Below are positions 1 through 46,956 of a stretch of DNA of 46,956 nt, in pieces (positions within the stretch are counted from its first letter, which is position 1; each line of letters starts with the position of its first letter). The DNA is from Akkermansiaceae bacterium. Its GTDB lineage: Bacteria > Verrucomicrobiota > Verrucomicrobiia > Verrucomicrobiales > Akkermansiaceae. Both the position numbers and the translations under genes were made by a program. The stretch lies in the NCBI GenBank assembly GCA_023263995.1, contig JALQTQ010000003.1:1-46956 (forward strand), written 5' to 3'. The notes beneath the pieces are model-generated. The model had not been told where the DNA came from. It worked only from the letters and a program-made list of their open reading frames with translations, and made no database searches.

Positions 1-1
1 C

Positions 2-784
2 TCCCTTTGCCCCCTGAACCCGACCTCGATCGCTTCTTGCATCGCGGCGGCGCGCGAGAACGCCCGCACCGTCCGGGACCAACTCTCAGAAGAAATGTGG
101 TTGGAGCTCAATGCCATCCACCTCTACCTGTCATCGGACCGGGCACGCCATGATTACCGGAATTCGCCCGAGTCTCTCTTCCGCAAGATCATCCGCTTCT
201 CCATCATTTTCCAAGGTCTCAGTCAGTCGACCATCCGGCAGGATGAGGGATGGTATTTCTCCCGGGTCGGACGTTTCGTGGAGCGGGCCGACAAGACCAG
301 CCGCATTCTGGATACCCTGACCTTCACGGTCGACGAGCCGACCCAATCAGCGCTCTTGGCGGTGCTGCGTTCCTGCAGTGCCTTCACCGCCTTTCGGGCG
401 CAATACCGGACCGATCTTTCCTTGCGCAACGTTGCGGCCTTCCTCTTTTTCTCAGCCGACTTCCCGCGGTCCATTCGTTTTTGTCTCCAACAAATCGAGA
501 GCAACTTGCGTGCGATTTCCGGGACCCGGTCCGGGGATTTCTCGAACGAGGCGGAGCGCCATGCCGGCCAGGCCCTCGCTGCAGTCAACTTCAACCTCAT
601 CGATCAGGTCATCGAGGCCGGCCTGCACGATGAAATCGATGACGTCCAGCGTCGTCTCAACGAGATTGGGCAGGAGATCTTCAAGCAATATGTCCTGCTC
701 CCCTCGGAGATCAGGGAGGCCGTGCGAACCGAGGGCCTGCAAAACACCCGTTGGCCCCAGCAACAACAACGGAGACGAAGCTGA
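2..784 (+). CDS. Alpha-E domain protein (DUF403), 5' end cut by window edge
   Basis: The reading frame is already open at base 2, so the gene begins outside the window; 260 codons are visible and it ends at TGA 782-784. The family is usually about 310 residues, so roughly 50 N-terminal residues are missing. The visible start has the family's Cys-x-x-x-Ala-Arg-Glu-Asn-Ala-Arg helix, followed by GRFVERADKTSRILD. Alpha-E proteins are all-helical with no proven activity. They are known to sit beside a circularly permuted ATP-grasp enzyme (DUF404/DUF407) and a transglutaminase, and are thought to take part in peptide synthesis or tagging. The transglutaminase follows here after 5 bases, so the missing ATP-grasp gene is expected just left of the window. 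Confidence 0.88.
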   Translation, partial: SLCPLNPTSIASCIAAARENARTVRDQLSEEMWLELNAIHLYLSSDRARHDYRNSPESLFRKIIRFSIIFQGLSQSTIRQDEGWYFSRVGRFVERADKTSRILDTLTFTVDEPTQSALLAVLRSCSAFTAFRAQYRTDLSLRNVAAFLFFSADFPRSIRFCLQQIESNLRAISGTRSGDFSNEAERHAGQALAAVNFNLIDQVIEAGLHDEIDDVQRRLNEIGQEIFKQYVLLPSEIREAVRTEGLQNTRWPQQQQRRRS

Positions 785-789
785 GTCTG

Positions 790-1686
790 ATGGACCTCAA
801 GGTGTATCATCGCACGGAGTACCGCTACTCCAGCCCGGCGAGCGAGAGCGTGAATGAGATCAAGCTCAGGCCGCCCGATACCAAAAGCCAGCGCTGTGCC
901 AGCGCGGTGATCTCGGTGCTGCCGGCGACGCGGCTTCGTCCCTTCGCCGATCTTTACGGAAACCGGGGCCACCATGTGGAGATTTTCGAAGCTCACGACC
1001 GACTTGTCGTGGAGGCCCGCCTGCGGGTCCACACTGCCCCGACCTTGCGCATCGAGGACTTTCCCTACGGGGTGTCGATGTCGTCCCTGAAAGGCTTGGC
1101 GCGCCGCGAGGACTGCCATCCGTTTCTCCAAGGCAGCACCTACGTGGAAATGACACCCGCGGTCTGGCGGGAGGCGGTCGACATCATGGACGATTCAACC
1201 GATGTCTTCCAGACCAGCTATGCCATCATGCAGGCCATCTTCGAGCGCTACACCTATCGGCCGGGGTCGACCGTGGTGACAACGCACGCCAACGAAGTCA
1301 TCGAGCGCAAGGTCGGGGTTTGCCAGGACTTTGCCCACGCCATGGTGGCCTTTTGCCGGTCCCTCAAAATTCCGGCGCGATACGTCAGCGGCTACTTTTT
1401 CGATGCCACCCGCGACCACTCCCTGCGAGGCTCGGAAGCTACCCACGCCTGGGTCGAGGTGTTCGTGGAAGGATACGGCTGGTTGGGATTGGACCCGACC
1501 AACAACAAGGTGGTCGATGACACTTACATCGTGCTCGCGGTAGGACGGGACTACGCCGATGTTGCCCCGGTTTCCGGTTCCTACTTTGGCGGGGGAATGA
1601 GCACCTTGATCGTGCATGTGGCGGTCAGGAGGACCGACCAGCCGGTGGTTCAGGAAGGAGCCCATTCCCAAGCCCAATCAGGGTGA
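790..1686 (+). CDS. Transglutaminase-like cysteine peptidase family protein
   Basis: 298 residues from the ATG at 790, five bases after the alpha-E stop. An upstream TTG at 751 would overlap the alpha-E gene and is less likely. Residues 1-90 match the bacterial transglutaminase N-terminal region (typical start VYHRTEYRYSSPAS). The core carries the catalytic triad: Cys178 in VGVCQDFAHA, His219 in ATHAWVEV and Asp235 in GLDPTNN. The fold can act as a peptidase or an amide transferase; the substrate is unknown. There is no signal peptide, so it should be cytoplasmic. The tight spacing with alpha-E indicates one transcript and one pathway, probably making or trimming a peptide with the permuted ATP-grasp enzyme. 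Confidence 0.9.
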   Translation: MDLKVYHRTEYRYSSPASESVNEIKLRPPDTKSQRCASAVISVLPATRLRPFADLYGNRGHHVEIFEAHDRLVVEARLRVHTAPTLRIEDFPYGVSMSSLKGLARREDCHPFLQGSTYVEMTPAVWREAVDIMDDSTDVFQTSYAIMQAIFERYTYRPGSTVVTTHANEVIERKVGVCQDFAHAMVAFCRSLKIPARYVSGYFFDATRDHSLRGSEATHAWVEVFVEGYGWLGLDPTNNKVVDDTYIVLAVGRDYADVAPVSGSYFGGGMSTLIVHVAVRRTDQPVVQEGAHSQAQSG

Positions 1687-1752
1687 GGCGTGCGGCCGCT
1701 GGGCGCCAACGGGATGCCTTGAGCGGTCGGGTCGTCCTGATAGGGTCGGCTC

Positions 1753-2415
1753 ATGGCGATGGAAGAAACCCCCCTCGACTTTGTGCGTTTTTCGGAAGCC
1801 GAGATGCGGCAGCGGGCGGCGGAATTTCTGGAAACGATGGCAAGCCGCCGCTCGGTCCGGGACTTCTCGAGTGACGCCATTCCGGACGGAATTCTGGAAG
1901 ACTGTCTCGCCGTGGCCGGTCGGGCCCCCAGCGGAGCCAACCAACAGCCGTGGCATTTTGCGGTCGTGCAAAGCGAGGAGGTGAAGCGACGTATTCGTCT
2001 CGCGGCCGAAGCCGAGGAGCGCGAGTTTTATGAATCACGGGCCCCACAGGAATGGCTCGATGCCCTCGACCACCTCGGCACCGATGCCGGCAAGCCCTTC
2101 CTGGAAACGGCCCCCGTTCTGATCGCGGTCTTTCAGAAGTCGAAAGTCGTGGATGACCAGGGCCGGGAAGGGAAGGCCTACTACCCCAAAGAGTCGGTCG
2201 GGCTGGCTTGTGGATTTCTCATCGCGGCCCTGCATCACGCCGGTTTGGCAAGTCTGACCCACACGCCGAGCCCGATGAAGTTTCTCAACGAAATCCTCGA
2301 CCGTCCGGCCTCGGAGAAACCCTTTTTGCTTCTGGTGGTCGGTTATCCGGCCGACGGGTGCCAGGTGCCCGCGATCACGAAGAAGGAATTGGACACCTTT
2401 GTCTCGCGGCATTGA
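1753..2415 (+). CDS. Nitroreductase-family flavoprotein resembling iodotyrosine deiodinase
   Basis: 220 residues; the ATG at 1759 is an alternative start. The FMN-binding start of the family is clear ([13 protein letters not shown] at 32-44, then [15 protein letters not shown]). The middle part aligns by eye better with animal iodotyrosine deiodinase than with ordinary nitroreductases. The three lid residues that clamp the zwitterion of halotyrosine in IYD appear at the matching places as Glu89, Tyr93 and Lys114 (before PFLETAP). IYD removes iodide or bromide from halotyrosines with reduced FMN. Bacterial IYD homologues are known, so dehalogenation of halotyrosine is a reasonable inference. 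The gene lies 66 bases after the transglutaminase on the same strand, but no functional link is evident. Confidence 0.85.
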
Positions 2416-2431
2416 TCCCACCAGCCCGCCT

Positions 2432-3913
2432 TCACTCGTAGTCCCACTTCATGATCCAAGGGTCGCCGGTGCGCTTTTGTTCGGCTTTGAGGAGGGCTTG
2501 GTATTTTTTGAGCGTTTCGGCGTGGGCGGGGTCGTCGGCCAGATTGCGGGCCTCGTTGGGGTCCGAAGCGATGTCGAAGAGTTCGAATTCGGGGCGATGG
2601 ATGTAGGAGTCGACGGTGCGCTGTCCGTATTTGGCGTCCTTGCCCTTGCTCCACTGGGCCTGCCAGGTGGCGGCGGCCCAGAGGTCGGAGGCGAAGGGGT
2701 AGGGTTGCCGGTAGGCGATGTTCCAGATGAGCTTGTAGTTGCGATCGCGGATGACGCGCATCGGGTAGTACATCTGGATTTCGTGAAAGGTGTGGGAGGC
2801 GCTGATCTGGTCCCAGCCTTTGACTTCCGGCCGTCCGACGAGGTCCCGCCAGGAGCGGCCGTGGTATTTTTTGGGGATCTGGCCGGCGTTTTCACCGACG
2901 CCCACGGGATCGACCGTGAGGGGTTTTTGGGGGGCATTCTTCTTGTGATCAAGGGCCCCGGCGTAGTCGAGTAGGGTCGGAGTGAGATCGACATGGGAGA
3001 GCATGGCGTCGGAGGTCACACCAACTTTCGGAGCGCGGGGATCTCGTACGATGAAGGGGACGCGGAGACCGGCTTCGTAGACCGTGGTCTTGGCCCCGGG
3101 AAAGGCCATGCCATGGTCGGCGGTGAAAATCAGGATGGTGTTGTCCCACTGGCCCGCTTCCTTGAGAAGCGAGATCAGGTGACCGAGACCCTGATCAATG
3201 CGGGAGCAGGATTGATAGTATTGGGCAATTTCAGCGCGGGCTTCGGGAGTGTCCGGAAGGAAACCGGGAACGATGACGCCTTCGGGATCGTAGAAGACCT
3301 CTTCGATCCCCTTGTGGGAACCTTTGTTGGGTTTGTTACCGAAGAGGTCGGGTTTGTGTTTGCCGGGGAAGGTCTTGTCGGTGCCGCCACCGCGATGGGG
3401 GTCTGAGGTGGCGAAGTAGAGGAAGAAGGGTTTCTCGGTCCCTTCTTCAAAGACCGGCTTGCAGACTTCCGCCATTTGCTTCGCGTTGCGGGAGTTTCCC
3501 TTGAGATACTGATCAAAATGAAACACCGATTCGGGAGCGACGTGCAGCTTGCCGATCTGGATGGTCCGGTATCCGGCCTGAGCCATCAATTGTGGCAAGG
3601 CGAAGGCCCGCATCGAAGGAAAGCACTCGAACTTGTGAAAGTGGTGGGTATGACCGTATTGCCCATTGAAGTGATTGTGCAGGCCGGTCAGAATGACCGA
3701 GCGGGAAGCCGAGCAAGACGCGGTGGTGGCAAAGGCATGGGTGAAAGTGGTCGATTCTCGGGCCAGGGCGTCGAGGTGCGGGGTCTGAATCACCCGGTTG
3801 CCATAGCATCCGGCGACCGGGGATTGATCGTCGGTGACAAAGAGGATGATGTTGGGGCGGTCAGCGGCCGAAGCGAGGGCCAGCAGGCCGAGGAAACAAA
3901 AGAGGGCTTTCAT
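2432..3913 (-). CDS. Secreted sulfatase, heparan N-sulfatase (SGSH)-like
   Basis: 493 residues with a signal peptide (MKALFCFLGLLALASAA). The metal-binding start RPNIILFVTDDQ is followed by the formylglycine motif C67-S-A-S-R71 with ILTG behind it. The cysteine form needs an anaerobic-type or FGE maturase, neither of which is in the window. Later blocks (GYRTIQIGKLHVAPESVFHFD region, SDPHRGGG, VPGFLPDTPEARAEIAQYY, RIDQGLG) resemble lysosomal N-sulfoglucosamine sulfohydrolase. The likely role is desulfation of a glucosamine-containing or similar sulfated polysaccharide in the periplasm; the exact substrate is inference. The gene lies 15 bases downstream of the secreted protein at 3929-4744, so the two are probably one operon. 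Confidence 0.93.
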   Translation of the reverse strand: MKALFCFLGLLALASAADRPNIILFVTDDQSPVAGCYGNRVIQTPHLDALARESTTFTHAFATTASCSASRSVILTGLHNHFNGQYGHTHHFHKFECFPSMRAFALPQLMAQAGYRTIQIGKLHVAPESVFHFDQYLKGNSRNAKQMAEVCKPVFEEGTEKPFFLYFATSDPHRGGGTDKTFPGKHKPDLFGNKPNKGSHKGIEEVFYDPEGVIVPGFLPDTPEARAEIAQYYQSCSRIDQGLGHLISLLKEAGQWDNTILIFTADHGMAFPGAKTTVYEAGLRVPFIVRDPRAPKVGVTSDAMLSHVDLTPTLLDYAGALDHKKNAPQKPLTVDPVGVGENAGQIPKKYHGRSWRDLVGRPEVKGWDQISASHTFHEIQMYYPMRVIRDRNYKLIWNIAYRQPYPFASDLWAAATWQAQWSKGKDAKYGQRTVDSYIHRPEFELFDIASDPNEARNLADDPAHAETLKKYQALLKAEQKRTGDPWIMKWDYE

Positions 3914-3928
3914 GAACGGGGGCCGATT

Positions 3929-4744
3929 TTAGGCCGGCCCGGGCTTTTCGACGACCACGAAAAACCTCTTTTCTCCTCCTGCAGCTACCGACTCAATGCG
4001 AGTGGTCGCAGCGGCAGCGGCAGGGACATTGAGGCGGTTGTCCCACACTTCCCAATTTTCCACCGGAATCGAGAGGTCGGTGCTGCTTTTCAGATCATAG
4101 ACCTTCCCGGCTCGGCTGGGCCATTCGAAGTCGAGAGTCCCCGTGACATCAGCGCTTTGATTGATGAAAAGCTCAAGCGGGGCCGAGGCCAGAACTTCAA
4201 ACTGGAAGTCGGAGACGGTCAACGTGCCATTGATGAAGGAATTGGAATCGAAGTTTCGTCCCCCGATGCGAAAGCCCAGGATGTCGCCTTGCGCCACCGT
4301 GACGGCCGCGCCGAAGCCGGCATGGGAGTAGTTGCCCACACTTTTGAATTCCGGCAAAGGTGAGGCCACAATCTTACCGTTCACCGTGATGTGAAATTGC
4401 TGGTAAGCTTCCCACCAAGCGTGGTTTCCGCTGTATTCCCAGTTAAAGTTGATGTTGGCCCCAACGGGCGCGACGAGGGTGAAATCGGCAAAGCGCTCGG
4501 GCACCCCGGTGGTGGTGACCCCAAGATTGACCGAGTAGCTGAATTGGGCGCTCTGCGTGACTCCTTCGCCATCCGTAAAGGTGCCGAAAAATTCAGTTGT
4601 GCCTTCGGTGATGTCGGATTTTTCCCAGTTTTCAATTTCAAATCCGTTCGTGAATCCCACGGTTTGCCCGTTGGCCGCGGAAGTCGATAATCCGAGTAGA
4701 GAGGCCAGGGAGCTTGCCAAAAATCGGTTCGTCATCTTAGTCAT
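3929..4744 (-). CDS. Secreted protein with verrucomicrobial C-terminal domain, function unknown
   Basis: 271 residues from the ATG at 4744, chosen because GAAGG lies just upstream; the ATG at 4735 is possible. A signal peptide follows (RFLASSLASLLGLSTSAANG). Residues about 30-190 look like a beta-sandwich rich in Gly, Asn and aromatic residues (e.g. NWEYSGNHAWWEAYQQFH), suggesting carbohydrate or surface binding, but no family was recognised. The last 80 residues form the module often found at the end of verrucomicrobial secreted proteins (ADVTGTLDFEWPSRAGKVYD, then SSTDLSIPVENW). The same type of module ends the protein at 19139-20020. It shares a probable transcript with the sulfatase. Confidence 0.8.
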   Translation of the reverse strand: MTKMTNRFLASSLASLLGLSTSAANGQTVGFTNGFEIENWEKSDITEGTTEFFGTFTDGEGVTQSAQFSYSVNLGVTTTGVPERFADFTLVAPVGANINFNWEYSGNHAWWEAYQQFHITVNGKIVASPLPEFKSVGNYSHAGFGAAVTVAQGDILGFRIGGRNFDSNSFINGTLTVSDFQFEVLASAPLELFINQSADVTGTLDFEWPSRAGKVYDLKSSTDLSIPVENWEVWDNRLNVPAAAAATTRIESVAAGGEKRFFVVVEKPGPA

Positions 4745-4853
4745 AGCCTTCAAAGTAGCAGATCGGATGCCAGCTTCCAAGCCTCAAGCCACTTGCCCCG
4801 ACCTTGACCTTTCCGGTGGTGAGCCCTAGCGTCCCGGCTTTACTGCCAGCGCC

Positions 4854-7571
4854 ATGAGCACGTCCGAAGGAAAATCCTACAAAGAAACGCTGTTTCTGCC
4901 CAAGACTGAATTCCCAATGAAGGGGAATCTGACGGTGCGGGAACCGGCCCGCCTCGAAAAGTGGAACTCCGAGAATCTCTACGCGCGAATTATTGCTCAG
5001 CGGAAGTCACAAAAAGCCCCTCGCTTCATCCTCCACGACGGACCGCCTTTCGCCAATGGCGACGTCCACATGGGCACCGGCCTGAACAAGGTCCTCAAGG
5101 ACTTCGTGGTGAAATCCAAGACGATGGCAGGATTCGAGGTTCCCTACATCCCGGGCTGGGACTGCCACGGTCTGCCCATCGAGTTCAAGGTGATGCAGGA
5201 CGAGGACGCCCGCGAGGTCGAGCCCGCTGAGATCCGCCGCCGTTGCGAAACCTTCGCCCGCAAGTGGATCGACATCCAGCGTGAGTCGTTCAAACGCCTC
5301 GGCGTTTTCGGCGATTGGGAAAATCCCTACCTCACCCTCGATCCCGGATACGAGGCCAACATCATCCGCACCTTCGCCACCCTCGTGGAAAAAGGTTGCG
5401 TCTACCAGTCAAAGAAGCCTGTCCAGTGGTCCTACGGGGCCAAGACTGCGCTCGCGGAAGCCGAGGTGGAATACCAAGACAAAAAGTCGACCGCCGTCTT
5501 TGTGAGATTCGCCCTGCCGGATCACGAAAAACTGCCAACCGGCACCTCGATCGCGATCTGGACAACCACTCCGTGGACCCTGCCTGCCAATCTCGGCATC
5601 GCGGTGCACGAACGCTTCACCTACTCGATCGGAAAATACTCGAACGGCGAAACCATCATCGTAGTGCGCGACCTCCTCGCCGACTTCCAAGAAAAGACCG
5701 GGCTCACCCTCGAAGAAGAGGTGGGAGAAATCAAAGGGGCCGAGCTCGAAGGATTGGAAGCGCAACATCCCTTCCTCGATCGCACCGCGATGGTGATCCT
5801 CGCTCCCTTCGTCACCACCGAAGCCGGTACCGGCGCGGTCCACATCGCTCCCGGACACGGAGCCGATGACTACATGATCGGCCAGCAATATGGCTTTGAC
5901 GTTCTCAGCCCGGTCGATGACGATGGGCGATACACGGCGGAGTGCGGCCTCCCCGAGCTCGTCGGCATGCACGTTTTCAAGGCCAACGCCCGTATCGTCG
6001 AGATCCTGCAGGAAAATGGCGCGCTCCTGGGCGAAGAAACATACGAACACAGCTACCCGCATTGTTGGCGATCCAAGACACCCATCATTTTCCGGGCGGT
6101 CGAGCAGTTCTTCATCTCGATAGACGGTCTGCGCGAGCAGGCCCTCCGCGAAATCGACAAGGTCCAATGGCTGCCCTCTTGGGGGCGCAACCGCATCTAC
6201 GGCACCGTCGAGGCCAGGCCAGACTGGTGCATCTCCCGCCAACGCACCTGGGGGGTTCCGCTTCCCGTTTTCTTTGACGAATCCGGCGCGCCCATCGTGT
6301 CCGCCGACCTGGCCCGCAAGGTGGCCAACCTCGTGGAAAAGGAAGGCACGAATGTCTGGTTTGAAAAATCCGATGCCGAGCTTGCGAGCCTGCTGGACTT
6401 GCCCGAAGGCTGCACCAAATGCCGCGATACCCTGGACGTCTGGATTGATTCCGGATCATCACACGTCGCGGTGCTCGATGCCCATCCCGAGCTCTCGGTC
6501 CCGGCCGACCTTTACCTCGAGGCCACCGACCAGCACCGCGGTTGGTTCCAGAGTTCCCTCATGCTGAGTGTGGGCGTGCGCGGTAAGGCCCCCTACAAAA
6601 CCGTCCTCACCCACGGCTTCGTGGTCGACAAGGACACCGGCAAGAAGACCTCGAAATCCGATGCCAAGAAAAAAGGCAAGCCGACCGATGCCGCTCATTT
6701 TTACAACAAATACGGGGCTGACATCCTCCGCCTCTGGGTGTCCTCGGTCGATTGGCAGAACGAGGTTCCCTTCGGTGAGGACCTCTTCCAGCAGGTCGGC
6801 GAGCCCTACCGCCGCCTGCGCAATACCTTCAAGATCCTCCTCGGCAACATGCGCGACGAGAAGGTCGAGGAACCGACCGAGCTTCCTCTGATCGACCAAT
6901 GGATCATGGAGCGCCTCCAGGCCGTCATTGCCGAAGTACGAGAGGCTTACGATAAGTATGACTTCCGCAAGGTCTTCACCACCGTGAACCAGTTCGCGGC
7001 CCACGACCTCAGTGCCAACTACATCGACATCACGAAGGACCGTCTCTATTGCGATGCCGCAGGCAGCGAGCGACGCAAAGCCAGTGTCTGGGTAATGGGG
7101 CGAATCTTCGATGCCCTTGTCAAACTCCTCGCACCCATCTTGGCCTACACCAGCGAGGAAGCATGGGAACACGCGGGCAGCGAGGGCAGTGTTCACGAAC
7201 AGGACTTTCCGGCAGTCGATTCCAAATACGCCACCACTGAAGCGATCGAGACCGTCAACCGTCTCCTCGAAGTCAAGGCCGTGGTGCAGACCGCGATCGA
7301 GGAGAAGGTTCAGGCCAAGGAGTTCAAGAAAAACAACGAAGCCAGCGTGATCCTGACCGTGCCGGGCAACCATCCCTGCCTCAACCTTCTCAGGGACCAC
7401 GATTTTGCCAGCGAGTTCTTCATCGTGAGTGAGCTCAAGGTGACCGAGGGCGACAAGCTGTTGGCCACTGCCGGTAAGACGCCTCACCCGATGTGTCCCC
7501 GCTGTCGCCGATACGAGCCACCCGTTGATGACGAGGGGCTTTGCCAGAGGTGCGCGGATGCCCTGGCTTGA
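4854..7571 (+). CDS. ileS: Isoleucyl-tRNA synthetase
   Basis: 905 residues, the expected size for bacterial IleRS. It charges tRNA-Ile with isoleucine in the cytoplasm. The class I signature appears as H72-M-G-T after GPPFANGDV, and the KMSKS loop as K598-T-S-K-S602. The substrate segment GWDCHGLPIEFKV and the editing-domain motif IWTTTPWTLPAN are present. The C terminus carries the zinc finger CPRCRRYEPP...CQRCADALA typical of IleRS. The ATG at 4854 gives the expected N terminus (ETLFLPKTEFPMKGNL). No T-box or other leader structure was seen in the roughly 110 bases upstream. The gene appears to stand alone. Confidence 0.98.
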   Translation: MSTSEGKSYKETLFLPKTEFPMKGNLTVREPARLEKWNSENLYARIIAQRKSQKAPRFILHDGPPFANGDVHMGTGLNKVLKDFVVKSKTMAGFEVPYIPGWDCHGLPIEFKVMQDEDAREVEPAEIRRRCETFARKWIDIQRESFKRLGVFGDWENPYLTLDPGYEANIIRTFATLVEKGCVYQSKKPVQWSYGAKTALAEAEVEYQDKKSTAVFVRFALPDHEKLPTGTSIAIWTTTPWTLPANLGIAVHERFTYSIGKYSNGETIIVVRDLLADFQEKTGLTLEEEVGEIKGAELEGLEAQHPFLDRTAMVILAPFVTTEAGTGAVHIAPGHGADDYMIGQQYGFDVLSPVDDDGRYTAECGLPELVGMHVFKANARIVEILQENGALLGEETYEHSYPHCWRSKTPIIFRAVEQFFISIDGLREQALREIDKVQWLPSWGRNRIYGTVEARPDWCISRQRTWGVPLPVFFDESGAPIVSADLARKVANLVEKEGTNVWFEKSDAELASLLDLPEGCTKCRDTLDVWIDSGSSHVAVLDAHPELSVPADLYLEATDQHRGWFQSSLMLSVGVRGKAPYKTVLTHGFVVDKDTGKKTSKSDAKKKGKPTDAAHFYNKYGADILRLWVSSVDWQNEVPFGEDLFQQVGEPYRRLRNTFKILLGNMRDEKVEEPTELPLIDQWIMERLQAVIAEVREAYDKYDFRKVFTTVNQFAAHDLSANYIDITKDRLYCDAAGSERRKASVWVMGRIFDALVKLLAPILAYTSEEAWEHAGSEGSVHEQDFPAVDSKYATTEAIETVNRLLEVKAVVQTAIEEKVQAKEFKKNNEASVILTVPGNHPCLNLLRDHDFASEFFIVSELKVTEGDKLLATAGKTPHPMCPRCRRYEPPVDDEGLCQRCADALA

Positions 7572-7832
7572 TGAGTCTACTTCAGCTTCTCCCGACTTTG
7601 CCTTGCCCGCGCCCTGAAGAGGCCAGGCCACTTTCCGACCTCAAAGTCGACGCATCACCCATCGAACTCTCCCCGGGACCCTCCGACGCCAAGGCTCCGG
7701 CGGACGAGCGAGAAAAACCGTCTCCGGATACCTCCGGGCATTCAACGACCCACGTCTCAGCGACAGCCACCGTTGGCAAAAACGGATGTGGCCGAGGAGC
7801 TTCGAAGCAGATCGCTGCGACCGGTCGCTTTT

Positions 7833-9251
7833 CTAATAACGATAGTGAGCCGGCTTGTAGGGACCATCGACTGGCACGTCGATGTAGGCGGCTTGTTCCG
7901 GGGTCAGTTCGGTGAGCTTGGCTCCGATTTTTTCGAGGTGGAGGCGAGCCACTTCCTCGTCGAGCTCCTTGGGTAGCACTTCCACCCCGATCTCGCGGCT
8001 GTCCTTAGTTTCCCAGAGGGCGATTTGCGCAAGGGTTTGGTTGGTGAAACTGTTGCTCATGACAAAGCTCGGGTGGCCAGTGGCGCAGCCGAGATTCACA
8101 AGACGGCCCTCGGCGAGCATGTAGATGCTGTTGCCGGTCGGGAAGGTATACTTGTCGACTTGCGGTTTGATGTTGAGCTTCTGGATACCTTCGATCTTCT
8201 CGAGCTTATCGATCTGGATCTCGTTGTCGAAGTGGCCGATGTTACAGACGATGGCTTGGTCCTTCATTTTCTCCATGTGCTCGGCACGGATGATGTTGAA
8301 GTTGCCGGTGGTAGTGACGTAGATGTCGCCCCAGCCGAGAGTGTCCTCGACGGTGAGGACGCGGAAGCCTTCCATGGCTGCCTGTAGGGCGCAGATGGGA
8401 TCGACTTCGGTCACCACAACTTGGGCCCCTTGTGCGCGGAGAGCCTGGGCACAGCCCTTGCCGACATCGCCATATCCGCACACCACCCCGACCTTGCCGG
8501 AGATCATCACGTCGGTAGCTCGCTTGATGCCATCGATGAGCGATTCGCGGCAGCCATAGAGGTTATCGAACTTGGACTTGGTCACCGAGTCATTGACGTT
8601 GATGGCCGGAAAGAGAAGCTTTCCGTCGCGCTGCATCTGGTAGAGGCGGTGGACCCCGGTGGTCGTTTCCTCTGAGACTCCTTTGAGTTCGGGAACCCAG
8701 GCATGGAAGATACCGGGCTGCTTCTCGTGGATGTCCTTGAGCAAGGCCTTGATGACCGCTTCCTCGGTCGAAGAAGCAGGTTCATTGACCCAGTCGGAAC
8801 CATCTTCGAGTTCGTATCCCTTGTGAATGAGGAGGGTGGCATCGCCACCGTCATCGACAATGAGTTGGGGACCGAGAGGCATGCCGCCATCGGGATTGGG
8901 AAATTGCAGAGCTTGCCAAGTGCACCACCAGTATTCCTCGAGAGTCTCACCCTTCCAAGCAAAGACCGGGGTGCCACTTTCGGCAATCGCGGCCGCAGCG
9001 TGATCCTGAGTCGAAAAGATGTTGCAAGAACACCAGCGTACATCGGCCCCGACCTCCTTGAGGGTTTCGATGAGAACGGCGGTCTGGATCGTCATGTGGA
9101 GCGAACCCATCACACGCACCCCATCGAGCGGCTTGGCGGGACCATATTTTTCGCGGGTGGCGATGAGGCCGGGCATTTCATGTTCGGCAACGTCGAGTTC
9201 CTTACGACCGAATTCAGCTAGGCCGATGTCTTTGACTTTGTAATCTGGCAT
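7833..9251 (-). CDS. ahcY: Adenosylhomocysteinase (SAH hydrolase)
   Basis: 472 residues. It reversibly splits S-adenosylhomocysteine into adenosine and homocysteine, relieving product inhibition of methyltransferases. The NAD-binding segment [20 protein letters not shown], the family motif [15 protein letters not shown] and the conserved end PYKPAHYRY are all present. It faces the same way as metK, from which it is separated by a decayed gene. Direct repeats of half-site type (TTTGATGATTGAA at 9257-9269) lie just in front of its start and share the TTTGA element with the metK operator, so joint control by the SahR-like protein is plausible. No SAH riboswitch was recognised. Confidence 0.97.
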
Positions 9252-9309
9252 GAGAGTTTGATGATTGAAGGGTTCAGTTTGGTGTTTGAGGAGAAAGCAG
9301 GGATCAGAA

Positions 9310-9621
9310 TCAGGAGGTCACGATTCGTTTGCGCATGGTGGCGATGAGGCGTCGTGGTATGGCAAAGATTTCTTTGGCTTTTTGCACGGAGGGCTTGGGA
9401 TCTTTCAGGAAGTTTAGTTTGTGGGCGAGTTAAAGGTGGGTACGATGTTCGGCATTTGAGTCCTTGGCAAGGCGTTCGGTTCCTTCGGCAGGGTCCGCAG
9501 GAACCGAGACAGCCGCCCTTTCGATCTGATTCGTCATTCCAAAATCGTAGACGGATTTTGAGGACCGGGAGATTTCAACGGTGTGCCGACCAGCGCGTTT
9601 CCAAACATTAATGTCTTCAAA
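9310..9621 (-). pseudogene. Decayed four-helix-bundle protein gene (S23 / 23S rRNA IVS-type family)
   Basis: Translating the minus strand from 9621 gives FEDINVWKRA, then DFGMTNQIERAAVSVPA, AEGTERLAKDSNAEHRTH, an in-frame TAA at 9430-9432, and finally KAKEIFAIPRRLIATMRKR. These blocks match, in order, the start, middle and end of the small four-helix-bundle family (usual form FEDLEVWK...DQIRRAAVSIPSNIAEG...AREISAMLxGLIRSLRKR, about 115-125 residues). Here only about 103 codons remain. About ten residues are lost after AEGTER, another gap follows the stop, and no start codon precedes the first block. The relic fills the ahcY-metK gap. Intact members have no firmly established role. Confidence 0.72.
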
Positions 9622-9664
9622 GGATGCGGAGGACCTTTCTGTTTCCTGACAGCTGTTCCCGTTT

Positions 9665-10861
9665 TCAGATGGCCGATTTGAGATCTTCCACCTTGTCAGC
9701 CTGTTCCCATGGGAGGGCAGTAGAAGAATAACCGAAATGTCCGTAGTTGGTAGACTGGCTGTAGATCGGGCGGAGCAGGTCAAGTTGGGCCACAATGTCG
9801 GCGGCCTTGAAACTAAAGACCTCCTTGACAGCCTTGATGATTTTTTCGTCATCAACTTGATTGGTGCCAAAGGTGTTGACATTGATGCTGACGGGATCGG
9901 GATAGCCGATGGCGTATGCGAGCTGGAGCTCGCACTCGGTCGCCATTCCGGCTGCCACGATATTCTTTGCAACCCAACGGGCCATGTACGCCGCTGAACG
10001 ATCAACCTTGGAAGGATCCTTACCGGAAAAGGCCCCGCCTCCGTGACGCCCCATGCCGCCGTAGGTGTCGACAATGATCTTGCGTCCGGTCAGGCCCGCA
10101 TCGCCTTCGGGTCCGCCAATCACAAAGCGTCCGGTCGGATTGATGAGATATTGGGTATCGTCAGTCAGAAGGTCGCCGGGGATCACCTTTTCGATGAGGT
10201 CACGTTTGAGAATTTCGCGCATCTCAGAGGTGTCGATTTCCTCGGCATGCATGGTGGAAACAACCACGGCGGTGACGCTGACGGGCTTGCCATCGACATA
10301 CTGCATCGAGACTTGGGTCTTGGAGTCAGGTCGCAGCCAGGTGTGAACGCGGTCCTTACGAAGGTTGGTGAGGGCCTCGCCAAGACGGTGGGCGTAGGCA
10401 ATCGGAGCTGGCATGAGTTCCTCGGTGTCATGGGCGGCATAACCGAACATGATTCCCTGATCACCCGCTCCCTGCTCAGCGGTGTCCTTGTGCTCGGCCG
10501 CCTTGGCATCAACTCCCTGAGCAATGTCTTGGGACTGCTTTCCAAGGAAGTTCATGAAAAAGAGACTCTCGGCGTCAAACTTGGAGCTGTAACTGTATCC
10601 GGTATTCTCGGCGTATTGCTTGTCGTAGCCGATCTTGCGAACTGCTTCGCGGGCCACTTCCTCATAGTTGATTTCGGCACCCGTGGTGATTTCCCCCGCC
10701 AAAGCGAGGACGTTATCCTTGACGAGAGTTTCGCAAGCAACGCGGGACATGGGATCTTGCGCAAGGCAAGCATCAAGGATCGCATCGGAAACGGTGTCGC
10801 ACACTTTGTCAGGATGACCTTCGGTGACGGATTCGGAGGAGAAAATGAAACTTTTGCTCAT
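9665..10861 (-). CDS. metK: S-adenosylmethionine synthetase
   Basis: 398 residues, a normal MetK length. It makes SAM from methionine and ATP. The N terminus carries [21 protein letters not shown] with the catalytic His-Pro-Asp-Lys. The central [12 protein letters not shown] and [18 protein letters not shown] segments (phosphate and metal binding) are complete. The start ATG lies 60 bases from that of the divergent ArsR-methyltransferase gene, and the space between holds overlapping palindromes. Together with ahcY and the regulator it forms a SAM-cycle cluster. Confidence 0.98.
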
Positions 10862-10870
10862 GAGTTTGAA

Positions 10871-10898
10871 TTTGATATCGTCAAATCGCGATTTGTTG
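10871..10898. promoter_or_regulatory. Overlapping palindromes between metK and the SahR-like gene (candidate operator)
   Basis: TTTGATATCGTCAAA (10871-10885) has perfect 5-base arms, and CAAATCGCGATTTG (10882-10895) is a perfect 14-base palindrome extending to TCAAATCGCGATTTGTTGA. They lie in the 60-base divergent promoter, where an ArsR-type repressor would block both genes. Shape and position fit an ArsR/SmtB inverted repeat; binding by the neighbouring protein is inference. Confidence 0.6.
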
Positions 10899-10921
10899 AT
10901 ACGAGTTACGCCTCTTCGGTC

Positions 10922-11836
10922 ATGCCGTCAATTCTCAATTCTCTCAAAATGATTTCCGATCCCACTCGGTTGCGGATTTTGCTGCTTCTGGATGAGGAAT
11001 CGCTCTCGGTAGCAGAGCTGCAGCAGATTCTCGGGATGGGGCAGTCCCGGATTTCCACTCAGCTATCCCAGCTCAAAAAGGAGGGACTGGTGACCGATCA
11101 GCGATCGGGAAAGAACAACATCTATTCGGCACAGGTTCCCGGTGAGTTGGAAGCCATCATGCGGGAGGCCGGCCGTGAGCTACCCGAGCGGGGCCACGAC
11201 CAGGCTTCGCTTCGTCATATCCTGCGCAAACGAAAGGATCAGGTCCGGGCTTATTTCGACGAACTGGCCGGCCGCTTTGGTCGGGAGTATGTTCCCGGTC
11301 GTTCATGGAAAGGATTGGCTGAAGCCATGTTGAAGATCCTCAACTACGAGGTAGTGGCGGACTTGGGGGCTGGAGAGGGAACGCTCTCGCAATTGATCGC
11401 ACAGCGGGCGCGCAAGGTCATTGCGATCGACAATTCGGAAAAGATGGTGGCCTTTGGCAAGAAGCTGGCCCGGGAAAACCAGCTGCCCCACCTCGAATAC
11501 CGCCTCGGCGACATCGAAGCGCCTCCGATCGATGACGATTCAGTGGACTTGGCCATTTTCTCGCAGGCCCTGCACCACGCCGAGCAACCGGCCAAGGCTC
11601 TCTTGGAAGCGCACCGCATTCTCAAGCCCGGAGGACGCCTGATCGTCCTCGATCTCCTGCGGCACAGCTTCGAGAAGGCCCGAGACCTTTATTACGACAC
11701 GTGGCTCGGTTTTCCGGAAGTGGAGCTCGCGGAAATGCTCACCGCCTGCGGGTTTCGGGAAGTCGAAACTGCAATCGTCGACCGCGAGGAGTCCCCGCCT
11801 CATTTCCAAACCCTTCTTGCCAGCGCGGCCAAATGA
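10922..11836 (+). CDS. ArsR-family HTH fused to SAM-methyltransferase-like domain; probable SAH-responsive repressor SahR
   Basis: 304 residues from the ATG at 10922; a longer upstream frame exists but would run through metK. Residues 1-75 are a winged helix of ArsR type ([18 protein letters not shown], then [19 protein letters not shown]). From about 130 a class I methyltransferase fold follows, with the nucleotide loop D147-L-G-A-G-E-G, the acidic IAIDNSEKM strand and [12 protein letters not shown]. This architecture and the neighbourhood (divergent metK, nearby ahcY) match SahR, described in Proteobacteria as a repressor that releases DNA when SAH binds its methylase-like domain. It could instead be an active methyltransferase with a DNA-binding head. 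No metal-binding cysteine pair of the classic ArsR type was seen in the HTH. Confidence 0.85.
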
Positions 11837-12020
11837 GGGCTTCGATTGGCCTCACCTTGGTGGGAGCCTTTCTTTGATTTCCGTGCAGCCTTACCTCCAC
11901 CCTGCACAGGAATCTCGGGGTCCCACAAGCCCGCTCGGTCCCTGATGGCCAAGCCACCCGAACCATCCGCGACATCCCACGGAAACCCCGAGCCATCCGT
12001 TTTAATTACTAAAAAACTCG

Positions 12021-12165
12021 TACAAAGGCGTCGACTTCACCCTTCTCACCTACGATCAACGCGGGTACGAACTCAGAGTGGTAGACCAGTAGGACAGGCC
12101 GCCGAGCTCGCGATTTGAATGGGCATGGTGGAAGGCAAAGGGGCTTCAACCGCCGGAGGAATCTC
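12021..12165 (+). pseudogene. Possible relic of a phosphodiester glycosidase (DUF2233-type) gene in the 11837-12165 gap
   Basis: The gap between the SahR-like gene and DUF6807 has no intact gene. From 12021 one frame reads YKGVDFTLLTYDQRGYELRV up to TAG at 12090. Shifted frame from 12089 reads VGQAAELAI, a stop, then MGMVEGKGAS. The order recalls the start of DUF2233 proteins (GVxF...VDLxxxxLxLF, A.AAA...GLVxxDGK). The match is weak, short and broken, so this is only a suggestion. Nothing else was recognised in 11837-12020. Confidence 0.25.
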
Positions 12166-13059
12166 CTACTCGTTCCAAGCCTTCCATAGGCGATCGATGC
12201 GATCAGTCTCAGGGAGGGAACCTTCCTTGATCAGAAAACGGTAGTTCACAGTGAGCGACTCCCCTTTCGGAATCGTTTGGGTGAAGTAAGCCCCGAAACG
12301 ACCGTAATCTCGATAGGCTGAATACACCGTTCCTTTTGGATTCTTCCGACTGTTCATGTGAACGACCGAATAGTCTCGGTCACCAAGGGAATAGGTTTCG
12401 GCCGCCCATCGAAGATCTTTAGCCTGACGGGGATTCGTCAACCCGTCGGGAAAGAGGTAGCGGGTTTTTTTGCGGTCCACTTCATTGGAGGGCCGGTATT
12501 GAATCCCGGCATGTTCGGGGTCGCCGCCCAGAACGACCTCTGCATCGGTCGGACTTAATTTTGATTGAAAGTCAATCATAAGCCTTGCGTCTTCCAGGAT
12601 CTCCATGACCGAGATGGTCCTTTCTTCCTCGAGGAAAGGCTTGCCGTTCTGATCCATCCAATGGGTCAATGAGGTGAAGGTCGCCACCCCGTCTTTGATT
12701 TCCTTCTTGAGAAACTTCTGATGAACAATCGACCCGCCTTTCATGTGCCAGCGGTCATAGGTTTTTCCGTTCACCTTGATCTTGCTCCAGCCGATGAAGA
12801 TTCCACGATGGTGAGTGAATTGTCCACCTGGGCCCTTGGTGATCGGAGCCTTTCCCTCGGCATCGAAGACATGGAGATAAGGTTTGTAAGTCTGATGCAG
12901 GCTCTCGGGAGTCGACGGATCATAGTCGTACATGTAGCGAACTGCGGTCTTCCCATCCGAAATAATATCAAGGTGCTTCCCCTCAGTCTCATGAAATTCA
13001 AGAGCCGCGCCGACAAGATGGAACGGCAACAGCATCGCAAAGAAAAGGGTTCTATTCAT
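12166..13059 (-). CDS. DUF6807 (PmoA-family) secreted protein
   Basis: 297 residues with a short signal peptide (MNRTLFFAMLLPFHLVGAA). It matches the family annotated as PmoA or DUF6807, with the blocks YKPYLHVFDAEGKAPITKG, THHRGIFIGWS, RWHMKGGSIVHQ and DPEHAGIQYRPSNEV in order. The name PmoA comes from an old annotation and does not imply methane oxidation. The family is abundant in Verrucomicrobiota and Planctomycetota, often near sugar-degrading genes; the fold is a beta-sandwich and no reaction is established. It ends close to the possible relic at 12021-12165 and is divergent from the VWA gene. Confidence 0.85.
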   Translation of the reverse strand: MNRTLFFAMLLPFHLVGAALEFHETEGKHLDIISDGKTAVRYMYDYDPSTPESLHQTYKPYLHVFDAEGKAPITKGPGGQFTHHRGIFIGWSKIKVNGKTYDRWHMKGGSIVHQKFLKKEIKDGVATFTSLTHWMDQNGKPFLEEERTISVMEILEDARLMIDFQSKLSPTDAEVVLGGDPEHAGIQYRPSNEVDRKKTRYLFPDGLTNPRQAKDLRWAAETYSLGDRDYSVVHMNSRKNPKGTVYSAYRDYGRFGAYFTQTIPKGESLTVNYRFLIKEGSLPETDRIDRLWKAWNE

Positions 13060-13265
13060 CCCCTCAACGACGGAGCAGAATGGGGCGATCTTTCAAGACC
13101 CGTTTCAAGGCCGCCAGGTCATTCGAGCGTGGCCGATTTCTTTTGCTTCTTCGCAGGACATTTTCCACTAAGGTCCCGAGAAATCGGTTCGTTTTAGATC
13201 AGGCAGGTCAGACCACCGGTCAATTCCGGCGCACGATCGATTGCCCATTCACCTCACTGAGTCCC

Positions 13266-14378
13266 ATGTCCCAAATTTCTGTTCCTCCACAAGTCGACCC
13301 CCAGCTTCCTCAGGCCGTTGTGGTTGCCGCGCGCCCCTTGTCAGCCCGGGCCCTCCTTCGCAAACAACAACGAACAGCCACCTTGGTGAGCTTGGTTGTG
13401 GCTTTGCTCCTCATGGTGATGATGGGTCTCATTCTTGCTCTGATCTTCATGGCAGTCGAAAGCACTTCCAAGCCTACTTTGGTGGCTTATTCCGGGGTGC
13501 CCGAACCCGAAGAAAGAATCACGCCGCCCAAAGTTCAGACCTCGGTCGAACGTAAGCCTTCGGCTCCCAGCCTGTCGGCCAGCAAAATGATCGTTGCCAA
13601 CAATTCCTCACCGACCGCAGTGCCGGTGCCCACGATCGAGGTTGAGGACGTTTCGATGGAAATGGGAGTAGGAAACGATTTTGGCGAAGGTTGGGGAGAC
13701 GGCGATGGCTTCGGCTCCGGGGGCGGCTCCAGCTTCTTCGGACAAACCTCACGAGCCGAACGCATCGCTTACGTCATCGATTTCTCGTCATCCATGAAAG
13801 GTCAGGACCGTCACAAGATCATGCGCGATGAATTATGTGAATCTCTTCAGAAAATGGAGAATGGTCTTCAAATCGGCATGGTCTTCTTTGGGGGTCCGGC
13901 TTGGGTTGCCGGAGACGAGATTAAAATGGGCCAAGGCAAAAAGGACGCGGTGGTCACAGCGAAAGGAGGAAAAAAATTCAAGTGGAAGTCAAACGGGGGC
14001 GCCCACAATTGGGAGCCTGACGGGCCCAAACAAAAGGTTCCGTGGCATACGATTGACGACCGAGAAGTCAAGCGACTGCAAAAGATCGTCCGTGAGACGC
14101 CTTTGTTCTGGGGAACGATTTGGGATCACCCTCTTCATATGGCCCTCGACATGGACCCTGCTCCACAAACCATTTATTTCATGACCGACGGTTCGGCCAG
14201 CGGGTCCGCGAAATGGGCCCAAGAAATTGGAAAGAAGGCCAAGAAAATGGGCGTGGTGATCAACTGCGTGGCCTTGATGCACCCCAAAGCCAAGGAAGAC
14301 CTTCAAACCATTGCCGACATGACCGGGGGGCAGCTTACCATGGTCAATGAAAAGGGCAAGCGAGTCCAAATTAAGTAA
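13266..14378 (+). CDS. Membrane-anchored von Willebrand factor A domain protein
   Basis: 370 residues from the ATG at 13266 (MSQISVPPQ); the frame is open further upstream but without a better start. One transmembrane helix spans about 38-66 (LVSLVVALLLMVMMGLIL). A Pro/Ser-rich linker and a Gly/Asp-rich stretch (DFGEGWGDGDGFGSGGG) follow, then a VWA domain of about 200 residues. The metal-ion site is present as D172-F-S-S-S in YVIDFSSSMKG, with later TGxxD-like and FMTDGSASG segments. VWA domains bind partner proteins through the metal site. The partner is unknown; no MoxR or ExbB/TolR-type genes adjoin it. It converges on mnmG. Confidence 0.85.
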   Translation: MSQISVPPQVDPQLPQAVVVAARPLSARALLRKQQRTATLVSLVVALLLMVMMGLILALIFMAVESTSKPTLVAYSGVPEPEERITPPKVQTSVERKPSAPSLSASKMIVANNSSPTAVPVPTIEVEDVSMEMGVGNDFGEGWGDGDGFGSGGGSSFFGQTSRAERIAYVIDFSSSMKGQDRHKIMRDELCESLQKMENGLQIGMVFFGGPAWVAGDEIKMGQGKKDAVVTAKGGKKFKWKSNGGAHNWEPDGPKQKVPWHTIDDREVKRLQKIVRETPLFWGTIWDHPLHMALDMDPAPQTIYFMTDGSASGSAKWAQEIGKKAKKMGVVINCVALMHPKAKEDLQTIADMTGGQLTMVNEKGKRVQIK

Positions 14379-14438
14379 AGGGCTCTCCCTTAAGCGGTCC
14401 TCGTAGAGGGGCACCACCAGTAGAAGGATCGTCGGTGA

Positions 14439-16316
14439 CTACGCTTTCAAAGCCCTCGCCTTTCGCTCCTTTTCCAGCCAGATCATCAGGAGTGTCACAT
14501 CGGCCGGGGTAATCCCTGAAATACGGGCAGCCTGTCCCAGCGTCCGAGGCCGAATGCTCGAGAGCCGCTGCCGGGCCTCGGCTTTCAAACCAGTCAGCTT
14601 GTCGTAATCAATGCTGGGAGGTATTTCGGCCGACTCTTGTTTCTTAAATCGCTCGACCTCTTGATGCTGCCGAGCAATGTGTCCTTCATACTTAAAATCG
14701 GCCTCGAGGATAGGCCAATGTTCCACGTGGAACCTTTCTTGGATCTCCGAAGGCAGATTTGCCCAAGTATTTCCCCCGCGGCGGAACCAGTGATCCAATT
14801 TGATCCCCTGATAATTGATTTTTCGAATGATCTCCCGGGCTTTCCGCAACTGCGCCATCTTGGAAAGATAAACTTTTTCGCGACCCTCGGAGTAGAGGCC
14901 AAGGGAGCACGCCAGCGATCCCAGTCGCTCGTCAGCGTTGTCCTGACGAAGCAAGAGACGATATTCGGCCCGACTCGTAAACATCCGATAGGGTTCGGTG
15001 CATCCTTTGGTGACCAAGTCGTCAATCATCACCCCGAGGTATGCTTCTTCACGTCCGAGGATGAGCGGTGCCTTGCCTTTAACCTTAAGAGCGGCATTGA
15101 TCCCCGCTAGAAGCCCCTGCCCTGCCGCCTCCTCGTATCCCGAAGTCCCATTGATCTGCCCAGCGAAAAACAACCCAGACACTTTCTTCGTTTCCAGCGT
15201 CGTCTGAAGTTGGGTCGGCGGACAATAATCGTATTCCACTGCGTATCCGGGCCTGATAATTTCGCATTTTTCCAAACCTGGAATGGTTCGGAGAAAATCC
15301 AGTTGAACTTCGTAAGGGAGCGAGGTGGATACTCCGTTGACGTAGTATTCGAGGGTATGGCGTCCTTCTGGCTCTAAGAAGACTTGGTGTCGGTCCTTTT
15401 CGGCAAAACGAACCACCTTGTCTTCGATCGATGGACAATAACGGGGCCCAACCCCTTCGATTTTTCCCGAATACATCGGTGATTGGTGGAGATTATTTCG
15501 AATCACGTCGTGGGTTTGAGGATTCGTCCAAGTGATCCAGCAAGGCACTTGTTCCACGTGGAACGTCGGATCGCCCCAATCATTCAAAGTGAAGACATCA
15601 TCATGATCTTTGTGACATAGTTCAGGGTGGTAGCTGAATAAAGACGGCGGTTGATCCCCTTCCTGTTTTTCACATTTTGAAAAATCAAGACTTCGGCCGT
15701 TGAGTCGACAAGGAGTGCCTGTCTTGAAACGATCAATTTCAAATCCAAGATTCCGGAGAGAATTGGAGACGGTCGAGGTTCCTTCTCCCATCCGGCCACC
15801 CTTCTCATTTCTAAGGCCAACGTGCATGAGCCCTCGCATGAAGGTTCCGGCGGAAAGAATAACGGTAAGAGCCCTGATTTCCATCTGGAGGCTAGTTTGA
15901 ATACCAACGACCTGATCGTTCTTCACCAAGATGGAAGCAACATTACCTTGGTGAAGATCAATTCCGGGAGTACCTTCCACGATCCGCTTCATGCGAAATT
16001 GGTAGGCTTTCTTATCGCACTGGGCTCGAGGAGCGCGCACCGATGGGCCTTTGGCCGCATTCAACATACGCCACTGGATGGCGGTGGCATCGGTATTCTC
16101 CGCCATCAGTCCCCCAAGGGCATCAATTTCCCTCACCATGTGGCCTTTGCCGAGTCCCCCGATTGCCGGGTTGCAACTCATTTGTCCGATGGTGTCAAGA
16201 TTCTGAGTGAGCAGGGCCACGGAAGCACCAAGGCGGGCAGCGGCATGGGCAGCTTCGACTCCGGCATGGCCGGCCCCGATCACTAGGACATCATATTCTT
16301 TCGGATAGCGAAACAT
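14439..16316 (-). CDS. mnmG: tRNA uridine 5-carboxymethylaminomethyl modification enzyme MnmG (GidA)
   Basis: 625 residues, full length. With MnmE it installs the cmnm5 group on U34 of certain tRNAs, using FAD, NADH and methylene-tetrahydrofolate. The FAD loop [20 protein letters not shown] opens the protein. Family signatures include [53 protein letters not shown] and [20 protein letters not shown]. The C-terminal MnmE-binding helical domain is intact. Two parS-like sites lie inside the gene, each read in frame as Phe-His-Val-Glu and each in a poorly conserved part of the protein. Its upstream region holds an intrinsic terminator on its own strand, 67 bases before the start. Confidence 0.98.
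14719..14734. other. parS-like centromere site 1, inside mnmG
   Basis: TGTTCCACGTGGAACC contains the perfect 14-base palindrome GTTCCACGTGGAAC. This equals the ParB-binding parS sequence known from Pseudomonas and closely matches the general bacterial parS consensus TGTTTCACGTGAAACA. It codes for Phe-His-Val-Glu in the C-terminal part of MnmG. Confidence 0.82.
15550..15565. other. parS-like centromere site 2, inside mnmG
   Basis: TGTTCCACGTGGAACG has the same perfect 14-base palindrome as site 1, 831 bases away, again read as Phe-His-Val-Glu, just before QVPCWIT of MnmG. Two copies of a 14-base palindrome within 850 bases are very unlikely by chance. No third copy was seen in the window. Confidence 0.82.
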
Positions 16317-16382
16317 GGGCAGGGCTGGAAGCTAGCAGGGATTCACCCAAAGACAAGGCGACCGACAAAACGAGCGTGCCAC

Positions 16383-16424
16383 AAAAAACAACAGCGGCTC
16401 CCCCCGAAAGGCGAACCGCTGTTG
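16383..16424 (-). terminator. Strong intrinsic terminator on the minus strand, upstream of mnmG
   Basis: On the minus strand CAACAGCGG (16424-16416) pairs perfectly with CCGCTGTTG (16397-16389) and is followed at once by TTTTTT (16388-16383). It lies 67 bases before the mnmG start and points towards it. It must therefore either attenuate a long mnmG leader or end a separate small RNA made from about 16430-16640. Confidence 0.75.
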
Positions 16425-16454
16425 AGCACACACGCAACAACAATCTTGTTACAT

Positions 16455-16522
16455 GGGAAGAAACGATCTTCCCGATAAAATCTGTCTAAAAACTACGAAA
16501 AAGGAGAATTTTTTATCGGGAA
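16455..16522. repeat. Two mutually exclusive inverted repeats in the mnmG upstream region
   Basis: TTCCCGATAAAA (16469-16480) and TTTTATCGGGAA (16511-16522) form a perfect 12-base inverted repeat with a 30-base loop. GGGAAGA (16455-16461) and TCTTCCC (16467-16473) form a second perfect hairpin with a 5-base loop. Both need bases 16469-16473, so an RNA could fold only one at a time. On the minus strand they precede the terminator at 16383-16424, as in a switch or a structured small RNA. The DNA is clearly AT-richer than its surroundings. Confidence 0.6.
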
Positions 16523-16664
16523 CCATTTTTTCGGCCTCCGGTCATCGCTTCTCCGCCCAGTTCGTCGAGATTAGACAACGCCAAGGCTAAAAAATTCATC
16601 ATAAATCGAAGCAAGTTTTATAACGAGCAAGACTAGGCTTTCTTTGGATACACCCCAGGACCGC

Positions 16665-16733
16665 GGATCATCGCGATTTCGCTGACGACGATCCCTTTTT
16701 CCCATGACCTCTTCTTCCGAAGGGGGTTTTTTT
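16665..16733 (+). terminator. Two tandem terminator-like hairpins on the plus strand
   Basis: GGATCATCG (16665-16673) pairs with CGACGATCC (16686-16694) with one mismatch and is followed by CTTTTT. A second hairpin, CCTCTTC-TTCC-GAAGGGG (16708-16725, one G-U pair), is followed by seven T (16727-16733). Both lie upstream of the CAP gene (ATG 16785). With the opposite terminator at 16383, they bracket 16425-16660 with outward-facing stops, which hints at non-coding RNA from this stretch. No coding potential was seen there. Confidence 0.5.
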
Positions 16734-16784
16734 CAACGACAAAGCCAGACAGTTTCGCTACTTACTCAGGCCCCTCCATCATCC

Positions 16785-17795
16785 ATGACTCATCGCGTTT
16801 TTCTTTTTCTTCTCATGACCACCTGCCCGCTCTGGGCGGCCTCACTCAGGGTCAACGAAATCTTTGTTCGTCTGCAAGGAACCATCCAAGACGGAGAGGG
16901 ATACGATGACTTGGTGGCAGATCTCAAGAACCTTGAAAATACCGAGCTCTCCGCCCTTCTCAAGGAACTCGATCTCACTTGGAAACCACTGCGCACGCGA
17001 TACACCCGAGCTCACCAAGAATTTGTGGACAGTACTTTGAAGGGCGAAGGTAGACAGCAGGCCAAAGCGGACATCCGACGTTGTCGCAGCGAATTCATGG
17101 AAGTTTACCAACTCGGCGAAGGACCAATGAAGCCACTTCTCAAGTCCAAAAGCATGCCTGCCCTCGTTGAGCTCCGCAAATTAATCATGCCTACGCCAGC
17201 TGAAGTTCTTGGTTCCGCACCCCTCGCCCTTGAAAAGCAGCGCGAAGTCGTTTTTGTCCTTGCTCGCTTTCGAGATGCTATCGTTGAAACTGCAGTTCTT
17301 CCCGATGAAGAAAAGGCAGAGGCTTCGCTGCTGCAGCACGAAAAGCAAGTCATCGCGTCGATGAGTGGTCTGCCCCGAGACGGTCTCCGGATCATCGAGG
17401 AAAACGAAAAAATTGCCACCAAGGCTGAGATTCCCGATGACGAACGCGCGGGAATTCGTGAATTAAATGAATGGCGTCTTCTCCTCGGGCTCAATGCTCT
17501 CGTGATCGATCCCAAGCTTTGCCTAGCCAGTCGCGGGCATTCCGAAGACATGCACACCCATCGCTTCTTTGCTCACGAATCTCCCTTGGCCGGCAAACGC
17601 ACCCCCTGGGATCGTGCCGCTAATGCCGGAACCAAGGCCAGCGGCGAAAACATTTACATGGGATCGACCGAACCATCCTCAGCAAACAAAGGGTGGTTTT
17701 ACTCACCCGGCCACCACAAGAACATGTTCAAGCCAAGCCACACCCGGATCGGTCTGGGACGACACCAAACACATTGGACCCAAATGTTTGGCTGA
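16785..17795 (+). CDS. Secreted CAP-domain (SCP/PR-1-like) protein
   Basis: 336 residues from the ATG at 16785, which places a signal peptide at the start (THRVFLFLLMTTCPLWA). An ATG at 16704 would sit in a terminator-like hairpin and bury the signal. Residues 20-220 are helical and charged with no recognised domain. The last 120 residues form a CAP domain: LNEWRLLLGLNALVID, then SRGHSEDMHTHRFFAHESP, GENIYMG and HHKNMFKPSHTRIGLG. His residues of the CAP cavity (HSEDM, GHHKNM) are present. Bacterial CAP proteins are extracytoplasmic and mostly of unknown activity. It converges on ribD, leaving only 8 bases between the two. Confidence 0.85.
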   Translation: MTHRVFLFLLMTTCPLWAASLRVNEIFVRLQGTIQDGEGYDDLVADLKNLENTELSALLKELDLTWKPLRTRYTRAHQEFVDSTLKGEGRQQAKADIRRCRSEFMEVYQLGEGPMKPLLKSKSMPALVELRKLIMPTPAEVLGSAPLALEKQREVVFVLARFRDAIVETAVLPDEEKAEASLLQHEKQVIASMSGLPRDGLRIIEENEKIATKAEIPDDERAGIRELNEWRLLLGLNALVIDPKLCLASRGHSEDMHTHRFFAHESPLAGKRTPWDRAANAGTKASGENIYMGSTEPSSANKGWFYSPGHHKNMFKPSHTRIGLGRHQTHWTQMFG

Positions 17796-17803
17796 TTTCT
17801 CTG

Positions 17804-18859
17804 CTATCGCTCCAATTCCGGTGCTTTGCCCCTTTGCACCAGTCCTCGCGCACAGACATCCGGACCCACTTGATGGATGCTGAGATCCCGCAATGCTGTC
17901 CTTGAAGCAAGGGTGGTCGCCCCATTTCCGCCCAATCCCACTGCCGGGCCTCCGGTCACCAACGGAGCAAGATAGATTACCCATTCATCGATCAAACTCT
18001 CATCCTGGAAGGATCCCAACAGCCCCCCACCCGCCTCCACCAGAACCGTGCAGATTCCGTATTCATCACTCAAAGTACGAAGTATATCGTATAAAGACTG
18101 GTCACGGAAAAGGAGACTCCGCCCGGCGTCTTGGTCTGAGAAGATGCGATAGCGCGACCAATCGTGCTCACTTCGGGTCACTACCACCCGTCGTGGTTGT
18201 CTTGACCGTTCACCTGCTTCGGAATGTCGGACAGTCAGGGCCGGATCATCGGCCCGCACGGTGGCCCCTGAAGTGATGATGGCGTCCGCTTCACAACGGA
18301 GGCACTGGACTTCTTCCCGCGCGCCTATCCCGGTAAGCCATTGACCTTCACCTGGAGGACGAGTTATCCGACCGTCGAGAGAGATCGCGGTCTTTGCTAT
18401 GACCCACGGTCTGCCCGACGTCTTGGTCATTTCAAAACCACGGATCAAGTGACGGCATTCCTTTTCGAGCACGCCAGAAGAAACAGCGATACCGGCAGCC
18501 AAAAACAGTTCATCGGCCTTTCCGGCATGGTCGGGATTGGGATCACGAATTCCATAAACCACCCTCGCCAGCCCGGCCTCAATCAAGACATCGCAACAAG
18601 CGCCTGTTCGCCCAGGGGTGCTGCAAGGCTCCAGAGTCACAAAAATCGTCGCTCCCCGCGCCTCACCGGGTTGCAGCGCAGCCAGAGCCTCACGTTCCGC
18701 ATGAGCTTGACCACATCGCCGATGCCAGCCACGGGAGAGTTCACGGCCGTCACGAACAATCACTGCTCCTACCGCTGGATTGGGAGAGGTCAACCCAAGG
18801 CCCTTCTTCGCTTCCGCAAGGGCTATCCCCATCCAGCTCTCGTCCTCCGTATTTGTCAT
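17804..18859 (-). CDS. ribD: Bifunctional riboflavin biosynthesis deaminase/reductase
   Basis: 351 residues, normal RibD length. It deaminates and then reduces the pyrimidine formed by GTP cyclohydrolase II. The N-terminal deaminase has the zinc site H53-A-E55 and C79...C88 (EPCSTPGRTGACC). The second Pro-Pro of the usual GRTPPC is Gly-Ala here, a small oddity. The reductase half starts near 148 (RPWVIAKTAISLDGRI) with the VEAGGGLLGSF segment late in the protein. The gene stands alone, with no ribE/ribBA beside it. No FMN riboswitch was recognised in the 280 bases upstream. Confidence 0.95.
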   Translation of the reverse strand: MTNTEDESWMGIALAEAKKGLGLTSPNPAVGAVIVRDGRELSRGWHRRCGQAHAEREALAALQPGEARGATIFVTLEPCSTPGRTGACCDVLIEAGLARVVYGIRDPNPDHAGKADELFLAAGIAVSSGVLEKECRHLIRGFEMTKTSGRPWVIAKTAISLDGRITRPPGEGQWLTGIGAREEVQCLRCEADAIITSGATVRADDPALTVRHSEAGERSRQPRRVVVTRSEHDWSRYRIFSDQDAGRSLLFRDQSLYDILRTLSDEYGICTVLVEAGGGLLGSFQDESLIDEWVIYLAPLVTGGPAVGLGGNGATTLASRTALRDLSIHQVGPDVCARGLVQRGKAPELER

Positions 18860-19138
18860 GATGAATCCGCCGTCATTAGGGCCAACAAGATGGTGAATAA
18901 CTTCAGAAAAGCCGGGATCAACTCAGAAAGAAGCATTTCCTTTCGAATCTGAGACGAGCATTCACCCTCAGTTCGCACAGCTTGTTCTCCTCGTGGAACC
19001 CCTTACTTTTAGGGGTGGAACGGCATTCAGAGGAAGTTATTCCCATTAAGAAGAAGAAGACGAAATAAAAAAATGACCGTTCACAATTCGAAAGGTGGGG
19101 ATATCCATACCCCTTTAATCCCTCGTCGCACAATTACT

Positions 19139-20020
19139 TCAGTCGACAGAAACTCTGAAAAAGGAGCGAGAAGGAATCCCGCCAGCCAGTTGATTGAGAT
19201 TGAATTGAAAGGTGGTTATTCCTTCCGAACCAGCCACCACTCCGGTATCAAGAGTTTCGGACCACTTGATCAGGTCCTCAGAGAAAAAAATCGTGAAGGA
19301 TGCCCCGGGTGTAGATTCCCAGACCAAAGTAACCTTGCCGGAGGTGGGGTCAAAATCGACGGAGGTGATATCGAGTGAGCTTTTGCTTCCAGTGGTTCCA
19401 TTGATCGAAAGATTGTCGATCCCGGTGTGGTTACCGGTTTCGTTTTGATCTAGAAAATCTCCCCCTCGAAGAACCAGCGAGTAGGTGCCGTCTTGGAGCA
19501 GAGTCACGGCCCGGTCGAGATCGATCGACACCGGGGCAATGACGGGGTTGAGATTGAACCCCGATGCAGCTTCCGAAATGCTTCCGGACGCGACGATTGT
19601 GCCGGACGAATCAAGGAGGGTTACCTCAAAGTCGGAGCGACGGCTGACATTGATGACTTGGGCTCCGCTGATTGCGACATAATCAAAAGTGACGTTTTCC
19701 ACAATCACGGTGCGGCCAGGGATGGCGTTCAGGTTCACGGTGGTGACCCAAGAAGTGTTCCCATTGCCGGTATTTATTCCGGGAACGAAGCGATCCTGCA
19801 CGTCCGGAGTGGCATCGAACAGGTTGATGGGTCCGGCTCCGAATTGTTTGGCATTCATGGTCCCGGGATCGGCCACGCCATTGGTGACCCAGGTAAGATT
19901 TTCTGCGGTGTTGGCGTTGACTGTTCTTCCGTCGAAGGTGGTGGAAGCGATTACTTCCCCGGGCGAAGTTGGAGAGAGCACTAGCAGGGAAAGACCGACG
20001 GTGATGATGGACTGTTTCAT
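19139..20020 (-). CDS. Secreted protein, paralogue of 20140-20865, ending in the verrucomicrobial C-terminal module
   Basis: 293 residues with a signal peptide (MKQSIITVGLSLLVLSPTSPG). The first 210 residues are closely related to the next gene: shared blocks include PINLFDATPDVQDRFVPGIN, GNTSWVTTVNL, ILRGGDF-like VLRGGDFLDQNETGNHTG and DNLSING. After DNLSING this protein switches to a module of about 75 residues (FDPTSGKVTLVWESTPGASF, then FFSEDLIKWSE) that also ends the protein at 3929-4744. The function is unknown; the N-terminal part is a beta-rich domain with many Asn and Thr. A terminator separates it from the upstream paralogue, so each is probably transcribed alone. Confidence 0.82.
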   Translation of the reverse strand: MKQSIITVGLSLLVLSPTSPGEVIASTTFDGRTVNANTAENLTWVTNGVADPGTMNAKQFGAGPINLFDATPDVQDRFVPGINTGNGNTSWVTTVNLNAIPGRTVIVENVTFDYVAISGAQVINVSRRSDFEVTLLDSSGTIVASGSISEAASGFNLNPVIAPVSIDLDRAVTLLQDGTYSLVLRGGDFLDQNETGNHTGIDNLSINGTTGSKSSLDITSVDFDPTSGKVTLVWESTPGASFTIFFSEDLIKWSETLDTGVVAGSEGITTFQFNLNQLAGGIPSRSFFRVSVD

Positions 20021-20054
20021 GGGAGCTTTTGGAAGGTTAGGATGGTAAAATGAG

Positions 20055-20092
20055 TAAAAAAAGAAGGCCGTCGGTTTTTTCTACCGCGGCCC
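20055..20092 (-). terminator. Intrinsic terminator between the two secreted paralogues
   Basis: On the minus strand GGCCGCGGT pairs with ACCGACGGCC (one bulged base), the loop is A-rich, and TTCTTTTTTT follows. It lies about 50 bases after the PEP-CTERM gene and would end its transcript. Confidence 0.7.
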
Positions 20093-20139
20093 ATCCCGAT
20101 CGTGAGATCTCGGCCCTCTAGTGGCCGGTTATCATTCCT

Positions 20140-20865
20140 TCAATTCCTCCGGCGGGCGGTGAGAAAGCCTAGGAGGCCGAGGGTGGAAAGGAGAAAGGCC
20201 GACGGCTCTGGAATGGCGCTCACGTTTCCGTTGATTGAGAGATTATCGAGGCCGGTGTGGTTGCCAGTTTCGTTGTCCTCGATGAAATCTCCTCCTCGGA
20301 TGATCATGGTGTAGATCCCGGGCGAATCGAGGACGACATCGGCAAAATCGAGAGTGACCAAAGGTCGGCCAGCGGTGGTGCCAGCCAAGGTGTCTGCCAC
20401 CGTGATGCTGGCCACCACATTATTGGTAGGATCGAGAACAGTCACGCTGTAGTCATTCCGGCGATTCACATTTTCGGCCTGACCACCGTTGACCGAGACG
20501 GAATTAAAAGTGACATCGGTCAGGGTGACATTGAAGCCCGCTTCCACTGTCAGGCCGAGGTCTGTGGTCCAAGAGGTGTTTCCATTACCAGTGTTGATGC
20601 CGGGAATGAAAATATCCTGCACGAAAGGGTTGGCATCAAATAGGTTGATGGCCCCACCTTCGAACTGAAAAGCTGACAAGCTTCCCGGGTCTTCGAGACC
20701 ATTGAGAGTCCAGTTGAGGCCGGACTTGCTATTCCCTGAGGCCGTGCTGGCGTCAAAGTCGGTAAAAGCCAGGATCGCTCCAGACCCCGGGCCAGCTGTC
20801 ATCAATGAAAGACTGGCTAGAATCATGGGAGAACGAATGCTTCTTAACGACATCTCTACAGTCAT
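20140..20865 (-). CDS. PEP-CTERM secreted protein
   Basis: 241 residues; the ATG at 20853 (MSLRSIRS) is an equally possible start. A signal peptide is followed by the same beta-rich domain as in the downstream paralogue (AINLFDANPFVQDIFIPGIN, RGGDFIEDNETGNHTG). The C terminus is a textbook PEP-CTERM sorting signal: AIPEPSAFLLSTLGLLGFL followed by TARRRN. Such signals direct export, cleavage and surface attachment in exosortase-containing, exopolysaccharide-making bacteria. No exosortase gene is in the window. The role of the domain is unknown. Confidence 0.9.
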   Translation of the reverse strand: MTVEMSLRSIRSPMILASLSLMTAGPGSGAILAFTDFDASTASGNSKSGLNWTLNGLEDPGSLSAFQFEGGAINLFDANPFVQDIFIPGINTGNGNTSWTTDLGLTVEAGFNVTLTDVTFNSVSVNGGQAENVNRRNDYSVTVLDPTNNVVASITVADTLAGTTAGRPLVTLDFADVVLDSPGIYTMIIRGGDFIEDNETGNHTGLDNLSINGNVSAIPEPSAFLLSTLGLLGFLTARRRN

Positions 20866-20994
20866 AGACGAGGTCCCAACCTCGACAAGCAGAAAACTCG
20901 ATAGAAGAGCAGCTTTAAACTGCGGCAGACATGGGTATCGCCGGCGTGGCAGACTCCCTTCCCATTTCCCTTGCTAAGCAAAGCGGAAGTCGGG

Positions 20995-23697
20995 TCACTC
21001 TCCCATTGCTGACCGGAAGCTGTCTGCGGTTTGTCCAACACTCTTGATTTCGGCATCGATTGTCACCATTTGGCTCTTGAGACCGTTCTGATCAAGTTTG
21101 GCCCGAAGGTCGGCTAATTTCCCGAGGTAGCTCCGGCGCAAGGATTCCAATCTTTCATCGAGCTGCCCTTTTCGGCGGTTTTGGCGATCAATCGCCTTTT
21201 GGAGGTATTCTTTGAGATCGTCGGGCAGGTTATCGACCGGCACGTTTCCAGAGAGATCGCCATCAGCGGGAAGGTTTTCATCGAGTTTGTCGATCATTCC
21301 TTGGTATTGTTCCTTTTGGGAGTTGTTCAGAACGCGGAACCAGACCTTGGTGTCGAAGAGGAATGACCCACGGTTTCCGACGAGAAATTTCCGATATTCA
21401 TCGACCTCCTTCTTCACCCATCGACGAGCCACCTTCCGTGTTTTGAGGAGGTCTGAGGTCACCGTGGGTTGTTTGCTGCCTTCTGCTCCTAGTTTGTGGC
21501 GGGAGTCCGGGCTCCATTCGATGACGAAGCAGTTGACGTCTTCGGACCGTGGGTCTGCGTCGTCCCATCCCATCCCAGAAGCATTTTTGAGGAATCGTAA
21601 TGCGGTGTCGCTTCCTTCGCCATCGGGCGAACCGGGAGCCCATTGGGCCTTCACCCAGGGTTCACCAGTTGTCCAGATCCAGAGATCTTCTTCGCGGGTC
21701 GCGCCGAGCCAAGCTGATTGTCCGGAGAGAAGGGAGTCTGCGAGGAAGTTTGTGAGAAAATCACCTTCGGACGATTCCGAGATGACGGCGAGGTGGCCCT
21801 CAGCGCTGGCTGCGATTAGGTCGGCCTCTTGCCAGCGGACAGGGTGAGGGACGAGGAGAAAGTGGCGGCTTTCGTGGCTAACGGTTGAGGGTGGCCAAGC
21901 CGGGCTGGGAGCGTCCAAGGTCGGGACCAAGCGTTCCAGTTGGGAAGCCAGTGATCCTGGGTTTTGGCCATCGCGGGTCCACTGGATCACGAAGGGATTC
22001 TTTTCACTAATCGGGCGGGCCCGGATCACGCCGGTGCGGCCCAATGAGGCGCAGCTCCCAAGAGTTGTTCCGGGGTCGGGAAAGCGCCATTCCTCGCCAT
22101 TGACCCAAGCCCAGCCGTTGCGTCCGGTGGCTCCGCCACCGATCCAGACCCGATCCAGTTCATCGCCCATCCGTCGCGTCAGGACATCGATGTCGGCGCG
22201 GGTTGCCGGAGTGGCGAGGTGTCCACCGTGTTGCTCTGCGAAGTGACAGGCCTCACCCCAAGTCATCGGAGTCTCCACAAAATAGAGGAAGTGGGTTGAG
22301 CGATCGATAGTTTCATCGGGAAAGCGATCCCGTCGCCCATTGAAGAGAGCGTTGCGAAACTCGGCGAGTTTTTCAATGGGGCTCTTCGCTCTTTCTTGGG
22401 CCATTAGTTCTTCCTGGCGTTTTTGCATTTCGGACTCGCGGGCCAGGCGTTCTTGTTCTTGTCGTTGAAGCTCGGCTGCTTCCCGTCGCGATTTCTCGGC
22501 AATGAGTTCGCGTTCCCGTTGTTCCTGCTTGCGATTGATTTCCTGCTCTTCGCGCTCGGATCGTTGTCTGGCCTGTTTGTCCTTGTAGATGCCCCAAGTG
22601 AAAATGATGACAGGGATGAGGATCGCGATGATGAGGAGGTTGCGGATGATGGGCCAGTTGCTTACGCTTTCCATGGAAATCACGGGCACGGCCGGGGTGG
22701 CGGGAACGGGATTTTCCGGAGCCGGTTTGAGCGTTGGTTCGGGAGAGCTTTCTCGTTTCTTCAGTGGCACCAAGCGTGGTTTTCCTTCCTCCCCTTGCTC
22801 GTCCGGTCTGATGGCGACGCGACGCTTCAGGACAACAGATTTTTGGGACGGTCCGTCGTTGGCGGTGCGCACCACCCGTTGCCGGTTCTGTCCCAAGGTG
22901 GGCAGAAGGGCCTGCAGATCATTGGCCATGTCGTCTGCGTCTTGGTAACGCAGAGCGGGGTTGCGGCGGGTTGCCTTCTTGAAGATGGGGTCGAGTCGCC
23001 TGTCGCAACAGGTAACTGAGGAAGGAGGACTGGCGGGTTCCTCGGGCATCTTGCCGGTCAGCAATTCGTAGAGAATGACCCCGACCGCATAGATGTCGGA
23101 CGGGACTCCGATGGCCTTTGGGTTGGAGAGGATTTCCGGGGCGGCGTATCCTGGGGTACCGTAAACGAGACCGTCGTCCTCTTCGCCATCGGCTGCTGCC
23201 GCGAGCCCGAAGTCGCCGATTTTCGGTCGCGCCTTGGGGTCGAGAAGGATATTGGCGGGTTTGATGTCGCGATGGATGATCCCGGCTTGGTGAGCGTGGG
23301 CCAGACCGCGGCAGATTCCGATGATCAGTTCGACGGCAGTGGATTGATCGATGGCCTTGCCGTAGCTCGAGTAGTAGAGGGACTTGCCGGCGACCAGTTC
23401 CATCACGATATAGGGCATGCCATTGGCTTCTCCGAAATCGTAGATTCCAATGAGGTTGGCGTGATTGAGGCGCGCCATCGAGCGAGCCTCAGCTTGAAAA
23501 CGCTCGCGGAAGGAGTGATCGGCCCCAAACTCAGCAGGGAGCAACTTGATGGCCACAAAGCGGTCGAGTGACAACTGGGTGGCCTTGTAAACAGCTCCCA
23601 TTCCCCCGGTGGCGATTAGTGAAGTGACCTCATAGCCCCCAAGGAGCTTACTCAGTTCGGTGGGTTCCGGTGGATCAAACGGAATGGGCTCGCTCAT
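20995..23697 (-). CDS. Membrane Ser/Thr protein kinase with two C-type-lectin-like domains
   Basis: 900 residues from the ATG at 23697 (MSEPIPFDPPEP); a TTG at 23736 would add 13. Residues 20-280 are a complete Hanks-type kinase: Gly loop ATGGMGAVYKA, Lys51 in VAIKLL, H142-R-D-I-K-P-A-N, D162-F-G and the GTPGYAAPE motif. A basic linker, one transmembrane helix (about 345-370) and a Glu/Arg/Gln-rich coiled coil (to about 440) follow. Two C-type-lectin-like domains come next, near 465-575 and 605-725 (FAEQHGGHLATPATRADI, then ASAEGHLAVISE and WLGATREEDLWIWTTGEPW), each ending in Phe-Val-Ile-x-Trp. A charged helical tail closes the protein. This suggests a sensor with an outside ligand-binding part and an inside kinase. 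Confidence 0.92.
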   Translation of the reverse strand: MSEPIPFDPPEPTELSKLLGGYEVTSLIATGGMGAVYKATQLSLDRFVAIKLLPAEFGADHSFRERFQAEARSMARLNHANLIGIYDFGEANGMPYIVMELVAGKSLYYSSYGKAIDQSTAVELIIGICRGLAHAHQAGIIHRDIKPANILLDPKARPKIGDFGLAAAADGEEDDGLVYGTPGYAAPEILSNPKAIGVPSDIYAVGVILYELLTGKMPEEPASPPSSVTCCDRRLDPIFKKATRRNPALRYQDADDMANDLQALLPTLGQNRQRVVRTANDGPSQKSVVLKRRVAIRPDEQGEEGKPRLVPLKKRESSPEPTLKPAPENPVPATPAVPVISMESVSNWPIIRNLLIIAILIPVIIFTWGIYKDKQARQRSEREEQEINRKQEQRERELIAEKSRREAAELQRQEQERLARESEMQKRQEELMAQERAKSPIEKLAEFRNALFNGRRDRFPDETIDRSTHFLYFVETPMTWGEACHFAEQHGGHLATPATRADIDVLTRRMGDELDRVWIGGGATGRNGWAWVNGEEWRFPDPGTTLGSCASLGRTGVIRARPISEKNPFVIQWTRDGQNPGSLASQLERLVPTLDAPSPAWPPSTVSHESRHFLLVPHPVRWQEADLIAASAEGHLAVISESSEGDFLTNFLADSLLSGQSAWLGATREEDLWIWTTGEPWVKAQWAPGSPDGEGSDTALRFLKNASGMGWDDADPRSEDVNCFVIEWSPDSRHKLGAEGSKQPTVTSDLLKTRKVARRWVKKEVDEYRKFLVGNRGSFLFDTKVWFRVLNNSQKEQYQGMIDKLDENLPADGDLSGNVPVDNLPDDLKEYLQKAIDRQNRRKGQLDERLESLRRSYLGKLADLRAKLDQNGLKSQMVTIDAEIKSVGQTADSFRSAMGE

Positions 23698-23794
23698 GAA
23701 ATCGGTAGGTGGTGGAGCGCAAAAACGCTTCGACAATCGTGGGCAAGCGAAGCCCTCGCGGCAATCCTTGATTTTGACAGGAGAGAGGAACAGG

Positions 23795-24220
23795 ATGGGC
23801 CTGCGGGCAGCAATGACGAACGAAGCAGTGATTTACGCCACCTTGGGCAATGAGGGATTCACCCGTCTGACGGCGGCGTTTTATCGTCGCATGCGCCATG
23901 ATGATCTGGTCGGGCCGATGTATCCTGAGGATGATTGGGAGGGATCGGAAGAACGGTTACGCGATTTTTTGTTGTTTCGCTTTGGGGCTGATCAGCGGTA
24001 TCTGGTGAAACGAGGTCATCCCCGCTTGCGAGCCCGGCATTTGCCTTTTCGCATCGGGCTAGCCGAGCGGGACCGATGGCTCGCTCTGATGAGAGAGGCC
24101 GTGGATGAAGTGATTACGGACGAGGAGGTCCGGGAAGCTTTGATGGCATTCTTTGCTCAGGTGGCAGATTTCATGAGAAATCGATCGGAAGATGACGGGG
24201 AGGGTTGCCATGATGCTTGA
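23795..24220 (+). CDS. Truncated haemoglobin, group II-like
   Basis: 141 residues from the ATG at 23795, preceded by GAGAGGAACAGG; the ATG at 23813 (MTNEAV) is an alternative without a ribosome site. The helices of the 2-on-2 globin fold are recognisable: FTRLTAAFYRRMRHDDL with the B10 Tyr, MYPEDDWEGSEERLRDFLL, FGADQRYLVKRGHPRLRARH with the proximal His, and PFRIGLAERDRWLALM. The wording is that of group II (GlbO). Such proteins bind oxygen or NO and help in redox or NO defence. The 3' end overlaps the rhomboid gene, so the two are likely co-translated. Confidence 0.93.
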   Translation: MGLRAAMTNEAVIYATLGNEGFTRLTAAFYRRMRHDDLVGPMYPEDDWEGSEERLRDFLLFRFGADQRYLVKRGHPRLRARHLPFRIGLAERDRWLALMREAVDEVITDEEVREALMAFFAQVADFMRNRSEDDGEGCHDA

Positions 24221-24863
24221 TCCCTCGGTGCGACAACGCTTCCCAGTCGGGATTCTCCTCGCCGTGGTGGCAGTGATCACGGTCATCGACTGGAACCACG
24301 ACCTGGGGTCTTGGATGATGCGTCCATCCGAGGTTGTGAAGGCTTGGGAGTCCTTGCTGGGAGGGGATTTTTCGTCTGAGACTCTCAAGATTTTGGCGAC
24401 GACCTCGACCTCAGAATTTCTCCATGCTGACATGGGGCATTTGACTGGAAATGCTCTCTTTCTCTGGATTTTCGGGGTAGTGGTGTGTGAGCTGTGCGGT
24501 TGGCGTTGGCTGGTCGCGGCCTTTCTCATCACCGGAGTGGGTGGCTCGATTGGGCAAATTCTCGTTAATGTCGACAGTGACATTCCGACCCTCGGGGCCA
24601 GCGGCGGTTTGATGGGGCTGGAGGGTTTTTACTTCGGGCTGGCTTTCCAGAAGCCACGGCCGGAAGTCGAAGTTTGGCCGCTCGCGCGGCCGGTGAATTC
24701 CACCGAGCTGGCGGCGGCCGGTGTGGTCGGGGTTTTCTTCGACCTTTTCGGGATTCTTGGTCCGGCGCAAGGGATTGCCTTTGGCGCGCATTTGGGAGGA
24801 TTTGTCACCGGGATCTTGTTGAGTGTGCCAGCCGACCGCTTCCTGCGGCCGGTGGGGCGATGA
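24210..24863 (+). CDS. Rhomboid-family intramembrane serine protease
   Basis: 217 residues from the ATG at 24210, which follows GGGGAGGG by five bases; an ATG at 24192 is less likely. There are six or so transmembrane segments. The catalytic pair is present: Ser131 in LGASGGLMG and His194 in GAHLGGFVTG. The family's HLTGN motif occurs as HADMGHLTGNALFLW. Rhomboids cut membrane proteins inside the bilayer; the substrate is unknown. The start overlaps the end of the haemoglobin gene by 11 bases. Length and motifs suggest an active enzyme. Confidence 0.9.
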   Translation: MMLDPSVRQRFPVGILLAVVAVITVIDWNHDLGSWMMRPSEVVKAWESLLGGDFSSETLKILATTSTSEFLHADMGHLTGNALFLWIFGVVVCELCGWRWLVAAFLITGVGGSIGQILVNVDSDIPTLGASGGLMGLEGFYFGLAFQKPRPEVEVWPLARPVNSTELAAAGVVGVFFDLFGILGPAQGIAFGAHLGGFVTGILLSVPADRFLRPVGR

Positions 24864-24926
24864 CATTTTCGGCAAAGATGAGGGAATTTGGGGAAGTGGT
24901 ATGTGTTCTGCTCATGGGCTGCCCAA

Positions 24927-25892
24927 ATGACTGATCTTCCAGATTTGCGGCAGGTGCGTTCCCTCATCGCAGTGGCTGATACCGAGAGCTTTACCAAGGC
25001 GGCCGAGCGCCTGGGCGTGACCCAATCGGCGGTGAGTCACTCGATCCGCGCCCTCGAAACCCAGTTGGACAGTAAGCTGGTGGAGCGGGCTGGGAAGCGG
25101 GTGGCCCTCTCCCAGAATGGCACCATCCTACTCCGTCGGTTTCGGGCAGCAGTAGCGGAGTTGGAAAAGGCCCAAGATGACCTCGCCCTGCTCAAACGCT
25201 GGGGACAAGGGCGGTTACGGGTGGGCGCAACTCACACCCTCTGCACCTACCTTCTTCCCTCGGTGATGCAGGAGTTTCGCAAGCTTTATCCTCGCTGCGA
25301 GATCCACATCGAATCGGGAGACACCTCGGAACTCATTGAGTTGTTGGATCGCAGCGAGATTGATCTCGTTTTGGGGATGGGAGGCCGGGAACCGGCGTGG
25401 ACGCGTTTTGAGACCATCTTCGAAGATGAGCTTGTCTTCGTGGTCTCCCCGGACCATCCGTGGGCCAAGCAGGGCAGCATCGAGATGGACCAGGTGGAAA
25501 AGGAATCATTTCTTGTCTATGCCCGAGCCAGTGAGACTTACCGTTTCCTGAAGTCGACCTTTGAAGAAGCCGGGGTTCGCTTGCGTCCCAGCCTGAGCCT
25601 CGGTGATATGGGCGCGATCAAGGAAATGGCCAAAGTGGGCGTCGGGGTGGGAATTGTGGCCCCCTGGGTAGCGCGCAGCGAAATTGAGGCAGGGACTTTG
25701 GTGGCCATTCCCTTGGGAATCGGACGTCGCAGCCGGTCATGGGGATTGGTCTGCCACGAGAGCCGCCATCTCCGTTTGGTCGAGGAGGATTTTCTTCGTC
25801 TATGTCACAAAATAGCCAAGACCTTGATCGCGAAAGATCAGGTGAAGGCCGGACAAGGGCGCAGTAAGACAGGCAAAAAAAAGAAAGCCTGA
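24927..25892 (+). CDS. LysR-type transcriptional regulator
   Basis: 321 residues from the ATG at 24927 (MTDLPDLRQV), the usual LysR start; a TTG at 24888 is also in frame. The winged helix covers about 5-64 (AVADTESFTKAAERLGVTQ, SAVSHSIRALE). The effector domain follows with RLRVGATHTLCTYLLP and the typical VGVGIVAPW near the end. The tail is very basic (KTGKKKKA). LysR proteins usually act on a nearby or divergent gene with a small ligand. Here it follows the rhomboid on the same strand and converges on TerC, so its target is not evident. Confidence 0.92.
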   Translation: MTDLPDLRQVRSLIAVADTESFTKAAERLGVTQSAVSHSIRALETQLDSKLVERAGKRVALSQNGTILLRRFRAAVAELEKAQDDLALLKRWGQGRLRVGATHTLCTYLLPSVMQEFRKLYPRCEIHIESGDTSELIELLDRSEIDLVLGMGGREPAWTRFETIFEDELVFVVSPDHPWAKQGSIEMDQVEKESFLVYARASETYRFLKSTFEEAGVRLRPSLSLGDMGAIKEMAKVGVGVGIVAPWVARSEIEAGTLVAIPLGIGRRSRSWGLVCHESRHLRLVEEDFLRLCHKIAKTLIAKDQVKAGQGRSKTGKKKKA

Positions 25893-26143
25893 GACGAAGA
25901 CGTCCCGGCGGTTGTCGCATCACGTGGCCTTGGCCGAGGGGTGACTCTGGGCTCCAGCGGGGCCCTTCTCGATCGATTCTCCACTCGGCATCGAGTCGCA
26001 CCCCGTAATCATCATGAGATGACACGCCGAATCCCATCAGCAAAAATGGGAAGCCCAAGTCTTTCAAGGGTAGAGCTTACCACATTTCGGGCCTCGGGGC
26101 GATCTGACTGCGAAGATGACCAGTGACTCTCGGTGTCCGGGAT

Positions 26144-26965
26144 TCACGGGGTTTCGTTGCTTCTTCGTATTTTCTCCGCTGCAATCTTCCTTTGGTAGCG
26201 GCTTTGAACGATATCCGTGAGCAGGAGCACCCCGATGACGAAATAGAAGGTCGTCTTGGTCATTGGTTGAATGGCGTTCCCAAAGAAAGACAGATGGGCG
26301 AGATGGGCTCCTTCGGTGAGCAGCATGATTCCCACGATGAAGAGGACAAAAAGGCCGAGGACTTCATACATCCGGTTTTTTTGCAGGAAGGCAGTCACCC
26401 TGTCGGCCAGCAGAATCATGAGCAATCCCCCGATGAGGATTGCAGTGATCATCACACCCAGCTGATAGCCAAGGTGCGCCCCCGTTTCTGGGTCCTTGAT
26501 GCTGGCCAAGGCCATCGCACTGAGAATGGAGTCGAAGGAGAAGATGACATTCATGAGGACAATCATCCCGATCACCCTGCCAGGTGGCGACGGCTTGCGG
26601 TTGGTCACTTTCCCTTCCTCTTCCAACGACATCATGTGGATAATTTCCTTGGTGGCGGTGTAGAGAATGAAGGCTCCGCCAAAGAGAACGATAACGCTAT
26701 GGAAGTGAAAATTTCCTTCGATCCACCCACCGGTGGTGGAAAAGAACGGATCGCCCAGCACTTCCACAAGATTGATCAGGACGAAGAGAAGAATGATGCG
26801 CAAGCCCACCGCGATGCCGATGCCCAGCTTGCGCACGCGGCTTTGTTCGGCCTCGGGAGCCCGCTGTGACTCGAGGGAAATGTAGAGGAGGTTGTCGAAT
26901 CCCAGAACTGCTTGCAGAAGGACGAGCAGTGCGAGGGTGACCACGCTGTTGATCAATTCAGGCAT
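26144..26965 (-). CDS. TerC-family integral membrane protein
   Basis: 273 residues from the ATG at 26965 (MPELINSVV); a GTG at 27016 would add 17 residues (SLIPLVDGPLFEP). There are seven or so transmembrane segments. The family's acidic motifs are present: LQAVLGFDNLLYISLES in the first segment and MNVIFSFDSILSAMAL in the middle, whose Asp residues are thought to bind metal ions. TerC/Alx proteins export manganese or support metal loading of secreted proteins; tellurite resistance is the historical name. It converges on the LysR gene. Confidence 0.92.
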   Translation of the reverse strand: MPELINSVVTLALLVLLQAVLGFDNLLYISLESQRAPEAEQSRVRKLGIGIAVGLRIILLFVLINLVEVLGDPFFSTTGGWIEGNFHFHSVIVLFGGAFILYTATKEIIHMMSLEEEGKVTNRKPSPPGRVIGMIVLMNVIFSFDSILSAMALASIKDPETGAHLGYQLGVMITAILIGGLLMILLADRVTAFLQKNRMYEVLGLFVLFIVGIMLLTEGAHLAHLSFFGNAIQPMTKTTFYFVIGVLLLTDIVQSRYQRKIAAEKIRRSNETP

Positions 26966-27079
26966 GGGTTCGAACAAAGGACCGTCGACCAAAGGAATCA
27001 AAGACAAAAGAGTCACGAATCGTGATTTCCAGTCACTCCCGGACTTGGCAGTTCGTCGGGAAAGGTCTATGGGTGGATC

Positions 27080-28288
27080 ATGAAAAGGTTGCTCCCTGCC
27101 CTAATGACGGTTGGTTTCGCCACGGCCTCGACTTGGTCCGCCTATCTCGGGCCAAATGGAAATGGTACCGCCGAAGGCGAAATTTCCGAGAAAATCCAGA
27201 AGGAAGGACCCAAAACCCTTTGGAAAGCCAAGATCGGCACGGGTTGCTCCAGTTTCACTACCGCTCAAGGGCGGGCCTTTACCGTCGGCAACATCGACGA
27301 TCGCGATACTCTTTGGTGTTTCGATGCCCAGACCGGCAAGGTCCTCTGGAAGAAAACCTACGATGAAAAGCTCGCTCCAAAATTCTACGACGGAGGCCCG
27401 GGAGCCACCCCGATCGTCGATGGGGATCTAGTCTATAATCTTTCCAAATCGGGTCGCTTTTCCTGTCATGATCTCAAGACCGGGGACGAGAAATGGGTGA
27501 TCGACTTCCAAAAGGATTTCGACGGTAACATGCCCACTTGGGGATACTCCTCATCGCCGGTGGTCTATGGGGAGGTCCTTCTTTGCTTGCCCTGCGCCAA
27601 GGAGGGCTCGCTCGTGGCCCTCGACAAAAAGACCGGGAAAGAAGTCTGGCGCTCCACGCATACCGCACGGCCTGGTTATTCCGCTCCCGTTCTCTACCAA
27701 CACGAAGGCAAGGATGCTGCAGCGGTCTTTCATGGGCGAACTCTCGTCGGATACGACCTCAGCAAGAAGGGCAAGGTGCTCTACGAATACGATTGGCGGA
27801 CTCCTTATGATGTCAATGCCTCAAACCCACAGGTCCTTGGCAACCTCATCCACATCTCCTCGGGATATGGGATGGGATACGCTGTTCTTGACATTGGCAA
27901 AGCGAAGCCCGAGCTCGTGCACCGCGACCGCGACCGCCCCATGATCTTCCAGAATTGTTTCGTGGAAGATGGCGATCTCATCGGGTGCTTCGGCGACAAG
28001 CGAAAGCAGGCCGAACTTTACCGCATGGACTTCAAGACCGGCAAAATTCGCTGGACCCATGAGGTTCCCGGTAGCCGGGGATCGACCGCCAAGATCGGCG
28101 ACACCATCGTGGCTCTCACGGAAACCGGGATGGTGGTTTTCGGGAAAGCCGGTCTGGATCAATTCACCGAAACCGGGAGACACCAAGTCCTCAAAGAACT
28201 TTGCTGGGCCCCTCTCGCCATTGGTGAAGGCAAACTCTTCGCCCGCACCAACCAAGGCGAAATGGTTTGCCTCGACCTCAAGAACTGA
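27080..28288 (+). CDS. Secreted PQQ-like beta-propeller repeat protein
   Basis: 402 residues with a signal peptide (MKRLLPALMTVGFATAST). The rest is made of propeller blades with the Trp-containing repeat: LWCFDAQTGKVLWKK, SCHDLKTGDEKWVIDF, LVALDKKTGKEVWRS and YRMDFKTGKIRWTHEV. The form is that of PQQ-like or WD40-like propellers, which often do not bind PQQ; the residues of true quinoprotein dehydrogenases were not seen. The family is very common in Planctomycetota and Verrucomicrobiota, where it may act as a binding scaffold. The role is unknown. Confidence 0.9.
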   Translation: MKRLLPALMTVGFATASTWSAYLGPNGNGTAEGEISEKIQKEGPKTLWKAKIGTGCSSFTTAQGRAFTVGNIDDRDTLWCFDAQTGKVLWKKTYDEKLAPKFYDGGPGATPIVDGDLVYNLSKSGRFSCHDLKTGDEKWVIDFQKDFDGNMPTWGYSSSPVVYGEVLLCLPCAKEGSLVALDKKTGKEVWRSTHTARPGYSAPVLYQHEGKDAAAVFHGRTLVGYDLSKKGKVLYEYDWRTPYDVNASNPQVLGNLIHISSGYGMGYAVLDIGKAKPELVHRDRDRPMIFQNCFVEDGDLIGCFGDKRKQAELYRMDFKTGKIRWTHEVPGSRGSTAKIGDTIVALTETGMVVFGKAGLDQFTETGRHQVLKELCWAPLAIGEGKLFARTNQGEMVCLDLKN

Positions 28289-28378
28289 GGATCGACCCCG
28301 AGGGTCTGTCAACCAGAACACCTGCGATTTTGGGAAAAGACCTCGCTTGCTTGCTCATCGGAAACATAGAATGGCGCA

Positions 28379-29191
28379 ATGAAATGGCGGGGTGAAAGGC
28401 GAAGACGATTAATGGCTGCTCTGGTCCTGACGGTTGGAGCGGCCCATGGCGAGCCCCTGATTGTCGCGCATCGGGGTGCCTCCCGGGATGCCCCCGAAAA
28501 TACCCTGCCCGCTTTCCGGCTGGCTTGGGAGCAAAAGGCCGACGCCATCGAGGGGGATTTTCATCTTACCCGCGATGGACACATCGTTTGCCTTCATGAT
28601 CGGGACACCGCAAAGGTAGCGGAGGAAAAGCTCGTGGCGCGCGAATCCAGCTTGGCCGAGCTTCGTAAGCTCGACGTGGGTCGAAGTCATGCCCCGGAGT
28701 TTGTTGGCACCCGCATTCCCACCATCGCCGAGGTCTTCGCGACGGTCCCCGAAGGCGGAAAAATCTTCGTGGAAGTCAAATGCGGACCCGAGATGATTCC
28801 AGCCTTGCTGCGAGAAGTCAAAGAGTCGGGCCTCCGAACCCATCAGGTCGTTGTGATTTCCTTTGATGCTGCCGTCATCAAAACCCTGGAAAAGAAGGCT
28901 CCCCGGTTTGAAACCGCCTGGCTCTCGAGTTTCCGGAAGACCAAAGACGGCGCAATTTCCCCGTCCTCGGAAAAGGTTCTCGAGACCCTGCGCGCGATTG
29001 GGGCTGACGGGTTCAGCTCGTCCCAAGATCGAATCGATCAGGCTTTCATCAGGGAAATCCAGAATGCCGGATTCCACTACCACGTTTGGACGGTCGATCA
29101 CGGCGAGACTGCGAAACGCTTCCGACAATGGGGGGCTCGCTCCATCACCACCAACCTCCCCGGGCCCATTCGACAGAAGCTTTCGGAATGA
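28379..29191 (+). CDS. Glycerophosphodiester phosphodiesterase family protein
   Basis: 270 residues. A basic start and short hydrophobic stretch (RRRLMAALVLTVGAAHG) suggest export. The GDPD domain is complete: VAHRGASRDAPENTLPAF, then AIEGDFHLTRDGHIVCLHD with metal-binding Glu and Asp and the second catalytic His. The late HVWTVD block and TTNLPG end are typical. It hydrolyses glycerophosphodiesters to glycerol-3-phosphate and an alcohol, which supports phosphate or lipid recycling in the periplasm. It lies 90 bases after the propeller gene on the same strand. Confidence 0.94.
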   Translation: MKWRGERRRRLMAALVLTVGAAHGEPLIVAHRGASRDAPENTLPAFRLAWEQKADAIEGDFHLTRDGHIVCLHDRDTAKVAEEKLVARESSLAELRKLDVGRSHAPEFVGTRIPTIAEVFATVPEGGKIFVEVKCGPEMIPALLREVKESGLRTHQVVVISFDAAVIKTLEKKAPRFETAWLSSFRKTKDGAISPSSEKVLETLRAIGADGFSSSQDRIDQAFIREIQNAGFHYHVWTVDHGETAKRFRQWGARSITTNLPGPIRQKLSE

Positions 29192-29294
29192 TTTCGCCCT
29201 TTCGATCTTCGATCCTCCTTGATCAGGACGAATAGCCCAGTTTTGGCCGGGTGGCAGTTTGCCCCGGCTTTCTCTCCCAAAGCGCGGACAGGCG

Positions 29295-30935
29295 TCACTC
29301 AGGACGTGGGGCCTGATGCCAGGCTCCGCCCAGGATGCTGCGGGCGTCGTATCCGTGATTGGCGAGGATGCGGGCCGCGAAGTAACTGGTTTTTCCCATC
29401 TGGCAAACGGTGAAGACCGGACGTGATTGGTCGACTTCCGCAAGGCGATCCCGGAGGGTCGGCAGCGGGATGTTGGTAGCCCCAGGCACGGGAAGTTTTT
29501 CCACCACCGCCGGGGGACGAACGTCGACAATTTGTTCGCCTTCGGCGTCCTCCAATGCTTGCACCGGAATCAAGAGGCCATTCCGCATGTTGGTGGCCGC
29601 AAAGCCCGCGACATTGATGACATCCTTGGCCGAGCCAAAGGGCGGAGCATAGGCCAGCTCGAGGTGCACGAGATCATCGATCGTCATCCTCCCGCGGATC
29701 GCGGTGGCAAGGACATCGAGGCGCTTGTCGACCCCGTCGACCCCCACCGCTTCCGCGCCGAGGAGGCACCCGTCATCAGGTGACCAGAGGATTTTCAGGG
29801 TGATGGTCTCGGCCCCGGGAAAGTAGGAGGCATGCGAGGGACCATTGACAGTCACCGTTTCGTAGGGTGTTTCAGTGGCGGCGAGACGCTTTTCACTCGC
29901 CCCGGTGAGGCCTGCAGCGACTTCAAAAACCCTCACGATGGCGGTGCCGATGGAGCCGGGGTAAGGCTGGGCTTTCTCTCCCCAAAAAATGTGATCAGCA
30001 GCGGTCCGGCCCTGACGGTTGGCTGGGCCCCCGAGAGGAATGGCAGTATGACCGCCGACCAGCGGATCGGGTGACTCACACACGTCGCCCACCGCATAAA
30101 TATCGCCCACATTCGTCCGTTGGTAGGAATCAACAGTGATGTGTCCGCGGGGCCCAATCGCCAAGCCCGCCGCTCTTGCCAGCTGGCTGTCGGGACGCAC
30201 GCCGATCGCGAGGATGACTAGATCAGCCGGAACCTCGCGGCCACTGGTAAGCCGGGCCGTCACGGCGGTTTCGTCGCCCCGGAATCCCTCGATGCCGTCG
30301 CCGAGAATCAAATCGACGCCCCTGGCGCGCAGCTCCCGTTCCAAAGGGCGTGTCATTTCGGGATCGAGCTGCGGCAGAACCTGTCCTTGCAATTCGATCA
30401 AGGAGACCTCCTTGCCGATCTCGATCAATTGTTCGGCCATTTCCAGTCCGATGAAGCCAGCACCCACGATCGTCACCCGTGAGGCCGAAGCGGCAGCAGC
30501 GATGATTCGGTCCATGTCCTGCAGATTGCGCAGGGTGAGGATCTTTTCGTGACCGATTCCGGCAAGGGGCGGACGCACCGGGCTGGCCCCCGGAGAGAGG
30601 ATGAGTTTGTCGTAGGCCATCACTGACTCGGTGCCATCTCTCAACGAGTGCAGCGTGACGGCGCGCTGGACGGGATCGATGGAGGTGGCCTCGGTAAGAG
30701 TCAGGACCTCAAGGTTGAGCAAGGTCCGAAGCGATTCCGGAGTTTGCAACGCCAGTTCCGAGCGTTCGGCGATTTCCCCACCGATGTGGTAAGGCAGACC
30801 GCAGTTCGCGAAAGAAACATCGGGACCCCGCTCGATGAGCGTGATGCGGGCGGATTCGCTGTGGCGTCGGGCCCGAGCGGCTGCAGACGCGCCGCCGGCC
30901 ACGCCTCCGATGATTACGATGTGAGGAGAATTCAT
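29295..30935 (-). CDS. CoA-disulfide reductase-type flavoprotein with C-terminal rhodanese domain
   Basis: 546 residues. The FAD loop (HIVIIGGVAGGASAAARARR) and the active Cys45 in SFANCGLPYHIGG define the CoA-disulfide reductase / NADH oxidase group. A second nucleotide loop VTIVGAGFIGLEMAEQL binds NAD(P)H. The last 90 residues form a rhodanese domain with Cys511 in VCQMGKTSYF. This fusion is known as CoADR-RHD and reduces CoA disulfides, polysulfides or CoA persulfides. A thiol-redox or sulfur-handling role is likely. The gene stands alone, divergent from the Whirly-like gene. Confidence 0.93.
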   Translation of the reverse strand: MNSPHIVIIGGVAGGASAAARARRHSESARITLIERGPDVSFANCGLPYHIGGEIAERSELALQTPESLRTLLNLEVLTLTEATSIDPVQRAVTLHSLRDGTESVMAYDKLILSPGASPVRPPLAGIGHEKILTLRNLQDMDRIIAAAASASRVTIVGAGFIGLEMAEQLIEIGKEVSLIELQGQVLPQLDPEMTRPLERELRARGVDLILGDGIEGFRGDETAVTARLTSGREVPADLVILAIGVRPDSQLARAAGLAIGPRGHITVDSYQRTNVGDIYAVGDVCESPDPLVGGHTAIPLGGPANRQGRTAADHIFWGEKAQPYPGSIGTAIVRVFEVAAGLTGASEKRLAATETPYETVTVNGPSHASYFPGAETITLKILWSPDDGCLLGAEAVGVDGVDKRLDVLATAIRGRMTIDDLVHLELAYAPPFGSAKDVINVAGFAATNMRNGLLIPVQALEDAEGEQIVDVRPPAVVEKLPVPGATNIPLPTLRDRLAEVDQSRPVFTVCQMGKTSYFAARILANHGYDARSILGGAWHQAPRPE

Positions 30936-31137
30936 GGATGTGCTGCTTTGGGAATGAAGAGTCGTTGAAATGCTTCGACAGAGACGATTGAGAGAGTCGG
31001 TCTTAAGGCGGTAAACACATGCCTTCCGCCAATGCGGCCCTTGAGAACAACCTCCCGTTTATTTGAGAGATGAGAAAATGGGCGACAAGGTAAAATTTGG
31101 TCAAATCAGGGCTGACAGAGCTGGTCCTCTTCCAACT

Positions 31138-31197
31138 TTTGAAATTTTTTCAAAGGAATCCTTGCTCTTTCCTCAAAAATGTGTTCTCTTGAACACA
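31138..31197. promoter_or_regulatory. Three consecutive inverted repeats just upstream of the Whirly-like gene
   Basis: TTTGAAATTTTTTCAAA (31138-31154) has perfect 7-base arms. AAGGAATCCTT (31154-31164) is a perfect short palindrome. TGTGTTC-TCTT-GAACACA (31180-31197) has perfect 7-base arms and ends two bases before the chosen start codon. Together they may serve as operators or as hairpins around the start site; no protein was matched to them. Confidence 0.4.
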
Positions 31198-31199
31198 CT

Positions 31200-31661
31200 A
31201 TGAGTACAACCACGACAAATCAGGAGGTTAAGACTTACCCGAACGGCTATACCATCTACAAGCCGACCCAACGCGGCAGCGGCGGAGCAGTCGGTCTCAA
31301 CCTTAATGCGAGGAAGAATGCCATCTTTGTCGAAGCTGCCAGCCAAAGCGGTGAACGACAATTTGATTGGGACGCCAAAATTATCATGAAGTGGGGCCTT
31401 GCTGACATCGGAACGGTCCTCTCGGTCCTGCAAGGTCGAACGACGCAGGCCAAGCTGTTTCATAAGACCGAATTGGCCAACAGCTCGTGCGAACTCCTCG
31501 CAAATGAAGAGGGGGAACGCGCGCCGTACACCTGCAAGATCTCCCGGCAGGAGGAGGCGGACAAGTCCTTGCGGCGGGTGACTATCCCGATCACGCACGC
31601 CGAAGCGGCATTGTTGGAAACAGCTCTGCGAACCGCGACCGAGCGCATCATGGGCTGGTGA
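31200..31661 (+). CDS. Whirly-like single-stranded nucleic-acid-binding protein
   Basis: 153 residues from the ATG at 31200; an ATG at 31179 would add seven and start inside an inverted repeat. The sequence aligns by eye with the plant Whirly domain along its whole length. GYTIYK matches the start. GERQFDWDAKIIMKWGLADI (51-70) matches RQYDWSRKQVFSLSVTEIG, and GTVLSVL then KLFHKT matches NLVSL...EFFHDP. VTIPITHAEAALL and ERIMGW at the end match VYIPITKAEFAVL and PHLIGW. The lysine-rich KGKAALT loop that marks plant Whirlies is not conserved (KPTQRGSGGAV here). Whirlies bind single-stranded DNA as tetramers and affect DNA repair and transcription in organelles. A similar role in the nucleoid is inference. 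Confidence 0.72.
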   Translation: MSTTTTNQEVKTYPNGYTIYKPTQRGSGGAVGLNLNARKNAIFVEAASQSGERQFDWDAKIIMKWGLADIGTVLSVLQGRTTQAKLFHKTELANSSCELLANEEGERAPYTCKISRQEEADKSLRRVTIPITHAEAALLETALRTATERIMGW

Positions 31662-31850
31662 CCCCGCCCGCTTGGTAGGACACTGAGTGAGACCCCTTCA
31701 CACACCGAATCTCTCCGAGGAAAATTGCTCAGCCTGTGAGCTGATCAAAGAAGCTTTTTTCCATCTGTTGCAAGTGATCCCCGTGGTCATTTCGTGTTCG
31801 GAATTTTCGATGATTGCCTTCAGAGATGGCCTGATTACCTTTGGGGGCTT

Positions 31851-33266
31851 ATGAAAATTTCACGTCGTCAATTGTTTCAAGGAGGCTTATCTGGCGGGGC
31901 GGCCGGAGTGTTGGCGGGGCCAAGCTTGGCCACCGCGAAAGAAGGTGGGACCCCGAGAGGCGGCGCGAAAAAGCCCAGAGGGATTGTCTTTTGCGTGTCT
32001 GATGGCATGAGCCAGGGGGTGTTGTCGATGACCGAAGCTTTTTCTCGGCAGCTCCGGGGTAAGGGAACCCGCTGGTGGGACTTGATGTCGGGGCAAGAAG
32101 CGGTCATGGGCTTGATGGATACCGCTTCGGCCAGTTCCATGGTCACCGATTCCGCTGCCGCCTCAAGTGCCTGGGGTGGCGGCAAACGGGTTCCCAACGG
32201 AAGGATCAACGTGGATGCCGACGGAAATCATCGGGAATCGATCGGAGAGACCCTGCAAAAAAAGGGGGTCAGAATAGGGTTGGTTTCGACTGCCACCATT
32301 ACCCACGCCACGCCGGCTGGCTTTGCCGCCACCGTGCCGAGCCGCGGTCAGGAACACCAGATCGCCGAGCAATATCTCAATCGCGTCGACGTGCTTCTGG
32401 GAGGCGGTTCACAGTTCTTCAAAAAACAGGGACGGGCTGACCGAAGGGACCTGGCCGAGGAGTTTGCGAAAGCAAAATACGATGTTGTGGGTTCACGGGA
32501 TGAATTGTTGAGGTCTCGATCAAAGAAAATCCTAGGGACTTTTTCTCCTGGCTACCTTCCCTACATGGTCGACTATCATCGGGACAAAGAATTGCAGCAG
32601 CGAATTCCCACTCTGGCGGAGATGGCCGAGGCTGCCTTGTCCCGTTTTCTGCATGATGAAGCTCCTTTTCTCATGCAGCTTGAAGGAGCCCGCATTGATC
32701 ATGCAGCGCACAAGAATGACATCGGCGCGATCCTTCATGAGCAAATCGCTTTTGACGATGCTGTGTCGAAGGTGCTTCAGATGGTCGGCGAGCGCGACGA
32801 GATCCTCGTCATCCTCACCAGCGATCATGGTAATGCCAATCCCGCACTGAACGGCACCGGCCCTGGATATCGTGACACCAACGAGGTTTTCTCGCGCATC
32901 GCCCGGATCAAAGGATCAGCAGAGTCTTTTATGAGCCAATGGAATCGGTCGAAGAAAAAAGACAGCACTGCGATGACCGAGCTCATGGAGTCGGTCTACG
33001 GTTTCAAACCGGCGCTGCCGGAGTTGCAGGCTCTCATGGATCGGTTGGGGGGGAGAAAGGTGACCGAGTGGAGTGATCAACTCTCCAATCCTGAAGGTTT
33101 GTTAGGTCAGATCGTTGGAAACGTCACTGGGACCGGCTGGACGGGTATTGTTCATACTTCGGATCCTACCCAACTGACTGCGCTCGGACCGGGTTCCGAA
33201 AGATTCGGCGGGCTCGTCAGGAATGACTTGGTTCACGGGAAGCTCCTTGAGCTTCTGATGGGTTAG
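31851..33266 (+). CDS. Alkaline phosphatase (PhoA superfamily), Tat-exported
   Basis: 471 residues from the ATG at 31851, which puts a twin-arginine signal at the start (SRRQLFQGGLSGGAAGVLAG). An upstream in-frame start at 31794 would hide it. The active site is clear: Asp51 in CVSDGMSQG binds metal, Ser101 in MVTDSAAASSAWG is the nucleophile, and the later metal ligands lie in ARIDHAAHKND and LTSDHGNANP. It releases phosphate from monoesters in the periplasm. Tat export fits a cofactor-loaded enzyme folded before export. A Pho box was not recognised upstream. Confidence 0.93.
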   Translation: MKISRRQLFQGGLSGGAAGVLAGPSLATAKEGGTPRGGAKKPRGIVFCVSDGMSQGVLSMTEAFSRQLRGKGTRWWDLMSGQEAVMGLMDTASASSMVTDSAAASSAWGGGKRVPNGRINVDADGNHRESIGETLQKKGVRIGLVSTATITHATPAGFAATVPSRGQEHQIAEQYLNRVDVLLGGGSQFFKKQGRADRRDLAEEFAKAKYDVVGSRDELLRSRSKKILGTFSPGYLPYMVDYHRDKELQQRIPTLAEMAEAALSRFLHDEAPFLMQLEGARIDHAAHKNDIGAILHEQIAFDDAVSKVLQMVGERDEILVILTSDHGNANPALNGTGPGYRDTNEVFSRIARIKGSAESFMSQWNRSKKKDSTAMTELMESVYGFKPALPELQALMDRLGGRKVTEWSDQLSNPEGLLGQIVGNVTGTGWTGIVHTSDPTQLTALGPGSERFGGLVRNDLVHGKLLELLMG

Positions 33267-33277
33267 ATTTCCGCGAT

Positions 33278-34210
33278 TTATCCCACCCGCTCAACTTCGG
33301 TGGCCGCGGCCGAAGCCTCGATGGCTGAGTAGATCAATCCGCCGGCGGCAACATTCTCGAGGCTGAAGACAGCAGCTTCGCCCAATTCAGCGGCTTTCAC
33401 ACTGCGCGCCTCGAGGATGGGAATGATGTGAATGTCGCGGCATCCGAAGATGGCGCGCTCAAGCCAGTCGGGGGTGCGGGCGTAACAGCGATGGTTTTCC
33501 GAATCAAAAGTTGCCTCGGTATTGAGCTTGCTGGGCGACCAGCGGTTGCCGTGAATGTGCAGAACCTGCGAGAGGTTGCTCTTGACCGCTGAGTAGATGA
33601 GAAAAATCAAAACTCCGAAGGCGACCAAGAGGGGAATGCCGGGACTGAAGGTCGGATCAAAGGTCTGAAAGAACTTCCAAACTCCGGCGCTCACCTCCAC
33701 CGAGCCGGTTGCCTGCAAGACAATCCAAGTCACCGCCACCGCGATCATCACGCCGATAAGAGAACCGACCATACGGCCGCCAACGTCTTCACCAATCGTG
33801 GCCAGAACGAGAAGCAGGGAGAGGGCCCAGATCACGCCCATGACTTGGAGAGCGACCGGATCAGAAAGCAGAGACGAAAGGATCACCAAGATCAGGGTGA
33901 TTGGGAGAAGAGGATAGGCATAGACCAAATCGTTGTATCCACGAATTTTTCCCTTCCCGGTGGCAACGATTTTTTTGGCCTCCCGTCCGGCGAAGAAACC
34001 CGGGAGGAAAAAGACGAGGTAAAAGAGCTGACGGAGATAGTAGATCTTGCCCCCTATTCCCCGAAAGGGCGACTCATGGGAGGCGAGCCTCTTGTCACGG
34101 GCCAACTTGCTTTGGTCGAGAATTTCCGTGCTAGGTTTTCTCTCCGGTTTCTGGTTGGGAATTTCTTCCCGAGGTTCTACCGATGCGGGTTGTTCGTCTT
34201 GGGTCGTCAT
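33278..34210 (-). CDS. Membrane protein of unknown function
   Basis: 310 residues; no family was recognised. A charged, Pro/Glu-rich start of about 60 residues leads to four or five hydrophobic helices (e.g. YYLRQLFYLVFFLPGFF, LLPITLILVILSSLL, VGVMIAVAVTWIVL-like stretch, IPLLVAFGVLIFLIY). A C-terminal domain of about 100 residues follows (HGNRWSPSKLNTEATFD to the end), rich in Ala and Glu and possibly cytoplasmic. The stop is 11 bases from the alkaline phosphatase stop, convergent. The 281-base gap upstream to the LOG gene holds a perfect 8-base hairpin but no gene. Confidence 0.75.
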   Translation of the reverse strand: MTTQDEQPASVEPREEIPNQKPERKPSTEILDQSKLARDKRLASHESPFRGIGGKIYYLRQLFYLVFFLPGFFAGREAKKIVATGKGKIRGYNDLVYAYPLLPITLILVILSSLLSDPVALQVMGVIWALSLLLVLATIGEDVGGRMVGSLIGVMIAVAVTWIVLQATGSVEVSAGVWKFFQTFDPTFSPGIPLLVAFGVLIFLIYSAVKSNLSQVLHIHGNRWSPSKLNTEATFDSENHRCYARTPDWLERAIFGCRDIHIIPILEARSVKAAELGEAAVFSLENVAAGGLIYSAIEASAAATEVERVG

Positions 34211-34280
34211 AGTTTCGAGGGGGATGGATGGTCCGGAAGCGGCTCATGTTCCGGGTCAGAACGACGGGAGCTTCACTCTC

Positions 34281-34305
34281 AGCACTCCATACGTTCCGGA
34301 GTGCT
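34281..34305. repeat. Inverted repeat upstream of the membrane-protein gene
   Basis: AGCACTCC (34281-34288) and GGAGTGCT (34298-34305) are perfect 8-base arms around a 9-base loop. The repeat lies 71 bases before the start of the minus-strand gene and could be an operator or a leader hairpin. There is no T-run, so it is not a terminator. Confidence 0.35.
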
Positions 34306-34491
34306 TGCTCCATTACAAGACCTTTCTGATTTTGTCACGCAGGGCAAGATGGGCGAAACGCAGGTCCAAGGAAGCCGGAAGCGAAAAGGCTGGCAGCCCG
34401 CCAGGGTTCATTCAAGTCCGCCTGGCGAAGCCGCTAGTTAATGAACCCAATCCCAACCAGAACGCTCAATTGGGATTTTTCAGACGGTCTC

Positions 34492-35559
34492 TCAGACCGT
34501 TTGGGCCCCTGCGGTGTGCTCGTTGAGTCGCCCCATGACTTCGTCAAGGGACGTGGCCACCTCGTAGTCACCCGGATCACACACCAAAGAAAGCAGGGGC
34601 AAAAGGGAATCCCAAAAACCCCGATGATTTGAATCAGGCCGGTTGTAGATGATCACTTGCTTGCCTTTCATGAGCTCACTGTCTTGCTGCTTGAAAATCA
34701 TCAGTGCGAGAAGCTCCTGGACCGTGCCGGCCCCACCGGGAAAAATGACAAAGGCCGATGAATTCTCAATCATCACTTCCATGCGGGTGTAGATGTCATG
34801 GCGAAGCCAGAAGCGCGCCAAGCCGTCGGGGAGTCCCTCCAACTCGATGATGTGAGGTACATTGGAACCAGCGGTCCATCCTCCAGCGGCCACAGCTCCG
34901 CGGACCACAGCACCCATGATTCCTGATTTTCCGGCACCTGAGACGCAGCCGAAACGATTGGCGGCCAGGCGTCGTCCCAGCTCCTCGCCTTCCGCCAGAT
35001 AGGTCGGATCTTTCAAGGTTGCAGAGCAAAAGACACAGACACTTCCGAGCAGGTCTGGAGGTGGTGGGACGTCATGGGTCGGCAGCACGGTGTCGCATGA
35101 AATTTCGCGCCCCGGGTCCGGGAAGTCTCCCTCCATTGCCAGGTGAAGACGGGCCACAACTTCCTCCGGAGTCGAAGCGGTCAGCAGGAACTCGCGGAAA
35201 TCCTGCTTCACAGTCCCTAATTCCCGCAGGCTCGCCAAGAGTTCAAAGAGTAGATCCCAGGACTCGTCGCTGTTGAGAATCACGGTGGGCTTACGTGCGA
35301 GATGCTTGTCCAAGGTTTGGTATCCCACAAAAATCGAGATGGCCTTGAACATATCTTCAAGCGAGGCCCCCGGGGTGAAGACAAAAGCGTCCGATTCCTT
35401 GAGCTTCTTCTCGATGTTGCAGAGGGTGATCTGTTGATCGCCGTTGGCATTGTAGATGTCCCACCCCGCATTGAAGAGGAGGAATAACAGCTTGGCCCGG
35501 ACCGAACGGCCGGGATCTTTGGCACCAATGACGGTGCCGGAAAGTCTCACAATTGACAT
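34492..35559 (-). CDS. LOG-family (TIGR00730-like) nucleotide phosphoribohydrolase with a degenerate duplicate domain
   Basis: 355 residues from the ATG at 35559 (MSIVRLSGTV). The C-terminal half is a good LOG domain: GSVCVFCSAT, GAGKSGIMGAV, the Arg of WLRHDIYTRMEVM and the signature PGGAGTVQELLAL. LOG enzymes cut nucleoside 5'-monophosphates into base and ribose 5-phosphate. The N-terminal half repeats the same layout but has lost the key residues: DAFVFTPGASLEDMFKAI stands where AFVIFPGGAGTVQELLAL does, and its end (FREFLLTASTPEEVVARL) parallels the C-terminal end. It is divergent from a cytosine deaminase. A hairpin (ACGGTCT-GAG-AGACCGT) spans its stop codon. Confidence 0.85.
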   Translation of the reverse strand: MSIVRLSGTVIGAKDPGRSVRAKLLFLLFNAGWDIYNANGDQQITLCNIEKKLKESDAFVFTPGASLEDMFKAISIFVGYQTLDKHLARKPTVILNSDESWDLLFELLASLRELGTVKQDFREFLLTASTPEEVVARLHLAMEGDFPDPGREISCDTVLPTHDVPPPPDLLGSVCVFCSATLKDPTYLAEGEELGRRLAANRFGCVSGAGKSGIMGAVVRGAVAAGGWTAGSNVPHIIELEGLPDGLARFWLRHDIYTRMEVMIENSSAFVIFPGGAGTVQELLALMIFKQQDSELMKGKQVIIYNRPDSNHRGFWDSLLPLLSLVCDPGDYEVATSLDEVMGRLNEHTAGAQTV

Positions 35560-35634
35560 GACAATGGATGTAGAGCGTTTGATCCGCGTGATTTCCCTCT
35601 CGCGGTGCCCCCAAAGGTAGCCCATTCTGGGAAA

Positions 35635-36075
35635 GTGAAAGAGTTATTCTTGCAAGCGGCCATCGCGGAAGCCCGGGCTGGCCTCGCCGAAGGAGGGATT
35701 CCCATCGGCAGTGTCATCGTCCACCGCGACCGTGTGATCGGGCGGGGCCACAACCGACGGGTTCAGCAAGAAAGTACGATTCTTCACGGAGAAATGGACG
35801 CCTTCGAAAAGGCCGGGCGCTTACCAGCCGCAGTCTACCGCGAATGCGAACTTTATACCACCCTCTCACCTTGCCCGATGTGTAGCGGAGCGATCCTCCT
35901 CTACGGGATACCCCGCGTCGTCATCGGGGAAAACCAAACCTTTATGGGCGAGGAAAAACTCCTGCGCTCACGCGGGGTGAAAATCGAGGTCGTCGGAAAC
36001 GAAGAGTGTCTTCAGATGATGAAAGACTTCATCCGCGCCAAGCCGGAGCTTTGGAACGAGGATATTGGAGTTTGA
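35635..36075 (+). CDS. Cytosine deaminase, yeast Fcy1 type
   Basis: 146 residues from the GTG at 35635; a GTG at 35605 would add ten. It hydrolyses cytosine to uracil and ammonia. The zinc site is complete: H51-G-E53 and C80-P-M-C83 in TTLSPCPMCSGAILLYGIPR. The C terminus (LLRSRGVKIEVV, then PELWNEDIGV) is almost that of fungal cytosine deaminase and unlike tRNA adenosine deaminase TadA, the main alternative. It shares a divergent promoter region of about 75 bases with the LOG gene, so salvage of pyrimidine nucleotides by base release and deamination is a plausible joint task. Confidence 0.88.
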   Translation: MKELFLQAAIAEARAGLAEGGIPIGSVIVHRDRVIGRGHNRRVQQESTILHGEMDAFEKAGRLPAAVYRECELYTTLSPCPMCSGAILLYGIPRVVIGENQTFMGEEKLLRSRGVKIEVVGNEECLQMMKDFIRAKPELWNEDIGV

Positions 36076-36242
36076 CGGTAGGTTGTTCGCATGACGCTTG
36101 GATTTCCCATGGAGAATCGCTTTCGTGGCATCAATTGATTTTCAAAAGGGAACGACTCACCCCGCGGAACAGCGGCTCGCATTAAGCACTTGCCAAGATC
36201 AAGCGATCGGGCTTTAGGGATGCGGCAGCCAGCGCCATCCAC

Positions 36243-36692
36243 ATGAAACCGACTCCTCCCGCGCCGCGGGCTTTTGGGCTCAATCCCTGCATCACCTGTG
36301 GGGCCTGTTGCGCCTTCTTTCGGGCCTCCTTCTACTGGGGCGAAACGACCGACGGGAAACCAGACGGGGTCCCCAGTGAAATGACCGTGCAGGTCACGCC
36401 GCATCGGGTGGCAATGAAGGGCACCACGACTCCCTCCCCGCGCTGCATCGCGCTCCATGGTGAGATTGGGGTCAATACCTTGTGCACGATCCATCCCATC
36501 CGTTCCACGGTGTGCCGGGCTTTTCCGCCCTCGTGGGAGGATAATGTTCACAATCCCGACTGCGACCGCGCCCGGGCCGCCCACGGCCTACCTCCCCTCG
36601 AACCCGGTTGGTGGCACCCGGAAACGACTGATCCGAATCAACCCGACACCCCCCTTAGCCCGCAGCCGAAACGCCCGGGGCGGGCCGCTTGA
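36243..36692 (+). CDS. YkgJ-family cysteine cluster protein
   Basis: 149 residues. The family signature is at the start: C16-I-T-C19-G-A-C22-C23. Three or more further cysteines follow (PRCIAL, LCTIHPIRSTVCRAFP, NPDCDRA). YkgJ proteins are thought to bind zinc or an iron-sulfur centre; no activity is established. The tail is Pro-rich and variable. The gene lies 168 bases after the cytosine deaminase and 124 before the GNAT gene on the same strand, with no sign of coupling. Confidence 0.9.
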   Translation: MKPTPPAPRAFGLNPCITCGACCAFFRASFYWGETTDGKPDGVPSEMTVQVTPHRVAMKGTTTPSPRCIALHGEIGVNTLCTIHPIRSTVCRAFPPSWEDNVHNPDCDRARAAHGLPPLEPGWWHPETTDPNQPDTPLSPQPKRPGRAA

Positions 36693-36783
36693 CGACCTAC
36701 CAAGCTGATTTCCAAAGAAGTGGAGCCTCGATGCGATCGCTCTTGACCCGTGCGGTCTGAGGTGTCATCAGCCAAGCCGGCTT

Positions 36784-36806
36784 GAGTAGTGTTTTTGCCA
36801 CTACTC
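36784..36806. promoter_or_regulatory. Inverted repeat before the GNAT/ATP-grasp/SET operon
   Basis: GAGTAGTG (36784-36791) and CACTACTC (36799-36806) form a perfect 8-base inverted repeat with a 7-base T-rich loop, ending ten bases before the GNAT start codon. It is placed to act as an operator or as a hairpin over the ribosome site. Confidence 0.45.
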
Positions 36807-36816
36807 ACCACGCTCC

Positions 36817-37329
36817 ATGCAATCGACGACAGCCGGTCCCTCGTTGGGCCTCCAATTTGCTTCCTTGCCGAGACCAGCCATTCCCCGGCGGGCCGAACGA
36901 GATGACCTTGCCCGACTCTTCGAATTGGAGCGGCTTTGCTTTGAAGAAGAGCGACGGGATTCCAAAGAAGCTTGGCGATACAGCCTGAGTCACCAACGGC
37001 ACGAAGTGTGGCTGATTGACTCATCTGATGGTACGGTGGTGGCTTCCATGATTCTCCGGCCCCAGAGACGCGTCCTCGTTCTCTTTTCCCTTGCTTGCCA
37101 TCCGGATTTCCGGAGCCAAGGGCTGGGCCGCACCTTGCTGGCACTGGCCTTGCGCCGTACGTCTGATCTGGGCCTTTCCGAGACTGTTTTGGAAGTGGCT
37201 GCCGACCAGCCCGAGCTGCTGGCTTGGTATCAGCGCCACGGATTTCAGACCCGCCGCCACCTTCCGGATTACTACCATCCGGGGCATCATGCCTGGCGGA
37301 TGCATCGGCCCCTTGGCGACCATGAATGA
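36817..37329 (+). CDS. GNAT-family N-acetyltransferase (first gene of the ATP-grasp/SET operon)
   Basis: 170 residues. The acetyl-CoA loop is R99-S-Q-G-L-G-R105 after SLACHPDF, and the C-terminal part (LAWYQRHGFQTRRHLPDYY) is of RimI-like shape. It should acetylate an amine, possibly a peptide N terminus or an amino acid. Its stop overlaps the start of the ATP-grasp gene by eight bases (ATGAATGA), so the two proteins are translationally coupled and probably act in the same pathway. The first 25 residues are poorly conserved-looking, so a later start is possible. Confidence 0.9.
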   Translation: MQSTTAGPSLGLQFASLPRPAIPRRAERDDLARLFELERLCFEEERRDSKEAWRYSLSHQRHEVWLIDSSDGTVVASMILRPQRRVLVLFSLACHPDFRSQGLGRTLLALALRRTSDLGLSETVLEVAADQPELLAWYQRHGFQTRRHLPDYYHPGHHAWRMHRPLGDHE

Positions 37330-38815
37330 GCCTGGTCTTTCGTCCGACAAGTCGGGTAACTGCCTCCTTGTCGTCGACAACCCGAAACGCTGGAAACTCC
37401 CGCTCGAAGGGGTCTCGATCATCCGCGCGCGCGATTACCTCGCGCCGGGTTCCGGCAAGGTCCCGGCTCGGATGCGAGTTTTCAATTTGTGCGATTCGTA
37501 TGCTTATCAATCGCTTGGCTACTATGTCTCGCTTTTGGCCGAGGCCCGGGGGCACCAGATTGTGCCGAGCGTGGCGACCCTGAGGGATTTTCGTTCTCTT
37601 AATATCGCTCGCGCTTTGGGCAGTGAGATCGATGAAATCATTCAAGCCAACCTGAAGGACCAGCGTGGTAGCGATTTTTCCCTTCCCGTTTATTTCGGGC
37701 AGACGGTGGTCGCGGCTCATGCCAAACTCGGGGCCCAGCTTTATCGGCTCTTTCCCGCCCCCTTGTTGCGCGCTGACTTCACCTATCATGGACGCTGGCT
37801 CTTGAGTTCGGTGATGCCCCTGGCCCTTGATGACTTTCCGCTCGACCAACAAGAGCGCATTGCGGGTTTTGCCGCCTCCTATTTCCGCAAGCGGCATCAG
37901 CGCCGTCCTCCCAAGCAGCGTTTCCTTTACGACCTCGCCATTTTGGTCAATCCAGCTGAGCACACCCCGCCGTCCAACCCCCGAGCCCTCCAGCTGTTCG
38001 CGGAATGCGCGCGGGAGACCGGCTTCCACACTGAGTTCATCCAGCACGAAGATGCCGGACGCATCTGCGAATTCGATGCGCTCTTCATCCGCGAGACCAC
38101 CGCTGTCAACCATCCTACCTATCAACTTGCGCGGTTGGCCCACGCCGAAGGTCTCGTGGTCATCGATGACCCATGGTCCATTCTCCGCTGTGCCAATAAG
38201 GTCTACCTGGCTGAACTTCTCAGCCGCGCACGCCTCCCAGCCCCACCCACCCGCATCCTCACGGCCCAGGATCTCGTCTCCGGATCGCTCGATGAGCTGG
38301 AATTTCCGCAAGTGCTCAAGCTGCCCGATGGCGCCTTCTCCCGCGGATTGCAGAAGGTCGCTTCGGCCGAGGAGCTTCTGGCTGCCCTGCCCGAAATGCT
38401 ACGTCATTCCGACTTGATCTTGACCCAGAAATTCACCCCCAGCGACTTCGATTGGCGGATCGGAGTGCTGGACCACCAGGCTCTCTTTGCCTGCAAATAC
38501 TACATGGCCCGGGGCCACTGGCAGATCTACAACTGGTCCGCCAGCAGTCCCGGAAAGCAGTCGGGGAAAAGCGAAACCTTGCACGTGGAATTCGTACCCC
38601 CTGCCGTCATCGACCTTGCCTGCAAGGCGACCCGTCTTATTGGCGACGGCTTCTACGGGGTCGATATCAAACAGATTGGCAAGCAGCTCCTCCTGATCGA
38701 GATCAATGACAACCCCAGCGTCGACGCCGGAGTGGAGGATGCAGCCTTGGGGCGCGAACTCTACCGACGTGTGGCCCGCTCGCTGCGGCGGCGGATCGAA
38801 TTGGCCCGCTCATGA
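37322..38815 (+). CDS. RimK-like ATP-grasp ligase with RLAN-type N-terminal domain
   Basis: 497 residues from the ATG at 37322. Residues 15-200 match the RimK-like ATP-grasp N-terminal (RLAN) region (RMRVFNLCDSYAYQSLGYYV, then GHQIVPSVATLRDFRS). The ATP-grasp part follows with FPQVLKLPDGAFSRGLQKV, LTQKFTPSDFDWRIGVL, GFYGVDIKQ and the metal ligands E460-I-N-D-N464-P-S. RimK relatives join amino acids, often glutamate, to a carboxyl end of a peptide, protein or cofactor. The substrate is not known. It overlaps the GNAT gene by eight bases and the SET gene by four. Confidence 0.92.
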   Translation: MNEPGLSSDKSGNCLLVVDNPKRWKLPLEGVSIIRARDYLAPGSGKVPARMRVFNLCDSYAYQSLGYYVSLLAEARGHQIVPSVATLRDFRSLNIARALGSEIDEIIQANLKDQRGSDFSLPVYFGQTVVAAHAKLGAQLYRLFPAPLLRADFTYHGRWLLSSVMPLALDDFPLDQQERIAGFAASYFRKRHQRRPPKQRFLYDLAILVNPAEHTPPSNPRALQLFAECARETGFHTEFIQHEDAGRICEFDALFIRETTAVNHPTYQLARLAHAEGLVVIDDPWSILRCANKVYLAELLSRARLPAPPTRILTAQDLVSGSLDELEFPQVLKLPDGAFSRGLQKVASAEELLAALPEMLRHSDLILTQKFTPSDFDWRIGVLDHQALFACKYYMARGHWQIYNWSASSPGKQSGKSETLHVEFVPPAVIDLACKATRLIGDGFYGVDIKQIGKQLLLIEINDNPSVDAGVEDAALGRELYRRVARSLRRRIELARS

Positions 38816-39417
38816 CTCATCCCGACACCGAACTGCGTTTGATTTCCCCCGTGATCGGTCATGGGGTGGTCGCACGGAGATTCTTACCACGGGGAACGAT
38901 CACTTGGGCGCGTGATCCTTTCGATCAGGTCATCAATGCCAATACTCATGCCGCCCTCCCCGAGCAGTTGGCAGCCGCGCTAGACCATTTTTGCTATCGC
39001 CGATGCGATGGCTCCTACCTTCTATGTTGGGATCATGGGCGTTACATGAATCACAGCTTCACTCCCAACTGTCTGCTGACTCCCTACGAGGTCGAGATTG
39101 CCGTCTGCGATATCCACCCGGGAGAAGAACTGACCAATGATTATGGTCTTTTCAATCTCCGTGAGCCCTTCACCCCTGACGACGGCCACGAGGGCCGCCC
39201 ACAGGTCCTGCCAGATGATCTCGCCCGTCATTCCCGGGAGTGGGACGCCCGGATCACCGCTGCCCTGCGAGACTTTTCGTCCCTGCCACAGGCCCTTGCG
39301 CCGCTTGTTCCCAAGGGAGTCACCGAGAGTCTCCAGGAGGTCGCCCTCGGTTTTGCCGCGCTCAGATCCACCCTCGAGCTCTTCCATCACCCGGGCACCC
39401 CCGGGGGCTCCTGCTGA
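38812..39417 (+). CDS. SET-domain protein, probable lysine methyltransferase
   Basis: 201 residues; the ATG overlaps the ATP-grasp stop (ATGA). The SET core is clear: GHGVVARRFLPRGTI at the start, the pseudoknot pair RYMN80-H-S and TPN86C, and GEE-L-TND110-Y111 with the catalytic-type Tyr. A Cys-containing segment (FCYRRCDGSYLLCWDHG) precedes it. Residues 125-201 form an extra helical tail. SET enzymes methylate lysines with SAM. Coupling to a ligase and an acetyltransferase suggests that the target is the product or carrier of that pathway rather than a histone. Confidence 0.9.
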   Translation: MTHPDTELRLISPVIGHGVVARRFLPRGTITWARDPFDQVINANTHAALPEQLAAALDHFCYRRCDGSYLLCWDHGRYMNHSFTPNCLLTPYEVEIAVCDIHPGEELTNDYGLFNLREPFTPDDGHEGRPQVLPDDLARHSREWDARITAALRDFSSLPQALAPLVPKGVTESLQEVALGFAALRSTLELFHHPGTPGGSC

Positions 39418-39434
39418 CCGCCACAAATTCTTTA

Positions 39435-39446
39435 CCTTTTAAAAGG
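39435..39446. repeat. Short perfect palindrome after the SET gene
   Basis: CCTTTTAAAAGG is a perfect 12-base palindrome 18 bases after the SET stop and 75 bases before the serine hydrolase gene. It may be part of the latter's promoter; no other structure was seen in this 103-base gap. Confidence 0.25.
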
Positions 39447-39520
39447 CCGCTGATCTGATGCCGCCCTCGTCGATTCGATGAAATCCCGGTTTCACGGCCG
39501 AGACTGTTTTCCTGACCACA

Positions 39521-40738
39521 ATGAAACGAAGATCCCTCCTGGTCTCAACGCCCCTGTTCATGATCGGGACCTCCCGGGGCCGGTCAGGCGGTCGCGTGGA
39601 TTCTTCCGCTTTCGACCGCGAGATCGAGAAGTTCATGAAGGTGCGCCAGGTTCCGGGAGCCTCACTCGCGGTCTCGCAACAGGGAAAGCTCGTTCTGGCC
39701 AAAGGCTATGGATGGGCGGATCGGGATCGAGGGATTCCGGTGGGGACGGAAACGCGCTTTCGCCTTGCCAGCATTTCCAAGCCCATCACGGCCGCTGCCG
39801 TGATGAAGCTGATCGCCGATGGCAAACTCGGGTGGGATCAATCCATCTTGCCTTTCGTGGAAAAGATCAATGGCGGGTCGCTTCCCGACGAGATGGATCC
39901 CCGTTGGAGGGACATCACGATTGCCCACTTGCTCCAACACACCGGTGGCTGGAATCGCGATACCACTTTTGATCCCATGTTCCGCCCGATCCCGATCGCG
40001 CAGGATCAAGGCGAAAAGGGCCCGGCGGGCGCGGAGACCGTGATTCGCTACATGCTCAAGGAGCCGCTCCAGTTTGATCCCGGCCAGGACTATTCCTATT
40101 CGAATTTTGGGTATTGTGTCCTGGGCCGGGTCATCGAGCAATTCACCGGGATGACCTACGAGAGCTATCTGAAATCCGAGATTCTCAAGCCCATGGGGAT
40201 AGTGGACATGCGGATCGGCCGCTCGCTCGATTCACTCGCGGAACGGGAATCGCGCTACTACATGCCCCATGCCGAGCAGGCGACCAGCGTCTTTCCCGAG
40301 AGACCCGGCAAAGTTCCTTGGCCTTACGGCGGTTTTCATTTGGAGGCGATGGATGCCCACGGCGGCTGGATCGCTTCAGCCAGCGACCTGATCCGTTTTG
40401 CGGCGGGGATGGAAAATTCCGAGGAATTGGGTCTGTTCTCAAAGGAGGACGAACAGCGGCTCTACCAACCACCCGCTCCCCCTGTCGCGCGGAAGGACGG
40501 CAAACTCACGGCAGCCTACTACGGAGGCGGCTGGATGGTGCGTCCGGGAGGACCCGACAACCCCAAGCCCAATCTTTGGCACGGGGGCAGTCTCCCGGGA
40601 ACATCAACCCTTCTGGTCCGCCGCCGCGATGGCTTGAGTTGGGCGGTTCTCTTCAATCAACGCAGCCGGGACCGCGACTTTCCCGATGGGGCCATCGATC
40701 CCGCGATGCACCGGGCGGCCAATGCCACCTTTTCGTGA
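39521..40738 (+). CDS. Beta-lactamase-family serine hydrolase (class C / esterase type)
   Basis: 405 residues. The three class C motifs are present: S84-I-S-K87 in RLASISKPITAAAVM, Y193-S-N195 in YSYSNFGYCVLG and His-Gly-Gly in LWHGGSLPGTSTLL. The start (MKRRSLLVSTPLFMIG) has two arginines and a hydrophobic stretch, so export is likely. Members of this family act as esterases, D-aminopeptidases or peptidoglycan hydrolases; true penicillinase activity is rare. It follows the SET gene on the same strand by 103 bases, but membership in that operon is uncertain. Confidence 0.92.
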   Translation: MKRRSLLVSTPLFMIGTSRGRSGGRVDSSAFDREIEKFMKVRQVPGASLAVSQQGKLVLAKGYGWADRDRGIPVGTETRFRLASISKPITAAAVMKLIADGKLGWDQSILPFVEKINGGSLPDEMDPRWRDITIAHLLQHTGGWNRDTTFDPMFRPIPIAQDQGEKGPAGAETVIRYMLKEPLQFDPGQDYSYSNFGYCVLGRVIEQFTGMTYESYLKSEILKPMGIVDMRIGRSLDSLAERESRYYMPHAEQATSVFPERPGKVPWPYGGFHLEAMDAHGGWIASASDLIRFAAGMENSEELGLFSKEDEQRLYQPPAPPVARKDGKLTAAYYGGGWMVRPGGPDNPKPNLWHGGSLPGTSTLLVRRRDGLSWAVLFNQRSRDRDFPDGAIDPAMHRAANATFS

Positions 40739-40740
40739 GA

Positions 40741-40785
40741 TTGCCAAATCGCGTCAGGGCTCCTCTCCCAAAAATCATTTGGCAA
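40741..40785. repeat. Inverted repeat after the serine hydrolase gene
   Basis: TTGCCAAAT (40741-40749) and ATTTGGCAA (40777-40785) are perfect 9-base arms with a 27-base spacer, starting two bases after the stop codon. No T-run follows on either strand, so it is a 3' hairpin rather than a clear terminator. Confidence 0.4.
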
Positions 40786-40839
40786 AGAGGATGAGATGGT
40801 TAATCTATTAAGATCAAACGTCGTGTTATCGCACTTGGC

Positions 40840-43047
40840 ATGTTCAGCATTTCCCATGACTCTTCTTCGTCCGGTGGCAGACGACCGCTTGGCCTGCTTT
40901 TGGTCCCTGTTTTGGGTTTCATGGCTTGCCTGCTCGCCCCCCTGTCTCCCGCCAGAACCTGGATTGACTCGACCGGGAACCCGATCAACGGAGACTTTCT
41001 GGGATTGAATGAAGGGATGGTCACCCTCCGGCTTGAGGACGGAAAGACCACCACGATTCCCCTGAAGACCCTTTCGAAAGTGGACCAGGAGTTTGTCCGG
41101 AAGCGCAGTTTTCAGGCCAAGGCGGACCTCGTGGCCTTGGCCGCCAAGCGCATTGACGCAGCGGTGGAAAAGGGACTGAAAGAGCAGAATCTCCAATACA
41201 ATGGTGGCCTGAATGATCACCTTTTTCTTCGGCGGATTTACCTCGATCTGGGCGGCCGCATCCCATCCTACGAGGAGGCCCGGGAGTTTCTCACCTCACG
41301 CAATCCGAACAAGCGGCAGGAGTTGATCACCAAGCTCCTCGACTCGTTCGACTACACCAGCCACAACTACAACTATTTCGCCGAGCAATTGCGCATTCAG
41401 TCACAGTTTCCCGGGACCGTCTTGCGCAACGACGCGTTTATTGATTGGCTCAAGAAACAGATCCAGACCAACCGCCCTTACGATGAGCTGGTGCGTGCAC
41501 TGATCACGGCCGAGGGTCGTATTTGGGACAACCCCGCCGTGGGCTATCACCTTCGGGACAAGGATACCCAACTCGACCACGTCGCTTTCATGGGAAAGGT
41601 CTTCCTCGGCACCGACATCACCTGTGCGCAATGTCACGACGACCCCTTCAGTAACTGGACGCAATACGAATACTACGAGTTGTCAGCTTACCTCGCCGGA
41701 CTTGAGCACCAGGGGCCAAATCCCAAAAACAAGGCCATTCCCAATCGCAAGCAGATCGAGCAGTATCTCGTGGAAGCAAACAAGCTGGACCTCAAGAAGG
41801 AAGAGGACAAAGAAAAGCTCCGCAACCTGCTGCGGCAATTTGATCGGCCCTTGCGTGACATGAACCGGGCGGGCGAGTTCGTCGTCCGGACTGTTCCGAA
41901 CCGCCCCATGCGCCTTCCGGCCACCTACGAATACGAGGACGCCGCGCCGCTTGAGGTAGTGCCCCCCCGGGTTCTCTTTGGCCAGGAACGGGGAGCTGCG
42001 GTCGCTGCCCTCACTTCCCAGGAACGCCTCGCCGCCTGGTTGACTTCCCGCGAAAATAAGAAATTCGCGATGAACATCGCCAACCGGATGTGGGCCAAGT
42101 TCCTGGGCCGAGGGGTCGCCGAACCCCTCTACAACATCGATCCCCGAAAGGCCTACAATCCGGAACTCCTTCGAGTGCTCACCGAGGAAATGCTGGTGCT
42201 CGATTTTGACCTCAAGGCCTTTGCATGGGCCATTGTGAATACCAAGGCCTACAACCGCCTCGCTAGTCGCACCAAGTCGTCGGAAGCGGACCCCTATTAT
42301 TTTCAGGGACCAATTCTGCGACGCATGACCGCCGAGCAGGTTTGGGATTCCATGATGACCCTTGTCCTCGGAGACCCCAATCAGTTCCGCCTCGAGTCCG
42401 GAGAAACCTTCAATGAACTCATCGATTTGGCCGGCCAGACTTCTTCCTCGGTCGAAGAATTTCTCGCCCGGATCAAGAAATACAATCAGTTTCGCCCGGA
42501 GGATCTACTCGTGAACGAGGAGGGCATCTCCATTCTCAATGCCAAACTCAAGCCACAGGAGACGGGGGCCTTTGGCACCAACCTGACGAGGCCTCCATTT
42601 GAGAAAAAGGGTGGCAAATCCGATCAAGAGGCCATGATGGAACTCATGAATCAGGCCAAAGAGAAGAAGATCCTCTTGGCCCGGGCCGCGGAGCTTCCCC
42701 AGCCGTCCGCCCCGGCCCACTTTCTCAGCAAGTTCGGCCAGTCGCAGCGAACGTTCGTCATTCGCGCCAGCTCACTCGATGGCTCGGTGCCCCAGGTGAT
42801 GGAGCTCATGAACGGCTACACCACAGACATTCTGACCCAGCCAGGTTCCAAGATCTTCCTCGATATGAAGCACCTCCGCTCGAACTTCGAGAAGGCCAAC
42901 GTGGTCTTCACGAGCATTCTCAGCCGCCGGGCCACTGGCAACGAGCATTACCTCATCGACAAGGAGCTCAGCTCCGGCGGTGAAGAGGTGTTCGCCGATC
43001 TGATCTGGGCTCTCCTCAACACTCCGGAATTTCTCTTCGTCAAGTAA
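40840..43047 (+). CDS. DUF1549/DUF1553 protein with SHD1-like domain and c-type heme motif
   Basis: 735 residues with a hydrophobic export signal near the start (LGLLLVPVLGFMACLLAPL). Residues 40-85 look like the SHD1-type beta domain (TWIDSTGNPINGDFLGLNEG). DUF1549 follows (DHLFLRRIYLDLGGRIPS) and contains C262-A-Q-C-H266, a c-type heme or heme-like motif, then DDPFSNWTQ. DUF1553 makes up the second half (ENKKFAMNIANRMWAKFLGR). Such proteins are a hallmark of Planctomycetota and Verrucomicrobiota and are nearly always followed by a DUF1501 gene, as here after 18 bases. A role in polymer degradation or redox chemistry at the envelope is suspected but unproven. Confidence 0.95.
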   Translation: MFSISHDSSSSGGRRPLGLLLVPVLGFMACLLAPLSPARTWIDSTGNPINGDFLGLNEGMVTLRLEDGKTTTIPLKTLSKVDQEFVRKRSFQAKADLVALAAKRIDAAVEKGLKEQNLQYNGGLNDHLFLRRIYLDLGGRIPSYEEAREFLTSRNPNKRQELITKLLDSFDYTSHNYNYFAEQLRIQSQFPGTVLRNDAFIDWLKKQIQTNRPYDELVRALITAEGRIWDNPAVGYHLRDKDTQLDHVAFMGKVFLGTDITCAQCHDDPFSNWTQYEYYELSAYLAGLEHQGPNPKNKAIPNRKQIEQYLVEANKLDLKKEEDKEKLRNLLRQFDRPLRDMNRAGEFVVRTVPNRPMRLPATYEYEDAAPLEVVPPRVLFGQERGAAVAALTSQERLAAWLTSRENKKFAMNIANRMWAKFLGRGVAEPLYNIDPRKAYNPELLRVLTEEMLVLDFDLKAFAWAIVNTKAYNRLASRTKSSEADPYYFQGPILRRMTAEQVWDSMMTLVLGDPNQFRLESGETFNELIDLAGQTSSSVEEFLARIKKYNQFRPEDLLVNEEGISILNAKLKPQETGAFGTNLTRPPFEKKGGKSDQEAMMELMNQAKEKKILLARAAELPQPSAPAHFLSKFGQSQRTFVIRASSLDGSVPQVMELMNGYTTDILTQPGSKIFLDMKHLRSNFEKANVVFTSILSRRATGNEHYLIDKELSSGGEEVFADLIWALLNTPEFLFVK

Positions 43048-43065
43048 CCTCCCACTTCCTCGCCC

Positions 43066-44343
43066 ATGAAAAAAACATTTCATCAATTCGACGACCTTGA
43101 TCGCCGGAGCTTCCTCACCGGGACTGCCGCCGCCGCTCTCGGAGTGACCATCCTTCCCAACCTGGCCATCGGGGAGGAAAGAGAGAACGTCAAGCCCGCG
43201 CCCCACGCCACTGCTAAGAATGTCATCTTCCTCTACATGTCGGGTGGCATGCCGCACGTGGACACCTTCGACCCCAAGACCCCAAGCGAGATTGCTGGTG
43301 GTTCCTCGCCCTTGGCAACCAACGCCAGCGGGGTGCAAATCTCCAGCCATCTTCCGCAGTTGGCCAAGCAGGCCGACAAGTTTGCGGTGGTACGTTCCAT
43401 GACCACCAAAACCGGAGATCATGCCGGGGGCAATTATCTCATGCACACCGGCTTCAGTCGGCAGCCGGGGATCAACCACCCGCAAATGGGATCCTGGGCG
43501 CAATACTTTCTCGGTCGACGAAACAAATTCATTCCTGACAGCATCGTCATCGGAGGGGGAAACCCCGGTCCCGGTTTTTTTCGTCCCGATCACAGCCCGC
43601 TTCCGGTCGGCGACCCCAGCCGGGGACTCAAGGACCTCATACCCAAGATCGACAAGAAAAGATTCGAGCGGCGCATGAAATACGCCGAGGCTTTCAGCGA
43701 GGCCTTTGAAGAAGGTTTTCCTCACGACGATGTGCGTGCTTACGCCGATTTTTACGAGGAAACGGTCAAGCTCTTCGACGACAAGACCACCGAACTCTTT
43801 GACATCAACAAGGAGTCGGCCGAGATGAAGAATCTTTACGGTAACTCCCGCTTCGGCCGTGGACTTTTGCTCGCCCGCCGCCTCGTTGAGAATAATGTAC
43901 GCTATGTCGAGGTCCAGCTCGGCGGTTGGGATGGCCAGCACGGAAACTACAATGCCGGTGCCAACCGGGCGGGCGAAATGGACGGCCCGGTGGCCGCCCT
44001 GCTTCAAGACCTCAGCAACCGCGGACTCCTCAAGGAAACGATGGTGGTTCTGACCACCGAGTTCGGGCGCACTCCGAAGATCAACCAACGTGGTGGTCGC
44101 GATCATTTCCCCAAGGCCTTCTCCATCATGCTCGCCGGTGGCGGAGTCAATGGGGGCCAATACATCGGGGAAACTGATGAGCGTGCCAGCAGCATCAAAA
44201 GCGAAGGATTCGGTCCGAAGGATCTCCACACCACGATCGCTTACGCTCTTGGCCTTCCCATCGACCAGCGCGTGCACCCCGGTGGGGGGCGCCCTTATTT
44301 CGTCGGCGACCGAGGCAAGGTGATCAAGCAGGCCTTTTCGTGA
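43066..44343 (+). CDS. DUF1501 protein, Tat-exported sulfatase-like fold
   Basis: 425 residues. A twin-arginine signal lies at the start (LDRRSFLTGTAAAALGVTIL, R13-R14). The body has the DUF1501 blocks VIFLYMSGGMPHVDTFDPK, SMTTKTGDHAGGNYLMHTGF, VQLGGWDGQHGNYN and LTTEFGRTPKINQRGGRDHF, which recall the metal-binding pattern of the alkaline phosphatase/sulfatase superfamily. The usual nucleophile of sulfatases was not seen. It is paired with the DUF1549/DUF1553 gene 18 bases upstream; the pair is exported by different routes yet probably works together. Confidence 0.95.
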   Translation: MKKTFHQFDDLDRRSFLTGTAAAALGVTILPNLAIGEERENVKPAPHATAKNVIFLYMSGGMPHVDTFDPKTPSEIAGGSSPLATNASGVQISSHLPQLAKQADKFAVVRSMTTKTGDHAGGNYLMHTGFSRQPGINHPQMGSWAQYFLGRRNKFIPDSIVIGGGNPGPGFFRPDHSPLPVGDPSRGLKDLIPKIDKKRFERRMKYAEAFSEAFEEGFPHDDVRAYADFYEETVKLFDDKTTELFDINKESAEMKNLYGNSRFGRGLLLARRLVENNVRYVEVQLGGWDGQHGNYNAGANRAGEMDGPVAALLQDLSNRGLLKETMVVLTTEFGRTPKINQRGGRDHFPKAFSIMLAGGGVNGGQYIGETDERASSIKSEGFGPKDLHTTIAYALGLPIDQRVHPGGGRPYFVGDRGKVIKQAFS

Positions 44344-44462
44344 TCTTCGGCGAGGTCCGCCCGATTCGCCCCTTTCTTCGTTGAAGCCGAGATCTTTCCA
44401 TCATGGGACACTTGCTGTTCCCTCTCTCTCATCGCCCTTGCCGATCACTGAAGCCACCCGAC

Positions 44463-44711
44463 ATGGTTTTCCCCGAACTCGCCCGCCTTCTCGAAAACCG
44501 GATTGCCGTGATTGCGGATCATGATTTACGTGATCATGATCCCGAAGGGCATTTGGAAGCGCTCAAGAGAGTGAGCGAAGCGATCGGCGACTGGCATCGC
44601 AGCCACCGCAGCGAAATCGATGGGAACCTCGACCATTTCCTCACCGGGGCCAGTTACCAAAAGGCTCTTCTTTATCTCGAAACCGGAATGCGCAAGCGGT
44701 GCGGTGAGTGA
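44463..44711 (+). CDS. Small protein of unknown function
   Basis: 82 residues from the ATG at 44463 (MVFPELARLL); an ATG at 44403 would add 20 poorly constrained residues. The protein is helical and charged, with many His and Asp (IADHDLRDHDPEGHLEAL, then HRSHRSEIDGNLDHFLTG and ASYQKALLYLE). No family was recognised. It follows the DUF1501 gene by 119 bases on the same strand. Codon use looks like that of its neighbours, which favours a real gene. Confidence 0.6.
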   Translation: MVFPELARLLENRIAVIADHDLRDHDPEGHLEALKRVSEAIGDWHRSHRSEIDGNLDHFLTGASYQKALLYLETGMRKRCGE

Positions 44712-44881
44712 AGAGCGGTTGGGGGCATATTTCTTCCTTCCGGCAATGACCCGCCCAGCGCCCCGTGAGGTCGGGAGCACCCTATTTTCGGCGCCCGGCA
44801 GGCCTTCTCAGTAAGGCGGGGGAGATGATGCCGATCGGGTCGCAGAAGAGGAGGGGGCTGCCAGAGTGCGGGTTGCCCAAG

Positions 44882-46270
44882 TCAGCGATCACCCTCGATG
44901 AATGAGGCTCCGTCGCTCACCTTGATCGGCTGCTGGAATCCCTCGATCTGGTTGGCTTGCCCCACCGCCTTGCTTCCTTTCCAGAGCCAGAGGCCCTGCC
45001 CGAATTTGTCGTTTGCCCCTTTGATCTTGTTCCCCACGAGAATGGCCTGCCCTTCGAGCAGGAGGCCAGCTACTCCGCCACCATTCAGGGTGTTTCGGGC
45101 CACGATGGCCTCCGAGCCCCCCCGGATAGCCACCAGCGGTGGCATGCCACCCGCCCGAGAAAGGTGGTTCTCTGCGATGATCGCGCGGGCTTCTTCGGGA
45201 AGTCCGATCGCCACCAATTGGTTCCCGGCGCAATGGTTTTTCCAGATGATGCCTTCGCACCCGGCGCGCATGCCGATACCTGCCTGCCCATTGTCCATGC
45301 ATTGGTTGTCCACGATGAGGGGCCGAGCAGCCAGCTGCACCCCGATTCCCGCGCTTTCATTGTTTTCACAGCGGTTATTCCGGATGATCGGCTCGGCTTC
45401 CTCCTTGGTCCCGATGCCTGCCATGCCATTGTGGTGGCAGTGATTGCCCTCAATGACAGGTCGCGTTTTGGCTCCAGTGCGAATACCGATGCCAGCCCGT
45501 CGGTTGCGGTAGCAGTGGTTCAGACGCACGACGGGCGACGACCCCTCGCTGACCCCGATCCCGGCGCGGATGTTTTGATAGCATTCATTTTCAATCACCA
45601 GCGGGATGGCCTGATCGCTGTGCCCGATCCCGGCATGGAAATTCTCGAAGCATCGATTCTTCCGGATGATGCCACTCGCACCACCCATGATCCCAATCCC
45701 GCCACCCATGTTGCGGAAAGCCAGGTTGTGAGTGACAAGGGCGTGTGTTTGGGTCTCCTTTGCCCCTCGCACGGCAATGCCGGTGTGACCGTTGTGATGA
45801 ACGAGGCAGTGGGTGATTTGGCATGAGACCCCGTCCACTCCAATCCCGGGTGCCCGGAAGCCCCCGATGTCCTCCTGATTTTCGCCGCGCTCTTCCCAGT
45901 GTTTTTCCCAGAGGGTCTCGTCGTATCGCCCCACATTCCGCACCGTAAAACCGTCAATCACCGAGCCTTCCGCCATCGCTACCCCGGGTGCCTCCCCCTT
46001 GTGACCGCCATCGATGATGGTTTCCTCGGCTCGCCGCAATCCCAGCTTACCCGGGGAATCGTCGCCCGCGCTCTTCAAGGTGACCCCGGCTTTGAGCGTG
46101 AGATGTTCCTGATAAATCCCGGGAGCAACCACCACTCGATCGCCAAGGGAAGCCGCATCGATGGCCGCCTGAATCGTCGCATGATCCATCGGGACACGAA
46201 GATCGGCCCCGAAGGCGCAGGAAAGAACAAAGGAGACAGCGCAGGCAGCGGGAGCAAGCAAGGTTTTCAT
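44882..46270 (-). CDS. Secreted right-handed parallel beta-helix protein with Cys/Asn ladder repeats
   Basis: 462 residues from the ATG at 46270, which starts a signal peptide (MKTLLAPAACAVSFVLSCAFG); the open frame upstream has no better start. The start of the mature part (DHATIQAAIDAASLGDRVVV) is typical of pectate-lyase-like and NosD-type helices. From about 170 to 370 the coils are very regular, about 23 residues each, of the form N-x-C-x-x-N-x-x-A-G-I-G-x-x-x-x-A-x-P-x-I. At least seven coils carry the Cys, which would stack as a ladder. Such proteins bind or cut polysaccharides; no catalytic site was recognised. It is the last gene before the HIT gene. Confidence 0.9.
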   Translation of the reverse strand: MKTLLAPAACAVSFVLSCAFGADLRVPMDHATIQAAIDAASLGDRVVVAPGIYQEHLTLKAGVTLKSAGDDSPGKLGLRRAEETIIDGGHKGEAPGVAMAEGSVIDGFTVRNVGRYDETLWEKHWEERGENQEDIGGFRAPGIGVDGVSCQITHCLVHHNGHTGIAVRGAKETQTHALVTHNLAFRNMGGGIGIMGGASGIIRKNRCFENFHAGIGHSDQAIPLVIENECYQNIRAGIGVSEGSSPVVRLNHCYRNRRAGIGIRTGAKTRPVIEGNHCHHNGMAGIGTKEEAEPIIRNNRCENNESAGIGVQLAARPLIVDNQCMDNGQAGIGMRAGCEGIIWKNHCAGNQLVAIGLPEEARAIIAENHLSRAGGMPPLVAIRGGSEAIVARNTLNGGGVAGLLLEGQAILVGNKIKGANDKFGQGLWLWKGSKAVGQANQIEGFQQPIKVSDGASFIEGDR

Positions 46271-46444
46271 CGAGGAGTTAGATAGTGAGGGATGAGTTCG
46301 GGATCCGGAATGGCCGATCACAGGCAAGCAATACGGTCGTATCAGCGGTAATCTTCCGTGGTGGTTGATGCGCCAGACACCTGCCCACTTCTGTAAGCCA
46401 CGGACGTTTGAGGCCGCAGGCACGGAAAGTTCGGCACTGAGATC

Positions 46445-46867
46445 TCAAGGCTCTTCTGCCAGATTGAGAGCCAACCGGGCCCGCACGCACAGTTCGATGA
46501 TCTCCTCGTCCCGATAGGCTTTCTTGATTCCGCAGGTCCAGACCGGGTCTGGCCAAGCCGCATCGTCGCTCCATCGCGCCACGATATGGAGGTGCATCTG
46601 GCGCACCACGTTCCCCAGACAAGCCACGTTGAGTTTTTCCGGCTGAAAGAAGTCGCTCATGAACTGCGAGACCTGCCGGATGAGAAAGACCACTTCGGCA
46701 AATTGCTCGGCCGGTAGTTGGTGCAGTTCCACGACCTCTTCCTCGGTCTCGGGCACAATGAGGATCCACGGAAAGGCGGCATTGTCCTTGAGAAGGAGAT
46801 GGCATGAGCCTGATTTCCCGATGAAATGAGTGCCTTTGGCAAGACGGGGATGAAGCATGAAGGCCAT
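46445..46867 (-). CDS. HIT-family nucleotide hydrolase/transferase
   Basis: 140 residues from the ATG at 46867 (MAFMLHPRLA). The HIT motif appears as Q-M-H-L-H-I-V-A-R: the first His of the usual His-x-His-x-His is Gln, a variant common in short bacterial HIT proteins. The family's PWILIVPE strand and NVACLGNVV are present. Such enzymes hydrolyse dinucleoside polyphosphates or nucleoside phosphoramidates in the cytoplasm. Nothing but about 90 bases follows to the window's right edge. Confidence 0.9.
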   Translation of the reverse strand: MAFMLHPRLAKGTHFIGKSGSCHLLLKDNAAFPWILIVPETEEEVVELHQLPAEQFAEVVFLIRQVSQFMSDFFQPEKLNVACLGNVVRQMHLHIVARWSDDAAWPDPVWTCGIKKAYRDEEIIELCVRARLALNLAEEP

Positions 46868-46956
46868 GGGGAACCCTCGCGAACCATGGCTTTCCTGTCG
46901 ACCCAAGGAACGGAAAATGTTCGGAATCTACCCGTGGGTGTGGTCCTCAAGCCGGG

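Follow-up and report, generated by a model that had tools for sequence, protein, structure and literature searches.

The locus analysed here raises the question of whether Whirly, a family called plant-specific or unique to plants in the available text of four papers (PMC6963530, PMC12230644, PMC9070903, PMC11359715), has a counterpart in bacteria, and what such a protein might do there. The gene lies in a 46,956-nt stretch of an Akkermansiaceae genome (contig JALQTQ010000003.1; hereafter the window), in which a sequence-only reading had claimed a 153-residue frame resembling plant Whirly between positions 31200 and 31661 of the forward strand. The frame is found at exactly these coordinates (Table 1); an in-frame ATG at 31179 is a possible alternative start that would add seven residues.

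Assignment of the window protein to the Whirly family

The window gene encodes a bacterial Whirly-family protein. Whirly (PF08536) is the only Pfam family listed for its product (P0001) at E up to 1 (E-value 9.6e-7, 29.2 bits, above the curated cut-off of 23), and that list contains neither a PUR family nor the OB-fold SSB (PF00436). Six plant Whirly sequences head the phmmer list obtained from 177,635 distinct PDB sequences (3e-8 to 2e-3), and the next entry is one unrelated sequence at 0.22. The plant Whirly alignment that had been made by eye is thus correct, and beyond chance. The homology spans residues 32–153: the central GERQFDWDAK is paired with GERKYDWEKR of StWhy2, and the C-terminal IPITHAEAALL...IMGW with VPVTTAEFAVM...IMGW of the same protein. 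The alignment had been drawn from GYTIYK onwards; this start has a by-eye counterpart in StWhy1 (GYSIYK before GKAAL) but falls outside the phmmer alignments. As had also been noted, the plant KGKAAL loop, whose position we placed by eye from the StWhy1 chain, is replaced, and the window protein has KPTQRGSGGAVG there. Residues Y20, P22, G26 and G28 of this segment are invariant in a 12-sequence bacterial alignment, as are F55, D56, W57 and K60 of the central motif. The protein ends in TATERIMGW, i.e. in a final W without an acidic tail. The open frame on the opposite strand is taken to be a shadow frame rather than a gene.

Table 1. Features of the window around the whirly-like gene
Feature	Position	Strand	Remarks
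Pyridine nucleotide-disulphide oxidoreductase with rhodanese domain	29295..30935	-	Neighbour; CoA-disulfide-reductase-like by our reading
Antisense open frame	31173..31598	-	141 codons; shadow frame, also open opposite many relatives
whirly-like gene	31200..31661	+	153 aa plus stop; predicted beta4-alpha-beta4-alpha
Loop replacing plant KGKAAL	31257..31286	+	Codons 20-29, Y-K-P-T-Q-R-G-S-G-G
R-Q-F-D-W-D-A-K	31356..31379	+	Codons 53-60; counterpart of plant R-K-Y-D-W motif
C-terminal helix with G-W end	31596..31658	+	Codons 133-153
Alkaline phosphatase family protein	31794..33266	+	Neighbour

The predicted model of the window protein (all structural models were monomers) has both four-stranded antiparallel sheets of Whirly, with a helix after each, so the fold proposed for it agrees with that of the plant proteins StWhy1, StWhy2 and AtWHY1-3. 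Identity to plant Whirly in structural alignments is 21–25%, and both share the motif GER-x-(F/Y)-D-W and a C-terminus of the form A-E-x-A...G-W. The guide-RNA-binding proteins MRP1 and MRP2 of trypanosomes (13–14% identity in structural alignments) were found by structure, not by sequence searches, and PUR-domain proteins (PURA; Borrelia Pur-alpha) give a much weaker structural match; these comparisons used VIA-align lists, and a family missing from such lists can still be similar. Unlike higher-plant WHIRLY, the window protein is encoded on a bacterial chromosome and possesses neither KGKAAL nor the acidic/aromatic C-terminal tail, which the available text of PMC6963530 describes in plant Whirly and suggests may act as the SSB tail does. 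Whirly-like proteins that lack KGKAAL have been described from algae and Marchantia (available text of PMC9070903), so the missing motif excludes the higher-plant subtype and not the Whirly family. In plants, intact KGKAAL is tied to 24-mer assembly and not to the binding of short ssDNA (PMC6963530, as far as its text was available), and its loss therefore need not abolish binding.

Function suggested by bacterial and phage relatives

We consider it likely that the window protein is an accessory ssDNA coat beside the OB-fold SSB, and that its phage cousins are most likely replicative SSBs. As plant Whirlies do, the window protein would form a tetramer, with ssDNA laid over the beta-sheets largely irrespective of sequence; such a coat would protect strands exposed at forks, breaks or R-loops against nuclease attack and illegitimate annealing. 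It would do so without recruiting replisome partners in the manner of the SSB tip, because its C-terminus lacks the acidic tip typical of SSB (WMDFDDDIPF in the E. coli SSB-Ct peptide, according to the available text of PMC10164576). OB-fold SSB differs from Whirly in fold and family, and ssDNA coating would be their common job; it is present in 20 of 20 Whirly-bearing bacterial genomes tested, and its presence alongside a protein without an acidic tail leads us to read that protein as an accessory coat and not as a hub. The role proposed for the window protein rests on family and fold, since neither a conserved neighbour nor a nearby ssb was found in the regions of 20 retrieved relatives, in L001 and L002, or around the window copy.

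A closer link to SSB is seen in a second bacterial subfamily. In a sample of the phylum, 52 of 387 genomes match, from 33 of 198 genera, and 46 of these 52 genomes lie outside the window's order; the 27 of their proteins included in the tree form one diverged group (98/96), characterised by an FYHPN-x-(K/R)-G-x-G-type start. In 13 of the 20 retrieved loci of this subfamily, ssb is located upstream in the same orientation, at a distance of 3–61 bp in eight, 275–505 bp in three and with an overlap in two, the overlaps arising because the longest frame was taken. All ten of the 13 upstream proteins put to Pfam are PF00436 SSBs (108–123 bits), and 8 of the 13 end in PF. Within bacteria, no stronger functional link was found.

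In phages, the neighbours of Whirly include a DnaB-like helicase, Toprim, a PD-(D/E)XK nuclease, PHP, a polymerase-exonuclease and a DnaE polymerase. DnaE ends at most 250 bp upstream of Whirly in 25 of 61 distinct loci and occurs anywhere in the retrieved stretch in 45, and a glycosyltransferase frame begins at most 250 bp from the Whirly stop in 52; these counts are lower bounds, because the retrieved stretches differ in length. The acidic tip of SSB, absent from the window protein, is present in most phage Whirlies: the last residue is F or W in 46 of the 61 distinct proteins, a strict rule (aromatic end, at least three D/E in the last ten residues) holds for 42, and the ending (A/I/V/D)-P-(F/W) occurs in 16, typical ends being DDDAPF, EDVPF, DDIPW and DDDLW. 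In the first set of loci the strict rule holds for 17 of 25 Whirlies vs 13 of 299 other ORFs, and nine of these 13 are PD-(D/E)XK nucleases. The nuclease of the phage module also carries an acidic aromatic tail, such as DLFDF or DPLDF (L078:1688-2671, L082:1708-2667, L100:1716-2723). We picture the phage cousins as a Whirly domain that is placed in a replication module and mostly bears an SSB-like acidic tip whose last residue is F or W.

Sequence evidence for the phage branch is more distant. The Whirlies of L018, L023 and L026 singly fall below Pfam Whirly detection, and the core phage profile reaches plant Whirly at E 0.27–0.57 only, yet these are its sole three matches. Foldseek compares the phage model with Whirly at modest E-values (6.5e-4 to 7.6e-3); among predicted viral structures the model has no named or convincing relative, and its single match at E up to 0.001 has a TM-score of 0.35.

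An OB-fold SSB was detected in 5 of 42 and 24 of 50 phage records (92 searched), the search being made with PF00436 as the one viral SSB family; 6 of the 61 distinct phage proteins have no searched record, and a missing SSB is weak evidence because the records are often fragments. Among records of at least 35 kb, clusters of Whirlies with an F/W end (the meaning of "tip" in this comparison) comprise 5 with SSB and 31 without, and clusters lacking such an end 12 with SSB and 2 without (50 clusters, Fisher p 3.6e-6); for L020 an SSB was scored as present since L021, a longer record of the same virus, has one. We rejected this exclusion as an independent test: it is confounded by relatedness, with only four independent contrasts on the tree, of which about 1.6 are in favour, none against and the rest flat. 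The tip/SSB contrast in phages is a lead, not proof. A tip, for example DDIPF, is also found at the end of several of the phage OB-fold SSBs. Whirly itself is probably the SSB in one phage group, and a tipped Whirly in a phage without its own OB-fold SSB would be both coat and hub.

Two further observations concern the phage module. The dnaE gene of L018 (1466-4944) occupies two frames; the first of these matches NUMOD4 and HNH and, weakly, an intein, and the insertion is probably an intein that contains a homing endonuclease. Of the 61 retrieved stretches, 55 encode a conserved protein of roughly 254 aa close to the phage Whirly (L023:11746-12510 and homologs); a Rad52-like single-strand annealing identity was suggested by likeness to the eye and rejected, as no convincing Pfam, PHROG or PDB match was obtained.

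The best-surviving alternative is a Whirly that organises the nucleoid or regulates genes, by coating or bridging the chromosome or by binding promoter DNA. Plant WHIRLY1 is described as both nucleoid organiser and transcription factor in the part of the literature available to us, and some plasmid relatives are encoded beside genes of the MvaT family (L270, L273) or HU (L271), but the position of the subfamily 2 gene after ssb and of the phage branch among replication genes speak against it, and we regard it as improbable. The sequence-only reading had offered a nucleoid or repair factor, perhaps close to the ancestor of the family; this interpretation is partly supported.

Genomic context and distribution of the window gene

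The window contig carries Pfam domains of MnmG, MetK, SAH hydrolase and class I tRNA synthetase. Its MnmG is 79–83% identical to near-full-length copies in 19 other genomes of the genus (74 and 83% for the fragments in G011) and at most 73% identical to copies outside the genus, which bears out the earlier description of the protein as bacterial. The best matches of the upstream oxidoreductase are found in other families of the order (61–63% identity), those in the window's genus reaching only about 30%. This raised the possibility of a mis-binned contig, which we rejected on the genus-level identity of MnmG: the contig belongs to the genus, and the whirly locus is atypical of it.

Whole-genome searches were made within the window's phylum. 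None of the 26 other genomes of the genus has a match to the window protein; a profile search adds one of them, G026, weakly (9.8e-5). In a sample of the order, matches occur in 93 of 386 genomes, spread over 15 of 50 genera, and 89 of the 93 have a single match. A single scan of genome contigs gave two loci. In a tree of 77 rows, which were chosen by us and in which plants are represented by domain segments only, L002, a metagenome-assembled genome that bears the label Prosthecobacter debontii, is the first to group with P0001, followed by two genomes from a different genus of the window's family; P0001 clusters with chromosomal copies of the order, apart from the phage branch. Plants join the window's subfamily in this tree, with a long-branch warning. 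Neither 50,697 phage records nor PHROGs yield a match to P0001, and on this ground we rejected the window gene as a phage gene. An empty site could not be read: with the flanking LOG-family gene (34492-35625) as anchor, none of 15 other window genes tried was found near it in four retrieved regions, two of which are short contigs.

These data bear on the possibility that the gene was recently acquired from a mobile element or phage and has no housekeeping role in the window genome. The lack of a match to P0001 in the 26 other genomes of the genus, the divergent oxidoreductase next to it and the carriage of related families by phages and plasmids are in favour of such an origin. Against it stand the recurrence of the gene in other genera of the order, mostly as a single match, the lack of a neighbour conserved across the 20 retrieved regions, the grouping with chromosomal copies and the housekeeping mnmG, metK and tRNA synthetase genes on the same contig; we judge it quite unlikely. 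An RNA-binding protein of Whirly/MRP type, e.g. an annealing chaperone, has the poorest prospects, as sequence searches of solved structures list plant Whirlies and no MRP sequence at E up to 10, and both subfamily 2 and the phage branch have DNA-replication genes next to them.

Whirly outside plants and the plasmid branch

The adjacency of relatives to DNA-replication genes in both bacteria and phages suggests that Whirly is an old microbial DNA-protection tool. The chances appear about even that Whirly is a widespread prokaryotic ssDNA-binding family of at least four branches, which plants inherited or captured and which replaced OB-fold SSB in one phage group. On this joint reading the branches would be the stand-alone chromosomal one of the window, the ssb-linked chromosomal one, the phage one and the plasmid one, and the phage group would be large and uncultured, with an SSB-like C-terminal tip and a location near the phage's own DnaE-type polymerase. 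As the Pfam profile recognises the window protein, an automatic Whirly label is possible and the kind itself is already known; the new part is the ssb-linked, phage-tipped and plasmid forms. We found no paper on bacterial, phage or plasmid Whirlies in the open-access literature (no preprints, few subscription papers). A cyanobacterial Whirly, from Crocosphaera, has reportedly been claimed; no paper naming both Crocosphaera and Whirly was found in the open-access literature, preprints excluded. A chromosomal bacterial family makes the function of Whirly accessible to study in genetically simpler hosts and reopens the question of the origin of Whirly in plant organelles. The phage branch, if the reading is true, joins a non-OB domain to an SSB-type interaction tip, and yields a testable claim, namely that an SSB needs an ssDNA coat, of any fold, and a tip.

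The plasmid branch was opened by one weak match of P0001 (0.8). The pTK9001 protein (L016:5647-6426) carries VFGGKGALEF...GERAYDW, and tblastn with this protein (E up to 0.01) finds 1225 records in a set of 72,556 from plasmids; 982 of the 1225 are typed as conjugative. All plasmid rows listed carry the name hypothetical protein. The 1225 records are mostly enterobacterial; the enterobacterial matches inspected have 28–32% identity over about half of the query or less (E 1e-4 to 8e-3), and their putative Whirly membership is weakly supported. Of six plasmid members compared with Pfam (five retrieved and the pTK9001 protein), five show Whirly at scores under the cut-off (16.2–22.9 bits); the E. 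coli IncC member has no Pfam Whirly match, and Whirly membership of the IncC group is unproven. A profile built from six sequences matches only plant Whirlies in PDB (three, best 1e-4), and in the profile alignment plasmid GGKAAL pairs with plant KGKAAL. The plasmid Whirly-like family of L016, L270, L271, L272 and L273 has a GGK(A/G)AL-type motif close to plant KGKAAL. Nucleoid-protein genes are found shortly upstream of three plasmid Whirly-like genes, encoding MvaT/MvaU (L270:4115-4471, L273:4439-4840) or HU (L271:4080-4355). The distant 163-aa candidate on the E. coli IncC plasmid (L269:4926-5417) directly follows a 3'-5' exonuclease gene and precedes a gene for a replication-terminus-binding protein.
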